Assembly (NCBI RefSeq): GCF_019649055.1
Contig: NW_026570223.1
Location: forward strand, 2,542,001-2,606,000
From: Paramacrobiotus metropolitanus
Taxonomy: Eukaryota; Tardigrada; Eutardigrada; Parachela; Macrobiotidae
Length of the DNA stretch: 64,000 bases
Direction of reading: 5' to 3'
The position numbers were made by a program, and so were the translations under genes. The notes beneath the pieces were generated by a model. It was not told the origin of the DNA. It was given only the letters and a program-made list of their open reading frames with translations, and ran no database searches. This document shows, in pieces, positions 1-64,000 of the stretch. Positions within the stretch are counted from its first letter, which is position 1; every line of letters begins with the position of its first letter.

Positions 1-180
1 TGCCGTATCTGCAAGCAACAGCTTAATTCAACCAAGACCAAAAACTACTCTGCTAAACACAAATACAAATTAATAAATACAAATTACTCTGCTAGCTAGC
101 TGTTTGCCAATTCAGCGCGTGAACATCGTTCGTATATTTTTGAAGCTGAAAAGCATAATTAAGACGTTCAGCTCAAGCAC

Positions 181-377
181 CTTGATGACAACGCTTTGCT
201 GCACCGAACTTCTTTATTGAAATCGCACAGAGGTTTAAAGCTGGGATCTTGATGCAACCGGATCTCCACGTAATATCCATATGCAGAAATCCCGAGCCCG
301 ATTAGACTAACGACAACAGTCAGGTGACGAAGCCATCGCCGGTCTCCCACAATCTTTGGTTTCTGTTTGGAAGCCAT
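181..377 (-). CDS. VKORC1: Vitamin K epoxide reductase (VKOR), first coding exon only
   Basis: VKOR is an integral ER-membrane enzyme that reduces vitamin K epoxide and quinone using thiols. The exon starts at the ATG whose first base is 377. It encodes a basic N-terminus, a first membrane segment (about residues 19-38) and the luminal loop with the conserved Cys pair in CDFNKEVRCS followed by KALSSR. Spacing and sequence match exon 1 of metazoan VKORs. The exon closes at 181 on a GTGCTT donor. The rest of the protein, including the CxxC active site, would lie left of base 1 and is not in the window. The upstream side faces PGP, so the two genes are divergent. Family assignment rests on the loop motif and membrane topology. 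VKORC1 and VKORC1L1 cannot be told apart from this exon. Confidence 0.85.
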
Positions 378-1061
378 AATTCTGTATTTATTCTTTCCCT
401 TCTGAAAGAATGCCGATCAAAGTTACAACCACACTATACTGTATATTTGAGGTATAAGCAATCCTTTTTTAACAGAAAGATTCTGATGATAAGGAGCACA
501 GATGAACTCCATTTTCAGTTGACTTACAAGTACAAAAGGAAGATTTCCGCGGCAAAATGTTACCGTGTGACGCGAGATTTACAAACGCGCTCTTGAAGTT
601 GAATCAATAAAACAGAAATAATGGCTGATCACGAATATATTTTTGTACAAAGCGAGTGTGATCAGATTTGCCGAAGAAAGAGCGTCTTATTATGCCATGG
701 GAATCCTTCTTTGAAATGTGATCGGGAATCTGATCAAATGCCAAACGAGGAATTTTTTGTCAATCTTTTTCGTCTTCCAACTCAATCAATGAATGACTCA
801 CGACGGAGGCGGAGTCTACCGGCGTGTCGGGCGCGAGATCGTAAGATTATGACCATACTACTAGAACATTTCTGAAAATAAAAAGTACTTAAAAACCGAA
901 AAAACGTCGTTAAAAAAACATAAAAGTTTATACCTATCACCTATGTCCTATGTATTTAACATTTCAATGCTGTCCGCAATAAGAAGAAATATAAATTTTG
1001 TTCGAACTGAACGGCTGTGATTTCCTGTTGATCCTCATTCACGGGGGCGAGACGGCCAAAA
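378..1061. promoter_or_regulatory. Divergent intergenic region between VKOR and PGP
   Basis: These 684 bases separate two start codons pointing in opposite directions, so both promoters must lie here. I see short open frames (for example 621-875 on +) but none resembles a protein family or has splice support. No clear TATA box or other named element was recognised. Confidence 0.4.
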
Positions 1062-2911
1062 ATGGTGGCGGTTCCCCTGGATCTCCAAAATTTTGAATGT
1101 CTGTTGAAGAATCACGACAGCTTCCTCTTCGATTGCGATGGTACGAACATGGGATACGACGTGATTTGCAGTGCAGTGCTTATTTAGAAACAACCCATCT
1201 GTCTGTTTATGTCCTTTATTTGCGTATTGGCAAATGTTGTAATGGTCGCTTGAAAACTAAAATCGGTAGTCAGAGTAGTACTGTTACTTGCGTAAGCACT
1301 TTTCTACAACTTCTCATGGATTTCAGGTGTTCTGTGGCATGGAAATACCTTGATTCCCGGTGCTGCCGAGGCGCTGTCGCTTTTGAAAGCTAAGGTGAGA
1401 AGTTTGAAATTTATAAGACGTTGCGCGGCTTATTTGCGTCGCACCGCTTAATTAAACGTGAAGCGATACATTTTTCCTAAAAGATCGTATAGCCGGTGAG
1501 TCGGTGACCATCACGCGTTGAGCTGATGATTTAATGACACAAGATTTTTTAACAGGGCAAGCAAGTGTTCTACGTCACAAACAACAGTACTTCCACCAGG
1601 GAGCAGTATGCCGAAAAGTGCCGGAAACTCGGTTTACCAGCCGAAAAGGTAAATTTTGCATCCCTGCAAATTCAAATTTATGACATTACTGTACCGTCGA
1701 GGTGTAGGGTGATACCCATACCGTGTACAAACTATCGCAACCGAAATGCTCTTCAGATTTATGAACAGGAAATAATTTATCATGCTGCAATAGTTTTGCG
1801 TGTGATAATCGTGGCAACAGAAAAAATCACAGTTGGCTTTATTTTTTGCAGAAGGAGATAGTCTGTACGGCTCATTCCGCGGCACTGTACCTTCAAGACT
1901 TGCTACGCCCAACATTCACATGCCGTCCGAAAGTTTACCTTGTTGGATGCGTTTCCATTGCGGATGAACTTAATGCAGTTGGGATTGATTCCGTTGGACT
2001 GGGGGTACATTTGCTCACTCGCTATGTAGTGTGTATATTCAGTTAATCAAGAAAGCTTAGGAATATTGTACATACCAAAACGCTTGCAAACTGTAAGCGT
2101 AACCAAAAGAGTTAACCTGCTGAGCGATTACTGCTATGAATTGATGAGTAAAGGAGATCTAGACTGAATGCAAAGTTGCAGAAATTACTGAAATTATTTC
2201 CAATACCGTCAGTGTTACCTATCTGAGCTAATATACACTGGAATATTAAATGCAGAATGAAGTATAACTGAAGTATAACAAAATAACGAAGTAAGTACTG
2301 TACTATATGCGGTATAGGTAATTGAATTGTGCATGCACAAGTCGGAAGTGATGTTTTTTTTCCAGCCCGATCCAGTTGGCGAAAACTTCACGCAGGATAA
2401 ATGGCGCTCTGTGGAGTTGGAGGACGACATTGACGCAGTGGTTGTGGGATTTGATCCTCACATCAGTTTTATCAAGATCCTCAAAGCTGCCAGCTATCTG
2501 AAGAAGCCTCTGGTCCATTTCGTGGCTACCAACACCGACCAGTCTTTCCCTACTACATCCAGCCGCATTGTCGTGCCCGGCACGGGATGCGTAGTAGCGC
2601 CGATTGCCATGGCGGCTGACCGGATTCCGACTGTGATGGGCAAACCGGAAACGTTGATGTTTGAGTATTTGCAAAAGGAATTTGAGTTGGATTCGGCGAA
2701 GTGTGTCTTCATCGGTGATCGCCTAAATACTGATATTTTGCTCGCTCATAAATGCGGGATGAAAAGTGTTATGGCATTAAGCGGTGTTTCTACGCTGGAG
2801 GAGGTCGAAAAATACCAAAACAGCTCTGATCCACAGGAAAAGCTGTTGGTGCCGCATTTTTTCATGAGTGATATTAATGTTTTAAAGGAACTTCTGGAAC
2901 AGATCAATTAA
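1062..2911 (+). CDS. PGP: Phosphoglycolate / glycerol-3-phosphate phosphatase (HAD family)
   Basis: HAD-superfamily phosphatase that hydrolyses 2-phosphoglycolate and related metabolites in the cytosol. Five exons: 1062-1140, 1327-1394, 1556-1648, 1852-2004, 2366-2911. Phases close exactly and give 312 aa; human PGP has 321. Visible HAD motifs are the nucleophile/acid pair in FLFDCDGVLW (D24, D26), motif II VTNNST, the cap region AVVVGFDPH with GTGC, and motif IV GDRLNTDILL with GVSTLEEV after it. Motif order and the C-terminal MSDINVLKELL end match animal PGP. The start was chosen because the reading frame MVAVPLDLQNFE leads directly into the DxD motif. No key residue is missing. The gene is divergent from VKOR. 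PDXP (chronophin) is the nearest alternative, but the cap sequence fits PGP better. Confidence 0.93.
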
Positions 2912-3499
2912 AGGAAAACACTTGAAAACATGAATGGGATGGAGCTTGCGTTTTGTATATTCTGTTACAGAACTTTGTTAACTTGCGCATATTAAATGAA
3001 AACATCGTAATCTAGATAAATGCATATGTACTGTACTGTATTCCGTAAGTGTCACATTCAGTGACCAGTCGACGTTTCGAACTTCGAAACTTAAGTTTAA
3101 ATGAATAAAATTAAGTTTAAACTATTTAAAATTTTTGAATAAATGTATTATAAACAGTAGCATTCATCTTTTTCCTCATTAACTGTATCGCTATTTGTTG
3201 CAAAACCAAATAGGGTTAGCACTGTACCTATTATTAATACGAAGTGGATGAAACGCACTGAATCTGCTGAATTTAATCGAAATTTAAGTATAAAACGGTC
3301 GATTTCGTTTAAACCAAGCAAATAAACAGGTAAGGCCCAAGGTAAACTAGAAGTATGTCTAAAACAAATGAAACTCAGAAACTGGAACTGATTTTACGAA
3401 TTTTTAGGGTCAAACATATCCCAACTTGCTTAAAAAAACTGTACAAAATAGTACTTATTGAAACTTGGAAGCCTGATCGTTATCCCGTTCGGAACCTGA
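2912..3499. other. Intergenic, AT-rich; no gene seen
   Basis: 3' flank of PGP. It includes AATAAA-like hexamers near 3103 and 3138 that could serve as polyadenylation signals for PGP. No coding frame with family resemblance was seen on either strand. Confidence 0.4.
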
Positions 3500-3745
3500 T
3501 CAAGGATGGGAATCCGACGCTTTCTGGTTGCGATCCGTAGCGTGAGCTTCGTGTTCCTCTCGCTTTTCAGCTTTCTTCTGCTCATTTGTTTTGTGATGCT
3601 TGTGGTCCGTGTTGTCCGTAACCGCGTTGATTTCATCCACATCTTCCGGCTTTCCTTTGTTATCATGCTTTGCCAGCTTTTCAGCTTGTCGCTTGCTCTG
3701 GATTTTCTCGTCTGGAATGTTCATATCACCGGAGTCAGAGGACAT
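3500..3745 (-). CDS. Small intrinsically disordered hydrophilic protein, 81 aa
   Basis: Single open frame from an ATG at 3745 to a stop at 3500. The product is almost entirely charged or polar: rich in Lys, Glu, Asp, His, Asn and Ala, with no Phe, Trp, Tyr or Cys. Segments such as KRQAEKLAKHDNKGKPEDVDE and EQKKAEKREEHEAHA alternate acids and bases, as in hydrophilins, LEA-like proteins or disordered chaperones. It has no signal peptide or membrane segment. The codon pattern looks protein-like compared with the surrounding AT-rich DNA. I do not recognise a family, and low-complexity charge makes convergence easy. It could instead be one exon of a larger gene. Flanking genes PGP and OPA3 give no functional hint. 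Confidence 0.5.
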   Translation of the reverse strand: MSSDSGDMNIPDEKIQSKRQAEKLAKHDNKGKPEDVDEINAVTDNTDHKHHKTNEQKKAEKREEHEAHATDRNQKASDSHP

Positions 3746-5480
3746 GTTTCTGGTACGTTAATCCTGGTCAGTCAGCTAATTAAACAGTCAACTTCCAAAC
3801 ACAATAGTGACAAGACTGTAATAAGATTAAGTATAAAAGCACAAGTCCCAAACGTTCACGAATGACTGCAAACGGCGAAAAAGTTCTTAACTCAGAAGAA
3901 ACTGAATAGTGGATGTGGCAGCAGCACTGAAATGAATATAAAATTATTATTGACTTAAATTGTCGAATGTCGATCGACCAATCCTTGTGTTTCGGAAAGT
4001 TCCCACCAGCGAACAGCTGATGCAGCCAAACATCTGCGGTCACAAACACAAACGCACCGGTAGTGATCTACTACATATTTTCAAGCGGGCACCTTTGTCA
4101 CGATACCGTACTTTAAAGGAGTACGTATTATTGTTGCTCGTTAAATTTACATCAGTCAACTTTGGCATTTGTAGATATTACAGTACCTAAGTGAGTACTT
4201 TCTACTTACTGCTGTTAAATGTGGTATATGTGGTATATTTATATTTTCATTCTTCTGCTTTAATATGGCTAGTTGCTGCAATATTAATTTATCTTTAATA
4301 AATATTGTTGCATTATCCACACTTGATTTTTAAACAGTTACAACAGCGAACAAAAATGAAAAATACTCGCAAGAAGCCCTCACAATTCACATAGTAGTCA
4401 CATCTCGTTAAATGGCAAGAGTCACATCACATCTCGTCAGCCGGCAAGAGCCATGAGCATTCAAATTTCACCAGGAAAAAATACAATAATGTCCGATACA
4501 ATAATGTCCGATTCAAGAATCAAGATAGACCGTAAATGTAAGTAGTTTTCACTTTTCAGAATGGCTAATCGGATTCGAAAATGTTTTTGTCTTACTTGTT
4601 ATAATCAGCACTTTACTTTGATCAGTTTGATGCTTTAGTACCCTATATATCTTGCTTTAGTTGTTTCGGTAAAGCACGGCGCGGCGATTTTTCGTATGCA
4701 ATAGTATGTATGTACTGATAAGTGTCTGATAACTGAATGATATACATAATAATCAGTAAACGAACAAAGCATTTCTTATTACGGTTGAAGTAATTTCGGC
4801 ACTGTAAAAAGCCTCGCACGTGCACATAAAACATGACGAAAAAGGTTTGTACTCGTACCAAAATGCCCAAAATGGCCATAATTTCAATTTTCAACTGCAC
4901 TAATTCAAGCCGGATGACAAAATTTGACGCTGCTGTTGCAGATTGTGGGTTACTGCGGCACTCATCGTCTCTACATACTTACTTACTCCGATACTCGTGA
5001 GTTATGACTTACATTTAAGACTTTCTAATTTATAGTTTCTGTAATAAGTATACTAATATTGATCATGATCATGAGGTTTAATTTCCTTATTAATGTACTG
5101 TATGTAATTTCCTTAGTAATGTAGTTAATGTAATTTCCTTAGTAATGTATCTTATTGTTTTCTTAAGTATTACTGAGTAGCAACAAGTACTACCTACGGT
5201 AGGCTAACGGTGCAGTGCATAATAAGGGATTACTATTCGCATGCAGGAAGTCTTTTATATGCACCACGGTACAGCCACAGAAAACCGTAAGTTAAATGCA
5301 GCTTGAATTATCCCAGGATTTTCACACAAATTTACATACATCAAACTCTTAACGTCCGTGGAATATCACAATCGAACTTACTCATGTTCAATACAGCAGA
5401 ACAAAGCAAAGAGCACACACAGGCACCGGTAAAATTAACAAAATAAAAACCTCCCTTCAACCTGCGGCTGCCCGCGTCCA
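3746..5480. other. Intergenic, no gene recognised
   Basis: About 1.7 kb of AT-rich sequence. It contains a short tandem repeat at about 5078-5150 (listed separately). Open frames such as 4643-4900 (-) have no family resemblance or splice support. Confidence 0.35.
5078..5150. repeat. Short tandem repeat, about 3 units of 25-28 bp
   Basis: Three successive copies of a unit containing AATTTCCTTAgTAATGTA occur with small differences. The repeat lies in the intergenic region downstream of OPA3. Confidence 0.7.
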
Positions 5481-6452
5481 TCACGAAGAAGGCCTCTTTT
5501 TATCAACATCCACAACGGTGGACGACGAAGAGGGTGCTGGCAGCGGAGCTGTCGTCGGTTTAGGTCTGGCATCACTGGGCGGATCCACTTGAACACCAAC
5601 CGACTCCATCTCTCTTCGAAAGTCCAGCCGAATGGGCGCCAACGGTTTGTACTCCGGAACTTTGACATTCTTGGGCTTCAGCGCCACACAAACACGTGTC
5701 AATTCACGAATCTGAGCATCTTGTTTTTCAATGGCCATTCCCAAATCCACAATACTGTTCTCCATTGCAAAGAGCCGTGCTTCGTGTGCGGCCTCCCTGG
5801 CTTGCTCTTTCCTGGAGGATCGAATGTAATCCGCAATCAAGCACAGCGCCGCAATGCTGAAAATTATCATTTCACCCAAGATCTGTGCGCCCTGCTCGAT
5901 AGCCTGTTCCTCGTTGAGCTTTGCAACTTTTACGGGCTGGCCAAGATTGAGCATCCACATCTTGATTTTCACGTCCGCCCAATGATAAACTGCAAAGTCA
6001 GGAATAAAAAAAGTGTAATGCTGTAACAGACTATCGAATCTACTTATTATTAACCTTGCACGGGTTCAACTAGTCGTCAATAATTTTTATATTGCACTGT
6101 TGCAATCTGCTGCTTCGAACAGCCATGGGCCCATGCTTATATAAATTTTAACGCAAAGTTCAAAGAAAAGCCTTCGCAAAATTCTTGCAGCGTAAGCAGA
6201 ACTACAGACCAATATTAAGAATTTCGTTAACAGATAAATTTTGTGCTTCCTAGTTCCTACACTGCTTCCTACACTGCAGTAAAGACATCTACATCAGTAG
6301 AGACACTTACACTGAGCAGGTGGCATGCAAATATAGGTTCTGAAGAAAGGACTGGCTTTCGCGCGCGTCTGAATGCCTTGTGCTATCGGTTTACTGATCT
6401 GACGAACTGCCAAGTAGGCCAGCTTGGCCAAGGGAAATGCAGCCGCAACCAT
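5481..6452 (-). CDS. OPA3: OPA3 family mitochondrial membrane protein
   Basis: OPA3 is a mitochondrial membrane protein of uncertain molecular role; human mutations cause optic atrophy and Costeff syndrome. Two exons: 6311-6452 (ATG at 6452) and 5481-5989, giving 216 aa against 179 in human. Exon 1 encodes the family hallmark [19 protein letters not shown], then [12 protein letters not shown]. Exon 2 continues [14 protein letters not shown], the motif [17 protein letters not shown] and a hydrophobic segment [13 protein letters not shown], followed by a coiled-coil stretch. The splice joins a T to TT and restores F-Y-H-W, exactly the conserved family sequence. The C-terminal tail, about 60 residues rich in Pro, Ser and Thr, is longer than in vertebrates and looks disordered. 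The gene is divergent from SUCLA2. Confidence 0.92.
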
Positions 6453-7944
6453 CCTGAGAACACAGTGCTATCCAAGAGTATCTTCCGGGATATCCGTTCC
6501 ACAGAGAATGAGAATGACGCAACCGTCAGGTGTTAGGCACCCACCGTGGAGGTCTTGGCAGGTGCTTAAGCGGAACCAATGATCCCACGTCTCGAAGCCA
6601 TCATAACTGACCATAAGAAACGGGAGAATTCAGATATTACAGAGCTCCGAATTAAGCGCTCAATTATTAGCCCAGAGCGTCCCCACAAAGCAAAATGTTC
6701 TATAAAGATTTGGAACTGGCAAGTGAAAAGTCACAACCGTTCTTCAACAGCCTCACTGGTTGGAACAAACGGCGACTCCGTTGACACTGCGTATTTTTAA
6801 GAAAGATCACACACACCTAAGAGGTGCACTTCTCACTTCATGGTACGCTTGGTAGCATTTATATTATAGCAAACAGAAGCGGATTTAAAAAGAAAGATAT
6901 TATGAATGATTTGAAAGAATTCCAAATATTCAAGCTCTCCAAAAGCAAACACGAAAAATCCAGGCAGCGGAAGCAACATTTTCGTCCTCGGGTAGTGTAT
7001 GTCCATTTCTGTTGTAGGGCGGTTACGTGTTTAATAAGCGATGAATCACGTGGTACGGAAGACAAACTGGATAACAGAAAGAGGCGGGCTCAGCTGCAGA
7101 AGTTCAAGGGTGTGAGCGTTTTAGATTGTTTTCAAAATTTTGGACGTAATCCAACTTTTGATTAGAAATGAGCCTAATTTTTGATTTATTATTTATTACG
7201 TTGGATGTTAGTAATTTCTTCTGAATTTCGATAAACTATCTCGAGACGCCATTACGTAACTGCAGTATATTGCTTAGTATTCATTTATCGACACAGCAGC
7301 TGATTCCCATTTACGAATTCCCACGCTGCAGAGATCTCTGCGACCGAGATTCGAGTTCGCCCATTTTTGCCTTTACCCAAGTTTACTGAGTGAGCGCTCC
7401 ATTCACCTGCGACGAGGTATGTTTATAATTTTTCTCTCGAAAAGAAAAAATGACCAAAAATTATAGCGATTTCGAGTAAGTGCGCGCCGTACGGCTTCAC
7501 AAAAGACTGTTTCACTGTTTCTTGTTGCAGTCAGTGGTGTAAGCTGTTTTCTGGATGAAGTTTTTTAGTTGTTGGCAGTCTTGAATGGGTTGAGTGTGGT
7601 GGAAGGAAGTAAAACCTGGAATCTTTGTTGAATATATTTTAAGAATTGCGAACTGAAGTGCCACTTGTACATGGTTTCTAGGGAAATCCGTACAGTCGCA
7701 CATGTGTTTCAGAATTTTGGCGTGTAACATTAGAAAGTTAGTGTCGTGACTGTCGTTCCTGTTGTTGCGTGTGCTCGCTGTAATATTTGTATGCCTTATC
7801 ATTATGGACAGGAAAAACTGGATGTCCGTCCTGTGCAGGCTGCGTATAACTCAGTCCGAGGGAAGTGCCAGCATCTGACGTTGCTGTATCGCGGGGGGTC
7901 TCTATTTTAGTTTCTGATTGTGAGTTTGCTCACCCACCCCCAAA
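6453..7944. promoter_or_regulatory. Divergent region between OPA3 and SUCLA2
   Basis: About 1.5 kb separates two opposite start codons. A possible untranslated SUCLA2 leader exon ends at about 7416 with the donor-like GAG|GTATGT. Open frames such as 6824-7165 and 7512-7802 show no family resemblance. Confidence 0.35.
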
Positions 7945-10900
7945 ATGTCGCTGCTCTCGAAGTGTGGCATAAGGATTGGCCGTCCAGCAGCAAACTTTGG
8001 CGAACTATTAAAAAATGTAAGGCTTTGCTTGAGTTTGTACTTTGCAGTTAGAATATCTGTCCTGACTGTACAAATACTGGTAACATAAATTTCGTTTATC
8101 AAGCCGAAGCGTAATTAAACGACTAAGTTGTAAAACCGGATGTTTTTAGAGCTTTCCAGCGCTTGGATTTGCTGCACAGCAAGTCCGAAACCTCGCCGTA
8201 CATGAATATATCTCGATGAAGATCCTTCAGGATGCAGGAGTGCCTGTACCAAAATTCGAAGTAGCTGATACTCCCAAAGCTGCTCGGTCTGCTGCAGAAA
8301 AAATAGGTTTGTGAATTTTATTGCCATATTGTTATGTATATGATTGAATTGTGCTCTATGTGTTGCATTGTTCAGGAAAGAGTGCATAAGTTTTATTTTG
8401 TTTATATTTAAATGGAGCGATGTTATGGGGGAAAAATTTTATTGAGTCTGCATTGGGGTAGGAAGCAAAGACTTGGTGATCAAAGCACAAGTTTTGGCCG
8501 GTGGGCGAGGGAAAGGATACTTCGATTCGGGCTTGCGAGCTGGTGTCAAGATGGTGTTCTCGTAAGTTGACGATTGTGATCTTATTTTTGAAACATGTTA
8601 GTTTGCATTTGGAAGACGTTTTTGTGTTCAGACCCGAGGAAGTGGAGCAAGTAGCGGAAAAGATGATTGGATATAAACTGATTACTAAACAGACGGGCGA
8701 ACAGGGACGGATATGCAACCAAGTGATGATTAGCCAGCGTTTATTTACGCGACGAGAGTTTTATTTTGCGGTTGTTATGGATCGAGCTACTCAGGTAAAC
8801 TGCAATGGCAGTATGTTAAACAATTCAGTCTGAGAATATTTTTATAGCAGAAGCGTAGTTTCAGCAAATAATGACATCAGTTGTTTAAAATTTTTGAAAC
8901 CTTTTTTTAGAAATCATTTTGCGTCTCGGGGTGTTGTTTTGGTCTTCTGTTATTCGTAAATTTCGACAATTAAGTAATTGTAGTTTTGTGCATGAATTTC
9001 ATTTGTTGTTAATGCCACAGTTTGTGGCTGTCATTGGCGTTATTCTTTTTCTCTGACCATTGACCAGCGATGTTGCCGTCTTCCAGAACGTATTCAGTTT
9101 TCGAGATGGAACAACATAGTTTGCATTTACAGGGCCCAGCATTTATCGCGAGCTCACATGGTGGAGTAAATATCGAAGAAGTTGCCCGTGATTATCCGGA
9201 TGCCATTAAAACCTTTCCCATCAATATTGAAAAGGACCTTACTACAGCAGATTGCCTTGAATTCGCAAAATCGGTTGGATTTGACGATTTATCCGAAGAA
9301 GCTGCGAAGATTATGATGAAATTGTATCGAATATTTCTCGACAAGGACGCTACAACGGTTTGTTGCCATATTTGTTTTCCAGTTTTGTGCTTCTTCAGTG
9401 CTAGCAAATGTAAATTAGTAAATTACAGTAAATTAAGATAAATTATCAGTAAATTAATCACGTTTACGAAAAAATTAAACTGATCGATCATGGTCATTTT
9501 GCTTATCGATTACTCCCGTTACTGATTCTTCTTTTTACAGGTGGAGATTAATCCGTTAGCTGAAGACTCTAGTGGCAAATGTGAGCCGGTTTGTGCTAAC
9601 TGATCATATTTAAGTGCTCGTCATAATTAAATTGTCTGCTTGATTGCGACAGTATATTGTGTGGACGCCAAACTGAATTTCGACGATAATGCCGAGTATC
9701 GACAAAAGGAGACCTTTGCATTGCGTGATTGGAGTCAGGAAGACGAACGGGAGACGAAGGCGGCCAAAGCTAATGTATGCATTCAGTGTTGTGTGCTTTG
9801 ATTTCAGCTTCGGGGAATCAGTCTGTGCATTTCCGTTTTATTCTCCGCAGATTAATTACATTAGCCTCGATGGGAACATCGGCTGTCTCGTCAACGGAGC
9901 CGGTCTGGCCATGTCAACGTAAGGGTAACATATTACGACATTAGTATAAGCGGTAATTATTATGCACATGTTGTACGTACTTGCATATATCAGTTTCATC
10001 AAATTTATCCCTTGATTACTTACATTTTTCAACTGCGGTTTTATGATTCGTCTGGAGAGGCTTTTGTTCTGTAAATGTAGCACAAAATTTGTTATGTGGA
10101 CAACTAATATGAAACTTATCGGTAAATGTTGCATTGTGAATTCTGATACGAATATAGATATTATGTACTCTGTATATCGTATTCAAGTTTTTGCTGTCAG
10201 ATACTAGGTGTTTTTCCTTTGTGATAGAAACACAGCTAATTGTTTGTACTTTGCAACGTTGCAGAATGGACATTATAAAGTTGCATGGCGGATCGCCGGC
10301 TAATTTCCTTGATGTGGGAGGAGGTGCCACTGCGGAACAAGTAATGGATGCCTTCAAATTAATCACATCCGATCCCAATGTAAATTGACTGTGGACAAGC
10401 TGGTTTTGACGTAAACATTGACCGATGAATCATGGAGAATTGTATTTGCAGGTACAAGCCGTGCTAGTGAATATTTTCGGCGGCATTATGCGCTGTGATA
10501 TTATCGCGAAAGGGATCATATTAGCGGCAGAGAAATTAGAATTAAAAGTTCCTATTGTCTGCCGACTGCAAGGCACCAACGTCGACGACGCTAAAGTTCT
10601 TATAGCCAGTAGTGGACTCAAAATTCTGGCTGAAGACAATCTGGACGATGCTGCGAAAATGGTATGAACCGATAATGAACCACAACTTATATTGTTTCCC
10701 AAAAAGTAATTTTTGTCTAATTAGGAAATTGTCTGAAATACTTAACAGGGTTTGAAAGATGGTAGCTTGATAACATTCCTTTACCATGGTTTTCCTGAAT
10801 AAATAAGACCATGGTTTTCCTGAATAAATAATTTGAAATCGAACATTTGCTAGTGTGATGAGATGGTTAGCGTCAGAGTCAGAAATTCATAAAATTATTC

Positions 10901-11002
10901 TAATGCCTTGCGTCGGTTCCATTACAGGCTGTCAAGCTCGCCCAGATTGTCCGGTTAGCGAAAGAAGGTGGACTTCATGTGAAATTTGAACTGCCTATTT
11001 AA
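7945..11002 (+). CDS. SUCLA2: Succinate-CoA ligase [ADP-forming] beta subunit, mitochondrial
   Basis: TCA-cycle enzyme of the mitochondrial matrix; with the alpha subunit it makes succinate and ATP from succinyl-CoA. Eleven exons: 7945-8016, 8150-8306, 8462-8561, 8632-8794, 9133-9357, 9541-9580, 9653-9774, 9851-9918, 10265-10379, 10452-10661, 10928-11002. All phases close, giving 448 aa; human has 463. A short N-terminal targeting segment precedes [18 protein letters not shown]. The ATP-grasp region shows [28 protein letters not shown] and [11 protein letters not shown]. The CoA-ligase half has [44 protein letters not shown] and the C-terminal KFELPI. LHEYMSM-type wording favours SUCLA2 over SUCLG2. 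An AATAAA lies near 11226. Exon 6 is only 40 bp. Confidence 0.96.
10783..10832. repeat. 25-bp tandem duplication in SUCLA2 intron 10
   Basis: Two adjacent copies of ACCATGGTTTTCCTGAATAA plus five more bases, differing only in the last base. This looks like a recent slippage or duplication inside an intron. Confidence 0.85.
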
Positions 11003-11796
11003 ACAAAGCGTTTTATTTTGTCAACAGATGGATTGTACAATCTCGTTTTTCTGAGTAAGCTTTATTATTCTATAGTACGATATTTTGATGTCCGAGTGTG
11101 TTTAAAAAGTCCATTGGTCAGCCCCGACACTACCGGTCCTAGTCGTTGCTAACACTTTGTTTTACGATGCATGAATTCAGTTGTACTTGTGCTAAATGGT
11201 TTGACTTCGTTCACTATGTTGTGATAATAAAGATACTTTTTAGAAGTATGAACTGAGCTTTCTTGCCTGCGAAAAGCTACACCTCAATTCAAGTGAGTAA
11301 TTACTATTAGTAGCTATTTATTATCACGATTCACGAAACTCAAAAAGATCACACAGAGTGAGGCTGAAGCCGCTGAACAAGTGTGCTACCCCACACTGCA
11401 GAAAGGTGATCTGGAACAAATCAAACCATATTTCCAAACGCTTTATTGGTAAATTAACATTACTAAGAATACATTCAAATTTTGTCTCAATCAGAAGGTT
11501 CGCTACTGAATTAACAAAGTGCGCAACGTCATGGAACCCGTTAACATTGTTTTTTTACAATAACTTTAACGCTATTGTATTAAGCCGCATGCAATCATCA
11601 AGTGTGCAAACGTGGATAAAACTGGCAATTGTACAACCACCACACCAGCCCCGGCAACACGTAGAATTAAAACAGAAACATTCATCCGGGTTTATCGTCA
11701 GGAAAAGAGAACAAAACCTCCTTAAAACTGTACAAAAAAACCTCACCAGCGGAATCCTTAAAGCGTGTTTGTTTATTAAGAGTGTTTGTTGACCAA
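11003..11796. other. Tail-to-tail intergenic region, SUCLA2 / ITM2
   Basis: Holds the 3' ends of two convergent genes. AATAAA near 11226 suits SUCLA2. The open frames 11358-11792 (+) and 11555-11746 (-) overlap each other and look like chance. Confidence 0.4.
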
Positions 11797-14700
11797 TTAG
11801 ATTTTCGGCTTGACAATATTGACAGTGTGCAAACTACCAACGAACTCGCCGAATGTGCTGGTCACTTGATCGGCAATGGCACTGCGTCGGACTCGCTCCT
11901 CAGCCGTATTATCGGTATTAGTACTGACATCCGCATCATCGCGAGCGATTAGCCAGTAAGTCGGGAATTTTAGGCATTCGCGAGTAATGAATGGTCCAAG
12001 TACGGAGTAGTCCATCACCGGAAGTGGGTCAACATAATACGTCTGCCGAATAACCGATCCATCCAGTGTGTAACTACCATCCTACAAAACGGCCAGTCCA
12101 TGTTAGAGCAATTTAAGGCATTCTCGGCAATAATTTATAGCCCTTGCTCTAATTATCCATCGATCCGCTTTGTATTTTCGGTCTTTCAACTTTCTATCCC
12201 ACCACTAAAAAACACTAACAAAGACCAAAACGACGATCCTCCCGCAAACTGATAACCAGCAAATATAGAACTTTTCCCAATAATGCCAAAAAGTACTTAC
12301 TTCAACTTCACGTTCAATTCAACTTTTACCAAAAGTGATTCAATGCCTCGCCAAGCAAACTATAGGCTTCTTTATCTGTACCGCAAAAATACAAAGCGTA
12401 ATTTATTTTCAAAATACAATACCTTAATTTTAACGGCGTATAGTTTACAAAGTGAACTAGTAAGCTATCCGCGACAAACCACTTATTTTGTTTACTAACG
12501 AGTTACAAGCACGAAGTCATCATTATCCTGCAACCGCGGTTGACAACCGGAAAGATTGTTTGACATGAAATGACCCACGGTAAACAAATTCACAGCATAA
12601 TTCGCAGTGACAGTGGCAGTATCCACACTAAAACCTTAAGTAATCGCTAAAACAATTTTCGCCCAGACGACGGACATAAGTTCAGTCCGATGTTATATCT
12701 CTGCCGTATTTGCATTCTTCAGTGCATATTACACAGTGGACCGATGGAAAATGTTATTAGTAATGGTGCTAATAACAACTACAGACTGGGAAATGCGTGC
12801 GCGTGGCAATTCCTGAATTCCGATAAACAGTTATGACCAACACCAACAGCGTTAGCCTGAAAACGAGTCCAAAGCTCAAAGACAACTGCATTTTTCATGT
12901 CCATAATATGGTCAATAGCGTAGCCTTTAACAGCTGTGTGGAGTGTGGACAGTGCACACCCTTGCTTACAATTACCGATAACGTACCTGCATGCCGCGTA
13001 AAAATTCGAATAAATCTTGAGGCGGCTTGATGACTGAACGGTTTAATGGCATGATATAGCATTCGCTGTTCTGTATGTCGTAAATGGCTGTCAAATTCTA
13101 CAAAGACAACAAATCTAACAGTCAGCTAATGATAAATACGTGCACAACCTTAGTCTAAATGGTTTCGCATTATGGCCCTGGAAAATTCATAAAAGAACAA
13201 GTACGTTATATATATAGTACATAGTAAAGTATCAAGTAGTGGGTGACAGAGCTACAAAAATTGCTACAAAAAGCGCTACAATACGATAACTCGAAAATAT
13301 TTACAAAAATATAATATTATCAGATCATGTATCCATCGCACTGCTCACCAGACTGAAATCATGAATGAAGCGGGATGGCTGATTTAAGCCCAGTTGCGGC
13401 ACACGGGGAGTTTGCAGGATCTCCCACATTTGTCGGCGCAGATCCAGCTCGAAATCCTGTTGGAAGCTGTTGATTATCCGGCGCAGATCCAGATCCAAGT
13501 CACCGTTGACGCCGGACTCCGTGGGGGTGCTCAGTAGACGATTGCGAGCCGGTTGGAAGGGATTAACCACGTCGGCGGCCAAGGGCGAATTGGGCTGTGA
13601 CTGGAATGATGCTGATGGGATGCTGTCGTCTGGCTGTGCGTTAAAGTCAAACTGCGGGTTGTTGAAGCGGATTCGACATGTGCCACGGTATCCCTGAAAT
13701 CATTATCATGGTGTGCGTACACTATCTCAGTAAATGTCTGCATCAATGCAACTACAGCTGTGAATAACAAATAAGCAATTGTACAAGCAAAAAGCGCATT
13801 TCCTATTGAAAGTTATTTCCTATTGTTTCCCGGGAACAGTTAAAAGTTTAACATGTAAAAAGATGCAATTATTCTGCAGCTCGTTTTTTTAACTGTAAAG
13901 ATGAACTAACCATACCTCTGGCTGAGAAAAGCGATAGTACAAATAAATGCCTCCCATGGTGGCGCATCCAATGGTCAGCACAATCAATAACCCCAGGCAT
14001 ATCAGGAAGCCAGTGCGGTGTTTGCGATAAGGATGCTGATAAACCGTAATCTGAGACTCTGCATCCGGTGCGTAAGGCGGTGGATCAACTGGAAAAGCCT
14101 GCAAGAGAATCCTACACATTAGCAATTATGGTAATATAGAATAGACTAATTATCACCATTCCTGTGTTAAACATCGCTTGAAACATAATTATGCGCTACA
14201 GACATAGTAAGCACTACATTACACAGATATTCAGGCACGTGTTCATCCTCCCCGAACTCACGGTTACAACTCTCTGAATCAGAATATACAGTAAGTCATA
14301 ATAAAATGCTAAATTTTCTTCTTATTATGGACTTCTACCACATTTTAAATCTAATTCTTTTTTCGTATTGGTGCACCAGTACGTGCGCAGCATACCCAAG
14401 AATATAGGAACTTCCGGTATATTTAGAGTGAAAACTGAGAAATGTGGATGAATCAGAAGTACACATAACTGGAATATTATATGTCTTTAATTACAAATTA
14501 CACGCGTTGTCGCTTGTCCTACTGCTGATATTTCTTTCATCGTTATACATTTTAATTACCTCACTATTTCTACAAAATAAAAAGCGCAGACATGTGTTAG
14601 TTAGGAAAAAATTGGATTTGTATGCCAAGGTCTGCTGAAATCTCACTAACGGGCAAGTGATGATGCAGAACAAAACACCAGCAATCCTGGTCAACAACTT

Positions 14701-16486
14701 TTTGTACGGTCTGTTACTCCGTCTAATCAAACATTTAAGCCCTCTTTAAATCAAAATCAACCAACTTTTACCGCACCACGTAAGTGTATAGGAACATTTT
14801 TATTCTGGGCACTTAGAAAACCAAGTTTTACCAAAAAGTTTTTCTTCAAAACTACCAGCATCAAATTAAAAACAAAAACTATTTCGTTTGTGTCAAATGT
14901 AGTATGTATATGCACATCAGTTTCATTCTATGTCGGCACAGAATTGTAAGAGAACACTAAATTCAGGCAGATGCATTCATTCTGGATGTCCAAACAATGG
15001 GCCAGTATATCTCAGAGAACTGAAAGCAACCCGGCTTAATCCATTTAAAACAGCTATTCTTCAACCGACATACATGAAAATGTCATTAAAAACTAAAACT
15101 GTCATAACCGATTGCATAATAGCGCCGAGCTAACTTGTTTCTTGCAATGTAAAATTTTCCGCTCGTTATCATCGAAATTCCCTACAAAGAGTCCATTTAG
15201 GTGTTGGACTCTGATTCGAAACGCGAAGAGGGAAATGTGGATTGGAAATCAATAGTCAGCTTCACTGATTATCTTGTACAAAGAGAGTCTCCCGACAAAA
15301 GCCTGCGTTCACGTCAAAGAAAAAAGCAGAGAAAAATGTATAAAGTCCTGCGCTCACTATATGCAGATCCCTATTTCGGATCGCTGCACAGCGCGCCGGA
15401 AAAATCAATAGTTCCTTTTTTCAACACCATCCGCTGGTCTACAGAGCGCCGAGGATGATGTATAGTGCGCAGGCGGCCGGAAATTTAACCAGATTCCGTG
15501 TAGGGGAATCGATTGTCTATTCCCGAGCAGTTGCTGCACGCTATATCCGGGATGTTTATGAGAAAATCACCTAAGCATTCGAGGAATTCGAAATACCGGC
15601 GCAATTCAAGGTTATGACTCGGCAAAGATACTTAATCCCTAATAAACAGCAAAAAAGCCGAACTGCAACATTATAACGATTAAATTCACAACAATTAAAA
15701 AAGCATAACATTTCATGGCACATTTCAGGACAAAAATCTTACGCAGAATTTTTGCGATTAAAACTGCGACAAATGGAAAAAGAGGTGAGATTTAGCGTTT
15801 AGCAATTCACAATTTAATTCATGCACTGCTTGCTCTAGTTCACTTCTCTTTGCTGGCACATTTAAATTTTATTCCCATTTATTTTTATTCAGAGCCAAGG
15901 AAAAAAATTTTATTAAAACCAATTATATGAATTTTTCAAGCTAAAACTACGTCAATTTGAGCACCAGTTTATTTTTCACATAAATTTCGCATCAGCCAAA
16001 CCCTGATAGGAAAGCATGTAATCAAGTAAACAACATCATACCAAATGCGCATTAGCTGAATTTAACTCTACCGCGCATGTAGCGCAATGTAAACAAAAAT
16101 CCTCAACTCTGCCACAGAAATTACGCGATAAAAATGAAAGATAACATGAAAGCATCACAGACTAGAACGAACGAAACACAAACGTGCAAATTACAGCATG
16201 CGATTTTATCGGAAAGTGACCTAGACCATCAGCAGAAGGCACTTCGTTTCTAAGAATTACTTCATAAAGCGACTGACCGTGCAAATATTTCATGAAAACC
16301 GTGAAATCTTGAAATTTCTAAAGCCAATGAAAATTTTATCCTGGATGGCACATTTACCGATACCGTTTGCTCCGCATGTTGACATTATTAATTATTTGCA
16401 TGTTCACTTACCGCACTCTCGCTATCCACAACCAAAGGTTTGAGGTCTTTCTTCTCATCGGTTAAGGGTTTCGTTACAATCGTCAT
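11797..16486 (-). CDS. ITM2: ITM2/BRI-type integral membrane protein with BRICHOS domain
   Basis: Type II membrane protein of the ITM2 (BRI) family, whose BRICHOS domain acts as a chaperone and whose C-terminus is normally released by furin. Five exons: 16412-16486 (ATG), 13916-14098, 13349-13693, 12987-13097, 11797-12081; phases close, giving 332 aa (human ITM2B 266). Exon 2 carries the membrane segment FLICLGLLIVLTIGCATMGG then IYLYYRFSQPE. Exons 3-4 give the conserved RFIHDFSLNLTAIYDIQNSE and CYIMPLNRSVIKPP. Exon 5 holds the second BRICHOS cysteine in ITRECLKFP, then a furin-like RVRR and a 28-residue tail. The linker in exon 3 is longer than usual and rich in Asn, Gln and Pro. The cysteine pair of the released human peptide is absent. 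Intron 1 is about 2.3 kb. Confidence 0.9.
15201..15458 (+). other. Unassigned basic ORF inside ITM2 intron 1
   Basis: An 85-codon open frame, with a plausible splice acceptor (CCATTTAG) just before it, runs antisense to ITM2. The predicted peptide is strongly basic (RSRQRKKQRKMYKVLRSLY) and compositionally more protein-like than the flanking intron. Further open stretches follow in another frame near 15475-15570. It could be a decayed mobile element, a nested gene or chance. No family was recognised. Confidence 0.2.
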
Positions 16487-17168
16487 TTTGTCGTATGGCG
16501 AGGCAAGTTATTAAGCAGAAAATTATTCCAGCATTTAGTTTCGTTGTCTGCAATACAGCAGAATTTGTCGAGTTACAAATTTAGTAAACAGATTGTGCAA
16601 TACATAAAGCAGTCAGCATTTGGTAGACGGTGGAAATGTTCTTGTGAATTTGTGATTATTCTTGTCCATAATTATGCACATACCTTCCTCGCACAGTTTC
16701 CACAACGATCCGTGAAAGTAATGCGATCCAGCACAGTAATAAATTACTCTAACAATAGCACCAAAATCGGAATTCTCCAGTTTTCTTGGCAATCACAGTA
16801 TGCGTCTCACATTTTTTATCCAATATGCGAGTTAAAGTGAATGCAGTGACTTAAAGTGGGAACTTTTCAAGTTTACAACACGACAGCCTGACTTTTCGCA
16901 TCGTCTGCCTTTGGCAGCAAATGGATGGATAAGCCACGCCCTCGGCAATCCTTTGGCTTTATCACGAGCCTTTGTGCAAGCGCAATGGATCAGACCACAC
17001 ACGCAGGGTCGCCGCAGACATCATACAGTACCGGGTACAATACGTATGAACATTCGTATAGAACTAAAGCTTATTATTAAAATTAATAATAATTATTGAA
17101 CTATTTTTACTTGTACATATTACGTAAACTGTTAAATACGCGGGGACTCACTAGAATTTTTGGTAAAA
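16487..17168. other. ITM2 upstream region; no other gene seen
   Basis: Lies upstream of the ITM2 start codon and should contain its promoter. No named regulatory motif or coding frame could be supported. Confidence 0.3.
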
Positions 17169-17332
17169 TTACGAAAGCTCACTTGTCAGCTGATTAAAAA
17201 AGCTCATGTCAGGCGTGCACGGTACCTCACAGGAGTACTCTCCGGGGTTGTCATCTTCCCGCTCCCGATACCGGAAGCAACAAAACGATGCGTTCCATGT
17301 ACATTCCCCGGTTGCAAAGCGGATTCTCCTGG
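17169..17332 (-). other. Candidate terminal exon encoding a Cys-rich segment
   Basis: On the minus strand an acceptor (TTTAACAG) at 17333 opens a frame that ends at a TAA at 17169. It reads GECTWNASFCCFRYREREDD, then PGEYSCEVPC and about 16 more residues. The spacing C-x6-CC-x15-C-x3-C resembles disulfide-rich secreted domains, and entry phase is 1. No upstream signal-peptide exon was found. It could belong to a separate small secreted protein or be an alternative 3' exon of the astacin-hemopexin gene upstream on the same strand, since the phase fits its FSG junction. Another frame is also open across the same stretch, so coding status is unproven. Confidence 0.35.
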
Positions 17333-17475
17333 CTGTTAAATGGAGGAATTTTCAAATTAGCGTAAATTACAGTAAGAACGACCGCATAATTGCAACTTTG
17401 CAAGTGTTTATATCTATATTACTATACAGATATCTATATCTACATACAGTACACACAACTGATGCTAATAAGCTC

Positions 17476-17543
17476 ACCGTTTAACCGCGAATCTAACATC
17501 AGCGTATAGCGATACGCTGATGTTAGATTCGCGGTTAAACGGT
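17476..17543. repeat. Perfect 32-bp inverted repeat with 4-base loop
   Basis: Arms 17476-17507 and 17512-17543 are exact reverse complements around AGCG. The right arm lies in the coding direction of the retroelement remnant that follows; the left arm is its inverted copy. No mismatch was found over 32 bp. Confidence 0.97.
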
Positions 17544-18130
17544 CATCCGTTGTTATACCGGAAAGATCGGTGAAACATCTGCTGGGAGTGATACTGGAGA
17601 ACATCTCAGATTGGACCGATCATGTTAAAAAGATCCAAAAGCATGTTCGGTACGGTATATCATTGTTAGATCGTGTGAAAGTCGCCTACCAATATCCCAA
17701 AGCATTCTGCTTTTCTATGCTTTTGTGTCCAGTCTCATCTGGACACTGCTCCCCAGTGTGGAGCAGGGCTTCCGTGCGCTTCCACAAAAGTGGCAAGACA
17801 TTGGCCATTATGCATCATAGCGGCCTCCGAGTGGCTGCAAATTGCGCGGGAGACCCACGGAATCGTTCACGAGCAAGTATGGGATCCTACCGCTTTTTAC
17901 CAGATGGCAACAAACGGCAGCGATATGGTTGCACAAAATCAGGCAGCAGAAAAAATTCCATGTGCCGCAGTACATCGTCGAATTGGTGAAATTCGAACAG
18001 CACGTCAAGCCGTACAACCTTCGGAAAGGAAACCGCACCGTAATCAAGGCGAAAGCAAAGAAAAAGCCGGCGAATAACCATTGTTTAATTGGAGGTTTAA
18101 AAAAAAATGTGTACATTTTTCGCTAATCGT
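17512..18130 (+). mobile_element. Degenerate non-LTR retrotransposon (reverse transcriptase C-terminal remnant)
   Basis: A conceptual frame starting inside the hairpin reads SVKHLLGVILENISDW, then HVKKIQKHVRYGISLLDRVK. This is the LGV-x-I-D...W-x-x-H-I...I...L-x-R pattern of the thumb region of LINE reverse transcriptases. After frame shifts it continues with TESFTSKYGILPLFTRW, YIVELVKFEQHVKPYNLRKG and further basic residues, matching the typical C-terminal stretch (GILPL...YN-x-R). Several frameshifts and stops make it dead. Only the 3' part of the ORF remains, so the copy is 5'-truncated. Clade cannot be assigned by eye; Jockey/CR1/L2-like is likely. Confidence 0.7.
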
Positions 18131-18745
18131 AATTCTTCTGATATTCTTCGGATACTCGTATTATTGGTGTGTTTCAAGAATGCTTTCAGCAGTGTCAAAT
18201 TTGATTTTTCGGACTGTCTTGCAGTTCCTTACTGTTTGGCCAGGTTTAAAATCCCGTACCAGAATGTTACCCTCGCCGGATTAAATGGGTTATTTGCTCA
18301 GTGATAAATACGAGTAATAATAATAATGTGGTGATTCTGTTTTGCCGTTCTCAAGTACCGGCGGATGTTTGCCAGATGGGAACAATTCATACTAGTTTTT
18401 TCTGGTCGTTGTAATTTTATAGTTTTTATTGCATATTTGGATGTGCTTAATTTTTCAGTGCATGTTAAGCAAATCGACCTGCGAACTTCGAATTAGCTTT
18501 TAAGGCATGACAGCATATCACCGCGGCCCACCAAAACCAGAAGTAAACTAACCGTAAAGCGCACTGAAGCTGTGTACATAATTTCTCTCACGAAGCATTT
18601 AAATACTATAGTACATAGTAATATTATTGTGTACAATTCAAAATTATAGACTATACACATGACACGTCAAAACAGAAAATCTGGGATACTTTTGGCATAG
18701 GTTTCAGAATGTTAAATGCCAGCCGACACTCCAAGTAAATATTTC
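18131..18745. other. Retroelement tail and intergenic sequence
   Basis: Fragments in shifting frames (to about 18300) may be the last part of the retroelement. The rest has no recognisable gene. The 3' end of the astacin-hemopexin gene lies at its right edge. Confidence 0.3.
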
Positions 18746-21700
18746 TTATTTCCTGCCAAATTTTGCTGGGCCCATGTACGATCGGGCAGCGGCATAAGCA
18801 TTGCAGTTGAGGACACTACGTATAGGAAGAGGAAATCGACTGCGTTTCTGGAATGAGGAGAGCGATGCGTTAAAAAAATACTTTTTCGATACTGGAGAAG
18901 TGCAAGTCTTTGAAATTGTGCCTTTAATTACCGATGCGTTTAAACAGGGGAACTTCAGTGTCGTTACGCATGAGTAATCCACATCCATAAGGTACATAAG
19001 GTCACCGGAGAATACCAGCGCCACATCTACTGCATTGCCAAGCGATCCCAGTTGGAAACTGACCACGGCATCGATTGTCGACGGAATTGTGGATGCATTG
19101 CCAATAAAGAATTTGCTCTTTATTAACGGAACCTTTTTTGCACGCGTTCCAGCTTGGATAAACTGTGAATTGGGCTCGAATCCATCTACACGTTAAACAA
19201 ACGTTGTAAGGTTTGTAAAGTCAATTGTTTTATTAGCGTTTTCAAAAGCGCAAAAAGCTCCTTTAAGATAATTTAACAGTATACAAGTGTCATAATAATA
19301 TTACGAAACCTGGGTACAAATAATCCGGACAGTTACTGCTCACTCAGTATTCATACTTAAAACCGATCTCGGTTCCCACTTACTATAAATACGGAATTCA
19401 TAGTAATTTCCCGGGTTAACCAAACTCGGGAGCGTAAAGACTGTTTGTAAATTTGGCAAAATGAGGTCATCCTCCACAATCGGCAAATAGTCCAGGAATG
19501 TAAAGTCCGTGTACATGTAGTCATTTTGCGCCTGTGTGGATCAAAAAAGGTCAAGAGCGTTCAGTAATACAGTGAGGTAGTCATTTAATATATAGGTAGC
19601 GCGCTACCGGGCGAAATTTTACCGCGATAATATGGGTGACGCGCTGGTCCTTCTCCGGCACGGTGTAAGCAGCGGTTACCGGCAACGATGATAAATCGGG
19701 GAAGTCTTTCACAATAGCTAATGGGCCATCACGGATGTATCCGGACGTAGTAATCACATAGTAATCGTTTCCTAAATGCACAACCAAAAGATACGTGAAC
19801 TAGCAAAATATTTTTATTTTTATCAATAAAAAAACGAGAGAATCTGTGGCAGTTGCGGTTCACAAAACAATTATATACACATCTACAATACACTGAAAAC
19901 CAACAGTAACGCTCACTGCTTAAAAATAGGTAATGTTTTCGAGTGTTTTAAGAGGGTCATATAAAACAGTCTATAGTTTCAGCTTGTCGACACCTTTTTT
20001 GGTGCACCTTTTTTTTATCCACGTGGATAGCCATACCTGAAAAAATTACTATCCTGCCATCTTGATTTTGTACCGCCGCATCCACACGGAAGCCAGGATC
20101 GCAGATGTTCCGCTTAACACTGCCGCCTTTTCGCTGTACAGCTACGTAATCCGCTTTTGTCGGATCGGCTATCAAATTCCCTTGTACATCCGGGAAATAA
20201 TTTGGGAATTGTTCTTCAGCTGTCGTCGTTGATGAGGTAGTCGTAGTTGTGCTGGTCGTCGTTGTGGTGGTCGTGGGTGGAGTGGGCTTAATAGTGGTGG
20301 AAGTGGTTGGAGCAGCCATGGGAATAATTTTTGGAATGTCCGCATTGTAAATGGATATTGAAGGCCGGTTTTCCCGGTCACGTGAAGGGACGCCGGCTAA
20401 CACCGTGATCGTCGGTTTGTACGCTAAAATGCTCTAGATTTCTTTTTGTACTTAAATGACTATGTAATTACTAATTACCTATGTATTAACACAGTAGTAC
20501 TGATTGTACGTTGCACTATTTTCATCCATCACTTCCAGTCAGTTTTTAGACAGATGTTGAAAATTCTGCTGAAACAACTGCAGACAGAATTGTGACATAG
20601 AAAAAAAACAGAAGCGGTGACGAAGTATACTTAATACTAAAATTTTTATGTAAGTTACGTAACATTGCAAAAAATATATAATTTTTATATGAAACTACAG
20701 TTTACGCGTACTCGTATATATCATGGAAGTTTTAGATACTTACAGTCCAAATTTCGACAAAGGTCATTTTTGATAATGTCTTGACACTGATACTGGATAG
20801 CCATGGCATAACAGTCCCAGTAACTCAAACGCGGTTTATCGCCAATAGTTTTGGTTGCATCGCGCACCGTGAACACCGCTGTTCCCGGTTTAGCGTATGC
20901 TGTTGGCAGATGATGCGTCACACTATTGTAATCATAAGGAAATCCTTGATAATAGACGGTAGTATCCAGATATTTCTGGAACGGATTAAAAGGTACAAAT
21001 TCTGCAATAAGAACGAATTAAACCTGAACACTTAAGCATAATCAAGATTCATAAGCGCAACCAAAACACACTAGTATATGTATTCAAACAGATATTAGAC
21101 CAATGACTTATGTACGTTATATCTAACCATCTTCCAGATTTTCCAGATGCATTTCCAGATAATCATCCCGATCCGGTCGATTGTGCTCGCTTCGTTTTCC
21201 CAGAACATGAAAGAGTGTTTTCATCACCAGACGTTTATTATGCAGGCAACCGTTCTTTCCAGCAGATATTCCCAGTTTTTGACCGGCACCGTCGGTTGAC
21301 AGCAGGCCAGGATATGACCAACATGTTCTATAACGTGCGTATATACTATATATTTTCAGTTTATTATCAATGCAACAGTATCAGCATATCTACTCGTAGT
21401 AATTACACACAAAACATTATATTAGCAAATATAAAATGAGAGCTATATGCAAAAAACAAAAACTGTTTTATGCTACCAGATTTACTGAAAAAATTGGCAA
21501 CCGTATTAGTTCTAATTTTACGTAATCGTGGGACGTCACTAAATACAGATGTTACTCGTACAATTTGTGATAACCGGATCGAATATTGTCAGTTTTAATT
21601 TCACCCAAGTGGTTCATCAAAAGTCAATAAATTACAAATTATAAACTTATAATGATTCAAATTTGATGTTTGCCTCCACATTAACAATACCGGTATTGTC

Positions 21701-24700
21701 CTAGAACTAACCATATTAAGTACAAGTATACTACGCGCGGCGCCCCATAGTTTTGAGATCTCTATAACCAGAAAACTTCTGGAAAAACGGACAACGCCAT
21801 TAGATCCGGGATAGTTCAGAAGTGGCCGGCATGTGTTTTTTTTATGAAAATATCAAGCCGGTATCAAGCCGGCATCAAGACCAGATTGATCCAACCCATC
21901 TTAAAGGTCACCTTGAAACTTAGAAATATTTGCCTAGATACAATACAAAATACCAATTGACATAATTATCACACTAATTAAACCGAAAACAAAATAAATT
22001 ATTGTACTTATTCAAACACTCGCGTTATTCAAACATTGCTGCCGGTGTTGCCGAGCTCGAAACGTTTAAAATCAACTGGTATAAAATGTAAAAAATCAAA
22101 TATAAAATCAATACGAAAAATCACTGGACGAGTGAGTGACCGAAACACTATCACCGACCACTGAGCGGAATCTCCAGATGAGTGGGTGACCGAGCTACCA
22201 CCACTGACCAGTAAGAAAAATCACTAGACAAGTGAGTGACCAAAACACCATTACTGCCCACTGAGCAGAATTTCTAGGTGAGTGACTCATCGAGCGGACT
22301 TTGCTCTTGCTCACCTAACGGCTCTGTGCACTGGACAGTAGTTGTAGCAGGGTTACATCCTCACGTAACGATTTTTCTCCTTACCTAGCGATATTTCTTA
22401 CTGGACAGGTTGAGCTCGGTCAGTCACTCACCTAGTGATTGAGTGCGTCAAAAATCGCTAGGTGAGTACGTGACCGAGCTACCACCACTGTCCAGTGCCC
22501 AGAACCCGTTAGGTGAAAGAGTACCGAGATACCATTACTTTCCAGTGCACAAACTCCGTTAAGTGATCTAGTGACCGAGCTACCACTACTGTCCAGTGCA
22601 TAGATCCCGTTAGGTAGATGGGTGACCGAGCTACCAATACTGTCCAGTGCACAGAGCCCGTTAGGTGAACGCGTGACCGTGCTACCACTACTGTCCAGTG
22701 CACGAATTCCGTTAAGTGATCTAGTGACCGAGCTACCACTACTGTCCAGTGCATAGATCCCGTTAGGTAGATGGGTGACCAAGCTACCAATACTGTCCAG
22801 TGCACAGAGCCCGTTAGGTGAACGCGTGACCGTGCTACCACTACTGTCCAGTGCACGAATTCCGTTAAGTGATCTAGTGACCGAGCTACCACTACTGTCC
22901 AGTGCATAGATCCCGTTAGGTAGATGGGTGACCGAGCTACCAATACTGTCCAGTGCACAGAGCCCGTTAGGTGAACGCGTGACCGTGCTACCACTACTGT
23001 CCAGTGCACGAATTCCGTTAAGTGATCTAGTGACCGAGCTACCACTACTGTCCAGTGCATAGATCCCGTTAGGTAGATGGGTGACCAAGCTACCAATACT
23101 GTCCAGTGCACAGAGCCCGTTAGGTGAACGCGTGACCGAGCTACCACTACTATCCAGTGCACGAACTCCGTTAAGTGATCTAATGAGCGAGCTAGCACTA
23201 CTGTCCAGCGCATAAACTCGAGACCGAGTTACCAGTACTGTCCTTTGCATAGATCCCGTTAGGTAGGTGGGTGACCGAGCTGCCAAAGCTATCCAGTGCA
23301 CAGAGCCCGTTAGGTGAACGTATGACCAAACTGCAATATTACTGAGCAAAATAGAGCAGGGCCTGCTAAGTTCTTAATGAGTGACCTATCTAGCACCACT
23401 GTCCAAGTCTTAGCGTCCTTTTAGTTTGTAATGTGATACTCTCGTGGGTGATTTGATTCGGATGGTTTTTCGCTAAGAAAATTTAACAAAAAATGATCTG
23501 TAAAGTCAAAGTAATTGCGTTCGACTGCACGAAACCAAAACATCCATTTTTTTATAAAATTTTTGTTATCGGGCTCTTCAGATTTATCCGCTCTAAGTTA
23601 ACAATCCGTAAACCGGCCAAGGAGTTTAGAACCCAAGAAACGCGGAGGCGAAGCCGAGGCTGTTTCTTGTATTATATATCTATATCGCATATATATCTAT
23701 ACCGCAAATTTGTATAAGGTGATGTGTGCTAATTCTTGCAATAGCGACACGATAGTGATCGGTTAGGTGCGATCAGTCACAACAATATGTTATTGTATTC
23801 ATTTCATTCTTTCCGTATGTTTAATTACCATACAGGAAACCGCATAATTACTTGTACTAATATGTGCATGAACCGGATCCGGTGTGATGCAGTGAACAAA
23901 TCATGGTCATTAATTATTTTGTTGATAATTGCAGCCTTTTAACGCATAATGTAGCAAATCGCTCGCGTAGCTTTGACGTCTTTTACTTACCCATCAACAG
24001 CGGGACTAATAATTATATAATCTTTTCCAGCATCACTGCGAGCATCGTAATCCACAAAACGAACGCAGCCTAGGCTATCGAGAAATATTTGGTCCATTGC
24101 TTCGTGAATGGTCGCCAGTTCAGTGGAAGCTATATATTTAATACATAAGAATGTGCAAATGTCAACTTAAAAAAAGAAACTTTTTCGAGTTTTACTAAGT
24201 AAGTAACTATCCTATGATAAGTTACGGAGCATTGGAAAATACGATTTACTACATAACAAGCGGTAGAAATAATGGTTTTATTTTTTTTAAAAATAGCAAA
24301 ACTGACTTATACATCTTCGGAAAAACTATTACAACATATTGTGCAGCGTTAAGGAACGATTTCGAATACTGTGCAACGGTTATTGTTGAATAAGTCTCGT
24401 GTATTGTACTTGGTGTTTATAACTTGTCGAATTAAGTACGTGTGTCTTCAAATCGTTTTGATTGGTGAACTGAATTGGAAGAAGTGTTTTATGAAGTCGA
24501 ATTAGTCAGATTGCTTTATAAAACCAGTGATTAGGACAAGACAGGAAAAAACTTGAAAATTTGTTGTATTTTTTGCATTACTTTTTACACCCACATTTTT
24601 TCTAAGCTTTGTATTCATCTGATTATGCATATGCTGATATGCTGTATCTGTTTGATAGGTTTAAAGAAAACACCAAAATGTATAGAAATTTAGAATGAAA

Positions 24701-25875
24701 TGTTTTAAGAAACGTATGTAAACTTATGACAAATACACAAACTGTCAAAACGCAGCGTTTTTCATAGGAGAGCATTACTGTGTGGTAAAAACCAATTTGC
24801 TAATTGGTGGAGTAATACGCACTATATCCGTCTGAGATCAAGTAAGGAACATGGGATGGGTCCGGCCACCGTGAATAACGGGGATCGGTGTTCAGATTTA
24901 GCCTCCCGAGCTACAAAAAGGCCACGCACACTGTTAAGTATTAATTAATTAGGTTAATGCACTTGATAGTTCAAAAATTCTCCGAGTCATGCCTAATCGT
25001 AAAATAATCACAGTATGAAGTAATTATAGTAGCAGCACCTTATTGTTTTCCTTATAAAACATTCTGCGTTTTTCACGGACATGGATTTCTGCGATTACAG
25101 GCAAGTAGCGTGCATGCGTTTGGTGTTATGTACAAATAAATACCTGTGAATACTGATCACCCGTGGCCCATTTTCCGCTGACCTTCCGAAACAACACTGA
25201 CGCAATCGCGGCATGTAATAATATAAACATGCCGCCTGCAAATTACACCGACATGATTCATCAAAAAATTTAATTGTTTACTGGTACATCGAATTTTTTT
25301 ATAGTGGCACTCCAAACTTACACAGCGAATGATGTACGTTATTCTTCCGGGTGATCATCTCGAGTGGTTCCAGATCAGTGCTGACTGGAAAATTGAAACA
25401 GCGTTTCACAGCCGCAGAAACAGTAAAATGTATAAAAATTAAATATTTTGGATAATAAATTATTAATCCACACCACCTTTTAAACACTAAATTCCAATCA
25501 GTTTCCGGTGATGATTATATACGTTTCGGCAGTAAAGCCACTTTACGGCATCATAATACCATAAAAAAACTGTTCCAACTGCGCATTAATAAAGGCAACC
25601 GAGACACCACGCGTGCGGTGAAGATTCGTCCAAAAAACTTAACGATTTTTCTGCTACCTTTCACTTGATGACACCGTCTGAAAAATGGTTATACATAAAT
25701 GACAGATTTTTAACTTGACGGATGGGAAATATCAAACTGAGAAAAAATCAAGATCAGTAGGAAAAGAGTCAAACAATTAATAGGTTATTTACCCGCATCT
25801 GTAACGTGCGCTGGGGGTTGCGACATTTGCTTGGAAATTAAAGAGGCCGGTTGTATGGTGTCGAGCCATCCAACA
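18746..25875 (-). CDS. Astacin-like pseudoprotease fused to a hemopexin-like domain (N-terminus incomplete)
   Basis: Eleven exons: 25793-25875, 25322-25384, 25144-25196, 24823-24910, 23991-24129, 21128-21327, 20744-21001, 20037-20423, 19608-19771, 19384-19531, 18746-19185; phases chain without break (about 674 codons). Order: propeptide-like region with ATGDQYS; astacin core SRWPDPSHVPYLI, TIHEAMDQIFLDSLGCVRFV, DYIIIS, EHNRPDRDDYLEMHLENL, GFPYDYNSVTHHL, PRLSYWDCYAMAIQYQC; Thr-rich linker; four hemopexin-like blades starting CDPGFRVDAAVQNQDGRIVI and closing YLMDVDYSC. The HExxHxxGxxH zinc site is replaced by KTLFHVLGKRS and the Met-turn M-H-Y by T-H-H, so the fold is kept but catalysis is almost certainly lost. 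Likely secreted. The signal peptide may come from the exon at 28493-28610. The last exon's tail beyond the final Cys is less certain. Confidence 0.75.
20196..20320 (-). other. Thr/Pro-rich linker between astacin-like and hemopexin-like domains
   Basis: This part of the 20037-20423 exon encodes a run dominated by Thr with Pro and Ser, typical of O-glycosylated extracellular spacers. The DNA is a degenerate ACN-rich simple sequence, so length may vary between individuals. Confidence 0.75.
22100..23420. repeat. Hierarchical satellite: 51-bp monomers, 153-bp and 306-bp higher-order units
   Basis: The core (about 22440-23330) is built of about 51-bp monomers, each with GTGACCGAGCTACCA and CTGTCCAGTGCA-like blocks. 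Landmark CACgAAtTCCGTTAAGTGATC recurs at 22548, 22701, 22854, 23007 and 23160, exactly 153 bp apart (3 monomers). Within the 153-bp unit GGTGACCGAGC and GGTGACCAAGC alternate (22621, 22774, 22927, 23080), giving a 306-bp super-period. Degenerate monomers extend left to about 22100 and right to about 23420. The array lies in the 2.66-kb intron of the astacin-hemopexin gene. Because 51 is a multiple of 3, two long open frames (305 and 234 codons) arise on the minus strand; I treat these as artefacts. Confidence 0.95.
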
Positions 25876-27252
25876 CTATAAACATGTAGGTAGCCGGTGC
25901 GACGAAAAAAAGCGCACACGATGTGTTAAGTTACGCCTGAAGGGATGCTCATGAGGCACTTCCTATATAATCATTGTGAATGATCATCATACAAAAGTTT
26001 GATGCTTAGGTCAATGAAAGTAGACAACAACAAACTTAACGAAAGTCAAGGTAAAGGTGTCTAGATCTAATATTCCAAAGTAGCATCTTGTAAAGTGGGC
26101 GGTTGATGTAACTTCCCGTCGGCAAAGGCTTTTTTATTCTTGTATATTGAAGAAGCTTGTTATAAATCGTTTTGTGGTCACAATGAATTCTTCATCCAAG
26201 TTGCCTTATTTACTAACGCAGATATCGTACACTTTTTTAGCCATACTTCTAACTCGACCCGTTTGCTAAAAGTATTTTTTACTACTAATCAATTCTGTAA
26301 TTTTCAAAGAATGATTTTTAAAAATTTGTTAGTTTAGATATACTGTTTGTGATTCAAACACTTTAGGTGCTTACTAGATGTCAGATAAAGCTATTTTGTT
26401 GCATCAATTAAGTAGTTGCGCAGCTATAGCTTCCGGATGCACATGTGGAGAAAATTACACCAATCGTAGAAGTACATATTCTAACGTACAGAAGCCTTTT
26501 CGTAGTCAACACGCCGTTCGCGTTCAAATATTTGCAAACGTTCACAAAAGCCACACGACTGTTGACGTTGTGCACGTTTTCAAGAAAATTCTAAAGTACT
26601 TATTAGATAAGCATGTAAATACGTAACGCCGTACCGGAACGTTAACATCGTTAATTAATTACACAGCCGAGTGAATCATGGGTTCCTTCCCAAATGTGCA
26701 TCTCAGGATGAGGCCTTCTCACACCATCCAGTGTGTTAAATTATAAACAAACCACCACCCCCTGTTGTCTAAAAAAGAACAGGAGATCAATACAACATTC
26801 ATTACTTAAGTGCTTAAGTTTAATCCGCCTTATATTACCACGAAGATTGTGGGCGAGTACATACGGTTTGTTCGACATATACATACGCAGTGCGCCAGGC
26901 GGTCTCGAGTGTCTCGCCAGGGGGGCAGTATCGTGCGTTTAACGCGTAGTACCGTGCGTCGGCTTGTTCGTGACCTTTTCATTGTTTTGCCATGATGTGC
27001 TGGGATTTGTCTTCAAGGAATTCACGCTCCAATAACCTGCTTGGATGAGTATTTAAGTTACGGTATCCAACAGGTACAACGTCAAATGTGCTGCATACAT
27101 TCGATGCCACTTAGGGATTTGTATTTTATGTTCTGAATCTGTGCATATGTAAGATGTACAAAGTTGTTGCACCTTGTTGACTATACAAAGGTCACACCAT
27201 TTTCTCTTCTCTTTTTTAGTTTGCGTATTAATAGATACTTGACTATTCCGCA
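25876..27252. other. No gene recognised; neuropeptide promoter side
   Basis: About 1.4 kb upstream of the neuropeptide-like gene. Open frames 26140-26337 and 26378-26626 (+) lack family resemblance. If the astacin gene begins at 28610, this is part of its first large intron. Confidence 0.3.
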
Positions 27253-28218
27253 ATGGATAGCCAAACTTTTAATAGAGTTGTCGTGGGTTTGGGGATTGCT
27301 CTCGTGGCTGTTGTCTGTGCCGGGAATGCTGAACCGGCCAGCGGACTCTTAAAGCTTTCAGGTAACAGAAACAATTTCTTGTTGAACTTTAACATTAAGC
27401 TAATAATTACTATACTTGTTGTACCCTAATATTGTGCAGCTATGATAATTCTCATTAAAAAAGTACTTTGCTTCTTGTGTACTCACAAAAGATTTCAATT
27501 ACCCAAATAACGATCGCATCCAAAACGTACACACAGTACTTTTCTACAATTCATAGTACTTAATTATCATGACCTTTTTGACTAATGCTGTTGCATTTGA
27601 ATGCTTCGTTTTTGCGACTCGTAGTCTAGTTTGTATTCCCGGATAATACAGTATTCTGTCTTCCGCGCTTATTTGCACACGGTAACCAAGCATACATCCG
27701 AGGTAAAGCGTTATTAAAAGCCATGAAATCTGCCAACGTGTACAGAAATGGCCGAGTGGGGCCATACTTTGTGGATGTTTCCCGTTTTCGACCGTAGGAA
27801 ACCGTTTTCAATAATTCTTACGAACCTGTTGATTATTAGCATATTACACGGATACAGTATTAAAGTCCGCTTATCACGTGCAACCGTAATCTGCGTGTGG
27901 CTTGCAGAGATCAGGTATGAAACATTCTTTCGTTCTACAGGTGACGCCGACGGATTACAGGTAGATAATGCCATCCCGGACAATTCCATCCGCCGATATT
28001 ACATGCCCAGTTACTCCCTTCCCTGGAGTATGCTGTATCGAAAACCATTTCAGACGATTCGCCGTGCCCCCAACGACATGCCTAACACACTACTGGGCAC
28101 TGACCTTTTGTTCAAGCGTACTGTCGGCTCTCCCATCGAAGTAGAGGCCAATGAAGCCCCGTGGTACTTAGGCAAACGCTCTTCCGAGCCAATAATTGCC
28201 TTCGATCAAGAAGATTAA
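27253..28218 (+). CDS. Neuropeptide-like secreted precursor, 128 aa
   Basis: Two exons, 27253-27361 and 27941-28218, joined in phase 1. Residues 1-8 are polar, 9-24 form a hydrophobic signal core (VVVGLGIALVAVVCAG), and cleavage is likely near AGNA/EP. Dibasic sites at R54-R55, R77-R78, K95-R96 and G114-K115-R116 split the rest into short peptides. The last bounded peptide, TVGSPIEVEANEAPWYL, is followed by GKR, the standard signal for C-terminal amidation. A Tyr-rich peptide (residues 56-76, starting YYMPSYSLPW) lies between the two RR sites. Each candidate peptide is single copy. I could not match it to a named family by eye. The processing-site layout strongly suggests a prohormone. Confidence 0.7.
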
Positions 28219-28257
28219 TTACCTGCAACGTATGCTAATTAATATAATTATATTATG

Positions 28258-28610
28258 TTAGGATTTAGTTTGTCCTATCCAATAATTTAGCGCTGTAAAG
28301 CGTTCACACCGGCGAAAGAGCACTGCACGCGATTCTCTATTTACACCTGAAACAAAATACAACTGGTTCCATGAGGATACAGAGAAAAAGAAAATGTGAA
28401 ATTAATAAATAAAAAAGTACTCGTGCTACCCATCACGACTGTGTCTTTTGAACACCTGTTTCTAATTTCCAGTAAAAAAATCAACCACTTACAGTAATTA
28501 TCGGCGACTGCTAAACGCGTAACAGAAAGAGTGAGAATTAGTGCCACTCCAATGTATTGGAGGTATACATGGTTTATGTAAAGCGTGGAGGATGTTTGAA
28601 TCTTCGACAT
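28258..28610 (-). CDS. Signal-peptide exon pair: small secreted peptide or 5' end of astacin-hemopexin gene
   Basis: Exon 28493-28610 starts at an ATG and encodes a strongly hydrophobic segment (YLQYIGVALILTLSVTRLAV) ending ADNY, with a GTAAGT donor. A strong acceptor (TTTTGTTTCAG) at 28347 opens the next exon in phase: CVNRESRAVLFRRCERF and on to a stop at 28258, giving a 67-69 aa peptide with two Cys. Alternatively the second exon ends at 28310 on a GTGTGA donor. Its CG then joins the T that starts the 25875 exon, giving LFRRVGWLDTI in frame, so this would be the missing signal and pro-region of the astacin-hemopexin protein. The second reading would nest the neuropeptide gene, antisense, in an intron. 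Confidence 0.5.
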
Positions 28611-28963
28611 CTGTAATTCTCTCATCAATAACTGACTACAAAAAATGCCTAAATATTTACTAAAAAATCAATACATTTACTTATACCTACTTAACCTGCA
28701 ACAATTCTGTTGTTGTTCTCCATTTTGTTTTTCAATATTTTGAGCGAGTTACAGGAAACGCACCCACGAAATTTTTAGTTTTCTACTGTACGTTTCTACG
28801 TTCACTAACAATAAGCGCCAAACAACAATAGCTATGATATATACAAAAAGGATGGAACTAATGGCTACAAAGCAGTACGACGCGGAACAGCAGTATATAT
28901 TAAATGTTTCAAACACCGAAAATATTGTTGTTCGAATATATTATGCATGGTACACTCCTTCCT

Positions 28964-30257
28964 TTAATGGTCCTCCTTGCTGACTTTGCGCGACCGATAG
29001 TCGCGTTTTCGATCGCCCAGTACCAGATGAAAAAACAATGTAAGCATCAGCGACACCACCGCCACCGATGTCAGGACAAATCGTAGTCCTTTGTACCAGT
29101 CCGGGTAAGGTGAGTGCAGCACATCCACATAGGCCATCCCCACCAGACTGCCGGCCACGGTCAGCAGGGCCAACGGTGTCGGGAACAGCAGGCTCAGCCA
29201 GGAGGCCACCACCGGCCCGATGGCCGGCGCCAGCACCCGGTAGTCGATGGTATCCGGTGTACTGCCGCCACGCAGACCTAAGGTCACGGCGTACCGGATA
29301 CCGCCCAGAAACGACAGGATGGACGCCGAGTAGGCCACCTGAGAGAAAGCCCACGATGCATCGCATGACCCACCCATCAGACACATGAACGGCACCGTGA
29401 CAAACGGCAGCATACCTGGAATAAAAATTGTTGAGGGTTGTAGTGAATAAAGGCCACTGTAAAGAATGGGTGGAAATCTTGGGAAAGCTGGACCGCACAC
29501 ATATTAATCCTACAAGTTCTAACATTTCTAAAAGCCTTTAAGAAGTTCTGACATTTTTAAAAGTAAATAAAGGAAACAACGCATTGACTTAAGGATGGCC
29601 GAAGTATTACCAATTAAACTATAAGCAAACTGATTAATTAATTTTATTACAAAATAAATATTTGTTACATGCGCAGTCGATATACTGTAGTTAGCCGGCG
29701 CCGTGGTACAAGAGCGGTGGTACATACAAAGCGAAAAATATTTGTGAAAATACCTTATATCGTTAGACGTTATGGTACCTAATACTACCTATTAAAGTCA
29801 AAATACTATCGTAATTATGTATTAACAATTTTTCGATTATCGATGTTTTGCAGTTTGACGGCAACAAAATGATTCGAGCGGGCAATTTCTTAGGTCAAAC
29901 GATTAGTATTTTAAAGCAGTGACCATGGCACAGCTGGATAAATATAAATAATGTTATAAAATTAATCAGGGACAGAAAAATAAAATAAATTAAGTACGTA
30001 CTTGCGCCTCCTACTACCAGAACAGGCAGGGGTCCTTTGCCAATATTCTGAGCCTCCTGCATGGCTGCATTGAGGTCACGTTTGGCTTGGTCAACAGAAT
30101 AATATTCCCTCGTGGAAATGCAGCACAAGGCAGACCCAGGAATAGGATGGGGACTTTTCAGAACAGTGCGTTCAAGAGCAGACGAATCGTTCCTGATTTT
30201 TCCGTCAGTGAGTGTACGAAAACAACGCTGTCGAACGGCGGAACTGATCCGAAACAT
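28964..30257 (-). CDS. TMEM69: TMEM69-like mitochondrial multi-pass membrane protein
   Basis: Two exons, 30002-30257 (ATG) and 28964-29415, joined in phase 1 to give 235 aa; human TMEM69 has 247. The N-terminus is basic with few acids (MFRISSAVRQRCFRTLTDGK), typical of a mitochondrial presequence. Exon 2 holds the DUF3429 signature: MLPFVTVPFMCL, FSQVAYSASILSFLGGIRYA, then four further hydrophobic segments including VLAPAIGPVVASWLSLLF and FVLTSVAVVSLMLTLFFHLV, ending in a charged tail. The QVAYSASILSFLGGIR block is diagnostic. Exon 2 is markedly GC-richer than the flanking DNA. Molecular function is unknown in the family. A second long frame open in exon 2 is a shadow of this one. Confidence 0.88.
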
Positions 30258-30697
30258 TTTTTGTTTATCTCTAGTATGTATAGTATTAGAAATTGATGCT
30301 TTACGTCATTCACATCGAAACCAAGATTTTTTGTTCAAGGGAAAAGTTGTGTAAAAGATGACATTGCGCACCGCGATATTCAATTAGCTATTATAGATTT
30401 TCTATAAGGTGTCGATTGTTGAAAGTTCGAATTTACTGTACATTTCTGTGCTAACTACTGCGGTACTACCGTACTACTTCGTAGATTTTGTTCAACGTTC
30501 ACCGTTAGCAACCGATGCAGACACAATACTAAACCAATACTACATAATACCGACAATTGCTAATCATTGGCAATCAAAATCGAATCGCGACTAAAATTCG
30601 AATCACATCAGCAGCTAATGTAATTAATTTTTAGTCATCGTCCACCAATGCCGTAAGTACAGTATCGGTACTGTATTATGTGTACATATAAAAGCGT
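30258..30697. other. Upstream of TMEM69; no gene seen
   Basis: AT-rich sequence that should carry the TMEM69 promoter on the minus strand. Plus-strand frames in 30087-30354 overlap TMEM69 exon 1 and are shadows. Confidence 0.3.
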
Positions 30698-30985
30698 GCG
30701 GGCGCCGCTGCTGAACTGGCATTCACCGTCAAGATGGGGAAGTACAAATCGATTACTGATCGCTGTTATTTTGTCCCCATTACATGCGAAACTTTTGGCA
30801 CTTATTCTGACGACTCAATTGTTTTGTTAAAGGAGATTGGTAAGAAGCTGTTCATGAGAACAGGCGAGAGTCGTTCCACTTGCTTTTTGTTTCAGCGTTT
30901 AAGTTTGGAGATTATGCGGGGCAACGCTATGAGCATATTGTGTACAGTCCCTTCTCATGTTAACTGGGACAAATTCTTCATCTGA
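30698..30985 (+). mobile_element. 3' fragment of a non-LTR retroelement ORF
   Basis: The frame reads AGAAAELAFTVKMGKYKSI, then CYFVPITCETFGTYS, LLKEIGKKL, TGESRSTCFLFQRLSLEIMR and GNAMSIL to a stop at 30985. This wording (KY...FVP...ETFG...FL-QRLS...RGNA-S) is the C-terminal end seen in many invertebrate retroelement and reverse-transcriptase ORFs, from memory of such sequences rather than a search. Only the last 96 codons remain, with no frameshift, so it looks like a short 5'-truncated copy. The internal ATG at 30734 is not evidence of a gene. Confidence 0.6.
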
Positions 30986-31429
30986 TTGTACTATACTGAG
31001 TGGTTCTCGTTGTTGTGCATATTGAAAAATAAAATGAAAAGCGTCATTCTTACAGTGGCAGCACATTAATTGCGGCTAGTTACGTACATTAATAATACCG
31101 TATTTAAATTAGTGGCTAGACTGGCGATTAATTTCTTGATATTTTGTGGTTCTCTAACTCTGCAAATATACAACTCAGTTACTTGGTATTCAGTCAACTG
31201 AGTATAAGTAAGTCAAAGCTGGGGAAGGTTTTTATTTACGTGAACGTGAAGCCGCCGACGTGTGAGATGTTTGTCACACATCAGATTAATGGGAAAACTC
31301 TCTAGGAAACGTTTCCTCACGATTGTAACAAGCACTCCTATTTTATCGGGTGCAACAACAGGCCAAACAGATTGCAACTATAGAGTATAGCCGAGAGGTG
31401 CGGATCGGATAGAGTTAACTGTTAAGGTC

Positions 31430-32313
31430 ATGGCAGCTGCGATATCTGGTGTCTTACTGCTGGCGTCGGCATCCCGTTTAGGTAACTATCGCAGTGTCTT
31501 CAAATGCGTCCGTTATTCCTTATAGCCTGCAGAACAAAATTTAAAAAATTGTTTATGAGATTGTGAACACCTTATCTCTCACGTGCTTCCCGGAAATAAA
31601 ATTGTATTAACCTGGAATGTTTGGTAATGAGACTAATGACTGAGTTTGATCCAAAATGCGAATTCGCATTTCGACCAAATAAATGCAACTGTTTTCTTAG
31701 TTCTTTGGGTTACAGCAGTTAATGTACACTTCGTGGCAGCCGGAAACGCCACTAAGAACGGTATGAGTAAAGGTGGAAAAACACGGGCTGATTTCATAGT
31801 TCAGCATAATAATACGGCACACAATTCAAAAGTAAGGAAGGTAAGGTGTAAATGCTGTACTGTATTAACCGGTAAGTACTACGTTGGCTGTCCAGCAGTC
31901 AACAGCGGGTGCAAACATAACCAGCATCTCGGTGCGTAAAGCGCATAAAACGTGCTTATGCATAAAACGTTTTATTTAACACGGTATGGGTTTTTTTCGA
32001 TGCGAATATACGGCTAAAACTAAGAGGTTCGACAGCGGACACTGTACTATTTAATCCTTCCCGTGCTAGTGGAAACTTGGTAAAACAAAATAATTATAGT
32101 ACCGCAGTAAAAACCGAGTTTTTGTTGGACAATTTAAGGAGTTACTGATAAATGCAGATTTAATTTTTTGATTTCGTTACAGGATACAGCCATGGTTTTG
32201 CCTGTACTTTTGCTGACAAACGTCGATGGCGCTTGGAGGGCACACAACGCATGCATTTGTTGTTAATACTGGACAACAACAGTGCGAGTTCCATTTTCCA
32301 TTTTGAAAATTGA
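31430..32313 (+). CDS. Candidate small secreted protein with Cys cluster, 112 aa
   Basis: Three exons, 31430-31481, 31716-31871 and 32183-32313, all joined in phase 1 and ending at a TGA. Exon 1 encodes a compact signal peptide, MAAAISGVLLLASASRLA. Exon 2 has two N-glycosylation sequons (NAT, NNT) and a basic run, then VRCKCCTVLTG. Exon 3 adds GYSHGFACTFADKRRWRLEG and a polar tail. The four cysteines (C-x-CC, then C) could form a small disulfide core. No family was recognised. Alternative donors (GTAAGG at two sites in exon 2) make the exact junction uncertain. The frame is supported mainly by the signal-like exon and the closed phases. Confidence 0.4.
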
Positions 32314-33237
32314 TCGCACCGCAACGTATCTACGGGGATTCATGCCGCATGTTCAAACATTTAGTATGCTTGCGCTATTTACACAAGAATCAGCTAAACA
32401 GGAAATAGAAATATCCAGCGGTTTTACTAGTATGGTCCAAATTTTTGTGCGCAGCTTTTATGTGCATATGTCTAAATTTAAGTTTGCGTTTATTATTCTT
32501 ATTATTGATCACAGTTCGAATTAATAAGTTCTGTTCTGCACGCGGTCGTAAGTCAAATTTTTTCCCGGTAGACGCCGCCGTGCAATGCAATTAGTAAAGA
32601 AATAAATTAAATTTTGCATGAAAGTAAACGCACTCTAAATGTTAAAATCGTGAAGGCATTTGCTGTTTTTCACTTTTACGTATACAGGTGTATCGTTATC
32701 ACATTTCGATCATACGTTCTTCAACGCAATAATTATACTGCTTCCTTGTCTACGTGCAACTTGACACTTGACAACTCGAGCGATAACTCCTACATTACTT
32801 CGTTTGGACAACCTAGGCAAATACGGTTGCGGGATCCTCGCTTCACTGCCTCACTTTTTCGCAGTGGAGTTTGAGTTTAAATGCTTTACTCATGAAGGTA
32901 CAAGTACTGTACCTACATGTCGACATTGGCATAGGTACGACCTCGTCATTGCCAATAAAATTTCTGCTTGTGGAGTTGTTTCGGTTCCTTATCATAATAA
33001 TACCGGTCGACATAAACAGCGCCGGTTGTGATGGCGTGTGGTGCAGTGCTGTTTGCCCGACTACTGGACAAAGCCGGGATCATTCTAAATCTAAATTAGG
33101 GGCCAGAATCTGGCACATTATTTTGGAATATCAATACTGTCAGGCAGTTTAATGGAATTAACACACGTTGCACTCATTCAGTATCATAAATAATTACGAA
33201 GGTTTGGCTTCTCGGATTTTTGTTATGATTTTGTAAC
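32314..33237. other. Intergenic; TRPM2-like gene A promoter side
   Basis: Overlapping plus-strand frames (32614-32874, 32768-33031, 32871-33152) show no family resemblance. Nothing else could be supported. Confidence 0.3.
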
Positions 33238-36200
33238 ATGGCTATAGCAGGAGGAGTGCTGGATTTTCAGCTGGATAGTGCTCGAGAGGTAAGTGTTACC
33301 TAATATTATTACTAATACTTGTATGATTTGATTACCACTTATATAACGGTTTATTTGCATTGCTGTATAAACTGTAAGTAAAAAGTGTAATATTGAAAAG
33401 AAGGATGTTATTAACTCAACATTTGTATACGATATTTTTAATGAGCAGCGCTCAGCCAGTGAACAGCTACAAAATCACCATGACGGCAATGTGGAGGAAA
33501 ATGTCGGACTTTTATTTGTAAGTGAATTTATTTGGAATGTTGGTACGAGTATATACAACTCCAGAACTACTGAAAATAAACCGTTTTTTGACATTCAAAT
33601 TAGATACAGTTTTATTACGACGATAAACAATTTTGAATTACTTGTACAAAACAGTTTCACGATGCATTTATAAAACTCCAATTTAATAATGGATTCTCAC
33701 TGCATTCGAAAATTAATGAAATACCTATGTAATCTGTTCTCGTATGCGTGTATGTACAATACAACACGCTTATGAAAGTCGCACATGCCTGCAATTTTAG
33801 GCTCCATTTTCCCTTGCCAGAAACGTGTTGAAGGGGCAACTTGTTAGCGACACGGTAAGCTTCCAGCTGATAAGACAAAACTTTCGACAACAAATGCGAA
33901 AGATACGTTACGCTGTCTTAATTATTGCATTTGCATAACTGTTTACATACGTACTTGACTGCATTTAGTAGTGTGACTACATAGTGGTTGAGAAATGTCA
34001 GAGTTTATTTGTCATAATTTTATAATTTTTATTGGTTTAATTGTGCGGAAATAATTTACTGCTTTGGGAATTGGGTTCCTACAATTTATCAACCCGAGTT
34101 AAAACGATTTGCCAAAATAACGTTAGCTAAACGTTAGGAAACGGCTGAAACTGACACACATCCGGTTACGTAGCGGTAGTTTTTCCTACAAGCTGTTCTA
34201 CTCGGGCAAACAACTGGATAAAAGACTTTTCGAGTGTTTTATTAAAGTATTTATCATAATTTTCTATAATTGATGAATAACCTTAAATATTGCATGGAAT
34301 AGGAACGACCGTTTATACAACTGGGAAAAGAAGCGGCTATCGAGGCGGCAGTAAATGCCGTGTTCGATAAATGGAATCTGAAGAGTCCCGATATAATCAT
34401 ATCGTTTGTTGGAGGAACCCGTTTCTTCAAAGCATGGAACAAGGAGGATCATCGCGCTGCACTACAAAATGGGATTGTCAAGGTAGACGTTACAAGGGAA
34501 CAAACCGATGTGTGCCGGTCGATTAGCTGTCGATAATGTCTTTGTGAGCTTTTCTGCATGTCGTAATATATAATTTATCGTTAACAGTTGGTAAATACCG
34601 CCAATGTCTGGATTATGACCAACGGACTACACTACGGCATAGCCAAACTGATTGGGGATGCCATACGCAATGAGCACCGACATCGGGAATCCAAGCAGAA
34701 ACACGAAGTGTATACCAAAGCCCACCTAAATAAAAAGAAAACCGATCTGGTCCTTATGGGAATCGTGCCGGCTCCATTACTGAAAGACCCGGATGTCTTC
34801 GCTGCTGTTCAGGTAACCGGTATTTACACGAGTAAATTTGATTATTAATTTTGTTCCGTTTTTTATAAATGTGGTACATGTGGCAGATGGTTTTTAATCT
34901 ATAGTATTACAAAGTATCTTTACATATACATGTTACGATAAAATTGGGATAAATCGCATGGTACAAATATTACTCGTACTGCTTTGCTCACATTAATCAA
35001 ATGTTTTAATATGAGTGCATGTGCAGGGTGGACGAATTAAAATGAGTCGTCCTAGTGAAAAGCACAATCGGCAGCAGTATGATATGGATGCTTATCATAC
35101 ACACTTTTTTATCCTAAAACGCTCCTATAAAGCTGCCGCGTTATTCCGAGTGCAACTGGAAAAGGAGTTGGCGAGAGAATCTGGACTGCGGACCAAAGAC
35201 AAAGTCTTCATTCCAGAATATTATCGTAATGGCGGTTTCAAATGAACAGTACTGTCTACGCATCTGCACATATTATGGCATCTATCTGTAAAGGAAAAAT
35301 TTAATGCGTAATCGTAGAGAGCGATTCCGACGACGAACAAAGCCCCATTGCGGATAGCCCGCGCTCGACGGTTGCTCACCAGCAGATTCCCGTAGTAGCG
35401 GTACTGGTCCAGGGCGGACCGGTGGAGTTGGATCATGTGCTTACGTATCTAAAAAACAATGTTCCCGTTATTATTATCAAAGGCACCGGGTTCATTGCTG
35501 ATATTTTGGCGGCCACATTTGAAGATTACCATTACGAACAGTAAGCCATATGCACGTGATTGTAACACCTACATGCACTTGACAGTTCATCATGTCACTG
35601 CATTTCTTCATGTGCGTTGATTCTGGTTGAAGTTTAATTAATACATGTATAGTACTCTTCTCGTGAATTTTCCATTACGAAATTGAGCACTTAATTAAAT
35701 CTGCACATATAATATACCGATTGTAACAAATTTTAGTGGACGCAATATTCTCGAGTTGAACTTCCTGCGACCGGAAGTGAGCAGACGAATCAACCGGTCA
35801 TTCCCAATCAGTCTGCTTGAGCACGAATCTGAGCGCATCAGCATGCGAGATAAGATTCTGGATTGTGTGGCTCTGGGATGTCCCGGTAGTGGGGGTGTAC
35901 TGTTGACAGTGTTGTCTTCCAATGAAGACTTAAGCAACCTGGATGATCATATCCTTACGGCGGTTTTCGAAGGTCGACCCCAATTGACGAGTAGGTAAAC
36001 TGACCAGTAAACAAATGCAATCGCAATAATAATCATCAGTAACACCATGCAATTGGTTGTCCAGAATAAGGAACAAAATGAAAAACACACTGTAATTGTT
36101 TGTTACCAACCGGCTCGTTTCGATATTAATTTTTTATGTATAAATTTTAATAGTATGCTCTCATTAAAAATATACTAATATTTAATAGTATAGTACTAAT

Positions 36201-39200
36201 ATTTAATTTAATTAAAAATATACTAAATTTTAATAGTATGCTCTCATTAAAAATATGCTCTCATTAAAAATATACTCTCATTAAAAATTAATCTCAGAAC
36301 CATACAATTTTGTGACGAATGCATACAGTTTTTATTGACAAGTTGACGCGTTTAATGACGCGTTAACATTTTAGTTGAAAGAAATCATAAGAACCAATTA
36401 CGCAGAATACTGCATAAGTAACTAATTTCTGTGTGCCATTCCATTACTGACTCAGAAATCAGAATACAAATGTGTTACTTATTAATTTAACTTTGTAATC
36501 ATACATAACCGGCATACGTAGGTTCCAATGTGCGAGAGCAGATTCGCTCGGATTTAGTTTTGACCATGCAGTTCAATAAACCTTTCCTTGCCGAATCGAA
36601 AGTTATGGGAAGGGACGAATGGCACAGCTTAAAAGTAAGCAGCAGTTATCAGACAGCTCCCAATATCTTTTTTAAAGTTAATGCTTTGCGGACATAACAA
36701 AAGGTCATAATTGTAGATCGATAATGATCTCTACGAAAAAAGCTTACTATGGAAAAATCGCGAGCGCTTCTTGGAACATTTTATGGAACAAGATTTTGCC
36801 ATTCATAAATACTTAAGCCATTCCAAACTTTTGCATCTTTTTCGCCGGGCAGAGGATGCCGAGTTTTTTGTTACGGTTGTTTGGGAGCAGCTTTTAGCGC
36901 GAATCACCGGTAGGAGCGCAATTTTTGCAAGAGTAACTTTTTATATATGAGGCACGTAGCAGAATTCTACTGTATTAGATGATGTTATGAAGGAGTCCTT
37001 CGTTACAAAGGATTTAAATCTAATTATCGAAGAGTTAACGGGGATTAAGAATTTCCTAAGCATGGCGGAATTATCGAGGAATGCCATGGGAATTATGGTG
37101 GAGAATGACATTGTCGCCGAGCGAAAGGTAAGCAAAATATTGTACACTGAACCAACATATTGCACAAGTGCGTTGTGCTGCCTTATGATCTCGGTTAACT
37201 TCGATTGCGTGCTGCCCGGCCTTTTTTTTCACGGTCTTTGAAAGTAAAACTACACCATACCGTAAATTTTTTCGGAATCAAGTTAGTATAAATTTCTGCC
37301 GCATTATTAGCCGCATTTGGGCAATATACTGTATCTGTATACTCACAATCCGTATAAAGATATAGAAATTTCTTGTAGGCCACCAATGCGCTTCTCGTAT
37401 GGGCTGTTCTGATGAATCGCTCGGAAATTGCCAAAAGTCTGTGGCGTTTTTGTGATGACCCTATCCCATTGGCTCTGTTTCTTAGCGCCTTATTCCGTAA
37501 TCTGCGGGAATTCTGTCCGGAATCGGAAACCGCCGTGAAGTTGCGAGATCAGAGCCGGGCCTTCAGTCAGATGGCCACCGATGTGCTGGACATAAGCTAT
37601 CGTGAATCCAATGCACGGGCTTTTGAGCTGCTCAACCAGAAATTTCCAGATTTCAATGACAAAACACCCCTTAAGCTGGCATACGATTGTGAAAATCGGT
37701 AAAACTACATTAACAGATCGAATAAGATTTTGATCAATAATGCAACGTAATAATACCATATGAATTAGAATTAAGTGTTTAATTCAAAAGGTCACCGCTT
37801 AATTCAGCTTTCCAGATACTTGCCCATATATATGTCTCACCACAACAAACGAATAATAATAACATGCATTATTATGCAGCTACTTTCTTGCTCACGAATC
37901 CTGTCAGAAATGGCTAACGCACATCTGGGAAGGAGGAATCGAGGTTGCCGGATCACTTGAAGGTCACATATTTGGACTTCCAGATAGCGTAAAGTAAACA
38001 CAAACAGCATCCAGATCCTCGTCATTTACTTTGGAAAAATTATTAAAAATACTGCTTTTAAGTCATGATTATATATTTCTACAGGCTGATATTGTCCGCA
38101 CTGTTTTTATTTCCAATACCATTTTGGATACAGTATCCACGGAAGAATTTCGAGAAACAGTACAGCATGGATCATAATAGTACGAATCATTTTCATCGCT
38201 CAGATGAAATTATCCGCACCGACTCTGTCGAGAATGTGCATGGTAAAGATAGAGCAATTACAGCTGCTTAAACATAAAACTCGGTATAGTATTCAAGCCC
38301 GCTGTTGTAGATCCTTATGAAGTGAATATCCATAATCGAGAAGTTACCGCCAGGAGAATTAAACAACTGGAACTTATTGAAGCTGGTCAGCGAGGAGGAA
38401 CAACTATACCGGCAAATCGTCGGCAGTCCGCCGTGCCGTCAGCCAGTTCCAGTGCCCTTTACATAAGAAAAGAATTACCGTTCTACCGAAAAGTCGTGTA
38501 TTTATGGACAGCACCCAGAACCAAATTCTGGATGTTTCAGGTGGGTACAACAACAACATTAAATTTCTTTTATACAGAAGCCTGTAATATTCTTGTATAA
38601 AACAGCTTCCTACACTTGGCAAATCCTGTTACAATTAACAAACGAAATTTTTTATTTACAATTTAGCTAATGTATTGGGCCTATCTGGCGTTGTATTCCA
38701 TAACAATCCTAATGCCGACCTGTGAAAGCATGACTATGGATATTGTTGTAATATCTTGGACATTTCTTATGGTCATCGAAATGGTTCTACGGTACGTTAT
38801 ACCGAATCTAGTATCAGTTACATATATGACTGCAGCAACTACGTATATACCTCGACCATACCTAATAAATTGCCAAATTTGTCCCAACAATAAGATTAAG
38901 CGAATACTATAATTTGCACGAAAAAATATATTTTATTGCATTCCAGGACGATCTATCAAGTGAGGCGGGATTTTCCGGTAGACCTTTTTGAAAGATTTGC
39001 GGAAATCTTGATATTATCAACATTTGTGATACTGGCGTTCTTCTTGCGCATTGTCGGCATACATTTTGGATTAGTGCGGCCATTTTATAGTCGCTCACTA
39101 ATGTCCATCGGTAATTCCAAATCATAGAATTCTTTCTAATTTAAATACAAATTACATATTTATCTGTTGCAGGGCTTTTATACATGTATTATAGGATGAT

Positions 39201-42200
39201 AGCAGTATTCTTTCCCATGCATCCCACGTTAGGGTGAGTGTTTATTGCTTACTCGTATCTATATATCAGCGTTGTTGACCATACGCGTACGTTTTTTTGT
39301 GTTCGTTCGCATGATAACTCAAATCTTTATGGCTCTTTGCAGACCAATGTTGTACAGAATTAAAAGGATGCTGGCGGTGGATTTTGTCAATTTTCTCAAA
39401 CTTGTCTTTCCGTTTCTGGTTAGTAATATTGTGGTTTTATCCTGGAAAGCCGGTTCGCGTCGTTGGCTAAAACTGCCATGTTTTTAGTTAGCCAATATGT
39501 TCGTGCTGCAAGCGGTAATGTATCCGGATTTTCCATTTACTTCCGAAACCTGGCGGCGCGGTTTCTTCCGCGCCTTTTTCACATTATTCACGGCTTTCCT
39601 AAACGAAATCGATTAGTAAGCATTTGTATAATGATGCCTGTAATCTGCAATAAATTTCATTTTTTATTTGTTTGTGTTTGCACGCAGATCTGCATTAACA
39701 ATGCAAGCTGACCGAACTATATAGAACATTATCGCTGAAACAGAATTTAACTGATGATCATATAGGTACTTATGATCACGTGTGTATGATTCTAGATAAG
39801 AAAACGTGTGTATGATTCTAGATAATTATGCTTTTACGTTTGTAGCAATGAGCGATGTGAACACGATCGGATTGTTAACCATACAAGTTACTGTTGGACT
39901 GGAGATTACACCCATCACGAATGTCCGACAATTAGTTGGACTAGTTATATCATCAACATCCAGTATATGGTCATCCTGAAATTAATCCTCGTGACCCTGT
40001 TATACGCCTTGTTTTCGTAAGCCACTATTCATTTTTCAAGTCTTGCATTATTTCTGAAAACGGTTTAATAACGTATAATTTAAAGGTTATTGGCCTTATT
40101 TAACTACTGTAATTCATTAATTTTTTGATTAACCTATACTTGTTTTAGTGGTACACTGATGAAAGTGAAGGAAGAGGCGGACTACATTTGGAAATTCCAG
40201 CGTTACGGTATTATCCTGGATTTCGCATCGCGGCCGGCATTGCCACCACCTTTTTCCGTGTTGAGTTATGCGTTCAGCTTTTTTGTAATGTGCTGCGGGA
40301 AGATAAAGGGCATGAACGATGAGCGCGTCCGCGGCCTGACAAAGCGTCGCGATATTCGCCTGAAGCATCAGAAAAGCCATAAAAATTCCGAAACAACGTA
40401 CAACTACTGGATGGGACTAACTAAGGAATACTACAGAGTTAAAGCGCAAGAAGAAAAGGATAAACGAATTAGCAAAGATCAGTTCAAAATGTATGTATGG
40501 AATATGTGATGGAATAGTTCCAGTGCTAAACTGTTATAATTGTGCCATGTCGACAATACGATTTGCAACGCACTTCAGAACAGAACAAATCCTGGAAGCC
40601 CAAGCCTCAATGAAAAGCAATCAGATCCGATTTCGAGATCGTCTCAAGGAACTGGAGAAGAAAACCGATGATAATCGACTTTATCTGGAAGATATTCGGC
40701 AGACCGTGGAACGTATTGGTAAGTCAGAAAATTTTTTGGGTGATTATATTGTACGAGTACATACTGGTCTTTTCAAAATTAAACTAGGAGATCAAAATGT
40801 ACAGCAGCTGAGATTCGAAAAGTAGCAATAACTGGATGTATTACGTACTTCCATCTGCAAACCTATAGCTAGGCGTAACGCAAATGGCTGAAGTTTTGGC
40901 CAAAATTAGTATACCGACATCTGTACAAAACTTTTGATTAATTGTATTTTTGGTTATTGTAAGATACATACAGACTATAACCAGTGCAGTATACCGGAGT
41001 CTGAATAAAGCCTGTTTTGCTAGATACTGATTCCGGCGCTAAAGATTCCACAATGCATCGTCTAAGTCGGGCATCACCTTATCCAGGAACAAATGTGCAC
41101 CGCTTTAATGTTTTCAACAAATTTATACCGTGGGAGGTACAGAGTCTGCATGAGCTATCAAATTAATTCATGCGGGCTACTGTTGTACATATTATTATCA
41201 ATATTATGCTTACTCGTCCATATTAAATTTCACAACAGTTGACGGTCACCGGCTTAATATTAAAACTGCCCTCCGTGCATTAGGTGCCATATGATATGTA
41301 TGACCCGGCGGATTATTCCAGACCTATGGAAGAATTTCCAGTTCCAGAGCAGAATTATGTTGATCCCAAAATTAATTCCAAAGTGGAATACAATACAGAC
41401 AATATTGTCCCTAATAACATTTTGGATTTGGATGAAGATTTTGTGCATCCACTGACGGAACCATCCCGACTGTTCTGCTGGAACGATACAGCCATGGTGG
41501 ACGGCGTTTGTATTGACCGTCGAAGCTGGATTAAAGCACCATCTGGACGGTCTGGATACCAACTGAACGACCTTGGTCTACCACAGTTCGTGGAGCCTTG
41601 TTAGTGCACATAGCGCAGGAACTTGTACTGTCCACTTGTTTTGCAGAAATCCTTTAGGGCGAACAGGGTTAAGCGGAAGGGGCAATTTGCACCGATTTGG
41701 TCCCAACCACTATGTACAACTAATCGTAACACGAGGGATGGCCGATAACATGCAAGTAATCCTGAGGAAGACGTACAGTGCGGGAGGGGATAGTGGACGA
41801 TTTCCAAAGGTCAGCCTGCTACGCAAGCTGACGATATCATAATTCTTTTGGACATTATCATAATATGACTGACAATATTATTATTTCGGCTAGACGCCGG
41901 CATTCTCTTCAGAGAATAATCTGCTCAAAATTGTGGCTCATGCATTGGCCAGTTTCTTTGATGATTATGAAAGTATAACAATTCCAGAAGTGCAGGAAAT
42001 CAGCGTATTGCCAAAGGTAACCCTTAACTAACATTTTTCTCCCATAATTATGATTTGGCTTCGACGTTTGCCAATTTCAGATGCTAGAGCTGATCGCTTT
42101 CCATAAACATACTTCTGGGAATCTGCTGGATCTGCACGAACTTGAGCGGGGATATCTGGACGATACGGAGAATACGGATAATGCTTGGATTGAGGCAGCT

Positions 42201-42389
42201 ACTTGGCACATTCAGCTACGATCGTACAGAGAATTTGATCGCCGTTTGAAACCTGTATGTCTCAATCTTCACTTTTGGCTTTTTTAACTGAATAACTCGC
42301 TAGGAGTGTTTTTCTAGGATCTTGCGTGGGAAGATGCTGTTGAAGGGCCTATCGGCAGGATATTACGGCGCTTAAGCGTTCGAACTTGA
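33238..42389 (+). CDS. TRPM2-like cation channel with NUDT9-homology tail (gene A)
   Basis: Plasma-membrane channel of the TRPM2 type; relatives are opened by ADP-ribose and Ca2+. Twenty-eight exons give 1529 codons; human TRPM2 has 1503. Starts/ends: 33238-33288, 33449-33517, 34303-34482, 34588-34812, 35027-35225, 35318-35540, 35737-35990, 36522-36634, 36717-36909, 36979-37127, 37379-37698, 37880-37993, 38085-38242, 38311-38540, 38667-38791, 38947-39110, 39173-39233, 39343-39418, 39488-39615, 39846-40016, 40149-40490, 40579-40718, 41045-41136, 41284-41585, 41647-41809, 41915-42016, 42081-42254, 42318-42389. Seen: LSDAT region PDIIISFVGG and WIMTNGLHYGIAKLIGDA; RYFLAHESCQKWLTHIW; S1-S6; pore loop with three Cys; TRP box ADYIWKFQRY; coiled coil; NUDT9-H NPLGRTGLSGRG, RFGPNH and GYLDDTENTDNAWIE. 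The Nudix box is degraded. Confidence 0.93.
36145..36292. repeat. Short tandem repeats in TRPM2-like A intron 7
   Basis: A unit of about 17 bp, TATGCTCTCATTAAAAA, occurs four times with small changes, interspersed with TTTAATAGTATA blocks. Purely AT-rich intronic minisatellite; no coding potential. Confidence 0.8.
39777..39828. repeat. Tandem duplication of about 25 bp in TRPM2-like A intron 19
   Basis: ACGTGTGTATGATTCTAGAT occurs twice in succession, separated by AAGAAA. Intronic, with no evident function. Confidence 0.8.
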
Positions 42390-42628
42390 ATAACTATAAG
42401 TACTTCTTAAAGGTCACAATGCACGCAAACAATAACAATACTTACTTTGAATGCTACTAAGCCATGGTGCAAAACGGGATACTGCGATGTTGATAAAAAA
42501 ACGAGAAAATTGTGAAGGTGTAAGATGAAAGAAACTACGTAACACATATGTATACATTTTATGTCAATAAAACAATTGTGACAAAATTCTATTCGAGATA
42601 CAAAGCGGTACATTGTCCAGCAGATATA
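42390..42628. terminator. Shared 239-bp 3' region of the two convergent TRPM2-like genes
   Basis: The stop codons of gene A (42389) and gene B (42629) are 239 bp apart, so both transcripts must end here or overlap. An AATAAA on the plus strand is near 42567. The two 3' UTRs are therefore likely to overlap antisense. Confidence 0.6.
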
Positions 42629-45600
42629 CTAGTCCAAATCTTTCCACAAAATTCGCTGGTATACCACGAAATCAAAAGCTGTGGTGTTGTTGATGTTGCG
42701 CACAGCCATCCAACGGTATTTCTACAGAATTACAAAAATCAATAGGGTAACTAAAGTCCAGTACAAAGCTACGTATGCAATAAACTCACCACTGAGCCAT
42801 CGAGGGTCACAAGCGAAGTCCGCAGCAGCCACACCACACCTTCCACCCATGCATTGTCAGTGTTGCGGTTATCGTCGATGTATCCACGATACAGTTCCTT
42901 GGCGCTGACGGCATGGCCCGCACTATCCCGTATTCCTATTGCCTCCTGAGACACGTCGTCATGAAGTTGCGACGTAAGGGCAGCAAGCAATCGGGTTACG
43001 CCTTCGGCTTCTGATTCTCCAATTCGTATGAACGTCTGCAAATCCACATAACGTCGACATATTACAACAAAAAATCATATCAACCTTAAAACAGTACTGG
43101 ATCCACCGTATTTAACAACAAGCAATTTTAACTGTGTGTTTATAAACTTTCCCCGTTCAACAAAATACAAGAAAGATTTGTGCAACCTGTGGGATAGTGG
43201 ACATTCCGTGGCGGTGAATTTCCGTTGCAGTAACCAATTCACCATCATCGCTGCTGCTGACCAGCACCAAATAAATGCAGTGGTTAGGTCCATACTTATG
43301 GAGAATTCCGCGACCAGTCATACCGGTTCGGCCCAACGGATTTCTGCAGAAAAGCTTAAATTTCAGCTAAAACATGACAAGCTGACGAGGGCATCAAAGC
43401 AGCTGTAAAAGTGAACGCACAAGGGAAACCCATTTAACGCTACGGTATATGTTATTGGTGCGCCTTCACTGGTTTTAATCCACGATCGTCGGTCATTTGG
43501 CTCCTTTGCGCTTATGTCGATGGTGTTCCACTTGTAACTGGTCAGAATGGGGTTTGGTTTGGCGGTGTCAACATCATATCTCAAGGTTTCGGGGTACATT
43601 TCCAGTGGTTTTGTATACTCTTTTGGGTCATATATGCTCAATTCTGTCTGAAAAAGTTTTTACGGTAGAATGATTTCTATGCCGAATTGAACAAAAAACA
43701 CTGTCGAATAACTATTACAACTGATCTGGAATATGCAAATAATTCTTGATAGTTGTTATTAGAGGTATTAGGCTTTAAATACAGTACGTTCAAGTACGGA
43801 CTTTAGTGTACCTTGCAAGTGTTCGCTGTATACTTATTAGTAATAATTATTAATTATTAAAATTTAGTCCTTTTAATTAGTGTAAACTTGCGGAAGCATA
43901 CCGATATGTGCACTGGCTGTTGCCTAACAAAAGTATTATTATTAATTAAATAATGTAAGACTTATGAGATGCAATAGCACAATAAGTAAAAACTCAGCTG
44001 ACCTGCCAAGAACAATAGCTGTCCAGTAGGGTAAAACGAAACAAAGTCGTTTCCGGATAAGGCGATTGCCGGCTAAGGATGTGCACTTGATCACTGCTGG
44101 AAAACGGATCCATTATATCTACAAACAATCTTGAGATTAAGGTCTTAATCTAAGGTTTAAAAACTGAGAGCACAAATTGCACATGCATACTTCTGAGAGT
44201 AAACAAAGAGATTACTGAGAGATTACTGAAACAAAATTTCACATGAAAACAATTTTATACTGACAGGAAAGCACGCGGATGCGACAAACCCGGTTCGCCA
44301 AACCACAACTTACTCATGGACTTGACCTTGTGGCGAACCGATTGGGCTTCAAAAGCCGCTGTTGTAGCCATTTTGCCAACATCTCCCATTTTATCTCGCA
44401 GCTGATCCAAGAGTCGACGCTGTGCATGCAAACTGGCACCAAAGCTGCTAAAACTGCAAAAACGCATACGGTCTGGAAAGTCTTTTGGGAATCTGTTCAC
44501 GCATTGCTGCAGTGCATGGCATACTTTTCCATGTGCCTTCTGGACATTTCTTGTTCTTTACCATACTGACTTGCCGCAATGAAATAGTCCTTGGTAAGAT
44601 TCGTCCAGTAGTTATAATACTCCGACTGATCGTACATAAATGTATTAGCCCCGTAATCGTCACCTTCGAATGGTGTATTACGTTTTCGATGCAATATACT
44701 CTTGACCAGCCTGTACATGTAGCCAAACATGGCAAAAGGCGGTGGAAGAGTCGGTCGCGATGCAAACTGCATGATCAACAGGTAGCGCTGATACTTCCAT
44801 ATTGCATCGGCTTCTGCCTTGATTGCTGTTAGGGTGTTGCTGAAAAATTAATTTCATATAATACAAACAAAAAATAACTAAATGTGCAATTAAAAAGATA
44901 CAGAAAATTAAACACTTGAATTATCAAGTGTTTAATCATTATTAAATGATAATCATTATTAAATGATAAAAAATAAAAATTTTTACGCATTTCCCCGCTT
45001 ACTTGAACATGGCTGTGAGAATGACCAAAAGTACTAATCGCAGCACAATCATAAACTGAATGGTGAAACCATAGCTGAACAATGTCACCGTGGGACATGT
45101 AATGTCGCTGTATTGCCCAGCCATGCAGTGATCATGTGGCAGGACGGTGCCGTTTTGTTGGTAAATAGCCGTTGCCTCGCACTTATTTGTGCTGTAAATA
45201 TTTGTTTGCTTAGTATGAACGAGAATAGACAATTCGCTCGGTATGACCTTTCCAATTCAGCCTGCATTGGCGCAATGAAAATACCGAAGAAAGCCCGATG
45301 GAATCCCTTTCTCCACGTATCCCCGGTCATGGGCCAATCTGGATAAATTGTAGTTTGTAAAACAATGAGATTGGCCACCTGAAAAACCATAATATATGTT
45401 AATGCCCCTTTGGCTTGAAAAATTTAAAAAGTTGTACGAAATCGTACAAAGAATGGGAACAGCAGCTTCAGGAAGATGACAAAATCTTCGGCTAACATTC
45501 GCTGGAGGCGATATAGCATCGGTCCCAGTGTTCGACTGATCGGGAAGAACAGCGTGATCACACGATAGTAAAAATATAAGACACCTTCGGAAATACAATT

Positions 45601-48600
45601 TATTAAGGGTTAAGGATTATTATCGGTTAACCTGCCAAGCCTTAAACTATACCACTTTCCTGTAACTTACCAAAGCACATGACAATACGTCCCGCAAATG
45701 CTCCAAAGAAGTGATTAATCATCTGTGAACCGCTAAAGTACGTCACAAAGGAGAACTTTAATTCCAGCATAATTTCGAAAATGATAAATAAACAGTTGAA
45801 GATAAAGATAAAGACAATCTCCGATATTCGATAAATCCAGGAAAATGGCATACCGTGCATGTACTCATAGGTCAACCTGAAAACATATTTTTGAAAACAA
45901 AGAATAGTTTTCTTAAGAATATACTTAACAATAAGCGGATAGTGAAGAGTCTAGTGCTCATTCGATTCGTATATTATTTAAAGTGGATTATCAAATGTAC
46001 AAAACGGAAAAATTTCAAGATTTTCGCCATAAAATGCGAAAATTTTTTTTCACCTTAAAATGCACTCAATCCAATAGGACACTGTAAAAGCCAATACCAC
46101 TCCATTCAGAATGGTGTTGCGGCAGTTTGGCATCATTGTGGCAATACCCAAAAGCACAAGGAATGCCCAGTAGGTCGCTTGGAAAGTCCAGAACTTTGTC
46201 ACCGGCGCCATCCACATTAACCGAATCATTGTACACAGCGGCGGCCGCACCACGCGCCCTCGATGAATTAGTTTCTTAGGCGTCCTGACGTTATCCCGCC
46301 GCTGAAGCTTCCTTTCATTATCCCTCAATCGTTGAAGTTCATCGACAATATTTTTCCGATGAAGATCACAGTCCACATCCATAATCGCGTCCGCCATAAC
46401 GCTAGTCGATCGCGATCTTCTAGATGAACTCCGATTTTTCACGTAACGCGGAAAGCGAATCCAAAAGTACATCGGAAATATCAGGAATGCCGACAGAATA
46501 ATTTTTGCATCCACGAAGCGTTCGGAAACTTGAATTTCGCCCATGAAGAAATTATTTAACCATTCTTGGCAACTACGATGCGCCAGAAACCACCTGTAAC
46601 CAAAAAATGCTATTTATACAGCAGTTTCGACATGCTGCTGTAGATAACCCGTTAATATTTAAAATACGAAGCGATCACTACATATGCATTGCCTAACCGC
46701 TTTTACCATTAAATTAAATAATTTTACTGTAATTTTGTTTTGTATAATTGTTTCGATATAAATTGCTTGCTTTAACGCATTCTGCACTTATTGTTGGAAT
46801 CATATGCCATCTGTATTGGTGTCCGGTAGCCAAAGTCGGGAAAGCGCTCATTTAGGATATCCGTTAGACGATCCGCTGCCTGGTCTTTCACACTTAAATC
46901 CAGAATATCTGTCGCAAACACCGCAAAATCTTTCCGGTGGTTGGATAAACGCTGCTCCAGCTCGTAGTCCGTTTGGTGTTCAGCCAGTCCGCGGTACAAT
47001 GAACTGATGAAAAGAGCAGTCGGTATAGGGTCATCGCAGTACTTGCACAGTAACTTGGCCAACGCGGCACGATTAAGTAACACCGCCCAGGAAATCAGTG
47101 CTAGGCAGGCCTAAAAATTTTGAAAACAAATGTTAACACACTTGAAAACAGTACTTGCTGCATATAGAAGAGCTGCAAAACAGAAGCAGAAACGCTTACC
47201 CTCCGTTCAGCTACTGTAGCGCTCAAGACGTAATCACCGAGAGAGTTCATCGACAGCCTGTACGCCGAAACCGCAACCGGAAACTTGGCCAGATGATTGA
47301 GTAGAGACGGTAGCATTTCCTCCACAAATGCTGGTGGGACAATATCTGCATTAAAAATCCCACCTAGTATTACATTCACACGTGATTTTGTTTCTTTGAT
47401 GCCGTACGATCCAAAGCAAAATACATAATTATTATTGTATTTCGTAATATATATTGTCGAAAGTCACTGTATGGGCAGTTAATTTAATTACCGATACTTC
47501 AAAGTGGAAAACACACAGGATTACGCTTCTTACCAAGAAAAAAACAAAACTACTAGACTCACCTTCCGAGCGCTGAAGAATTCTCTGCCATACAATATCC
47601 ATAAAGAATTTCCCATCAGTCGCCCGGCGAAAAATCTTCACCAGCTTCAAATGATTTAGATATCTGTGCAGAATAAAATCTTGCTGCATAAACATGTCAA
47701 CAAACTCTTCGCGACCCGCAAGAATAAGTGCAGCTTCGAATGACGCATCTGGTATCTGGAAAACAGAATATATTAATTATGTAAACTTGTTCCCAAAAGC
47801 ACGTTTTAGATGCCAGATCCTACCTGCATTTTTTTCCAGGGCTTTTTACTGAGAATGTCTGTCTTTGCAAATTCCGGCCGATTGCATCGTATTGTGAGCT
47901 GGAGATTGCGATCAAGAAGTGACATATTTGGAACTAAAAAATTTGCTTTAAGAACACTGCATAAGGACTTTGCGAATGAAAAATGAAATCATTTTTTACC
48001 ATTGCTTTCAGATGCTAAGATGGATTTGAGCACAATTTTATCAAGGTCAGAAAACTCGCTGGCCGGTGCAGTGCAGTCCATAATCGAAATTAGTGACATC
48101 GTTCCCTGACGCGACAGTTTAACGCACTCCAGGATTTTCTCCACGTAGGCCATTCGTTCCGAATCGTGTCCGCGGAGTTCTTCAGCATAATCATCGGAAA
48201 GACGGGTGGAAATCTGATGAATAAGGGCAGCACGATCAGACCCCACAGCATCCCTAAACGAACGCAAAAGTTCACTTCTATGTTCCGGTTGTTCTATGTT
48301 CCGGTTGTCGTTTTCTGTTAATACAAGGACAGTTTTCGCTTGACTATAAAAAATTCCCTTCTTTGGCTAAATGTTAACTAAAACCTGGTTATAAAATAAT
48401 CTCAATATATTGCAAAAGACTGAGAAAATTTGGCTATAAAATAAACTCTATATATTGCGAGTGCGAATTATATAACAGTGACCCTGATAAGTGAGTGTGT
48501 GACCTTTTCGAAATCATAATAGGTACTGACCTTTCCCGAACAGCCATAGCCAAAGTGTCCGCCAAGTACCCGCATCCCTCTAGCAGAATGACCGGCACGC

Positions 48601-50250
48601 GGTTCAGCAGATGCTGGTGAATGAGATCCAACTGTGCCAGGTCGCCCTGAAACAGCAGCACCACAAACGGAACCTTCTCATCGGATGGATTCCCGGTTGC
48701 CGGCATGGTTCCATGTGCATCTGGCAGATCTGGATCTAATGCGTTACCAAAATCGTAAACGCCCACAACACATTCATTTTCACGAAAAAGTAATATTACT
48801 GGCCACTTACTGCAAAGCAATACGTACCCGATCGTTGTTCCAGTATTTCATGCCGGATATTCTGCACGGCCAACGCCTGTTCTAGAGCGCGTTCCAGCTT
48901 CGCTCGGAATACGCAAGCAGCGGTATAGGGCTGTTCCAGCAGAACGAAATGCGTATGGTGCCAGTGCAATCCAAATCGTTGTCGCTCATCATCGTTCCCG
49001 TGCTGTGCTACCGGAACAGTTTGCTCCTAATTGCAAGGAAACATTAGAAAATCTGTGATTTTAAAGGCGGCATAAAACTTTCGGGGCTGCAGCGTACCTT
49101 GCTATGTAAAACTTGTTCGGCATCGGTCAGCAGAGAACACGGCACCATACTAATAAGAGTTACCGTTCGGGATGCTTTCCGATGGGGGGACGAATATTCA
49201 GTAGAGTTTACATCCCGGTACTGCCGGTGCTCTTCATGCTTTATTGCCGTTCCAATCAAGCGTGTGATACCATAATTCAAACCGTCCGTGATCAGCCATA
49301 CATCCAACGCTTTCATAATCTACAGCAAAATTATTACAACCGATTTGAATAATCTGGAATGCTGACAACAATTACACCCGCACATTACAAGAGACAAGAA
49401 AAAAGTCATTTAAAGCGTATATTTCAATTATTCGCGCCTGATGCGGTCAGCCTAAGAAGAATATAATTTAATTACAGTAATTTGTCGTGGCCAGTTAGTA
49501 AAACATGATGCCAACTTGAGTGATATCGCAGGATATAATTGGAGGGCAGAAAACTTTTCAAACACTAGTGTTAGTATTTTAATTATTATTCCAAATTGCA
49601 TACTAAAGGAAACATATTTTGTTGTTCTTATTATAGTTGTAGTTGTAAACATACAACGAAAGACACTGTCCGCTAAGCAAATGCTACAGAACCGGGCACA
49701 CCTTCATAAGACCTTTCTGGAAAGCCGCGCGATGGTCTTCCCGCTTCCATAAATCGAAATATTTAGTCCCACCAACAACACTCAACAACAAATGAGGAAA
49801 CGGAAGATGCCAAGTATCCAGTATCTTCTGTGCGCATGCAGTGGCCTCTTCTTGAGGCTTAATGACCATATACGGCTTCTAAAAATCCAGTTATGGATTT
49901 AAGGAACGACACACAGCGATTTGCAATATGTAGTTCTCATCAGCTATTTCGGATAGGGTGTCATTCTCATAATTGCCATGCATATGTAAAACATAAAAAT
50001 TAATCTATCAGAAAGTCAGTTTTTACCTCAGGAATGGCATAAAGGAACGATAAAGGATCTTGATTATTGCGAGCACCGGTCTTACGGGATGCTGCTCCAG
50101 TTTTCTGAATACAAATTTAGTTGAAAAACGAAAATTTAGTAACTACCGAAAGCTTTAGGGAATACTTCTTACCTTCCTTATCGTTGGTCGATTTGCATTT
50201 CCATTGGTAAATCCCTGGTAAGAATGCATTTGTAAATAGTTTTCCGACAT
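42629..50250 (-). CDS. TRPM2-like cation channel with NUDT9-homology tail (gene B)
   Basis: Paralogue of gene A on the opposite strand, 1501 codons in 23 exons: 50173-50250, 50027-50104, 49702-49878, 49098-49319, 48828-49026, 48531-48735, 48000-48277, 47824-47933, 47563-47755, 47200-47345, 46788-47110, 46054-46593, 45671-45876, 45448-45584, 45248-45378, 45003-45191, 44525-44839, 44314-44453, 44003-44118, 43421-43647, 43187-43343, 42790-43035, 42629-42721. Landmarks: HLLLSVVGG, WLITDGLNYGITRLIGTA, KWFLAHRSCQEWL, S4-S5 LGPMLYRLQRMLAEDF, three-Cys pore loop, TRP box ADAIWKYQRY with PTLPPPF, NPLGRTGMTGRG, KYGPNH and GYIDDNRNTDNAWVE. Shared introns keep the same phase as in gene A, but five introns of A are missing: exon 12 equals A exons 12-15, exon 14 equals 17-18, and exon 22 equals 26-27. 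The Nudix box is not recognisable. Confidence 0.92.
48265..48300 (-). other. 16-bp duplication creating tandem splice acceptors before gene B exon 7
   Basis: On the minus strand CAACCGGAACATAGAA occurs twice in tandem, and each copy carries a TAG acceptor. The inner copy (exon start 48277) restores the frame. The outer one would add 16 nt, shift the frame and meet a TAG at once. Confidence 0.8.
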
Positions 50251-52035
50251 TTTTCAAAGCAGACGATTAGAGAAATATCATGCTAGCAATACATTTATAA
50301 TATCATCCGGTGGAAAAAACTTCAGCATTCCACCCCGCATTGTGAGACGGAAAAAATCGTCAACCAGCAAGTTTCTGTTACCGCTTTACATGTCCATTAC
50401 TCTTCGATGTATTGTTAGAAAACACAGATTTAACAGCTCGCAACAATCCGGAACGAATGGTGTACACAGTTATAAAAGCAGAACAAACTGGCATTATTCA
50501 GTCGTCTGTAATATGCCTGTAAAGCAAACACAGATATAAAATGTCAATAACAAGCATAAAATCGTGCCCTTTGAAGAGTTTCCCCGATTTTACCATCGTT
50601 TCTACCTTGCAGTTTCGAACTGTTTGATAAGAGGCCGTCTATAGAGTGTTTAAAATTGTTTGTATATATCCCGCTTGACCTTTGATGTAGTAGGAAATAA
50701 ACTTTAAAAAGAAGTCCACCATTTGATTACAGAAATTTTGCAGCAAAAACCATTCAACTATCTCTGCAGAACTTACTCAAAACACTTACAGTTGTGAGAG
50801 GTTGTCCAAAAAATAATACTCGATTACTTCGTTTTTCATGCGAATGTGGCTTTCATATTGCAGCGCATGATGCGATTGACATTGTGCAAAACAAAGCTCT
50901 CACGTCACTGACGGAAGTACTCGAGAAACGACAGTGAGTACTAGTAGCGATGTCGATGCTAGTTTTTCGTAGGATCTTCACTACTCTAGACTATAGACAA
51001 ACGAATAAATAGTTTTAACCGAATATCTTACCGATGCTCCAATTACCCACACGGCAACACGTGATCAATGATGCCAGTATTAAAATGATTATTTTATCAA
51101 CCGCTTAAATGAAAACTTCTTCCAACATCTCTTCGCCTCAAACCGATACAGGGCACGTGTATAACAAAATCATTTGAATCTCAAGCTAAGTAAAGAAAAG
51201 AAGATATCATTCTACAGGATAAAGTTGACTAATAATTACAGAATACATTTATTTACCGTATGCAAAACCACAGCAGTAAGATGCATGGATGCTGTGGAAT
51301 ATAAATGTCGTACAGGTAAATGATGTGGTGCTGTGTGATATTCATACACACTGATTCGAAATTTCCCAGATACGCAATCAGGCAATTGTTAAATCAACAA
51401 ATTTTATTTTACCGAATAACGTTTTTCCTTGCTGTAGAAAATTTATATGTGAAATTATGAGCCAAATTCAGATTCCTCCCCATAAAAGGATTAAATACCA
51501 CAGGACGTATGACATTCGTGGCATCATAGAGAACAGATACAGTAGTTATACCATATTTAAGTGCATTCTTCTTCAATTTCAGAGCAGAATTCACAAATAA
51601 TAAATAAATTACAGGTTATGCACTTTCCCATGAGTTGTTAGTTGTTACTGGTTGAGTAGCCGATAAATTTTCATGCCATTCAAAATCGTATAATTATTTG
51701 CAGTAAAAGGGTAATTTTAAAATATCTGCCATCAACAATATTAACTTGTAAGTAATGCATATACGTACAAAACAAAATTTAAAATGAGCTACGCTAATAA
51801 TTTTAAGTAATAATTAATTCAATAGCAAACAGCTTTTTCAAATTAAACACTGTACAAATTACAGAACGTTACGAGACGAATAAACCTGAATTCTACGGTA
51901 AGCACTAACAAGTAAGCAAGACAAAACCAGTCGAACGAAGAACCTTTAATTCTGATTGCAGTATCCGAACGCATACGATGGATGGTAAAAGTAAGAAAAG
52001 ATCACAACCAAAATTAAACTGCTCGTCGTTACAGT
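50251..52035. other. Gene B upstream region and intergenic; no gene recognised
   Basis: About 1.8 kb of AT-rich sequence between TRPM2-like B and eL27. A 61-codon minus frame at 51409-51594 is open but shows no family resemblance or splice support. The promoter of gene B must lie near its left edge and the eL27 3' end at its right edge. Confidence 0.3.
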
Positions 52036-52601
52036 TTAGAATCTCAATTTAGTGAAAAACCACTTGTTCTTGCCGGTCTTGTATCTCTCCTCGAATTTTC
52101 TCCTCACTTCCGAGCGGGCTTTGCGCCTGAGAGAAGGATCTCTGAATGCGTCCTTGTTCACGACGTTCTTTTCAAAGGCGATGTCGACTGAATACCTAGG
52201 GAAATAACACGGTGTATAAAAGCATCAGCGAAGCAATTACAATCGGTTTACTACCTGGTGGGCATAACATGATTGTAATTGCAGATTTTGACGAAGGGCT
52301 TGATGCGAGATCGCTTTGCCAGCTTCTTGACTCCCATAGTCTTGGTTACTTTGCGAGGATACACATCAATTCCCGCCACCAGAGCATGACCATATTGTTT
52401 ATTTGCCGCTCCTTCATCGTAATTCTGTAAAGTTTAGTCAGTCAAAAAACGTTCAAACTAAAAATCGCCAAGAGGAAGTCGGCGAACCACAAAAATTCTG
52501 CCAAATACTGCGTGGGATACCTTTATGACAATGGCTTTGCGACCAGCATATTTTCCACTGAGGAGAAGGACAACTTTACCCGGTTTCATAATCTTCCCCA
52601 T
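52036..52601 (-). CDS. RPL27: 60S ribosomal protein eL27
   Basis: Cytosolic large-subunit ribosomal protein. Three exons, 52521-52601 (ATG), 52255-52424 and 52036-52195, give 136 aa, the same length as human RPL27. The sequence starts [20 protein letters not shown] with the KOW motif, continues [19 protein letters not shown] and [15 protein letters not shown], and ends [17 protein letters not shown], all near-identical to other animals. Phases close and splice sites are canonical. It is divergent from the SLIMP gene across about 1.1 kb, which should contain a strong promoter. No anomaly. Confidence 0.98.
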
Positions 52602-53716
52602 GATTGCAATTTATATGATAAAAACGTTTTCAAAAATGTTTATCCAGCTATTAAACCAGGAAAGTATGGTGGAATAAAACTTTATAAAAGCTGCAAAAAA
52701 GCAGTGTAGGTTTCCGAAGATCCACAATTTTCAAACCACCGGTCTGCTCATCACGTCGGTGAGAACTACGTTGCATGGCGAGTCGTTTACATTAAAAAGG
52801 GAGGGTGGCATGGTTTTTCAGAGCGATGTTTGGGCTGTCTTTGCCTTCGTCACGCTACCAGTATCTATGGGCGGTACTAGCGCTCCTTCGGTAGTCAAAA
52901 CGTTCAGTTCGAAAGAGCACTTTAAACAATAGACCGCGTGCGATGACAAAGTGCTGCTTGTGGCAAAATTCAAAATGCACCATTAATTGGATTTACGCCC
53001 ATTTTTTTACTGGAATTTTCAATATTTTTAAGTTAAGCAGTTTGACATGGTAAAGGTGCTGTGCGACTGAAAAAAGGCAGTAGCAATATGCATGGAGAAA
53101 CATAAATTCAAAGATTGTTATTCGTAACTGCTAGACAACGGGAGTACGGCACGACGACACAGTAGATTTGGAATTTCAGACACTCTCGGCATCTCCCCGA
53201 AGACGGGAAAATGAAAATTCCAAAAATTCGGTTTTTTGGAATTTTCAGAAGATGACAGGTTCAGCCAAAATGCTTAGCCTGGCAAATTTCCGAGCCGAGC
53301 TAAAACTCTGACCAATCACAGCTTCCTTGGCGTGACGTCAATTTCAATTTTCGGTAGCACGATCATTTTCGACTTCCGGTTGCATTTTGCTTTGGAGCAA
53401 ATCGCACTAGGTACAATTTCCGATTTCCGAACCCAAGAAGACGAAAGGAGTATGTAAATTGTAAAGGACGTTTTCCTATGTTCTTTTCACAATCGTATTC
53501 TTACGAATTATGGTTATTCTCAACTTATTCTTACTGTTTTCTTACGTTTCCCATAATAATTTGTTGATGCGAAAGTAAAACACTGCCGACATCTTGCTCT
53601 TGGATTTTTAGCTTTGGTGTGGTGTCGTGATCTTGACAGTTTCCTGATTTCTTCGGATATTCCTGTCATTCTGACGTGGAATACTTCACCTGTCTGTGGA
53701 ATGCCATTTTAAAGCC
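52602..53716. promoter_or_regulatory. Divergent region between eL27 and SLIMP, with a perfect hairpin
   Basis: Both genes start outward from this 1.1-kb stretch, so it should hold both promoters and the eL27 leader. It contains an inverted repeat, arms 53212-53226 and 53233-53247 (TGAAAATTCCAAAAA and its exact complement) around a 6-base loop. No coding frame was recognised. Confidence 0.45.
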
Positions 53717-55458
53717 ATGTCTCTCCGCCTTGGTTTTGCGCAACCGGTATTTCGTCTCTCCTGTCGCGGATGCAAACTCCATAACGTTTCCCGTTATTCT
53801 GACACTTTGAAGCGTTACTATGCCACGCGCGCGGTGCAGGAGAAAAATGTTTCGAGCAACGCAACTCCGCAACCCTCAACAACAACAACAACAACTCCGA
53901 GTAGTGGCTCCAGTGAACCACTATCTTCATTGTTCGTTACGGGGGCTACAGCACAGACGATTCCCTTCGCTGTGGATCCTTACACCGAATTTGCTGAATA
54001 TTTTACGGAATCATATGATCTGCAAACCCAGCTGTCGGCCCGAAAGATTACCATGAATGTGCCGCAGTTAGCAGCTGCATGGCAGCATCTAAAGGAGCTG
54101 CGAATGCAAAAGAAGAAAACCGAGGCATTCATGGAAGCACATCGATTGCAGCACGCTTCTTACGCGGGAGATGAGCATGCTTATGTAGATATTTTACGAT
54201 CCATTCGGGAAGAGTTGAAAGAGTTTGATAAGAAAATCAGCAGTGTGGAAACGCGTACGGTATTGGACCTGTTTAAAATTCCTACAAGACTGAGTCAGAG
54301 CGTTTTGGAAGGCAAGTCCGATCCCGTTGTTGTCCACGTCAGCGAAGTCGAACCGAAGCAATCCGCGAAAGATTTGGTCCAAGCTAATTATGTTGAGTGG
54401 ACGGAAAACTCGCCTGGCGGATATTTCTTGAAAGGACCAGCTGCAGAATTAGAATGGCATTTGATCAGTACATCCCGAAGACAACTGGAGGAATACCAGT
54501 GTATACCGCTTTCAGGACCAAATTTGGTGAAGTCTGTCATACTTGAATCGCTGTGTGTGAATTTGCAGAATCCTGAAGAGGTACGAGGCGTTGTTGTTCT
54601 GAACTATTTCAGTTTTTCAAAAAGGACGCATGTGGTCACTGCTCCGCAGCCTGTATCTGCCATTGAGGCGCAGTGATGAATTTGAGTAATGTAATTAGAA
54701 TAAACGATGTTCTGCTTTGCATCATTATCCAATTCGTACTCTGTAATCTAATCAGTAATCCTGATAATTTTTTTGTATATTCTGGGATTCTGTACAAATG
54801 TACAGAACTTAGTGAGCAAGACTTGGAATTGTACTTTTGTGACCAAATTCCTTGTATTTGCAGATTTACTGATTGTTGTTCCTTTTTATAGGCTTATATG
54901 CTCGGCATTAGCAAAAGGAATGGAGCGGAGTATCGTTCTCTCTTTTTGACATCGCTCCCTTTACATATTTATACGGCCTATCTGGCAAACGGTGAATACC
55001 GCGAAGGTGCTCCTTGTGTGAAGTTTCATCATTCCGGTCGAATATACAAACCGCAGACGCATCAAGGGAACGGATTGCAGAGATTATTCTATCCATCCCA
55101 GACACACTGTGTTTCTTTCTGCATTGGATATGAAGATTTCGACCGAACCGATGAATATTTTCACCAAGCTGTCGACATGTTGAAGAAATTTTACTCTGAA
55201 TTGCGGCTGCCCTTCCGGATAATGGCCCAGCCGGCGCCTGCTTTAGCAGCCTTCGAAGCTGCCCGGTTTGATGTTGAAGTGTGGTCAGTCAGTCAGAATT
55301 CGTATATTCCTTGTGGATTTGTATCGGCAAATAATGATTTCATCAGTAGACGAATTCGCTGTCAAATCGGGAAATCTGATGATAAGTTCATGTACATGAT
55401 CCACGGGGCACTTGTAAATTTAACTCCTCTTGTGGCGTCTTACTTGGAGCATTATTGA
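53717..55458 (+). CDS. SLIMP: Seryl-tRNA synthetase-like mitochondrial protein (SLIMP type)
   Basis: Mitochondrial paralogue of SerRS2 that lacks aminoacylation; in Drosophila it partners SerRS2 and supports mitochondrial homeostasis. Two exons, 53717-54580 and 54892-55458, join in phase 0 to give 476 aa (fly SLIMP is similar in length). The start at 53717 is preferred because MSLRLGFAQPVFRLSCRG is a good presequence; an in-frame ATG lies 7 codons upstream. A Thr-rich linker and a helical-arm coiled coil (about residues 110-175) precede the synthetase-like core. The core has a SerRS-like start LTSLPLHIYTAYLANG and end MIHGALVNLTPLVASYLEHY, but the motif 2 Arg-x-Glu is replaced by FHHSGR and the motif 3 Arg (GxxLAVxR) by Pro. 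True SARS2 is the alternative, but the lost residues argue against it. Confidence 0.82.
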
Positions 55459-55587
55459 TATTCACTTGAGTAAAGAGTTATATTTGCGCGTTGTCTTTCG
55501 ATAATTTAAGCCGTTCCTTTACATTTTCTGGTGCTACGAAAGTTAAGACGGTATTAATTAGCTGCAGGTTAGACTATGTGTTGTTAA

Positions 55588-56242
55588 TTATTTCGTTTCG
55601 TGTATACCCGGTATCGATTGAATTCTTTTTATTCCAATGTTGCCATCCATTAATGGGAGGTCATCCACTTTTCCGCTGGAATCCCAGCTGACTTGCCGCT
55701 GTTGCTTTAAAGCTTCCTTGGCTGCGTTCTCTTCCTCAAATAAATTTCTTTGTCCTGCACTTAATTCTGTAGATCGTTTTAGTTGCTGAATGGCATCTTT
55801 CTCAACGGTAGCCACAATTGCTTGACCAGCTCTAATTGTTGCCGGGTTCGTATGCAGCTCTATTTCCCGTTTTTTAAGCATGTCTGCGGCACTGGCATTC
55901 TGTGGATAACATCAGTTTGCAAGACTGTTTGGGCGGTTTGCAGTTTGGAACCTTATGGCACGAACTTGCGGTACTGTAACTTACTTCGTGGTACTTTTCT
56001 GGATCGGGTGCAATAGTATCTCTGTTGGAAGCCACTTCCGCCTCCATTTTATCGTGGAAAAACTTCATGCAGAATTCACATAATTGGTAATCTTTCGGTT
56101 GATTTTCAATGACAGCTATTAAGAGATCCTCAATGTATTCCGCGAGACGGGGTGGAATGTAAAACGATTCTTCTGGTATCGCATGCTTTTTCCAGTAAGC
56201 TGGACTATACAGAGCACTTCCGCTTCGTTGCCCTTCCACCAT
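55588..56242 (-). CDS. RIIa-like dimerisation/docking domain protein
   Basis: Two exons, 55985-56242 (ATG) and 55588-55899, joined in phase 0; 189 aa. Residues about 25-70, beginning FYIPPRLAEYIEDLLIAVIE and continuing NQPKDYQLCEFCMKFFHDKM, fit the RIIa/R2D2 pattern (I-x-x-P-x-x-L...LL...I...QP-x-D...F...YF). This four-helix dimer module of PKA regulatory subunits and sperm or ciliary proteins binds amphipathic helices. The second half is charged, predicted helical (about 95-160), and has no named domain. It is convergent with SLIMP. A cilium- or sperm-associated function is suggested by the domain only. I could not assign an orthologue. Confidence 0.6.
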
Positions 56243-57237
56243 TTTTTAGCACACTGCAGATCTGTATACAATTTATGCTTGGAAAACATCAACTTATGCG
56301 GGTTTACAGGGATTTCCAGGATATTTATTTATCCATGTACGCATGTTCTCATTCGTTCATCTTTAAGTAAGTAGTGAAATAACAGGAATCGGGCAGGAGT
56401 AATAAAATATGGCAACATACCATTCATTTGTCGTTGAAATGTTTCCATGGAACTAAAAGCACTTCCGAAGCTAGTAAGTACTTACTACGTATTCAGCATG
56501 GGATCACTTAAACTTTTATTATTGCTTGTAAGTACTATGCAGTAAGTGCTTAAAATTTTAATTCATTAATAAATTTTTTTAATAATAATGGATAATTTAC
56601 TTATTATCGTAAGATTGGTACAAGGTGCCTCTCTACATAAGTACTCGTATGTTCCGTTATTATTCCTAATTATGTTAATCATGGTATGTTATTAACATTT
56701 GATTGGATTTACTGACAACTGTAAAAGTTATTTTACTGGATCGTACTTACTTAATATAGTATTGTACTGTATTAACCGTAAGTGTTGATTTAACTAGAAA
56801 AAGCCGTAAGTACAGCCAACGCGGTTCTCTAGGGGCTGTATTGTATTTCATACAATATTGTATTTCATACAATACTATTTCATCTTCACTGTATACAATA
56901 CAGTGAAGCCCCTTGAGTAGGGCTAATCAGGCGACGCGCATTAATCAGTTGTGGTCAGGGCAGGTCAAGCTGGTGGAGTATTTTATTTACGATTAGAAGG
57001 AGCCATTCAGATAGAAGCCATTGTATCGTATGCAGGTATTAATTTTGAAAACCCGACTTCTGATATACTCGCAAACTCTGCTACTTATTTTTCGTTGCAG
57101 TTTCATTACTCTTATTGACAGTTTTCTTTGTCGCTTGTCTTTGTCTGTTAGCAAGCAGATTGGTGTATTATAATTGTATGGTCGCTAGGTTTGTCAAACG
57201 CTGATGGTCTTCATATAGCAGCGGTATCACATGTACA
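56243..57237. other. Intergenic, with fold-back segment; no gene seen
   Basis: Divergent region between the RIIa-like gene and the Tudor gene, about 1 kb, AT-rich. Contains the hairpin listed at 56831-56913. Short frames at 56152-56374 are chance. Confidence 0.35.
56831..56913. repeat. Nested inverted and tandem repeat (hairpin-forming)
   Basis: Outer arms AGGGGCT (56831) and AGCCCCT (56907) flank two tandem 17-bp copies of ATTGTATTTCATACAAT (56840-56873), each a small palindrome, and an inner 11-bp stem CTTCACTGTAT / ATACAGTGAAG with a 3-base loop. The whole could fold as a branched hairpin. Confidence 0.85.
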
Positions 57238-58770
57238 ATGGCCGATGAGAGTATTCAACAAAATGGTGACGGTGATGCAAAAAACAACATCTTTGTGCGA
57301 GGTCTTAAACAGCATCGTTCCGGAAATCGGTTTGACAGTGCTCCATGCTCCACGCCGTCCTCGAATCTGCCGAATGCTGTCAGTTCCAAGCTGTCCGTCC
57401 AAGCACGGTGCGGAGATATCACGCACGAACCGCGTGTTGTTTTATCCCCGGCCGATATCCTCAAACGACACCGTGAGCATGCCGAATATCAGGCGAAACT
57501 GCTAGCCAAGAAGAAAGCGGAAGAGGATGAGCTATCCGACAGTGATGTTAGTCTGCAGTGGGATGCCGATTACCGCGATGCGGATGTGGCCAAGCAGACG
57601 CGGAAGGCCAACACGAAATCCCAGCGAAGAAAGAACGCGGAGTTTAAGGGCAAAAGTGATCGTCAGAAAGAGGACGAGCTGAGGGAACGACAACTGAAGG
57701 GAGAAGATATTGATTTTGAAGCACTGAAGGATCCTTCAGTTCCTTACAGTCCATACTCCGGCGACTTCGGCGTGGCTCCGCATCCGAGATACATTGCATC
57801 CTATATGGATGTGTATCGTACACCAGTTGGAGAAAGGATGGCTGTGAAGATTGTTGGATACGTCGGTGGAGTACTCTCCTGCACGTGGGATGAAATTGGT
57901 AAAATACAGGTTATGACATCTTGCTGTCTGTGAGATATCAACGTTAGTCACAGACTCACAGTAACGTTGGCGCGATGTTTGTTTTGACTGGATGCAGTTG
58001 TGATATTACTGGTAATTTTAATAACATTTTATTTGCGAAATTTGGCTGTACCATTGTTTTGTGTATCTATGATTTAAGCTGTTGAATGATTTTGGCATTG
58101 CAGACGCTGAACGTACCGAGTATGAGAAATTGTCAATGGACTTGGAAGAGTTATATCCAGCGGGCGTGGATCCATGGGAAGTTTTCCCGGGCGAGATCGT
58201 GGAAGTTCAAGAAGGTAACGGTGTGGCTCCTGCATGGTAATTCTTGCCGGCATATGATCGCCAGTTGTAATTTTGTTTTTAAGGTACCGGTAAGATGTTT
58301 AAAAGAGGAATTATTTCGGAATGTTTCAAGAGAGCTCAACTACTGGATATCTTGCTGGTTGATTACGGGAGCAGAACCGTTCGCATTGGAGCGGAGTTGG
58401 TCCGACAACCACGCCAGAAGATTTTGTATGATCCGAGATGGAGGAAGTTTTATGTTTGTTTTTTCAAACCAACAGGTATGACAGTTACACGCAAGCGTTC
58501 AGAAACTTTCCAAAAAGTATAATAATCACTGTTCATTACATATTGCCTTTTTCGTACAACTTGAATTTCTTTCCCTGTGATATTGTGCCAAAACGTTTTT
58601 CGAGAGTTTCGAAATGGCCAAGTTAGTATTTTGTATTTTCCGCAGCGCCTCTGGTAGTTGAACAAGAAGAATTGCTACGGTCTGCTTCTCCGGAAACGCC
58701 GGTCCCCGCTGATGTACTGTGCCATGAACAAAAAGGAAGAATTTGTATCGGCGACATTTCGTTAAAATAA
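57238..58770 (+). CDS. Tudor-domain protein
   Basis: Four exons, 57238-57898, 58104-58214, 58284-58475 and 58646-58770; all junctions are phase 1 and the product is 362 aa. Residues 1-180 are polar and mostly disordered, with a basic, Glu-rich helical stretch (about 80-165: LKRHREHAEYQAKLLAKKKA and TRKANTKSQRRKNAEFKG). The second half reads like a Tudor fold: VDPWEVFPGEIVEVQEGTGK, RGIISECFKRAQLLDILLVD, YGSRTVRIGAELVRQP, that is, the strand-turn-strand ending VDYG with a hydrophobic strand after it. Tudor domains of this kind bind methylated Arg or Lys, often in germ-line RNA bodies. The aromatic cage is not complete by eye. No orthologue is named. Confidence 0.6.
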
Positions 58771-59109
58771 CACGGTGTTCGTAAGCGTTAACGAGATCAG
58801 CTGTTTTAAAAACGTTACGTTTAATCATCTGCAAAAGTCGATGTATTGCTTATTCACTTTCGTTTGTAAGTACCTATTCGTGGTATTTGAGATCGTTACA
58901 TACTTTAATTGCGTCTATAGTACGAGTATAAGCCAGATGTTTGTGTTAGCCAATAATTCGGAAGCGGTTAACTTGCATCAGAGTCATCAGACTGATTTGT
59001 ACTTATATGAACACATTTATCTGTTACTGCACTTGAAATTTCGGGATCTCAGTGGTTGTGATTAAGTACGAAAATATTGGTTACCTTCCTGCTTTTAAGG
59101 GATAAAGTA

Positions 59110-59686
59110 CAATGGACACCATAAATGTGGTTACACTAGACAATCGGTCCGAGGACCGATATTTTAACGGCAAGACCAACAGCAGACCAAAATAAGTCGG
59201 TCATGTCCATTGCGCGTAGACTCGTATGCTAAATTCAGGCACTTGGAACTTGCACATTTCTCAACGAAAACCACCAAGCGATATCTCAAAAGAATAAGAA
59301 AAAAATTCTAAGAATTTTGATACCAAACAAATTGGTTTTTATTACATCTAAGAGAAAATCGAGGCTCCTAAAGTTTCCCGTAGACAGAGCATAGGATTTG
59401 AATCCACGGTTTGGTTTGTTTTCACGCATATGCTTTGTCTACGGGAAACTTCAGGAACCTCGATTTTCTCTTAGATGAAACAAAAACGAATTTGTATGGT
59501 ATCAAAATTCTTAGAATTTTTTTCTCATTCTTTTGAGATATCGTTTGATAGTTTTCGTTGGGAAGTGTGCAAGGTGCAAGTGTAAACATCAGCAGGCCGA
59601 TGGCCAGCACGGAATTGGCAGTCTGAGTACAGATAAGTATCTGGTTGCGCGCGGTTTAAGTGTAACCACATTTATGGTGTCCATTG
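59110..59686. mobile_element. 577-bp fold-back/MITE element with 28-bp TIRs and TA flanks
   Basis: Ends 59110-59137 and 59659-59686 are exact reverse complements (CAATGGACACCATAAATGTG plus GTTACACT), each flanked by TA, as for Tc1/mariner insertions. Inside, long imperfect inverted arms pair again, including TATCTCAAAAGAAT and the segment with CGATTTTCTCTTAGAT and GTTTCCCGTAGAC, around a centre near 59400. No transposase frame is present, so it is non-autonomous. Lies between the Tudor gene and PFAS. Confidence 0.9.
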
Positions 59687-60022
59687 TAAGCTAACAATAA
59701 GAAATTTATGAATTTCAGCTCGATAACGAACTGCTTGACCCTTTCGAACGTGTCTGCTTATGTCTATCGTGAATACCACTACACTGTGACTACAGGCGGC
59801 ACACTGCGCTCGGATACCTTGACCGCGGATTGTAATCAAATTGTAGTTTGGTCTGGCAGGCAGAGTCCATTCAACAATGGCTATCGGCGTTAGTCTGCTT
59901 CAGGGCAACAGTTTATCACGTTCAGACCTAATTATTACTTTGTCAGGGAGCTAAACTCTTGCCCAAGAGTTAAGGGAGTTTTAATTTTTAGAGTTTTACG
60001 GCAGTTTTTTTACGATACTGTG

Positions 60023-63000
60023 ATGGCGAGCTTCAATCATATCATTATGAACAGCGTGAGTCCAGTCGTACTGCGGCTCATTTCTCCATCTTCGAAGACA
60101 TCGCGTTTAGATGAAGCGAAGAAAGTTTTGACGGCTCTGCGGAATGCTGGAGCATCCCTGATTTCTCTTCAATCGCACTTGGTTACATATGTGGATTTCA
60201 AGCCTGCTTTATGCAAAAATCCGGACGATCGGCAGCGGTACTGCAACCTGTTGCTGTGGATAACAGACGCCGCTGCTACGCAAGATGGAACAGTGCCACT
60301 GCGCCAAATTGGTGGCTGTGGGGAAAATGGGCACGACGAGCTGGACTTCAGTGTACTGCGGATTGAAATCGGTCCCAGGTAGAAATCTTAAAACTTCTCG
60401 TCAGATCAGATTAAAGAAAACTAATAATTAATGTACATATCTCAAAGGCTATTGAATTGACGAGTGAATAAATGTATGTAGTGGGGTACCGCACGCGTAG
60501 TGACATTCATTCTTTAACAGAAAATTTTGGTTGAACAATGTCCATCTACACTGTTCAACGTTGCGTCCCATATTTTCGCACAATACTGTCGTAGCATCAG
60601 TTATTTTTGTACAAAATTAAACCATCTAAACATTCATATTTTAGTAGTAATTATAATATTAATTGTGACAGCATCTGTAGACCATCGCAAAACGTTTTGC
60701 CCAGTATCACCTTTAATTATGGACTGCAAATAATATGATTAACACAGCCAACTAAATTTCAGGTTGAATTTCAAGACAAGCTTTTGTACGAATGCATTGT
60801 CGATTATGGCGGCGCTGCACTTGAACGCAGTGGAACGGATCGAAAGAAGCAGGATCTATGAACTACGGTTTGACCGCCAGTTGAAGGCCGCTGCATTCAA
60901 AGAAATAAAAACTCAGGTTTGCATTACCAGTTGGCAATAATATCTCAGATTAAATTATTATTTGCCGGACAAACAGGACAGTGTACTGTGGGATCAAATA
61001 AAAACGCAGCTGTACAGCATTTTGCACTGATAATGGAAATGTCTGACCGAAATTACAGTTTCTGGAGCATTATATGGACGCGGTTCTGGAATGCGAGTAC
61101 ACTGCGCCTATCACGTCCTTCGCAGTTGATATTCCCCGGCAGCCGATTAAAGAAATTGATGTCATGACACAGGGGAAAGAAGCACTAATTTCGGCTAATA
61201 AGGAATTATGTATGCACGTCTACCAAGAGTTTACCTAGAGGCTCAATGTATATAGTAGAAAATGTTAACCAAACAGCCTAGTATGACTAGAAATATATGA
61301 TTTCATAACTTTAAGACATAACTCCTTGGTATTGGTTGTCCATTTTCCATGATTTTTGACGGGTTAGCGCTCGGATTCGATGAAGACGATTTGGAGTATT
61401 ACTTCCAACTTTTCGCATCGAAGCTACACCGTAATCCCACGAATGCCGAATGTTTGGATCTAGCGCAGTCCAACAGGTTAGGATGTCATTATAAAATTGC
61501 AGAATGTACAATAATATTAATACTAGACTCGCTCCTTGTATTGATTGAGTACTAATACTATTGGATAATTATAGATGTTGTTACCAAAATTTTTCGATTT
61601 ATTGAACATTAAATTTATGTGCGGTATAGTTGCTGTTAGTTTTGCCTCACAGGTCAGTTATTTACTTATTAGTTACTATTTTTTGGGTAAAATAATGTGT
61701 GAAAATGCATGAATTGCTGTTTTTAGTGAACACAGTCGGCATTGGTTTTTCAACGGCCGCATGACCATTGATGGCAAAGAGATGCCACGATCGCTGTTTC
61801 AAATGGTCAAAGACACTCAAAATTACAGCAACCCGAATAATGTCATCAAATTTTCGGACAACAGCAGGTGAACGAAACTAGGGATAATACTCCACGCACA
61901 AAACAATTACCGAAAACTAATAAGTGAATATATATTTTAGTGCCATAAAAGGGTTTGAAATTCGCAAGTTTCAACCCGTCGTCGCAGGCGAGCCGGCACA
62001 GTTCATAGCGGCGGAAGGAGAACGGCATATTATCTTTACTGCAGAAACGCACAATTTTCCAACTGGTATGTGTAGGAATAACTGATGTGTCGGCTACACA
62101 CGAGGTGTCATAATATTTTCATTTCTTGCAGCGGTGGAACCATTCAGCGGAGCTACTACTGGAACCGGAGGTCGAATTCGGGATGTGCACGCTACGGGGC
62201 GTGGTGCCCATGTCATCGCTGGTACAGCGGGATATTCGTTCGGCAACTGCCATATTCCAGGTACAAAGTTCTTACCTGTGCGGCATACTCAGTCAAAAGT
62301 TATAGTTACATATTTATAGGCTTCAGCGCCGTTTGGGAAAACGATACTGATCAGTTCCCGGGGAATTTTGCTCATCCGCTCAAAGTTATCATAGAAGCTA
62401 GCAACGGCGCTTCTGACTACGGAAATAAATTTGGAGAACCGGTTATTTGTGGATTTGCTCGGTCATTTGGTGCACGAATTAATGGCGGAGAGCGGCGCGA
62501 ATGGATTAAACCGATTATGTTCAGTGGCGGCATTGGAAGCATCGATGCCGAATGGATTACCAAGTTTAAGCCTGCAACAGGTGGACAGTTTGTGTTGTAA
62601 TACATTTTCCAAATATACTGCAACTCGGTTACATCGTATAAAAGAATCAGCTTCCCACACTTTAAAGCGCGTTTTGAAAAGTTAACGTTATCCAGCGGTC
62701 AGCGGCGTGTTTTGTTATACGCGCTTTCCGTCTAATACACGTATAAAACATGTTTTGCGAAGATGGATATCTTATACCGAAATTTATGTTCAGGCATGGA
62801 TGTCGTAAAGATTGGCGGGCCAGTGTACCGGATCGGGTTAGGCGGTGGCGCTGCGTCTTCAACCGTAGTGCAAGGATCAAATAATGCAGCCGTTGACTTT
62901 AACGCTGTTCAACGTGGCGATGCGGAGATGGAGCAGAAGCTGAACCGAGTTATCCGCGGTTGTATTGAATCCAAAGATAATCCTATAGTTTCCATACATG

Positions 63001-64000
63001 ACCAAGGAGCTGGCGGCAATGGTAAGGAATAATTAAGTTTATTGATCTTCTTGTAACTAGATAGGTGATACCTTTACCTAATGGTTTCGCCTGTTTTAGC
63101 AAACGTATTGAAAGAAATTGTCGAGCCAGCTGGTGCGATCATTAGGGCAGACAGTTTCACACTGGGCGATGAGACCGTGAGCATCCATGAATTATGGGTG
63201 GCTGAATATCAGGAAAGCGTTGCTGTCCTTGTACCCAAAGACCAAATTCACGCGGTAAAACAGATCGCGCAACGGGAACGATGTCCGGTTGATGTCGTTG
63301 GCGAAATTACCGGCTCAGGAAACGTAAGTACTGACACTTTAAGTTATAGTTATTTTGACAACAATACATTTGTACTCGTGAGAACCCACGCAGCAGATTG
63401 GGATGTGTGTAGTTACACAGTGACATGTGACATTTGTACAGATCATACTGGAAGATTTTGCTTCCTACGACGAAAGTGCACCGCCTTCGATTAAGCCCAT
63501 CAATTTACACCTGGATTTGGTTTTGGGAAATGTTCCAAAGAAGGTAAGCGTTTGTGTGTCTTGAAATCGTGTGCACAAATGTTTCGGTTCAACTGAAAGA
63601 GTGGAGTTATAAGCTCTTCGCGAAATGCTGTAGTACTTGCATTTGCAGCATTACGAGCTGGAAAGAATGCCCGAAATTCTGTCGAGATCGGACGGAATTC
63701 CTGTGAGCAGAAGTGATTTCTTGGAAACCGTCAGACAAGTTCTACAGCTACCAAGCGTTGCTAGTAAACGATATCTGACTAACAAGGTGAGTCGGATTGG
63801 TGATTGTAAACAAATTATGAACGATGGATGGGTGAACTTTAGAGAAAAAAACCGACTGGTTATAGGTTGACCGTTCCGTGACAGGACTTGTTGCTCAACA
63901 GCAATGCGTCGGTCCCTTCCACACTCCTTTAGCTGACGTCGCTGTGATTGCTCTGTCCCATTTCGACACCGTCGGAAGTGCTACTGCTATTGGAGAGCAA
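60023..64000 (+). CDS. PFAS: Phosphoribosylformylglycinamidine synthase, 5' part (runs off the window)
   Basis: Cytosolic enzyme for step 4 of purine synthesis: FGAR + Gln + ATP to FGAM. Thirteen exons here: 60023-60378, 60763-60916, 61059-61209, 61368-61476, 61727-61867, 61941-62065, 62132-62260, 62320-62580, 62794-63021, 63100-63323, 63442-63543, 63649-63786, 63866->64000; phases close throughout. The N-terminal PurS-like region is followed by the AIRS-like domain: LAQSNSEHSRHWFFNGRM, FTAETHNFPTAVEPFSGATT, GTGGRIRDVHATGRGAHV, ASNGASDYGNKFGEP, REWIKPIMFSGGIGS, VVKIGGPVYRIGLGGGAASS, SIHDQGAGGN and ASKRYLTNKVDRSVTGLVAQ. Every catalytic block lines up with animal PFAS. The Gln amidotransferase half lies to the right of the window. 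The start is the first ATG upstream of the conserved reading frame. Confidence 0.96.

Follow-up and report, generated by a model that had tools for sequence, protein, structure and literature searches.

A predicted non-catalytic astacin joined to a hemopexin-like domain, with an intact fusion and a clade of dead relatives in the same tardigrade genome

A gene on the minus strand of the window, the whole 64 kb stretch of DNA that was analysed, joins an astacin domain with an altered zinc site to a Thr-rich linker and a hemopexin-like half. Eight of its exons, from 24910-24823 to 19185-18746, have AG/GT borders and give a single open frame once joined. With a proposed first exon at 25230-25144, the gene model has nine exons and encodes 631 amino acids:

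25144..25230, minus strand: proposed exon 1 (uncertain), with the start Met, a short signal-like MFILLHAAIAS and the donor CAG/GTATTT, phase 0
24823..24910, minus strand: exon 2, in which the astacin domain begins, RYSRWPDPSHVPYLISDGY
23991..24129, minus strand: exon 3, STELATIHEAMDQIFLDSLGCVRFVDYDARSDAGKDYIIISPAVDG, with flanking intron phases 1 and 2, the same as in the second copy
21128..21327, minus strand: exon 4, the pseudo-active-site, in which MKTLFHVLGKRSEHNRPDRD replaces HExxHxxGxxHExxRxDRD
20744..21001, minus strand: exon 5, in which the astacin domain ends and SVTHH replaces the SIMHY Met-turn
20037..20423, minus strand: exon 6, the Thr-rich linker and the first half of hemopexin blade 1, NICDPGFRVDAAVQNQDGRIVIFS, ending after IFS in phase 1
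19623..19771, minus strand: exon 7, the remainder of blade 1 and the start of presumed blade 2
19384..19531, minus strand: exon 8, the remainder of presumed blade 2 and the start of presumed blade 3, with no profile support
18746..19185, minus strand: exon 9, presumed blades 3-4 and a C-terminal tail ending in AKFGRK, stop TAA

The proposed first exon (MFILLHAAIASVLFRKVSGKWATGDQYSQ/GTATTT at its donor) has a phase 0 junction with 24910. It fits better than the first exons put forward in an earlier note on this DNA, 25875-25794 and 25384-25322, which have no clean junction with 24910 and were replaced. The second of these can be brought into frame with 24910 only via a weak gtgtaag donor and a different acceptor. 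Read by eye, exon 9 may contain an in-frame intron of 84 nt (18931-18848). No clear transmembrane segment was predicted in the window protein. Its secretion, which had also been proposed, is plausible but weakly supported, the predicted signal peptide being short. By eye, there is no FxGD propeptide (aspartate switch) in the models of this gene, where exon 1 is uncertain, or of the second copy described below.

Astacins have the zinc site HExxHxxGxxH with its catalytic Glu, HExxHxxGxxHExxRxDRD overall, and a SIMHY Met-turn with a Tyr ligand. The astacin scaffold first recognised from motifs is borne out by a Pfam search, in which the window protein scores 86.8 bits (E 1.9e-24) with PF01400 over profile positions 2-189 of 189 (cut-off 22.5 bits; domain of about 200 residues). 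The metzincin motif in exon 21327-21128 is KTLFHVLGKRS, as originally read, with two of the three zinc His and the catalytic Glu lost, and the Met-turn is SVTHH, its Met and the Tyr ligand gone. Downstream of the zinc site, EHNRPDRD is present, corresponding to the EXXRXDRD given as an astacin motif in a review of the family (PMC9848320). The earlier note had raised the use of a spare exon with an intact HExxH; the pattern HE..H..G has no match in the six frames of the whole 64 kb. The conclusion that the protein is non-catalytic is well supported, because like losses recur in a second copy that is 42% identical and in a clade of related astacins.

The C-terminal half had been described as a four-blade hemopexin-like propeller. 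Of this, blade 1 is clear in profiles, though with Pfam only at about the cut-off, and there is some support for blade 4, whereas blades 2-3 are without sequence support. A search with PF00045 (Hemopexin; cut-off 21.3 bits) finds one blade, at 21.6 bits in the C-terminal half (21.4 when cut differently) and 19.8 bits in the whole protein, and gives zero matches in the blade-4 piece. When scored with a profile built from 16 blades of the matrix metalloproteases (MMPs) encoded by the same genome, 0, 113, 23 and 3 of 500 shuffles equalled blades 1, 2, 3 and 4, respectively. The spacer and the Cys of the original description are both there, the former as a Thr-rich linker in exon 20423-20037 and the latter before blade 1 and after presumed blade 4, where they could form a putative disulfide. 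Searched as a single sequence against solved chains, the C-terminal half has 4 matches at E up to 10, the best at 0.16. At a limit of E 10, a profile of both fusion propellers matches 15 distinct solved sequences, the best at 4.2e-5, all of them hemopexin, MMP or vitronectin and all via the blade-1 part. Profile-profile comparison of the fusion propellers with the MMP propellers likewise aligns at blade 1 only, and structure prediction for the last exon of the window gene and that of the second copy was unusable (mean pLDDT 32). Purifying selection on the propeller, a check that had been suggested, is not supported: pN/pS pointed that way, but alignment alone yields most of the signal in codon-shuffled controls, 32 and 50 of 100 of which reach the observed values of the two propeller parts after realignment. 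For the astacin half, 3 of 100 codon-shuffled, realigned controls reach the observed value in a codon-position constraint test, which is a weak test.

The second copy of the fusion, likewise dead, is 1 Mb away from the window gene (C3:1552748-1555876(+)), the 42% identity being that of the astacin halves. It has the same kind of losses, with KTLVHVLGFRM at the zinc site and SITFH at the Met-turn, followed by a Thr/Pro-rich linker and a hemopexin blade 1 at 29.8 bits (PF00045). Seven intron phases are in the same order in both genes (1,2,1,1,1,0,1), one of the seven being placed differently and the exon borders of the second copy having been picked so that the frames join. This copy has a predicted C-terminal transmembrane segment and a clearer signal peptide than the window protein.

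A premise of the earlier note, that no standard astacin carries a hemopexin domain, is wrong for this genome. At C33:~214947-219359(-), an astacin with an intact site is followed by a clear hemopexin domain, the exons having been joined by eye. The Pfam scores are 206.8 bits for Astacin and 96.3 bits for Hemopexin, the latter in three stretches. Both HELLHVLGFYHEHTRLDRD and SVMHY are intact, HEGDI is in the N-terminal exon, and a Thr/Pro linker lies between the domains. Like the window gene, the C33 gene has astacin, then linker, then hemopexin, and both have a phase 1 intron in blade 1, following IFS; it is unlike the window gene in its intact catalytic site and Met-turn and its three Hemopexin stretches. 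The MMP exons that carry blade 1 (C62, C64, C67 and C82) are uninterrupted at this intron point. C33 first came up as a weak match (E 0.25), and its minus strand carries the intact fusion. It is absent from the genome-wide Pfam hemopexin listing, and the genome counts are therefore lower bounds.

The genome has at least 164 astacin matches. Dead sites were found in 26 of the 30 loci best matching a consensus of dead exons and in 10 of 20 further picks, so that at least 36 dead exons were read, including some near-identical pairs. Before the trees were made, L044, L047 and L025, a near-identical partner of L026, were removed from the 30 loci, and L010 was added to the dead rows. Of 20 stretches, 18 have an H[ED]..H..G frame; 14 of the 18 were included, and L069 and L070 were taken no further. 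None of the 20 further picks is in the first tree, and four live ones (L087, L096, L097 and L098) are in the second. In trees without the active-site and Met-turn columns (123 columns, with many rows less than half filled and long branches flagged), the 26 dead rows are on one side of a branch, with values of 99/96 against 15 live rows and one other, and of 100/98 against 20 live rows. L050 (REMMH), which adjoins the dead rows in the first tree (94/87) on a long branch, was omitted from the second tree only. C33 grouped with the live astacins in the free tree, and a grouping of C33 with the dead clade was not rejected (p-AU 0.141).

The dead rows also share a replacement of the zinc site, although the counts are biased upward because the retrieval consensus itself contains the dead motif: K or R is at His-1 in 24 of 26, Arg precedes His-3 in 25 of 26 (0 of 15 live rows), the family Glu is kept in 25 of 26, and Thr is in the Met-turn of all ten that reach that position. 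The window gene has K/R at His-1, the Arg, the Thr and the tree placement of this clade.

Among known systems, the astacin family (MEROPS M12A; PF01400) resembles the window protein in the whole domain, the EXXRXDRD, the order of elements and the Cys at aligned disulfide places. The window protein differs in being without HEXXHXXGXXH, the Met-turn Met and the Tyr ligand, and in its added hemopexin-like domain. A review of astacins names many partner domains, hemopexin not being among them, and the word has no occurrences in its text (PMC9848320). The MMPs likewise have a catalytic-type domain followed by a linker and a hemopexin domain at the C-terminus, with an M10 domain where the window gene has an astacin. 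The ADAM pseudopeptidases (ADAM2, 11, 22, 23 and UNC-71) are also extracellular metzincins that have lost zinc ligands and general base, and binding is thought to be their role (PMC11266112). They typically retain the Met-turn, whereas the window protein has Thr, and the family and partner domains differ. Part of Table 1 of that review names, for M12, ADAM-type members only.

Judging from sequence, a role in binding or competition is the likeliest for the window protein. It is our preferred reading, held with moderate confidence, that the gene encodes a functional extracellular pseudoenzyme of the dead-astacin clade that holds or masks its targets, in a fusion that arose once and later lost catalysis. 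The astacin domain and the propeller would each offer a surface for binding proteins of the cuticle, the matrix or the cell surface, and the targets held or masked may be shared with active relatives, the C33 enzyme being one. The fusion architecture would have had a single origin, in an astacin gaining a hemopexin domain, after which catalysis would have been lost and the dead form multiplied.

A dead astacin could instead pair with or mask active astacins as a dominant-negative regulator, competing for zymogen or substrate, rather than bind matrix as such. This is unlikely, although it has points in its favour: the family glutamate, which binds the new N-terminus in mature astacins (PMC9848320), is retained in nearly all of the dead rows, the same added domain is found on an active astacin of this genome, and a review describes metzincin pseudopeptidases as proteins that interact with others (PMC11266112). 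However, that glutamate is V in the second copy, and neither fusion model shows the propeptide motif by eye. It is less likely again that the family has been co-opted as secreted building material of the cuticle or matrix with repetitive tails. Downstream of three of the ten dead loci inspected (L029, L037 and L040) there are open frames that would encode long tails rich in Thr/Ser or Asn/Pro, but the 26 dead rows show good conservation of the RPDRD stretch and of several positions of the pseudo-active-site, which speaks against bulk material, as this would not seem to need it.

That the gene is a decaying pseudogene is improbable. The lost catalytic residues, the unrecognisable blades 2-3 and the uninformative codon test for the propeller would suit decay; the nine open exons with usable splice sites, the like replacements and matching intron phases of the 42% identical copy, and the sharing of these replacements by a clade of 26 rows do not. 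The exons are linked by reading frames only, as would be the case had two adjacent genes been joined in error, but this is very improbable given that a locus 1 Mb away and the C33 gene repeat both the order and the type of linker, and that the joined frame runs from the exons of one half into those of the other without a stop. A degenerate MMP, with its hemopexin domain expected as a matter of course, is hardly credible: Peptidase_M10 adjoins 15 of 17 Pfam hemopexin matches, among the matches listed, and Astacin and M10 models can cross-match, PF01400 being annotated in vertebrate MMP genes in one table (PMC11788884), but the window protein matches Astacin end to end and PF00413 (the M10 catalytic domain) not at all at E up to 1, and its EHNRPDRD agrees with the astacin motif (PMC9848320).

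Beyond the preferred reading of a functional pseudoenzyme, a wider history of the lineage can be offered only tentatively. In this, an astacin acquired an MMP-type hemopexin domain and a working enzyme was kept, while its relatives became a large pseudoenzyme clade in which the zinc site was rebuilt as a conserved Lys/Arg, Arg and Glu site with a different job. Live and dead forms would then make up an extracellular enzyme-decoy or enzyme-adaptor system.

Hemopexin joins the list of domains that astacins can carry. For a tardigrade it is of note that changes in expression on drying have been reported for gene families annotated as metalloproteinases, among others (PMC5531438), and such an annotation could mislead where the genes are dead. 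Dead metzincins have been reviewed mainly for the ADAMs (PMC11266112). A dead-astacin clade in which the zinc site has been replaced in a conserved way, together with an intact fusion enzyme in one genome, is a natural experiment on the reuse of a protease fold for binding.

The source genome comprises 533 contigs (169.8 Mb), and the window is C3:2542001-2606000. A predicted gene model of nine exons, coding for 631 aa, is readable on the minus strand of the window from 25230 to 18746. The first two exons proposed in the earlier note do not join cleanly to the remaining exons and were discarded; exon 25230-25144, which does, was taken instead and is predicted to open with a Met and a short hydrophobic stretch. 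The Pfam Astacin profile (PF01400) covers the astacin half end to end (86.8 bits), and solved astacins align with it, with 3vtg as the top match (E 5.8e-15). The active-site exon reads KTLFHVLGKRS at the zinc motif, followed by a normal EHNRPDRD, and the Met-turn is SVTHH. The loss of the metzincin motif noticed earlier is therefore borne out. As HE..H..G occurs 0 times in the six-frame translation of the whole 64-kb window, no spare intact active-site exon is seen there that the transcript might use instead.

The intron between exons 24129-23991 and 21327-21128 contains a minisatellite (22109-23318; 51-bp period, up to 17 register copies) with long minus-strand open frames of up to 313 aa, which are presumably spurious. 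Ten open frames of the window were compared with Pfam, and five matched, all ordinary genes:

2318-2908, plus strand, HAD hydrolase
5484-6065, minus strand, OPA3
28967-29503, minus strand, DUF3429
48437-48847, minus strand, TRPM SLOG domain
63069-63491, plus strand, AIR synthase C-terminal domain

A possible secreted protein begins at 27253-27360 on the plus strand, with MDSQTFNRVVVGLGIALVAVVCAGNAEPASG, upstream of the dead astacin gene and in divergent orientation to it.

A second dead fusion is present on the same contig:

C3:1552748-1555876, plus strand, second copy, 675 aa

It has, in order, a signal peptide, a dead astacin (KTLVHVLGFRM at the zinc site, SITFH at the Met-turn), a Thr/Pro-rich linker, a hemopexin-like domain, a predicted transmembrane segment (19 residues, mean hydropathy 2.61) and an ...RFGRK* end. 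The transmembrane end is a prediction, because the last intron has a poor donor, GTCGGC. By BLASTP the two proteins are 42% identical over 218 residues in the astacin half (E 6e-59) and 27.5% over 109 in the first part of the propeller (E 2.5e-10). Seven intron phases occur in the same order in both genes, the second-copy borders having been chosen so that the frames join, and one of these introns differs in place: the window gene has it within blade 1, the second copy ahead of that blade. Where the second copy has its last intron, the window gene has by eye a possible 84-nt in-frame intron (18848-18931, GTAATT...TTCCAG); since a different frame of that exon also encodes a hydrophobic segment, how the window protein ends is uncertain. 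Three dead-astacin genes whose tails are otherwise unlike each other share an FGRK-stop end (window 18746-18760, and loci L015 6363-6377 and L012 2771-2785). It could be an amidation-type end or a sorting signal.

The C-terminal half was described earlier as a four-blade hemopexin-like propeller. The Pfam Hemopexin profile (PF00045) finds one blade on the window protein, at the cut-off score, and has no match to the blade-4 pieces of either copy. As a single sequence against solved structures, the window propeller gave 4 hits at E up to 10, none significant (best 0.16, collagenase-3). A profile of both propellers found 15 distinct solved sequences at E up to 10, hemopexin-fold proteins only, the top match being collagenase-3 (E 4.2e-5) through the blade-1 part. 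Blades were also scored with a profile of 16 matrix metalloprotease (MMP) blades of the same genome against 500 shuffles each, unscored shuffles being taken as lower. Blades 1 to 4 were equalled by 0, 113, 23 and 3 shuffles in the window gene and by 0, 92, 198 and 0 in the second copy. On these results blade 1 is recognisable, blade 4 is backed by the shuffle test alone and blades 2 and 3 are not recognised; the earlier description stands for blade 1, and four blades are likely from length and order.

A catalytically intact relative of the fusion was found on another contig:

C33:~214947-219359, minus strand, intact astacin-hemopexin gene with HEGDI in the N-terminal exon, HELLHVLGFYHEHTRLDRD, SVMHY, then a Thr/Pro linker and hemopexin blades

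When its exons are assembled by eye, it scores 206.8 bits with Astacin and 96.3 bits in three stretches with Hemopexin. It shares with the window gene a phase 1 intron after IFS, inside blade 1; the blade-1 exons of MMPs at C64, C67, C62 and C82 are uninterrupted at this point, as is that of the second copy. In a free tree the C33 gene falls among live astacins, and a tree constrained to group it with the dead clade is 1.9 log units worse and is not rejected (p-AU 0.141). Among the PF00045 matches listed in the genome, 15 of 17 have a Peptidase_M10 match no more than about 2.2 kb away. The other two are the second copy and hemopexin repeats at C12:1613647-1613775 (L079), with neither Peptidase_M10 nor Astacin nearby among the matches listed. 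These counts are lower bounds, the C33 gene having been missed by the PF00045 search.

A genome search with the consensus of four dead exons gave 149 matches at E up to 0.01. The dead signature (Lys or Arg at the first zinc His, Arg before the third, Thr at the Met-turn) is present in 26 of the best 30, with HExxH in 3 and REMMH in 1 (L050). Twenty further picks lower in the list, 18 of them read, included 10 bearing the signature, of which two are near-identical and one has a disturbed frame, together with 4 intact, 1 with only the third His lost and 3 with other losses. In trees made with the active-site and Met-turn columns taken out, a single branch separates the 26 dead rows from 15 live rows and L050 in one tree (support 99/96) and from 20 live rows in the other (100/98). 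L050 lies beside the dead rows in the tree with 15 live rows (94/87), with a long-branch warning.

Residue counts in the dead rows are inflated, as the retrieval consensus itself holds the dead motif. The first His is replaced by K (14), R (10), A (1) or G (1) and the third by N (15), S (7), T (2), M (1) or P (1); the catalytic Glu is kept in none of the 26 and the second His in 3. Arg precedes the third His position in 25 of 26 dead rows vs 0 of 15 live, the Glu after it is kept in 25 of 26, and Thr is at the Met-turn in all 10 rows reaching it. Because this pattern is common to the dead rows, it argues for one ancestral loss, after which a new site would have been kept, rather than scattered decay.

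Astacin exons with catalytic losses that do not carry the signature are found at C53:422033, C156:116917, C6:237958 and C13:1558473 (HQLLH, RQLLH, HLLMH and REMMH); it is possible that these are separate losses. The last is the only one included in a tree, where it neighbours the dead rows on a long branch. Five dead exons are clustered at C26:1177778-1188895, with unlike downstream frames: propeller-like (1177778), Asn/Pro-rich (1184027) and short (1180923). The first of these, spotted by eye among ten loci, has a first-blade-like stretch scoring 15.6 bits with a two-sequence blade-1 profile, above all 1000 shuffles (best 6.7). The MMP blade profile gives this stretch only 3.2 bits, a score that 16 of 1000 shuffles equal. 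No other blades were recognised at this locus.

Between the window gene and the second copy, the astacin half has a pN of 0.386 and a pS of 0.764, and the propeller a pN of 0.54 and a pS of 0.81. Codon-shuffled, realigned controls give a similar third-position excess, the observed value being reached by 3 of 100 in the astacin half, 32 in blades 1-2 and 50 in blades 3-4. The test therefore gives weak support to constraint on the astacin half and is uninformative for the propeller, where the earlier note had proposed to look for purifying selection.

A search of more than 25,000 astacin sequences has been reported (PMC9848320). Hemopexin is absent from portions of the domain list in its Figure 1, and 'hemopexin' and 'inactive' each occur 0 times in its text; its tree seemingly drew on sequences that have the typical motifs and may therefore lack dead ones. 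A survey that covers metallopeptidase pseudoenzymes has ADAM-type proteins in the M12 rows of its accessible portion (PMC11266112). The annotation of PF01400 in vertebrate MMP genes (PMC11788884) is taken as cross-matching of related models. In passages from the accessible literature, which includes few subscription journals, on astacins with tardigrade, pseudoprotease, inactive astacin or hemopexin, neither this fusion nor a clade of dead astacins was found described.

With the zinc ligands, base and Met-turn missing, astacin-type catalysis by the window protein is excluded in practice, directly from the sequence and from family knowledge as summarised in PMC9848320. What would be left is an extracellular module on which two surfaces could serve for binding. 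The protein is most likely a matrix- or surface-binding pseudoenzyme, and possibly one that competes with active astacins.
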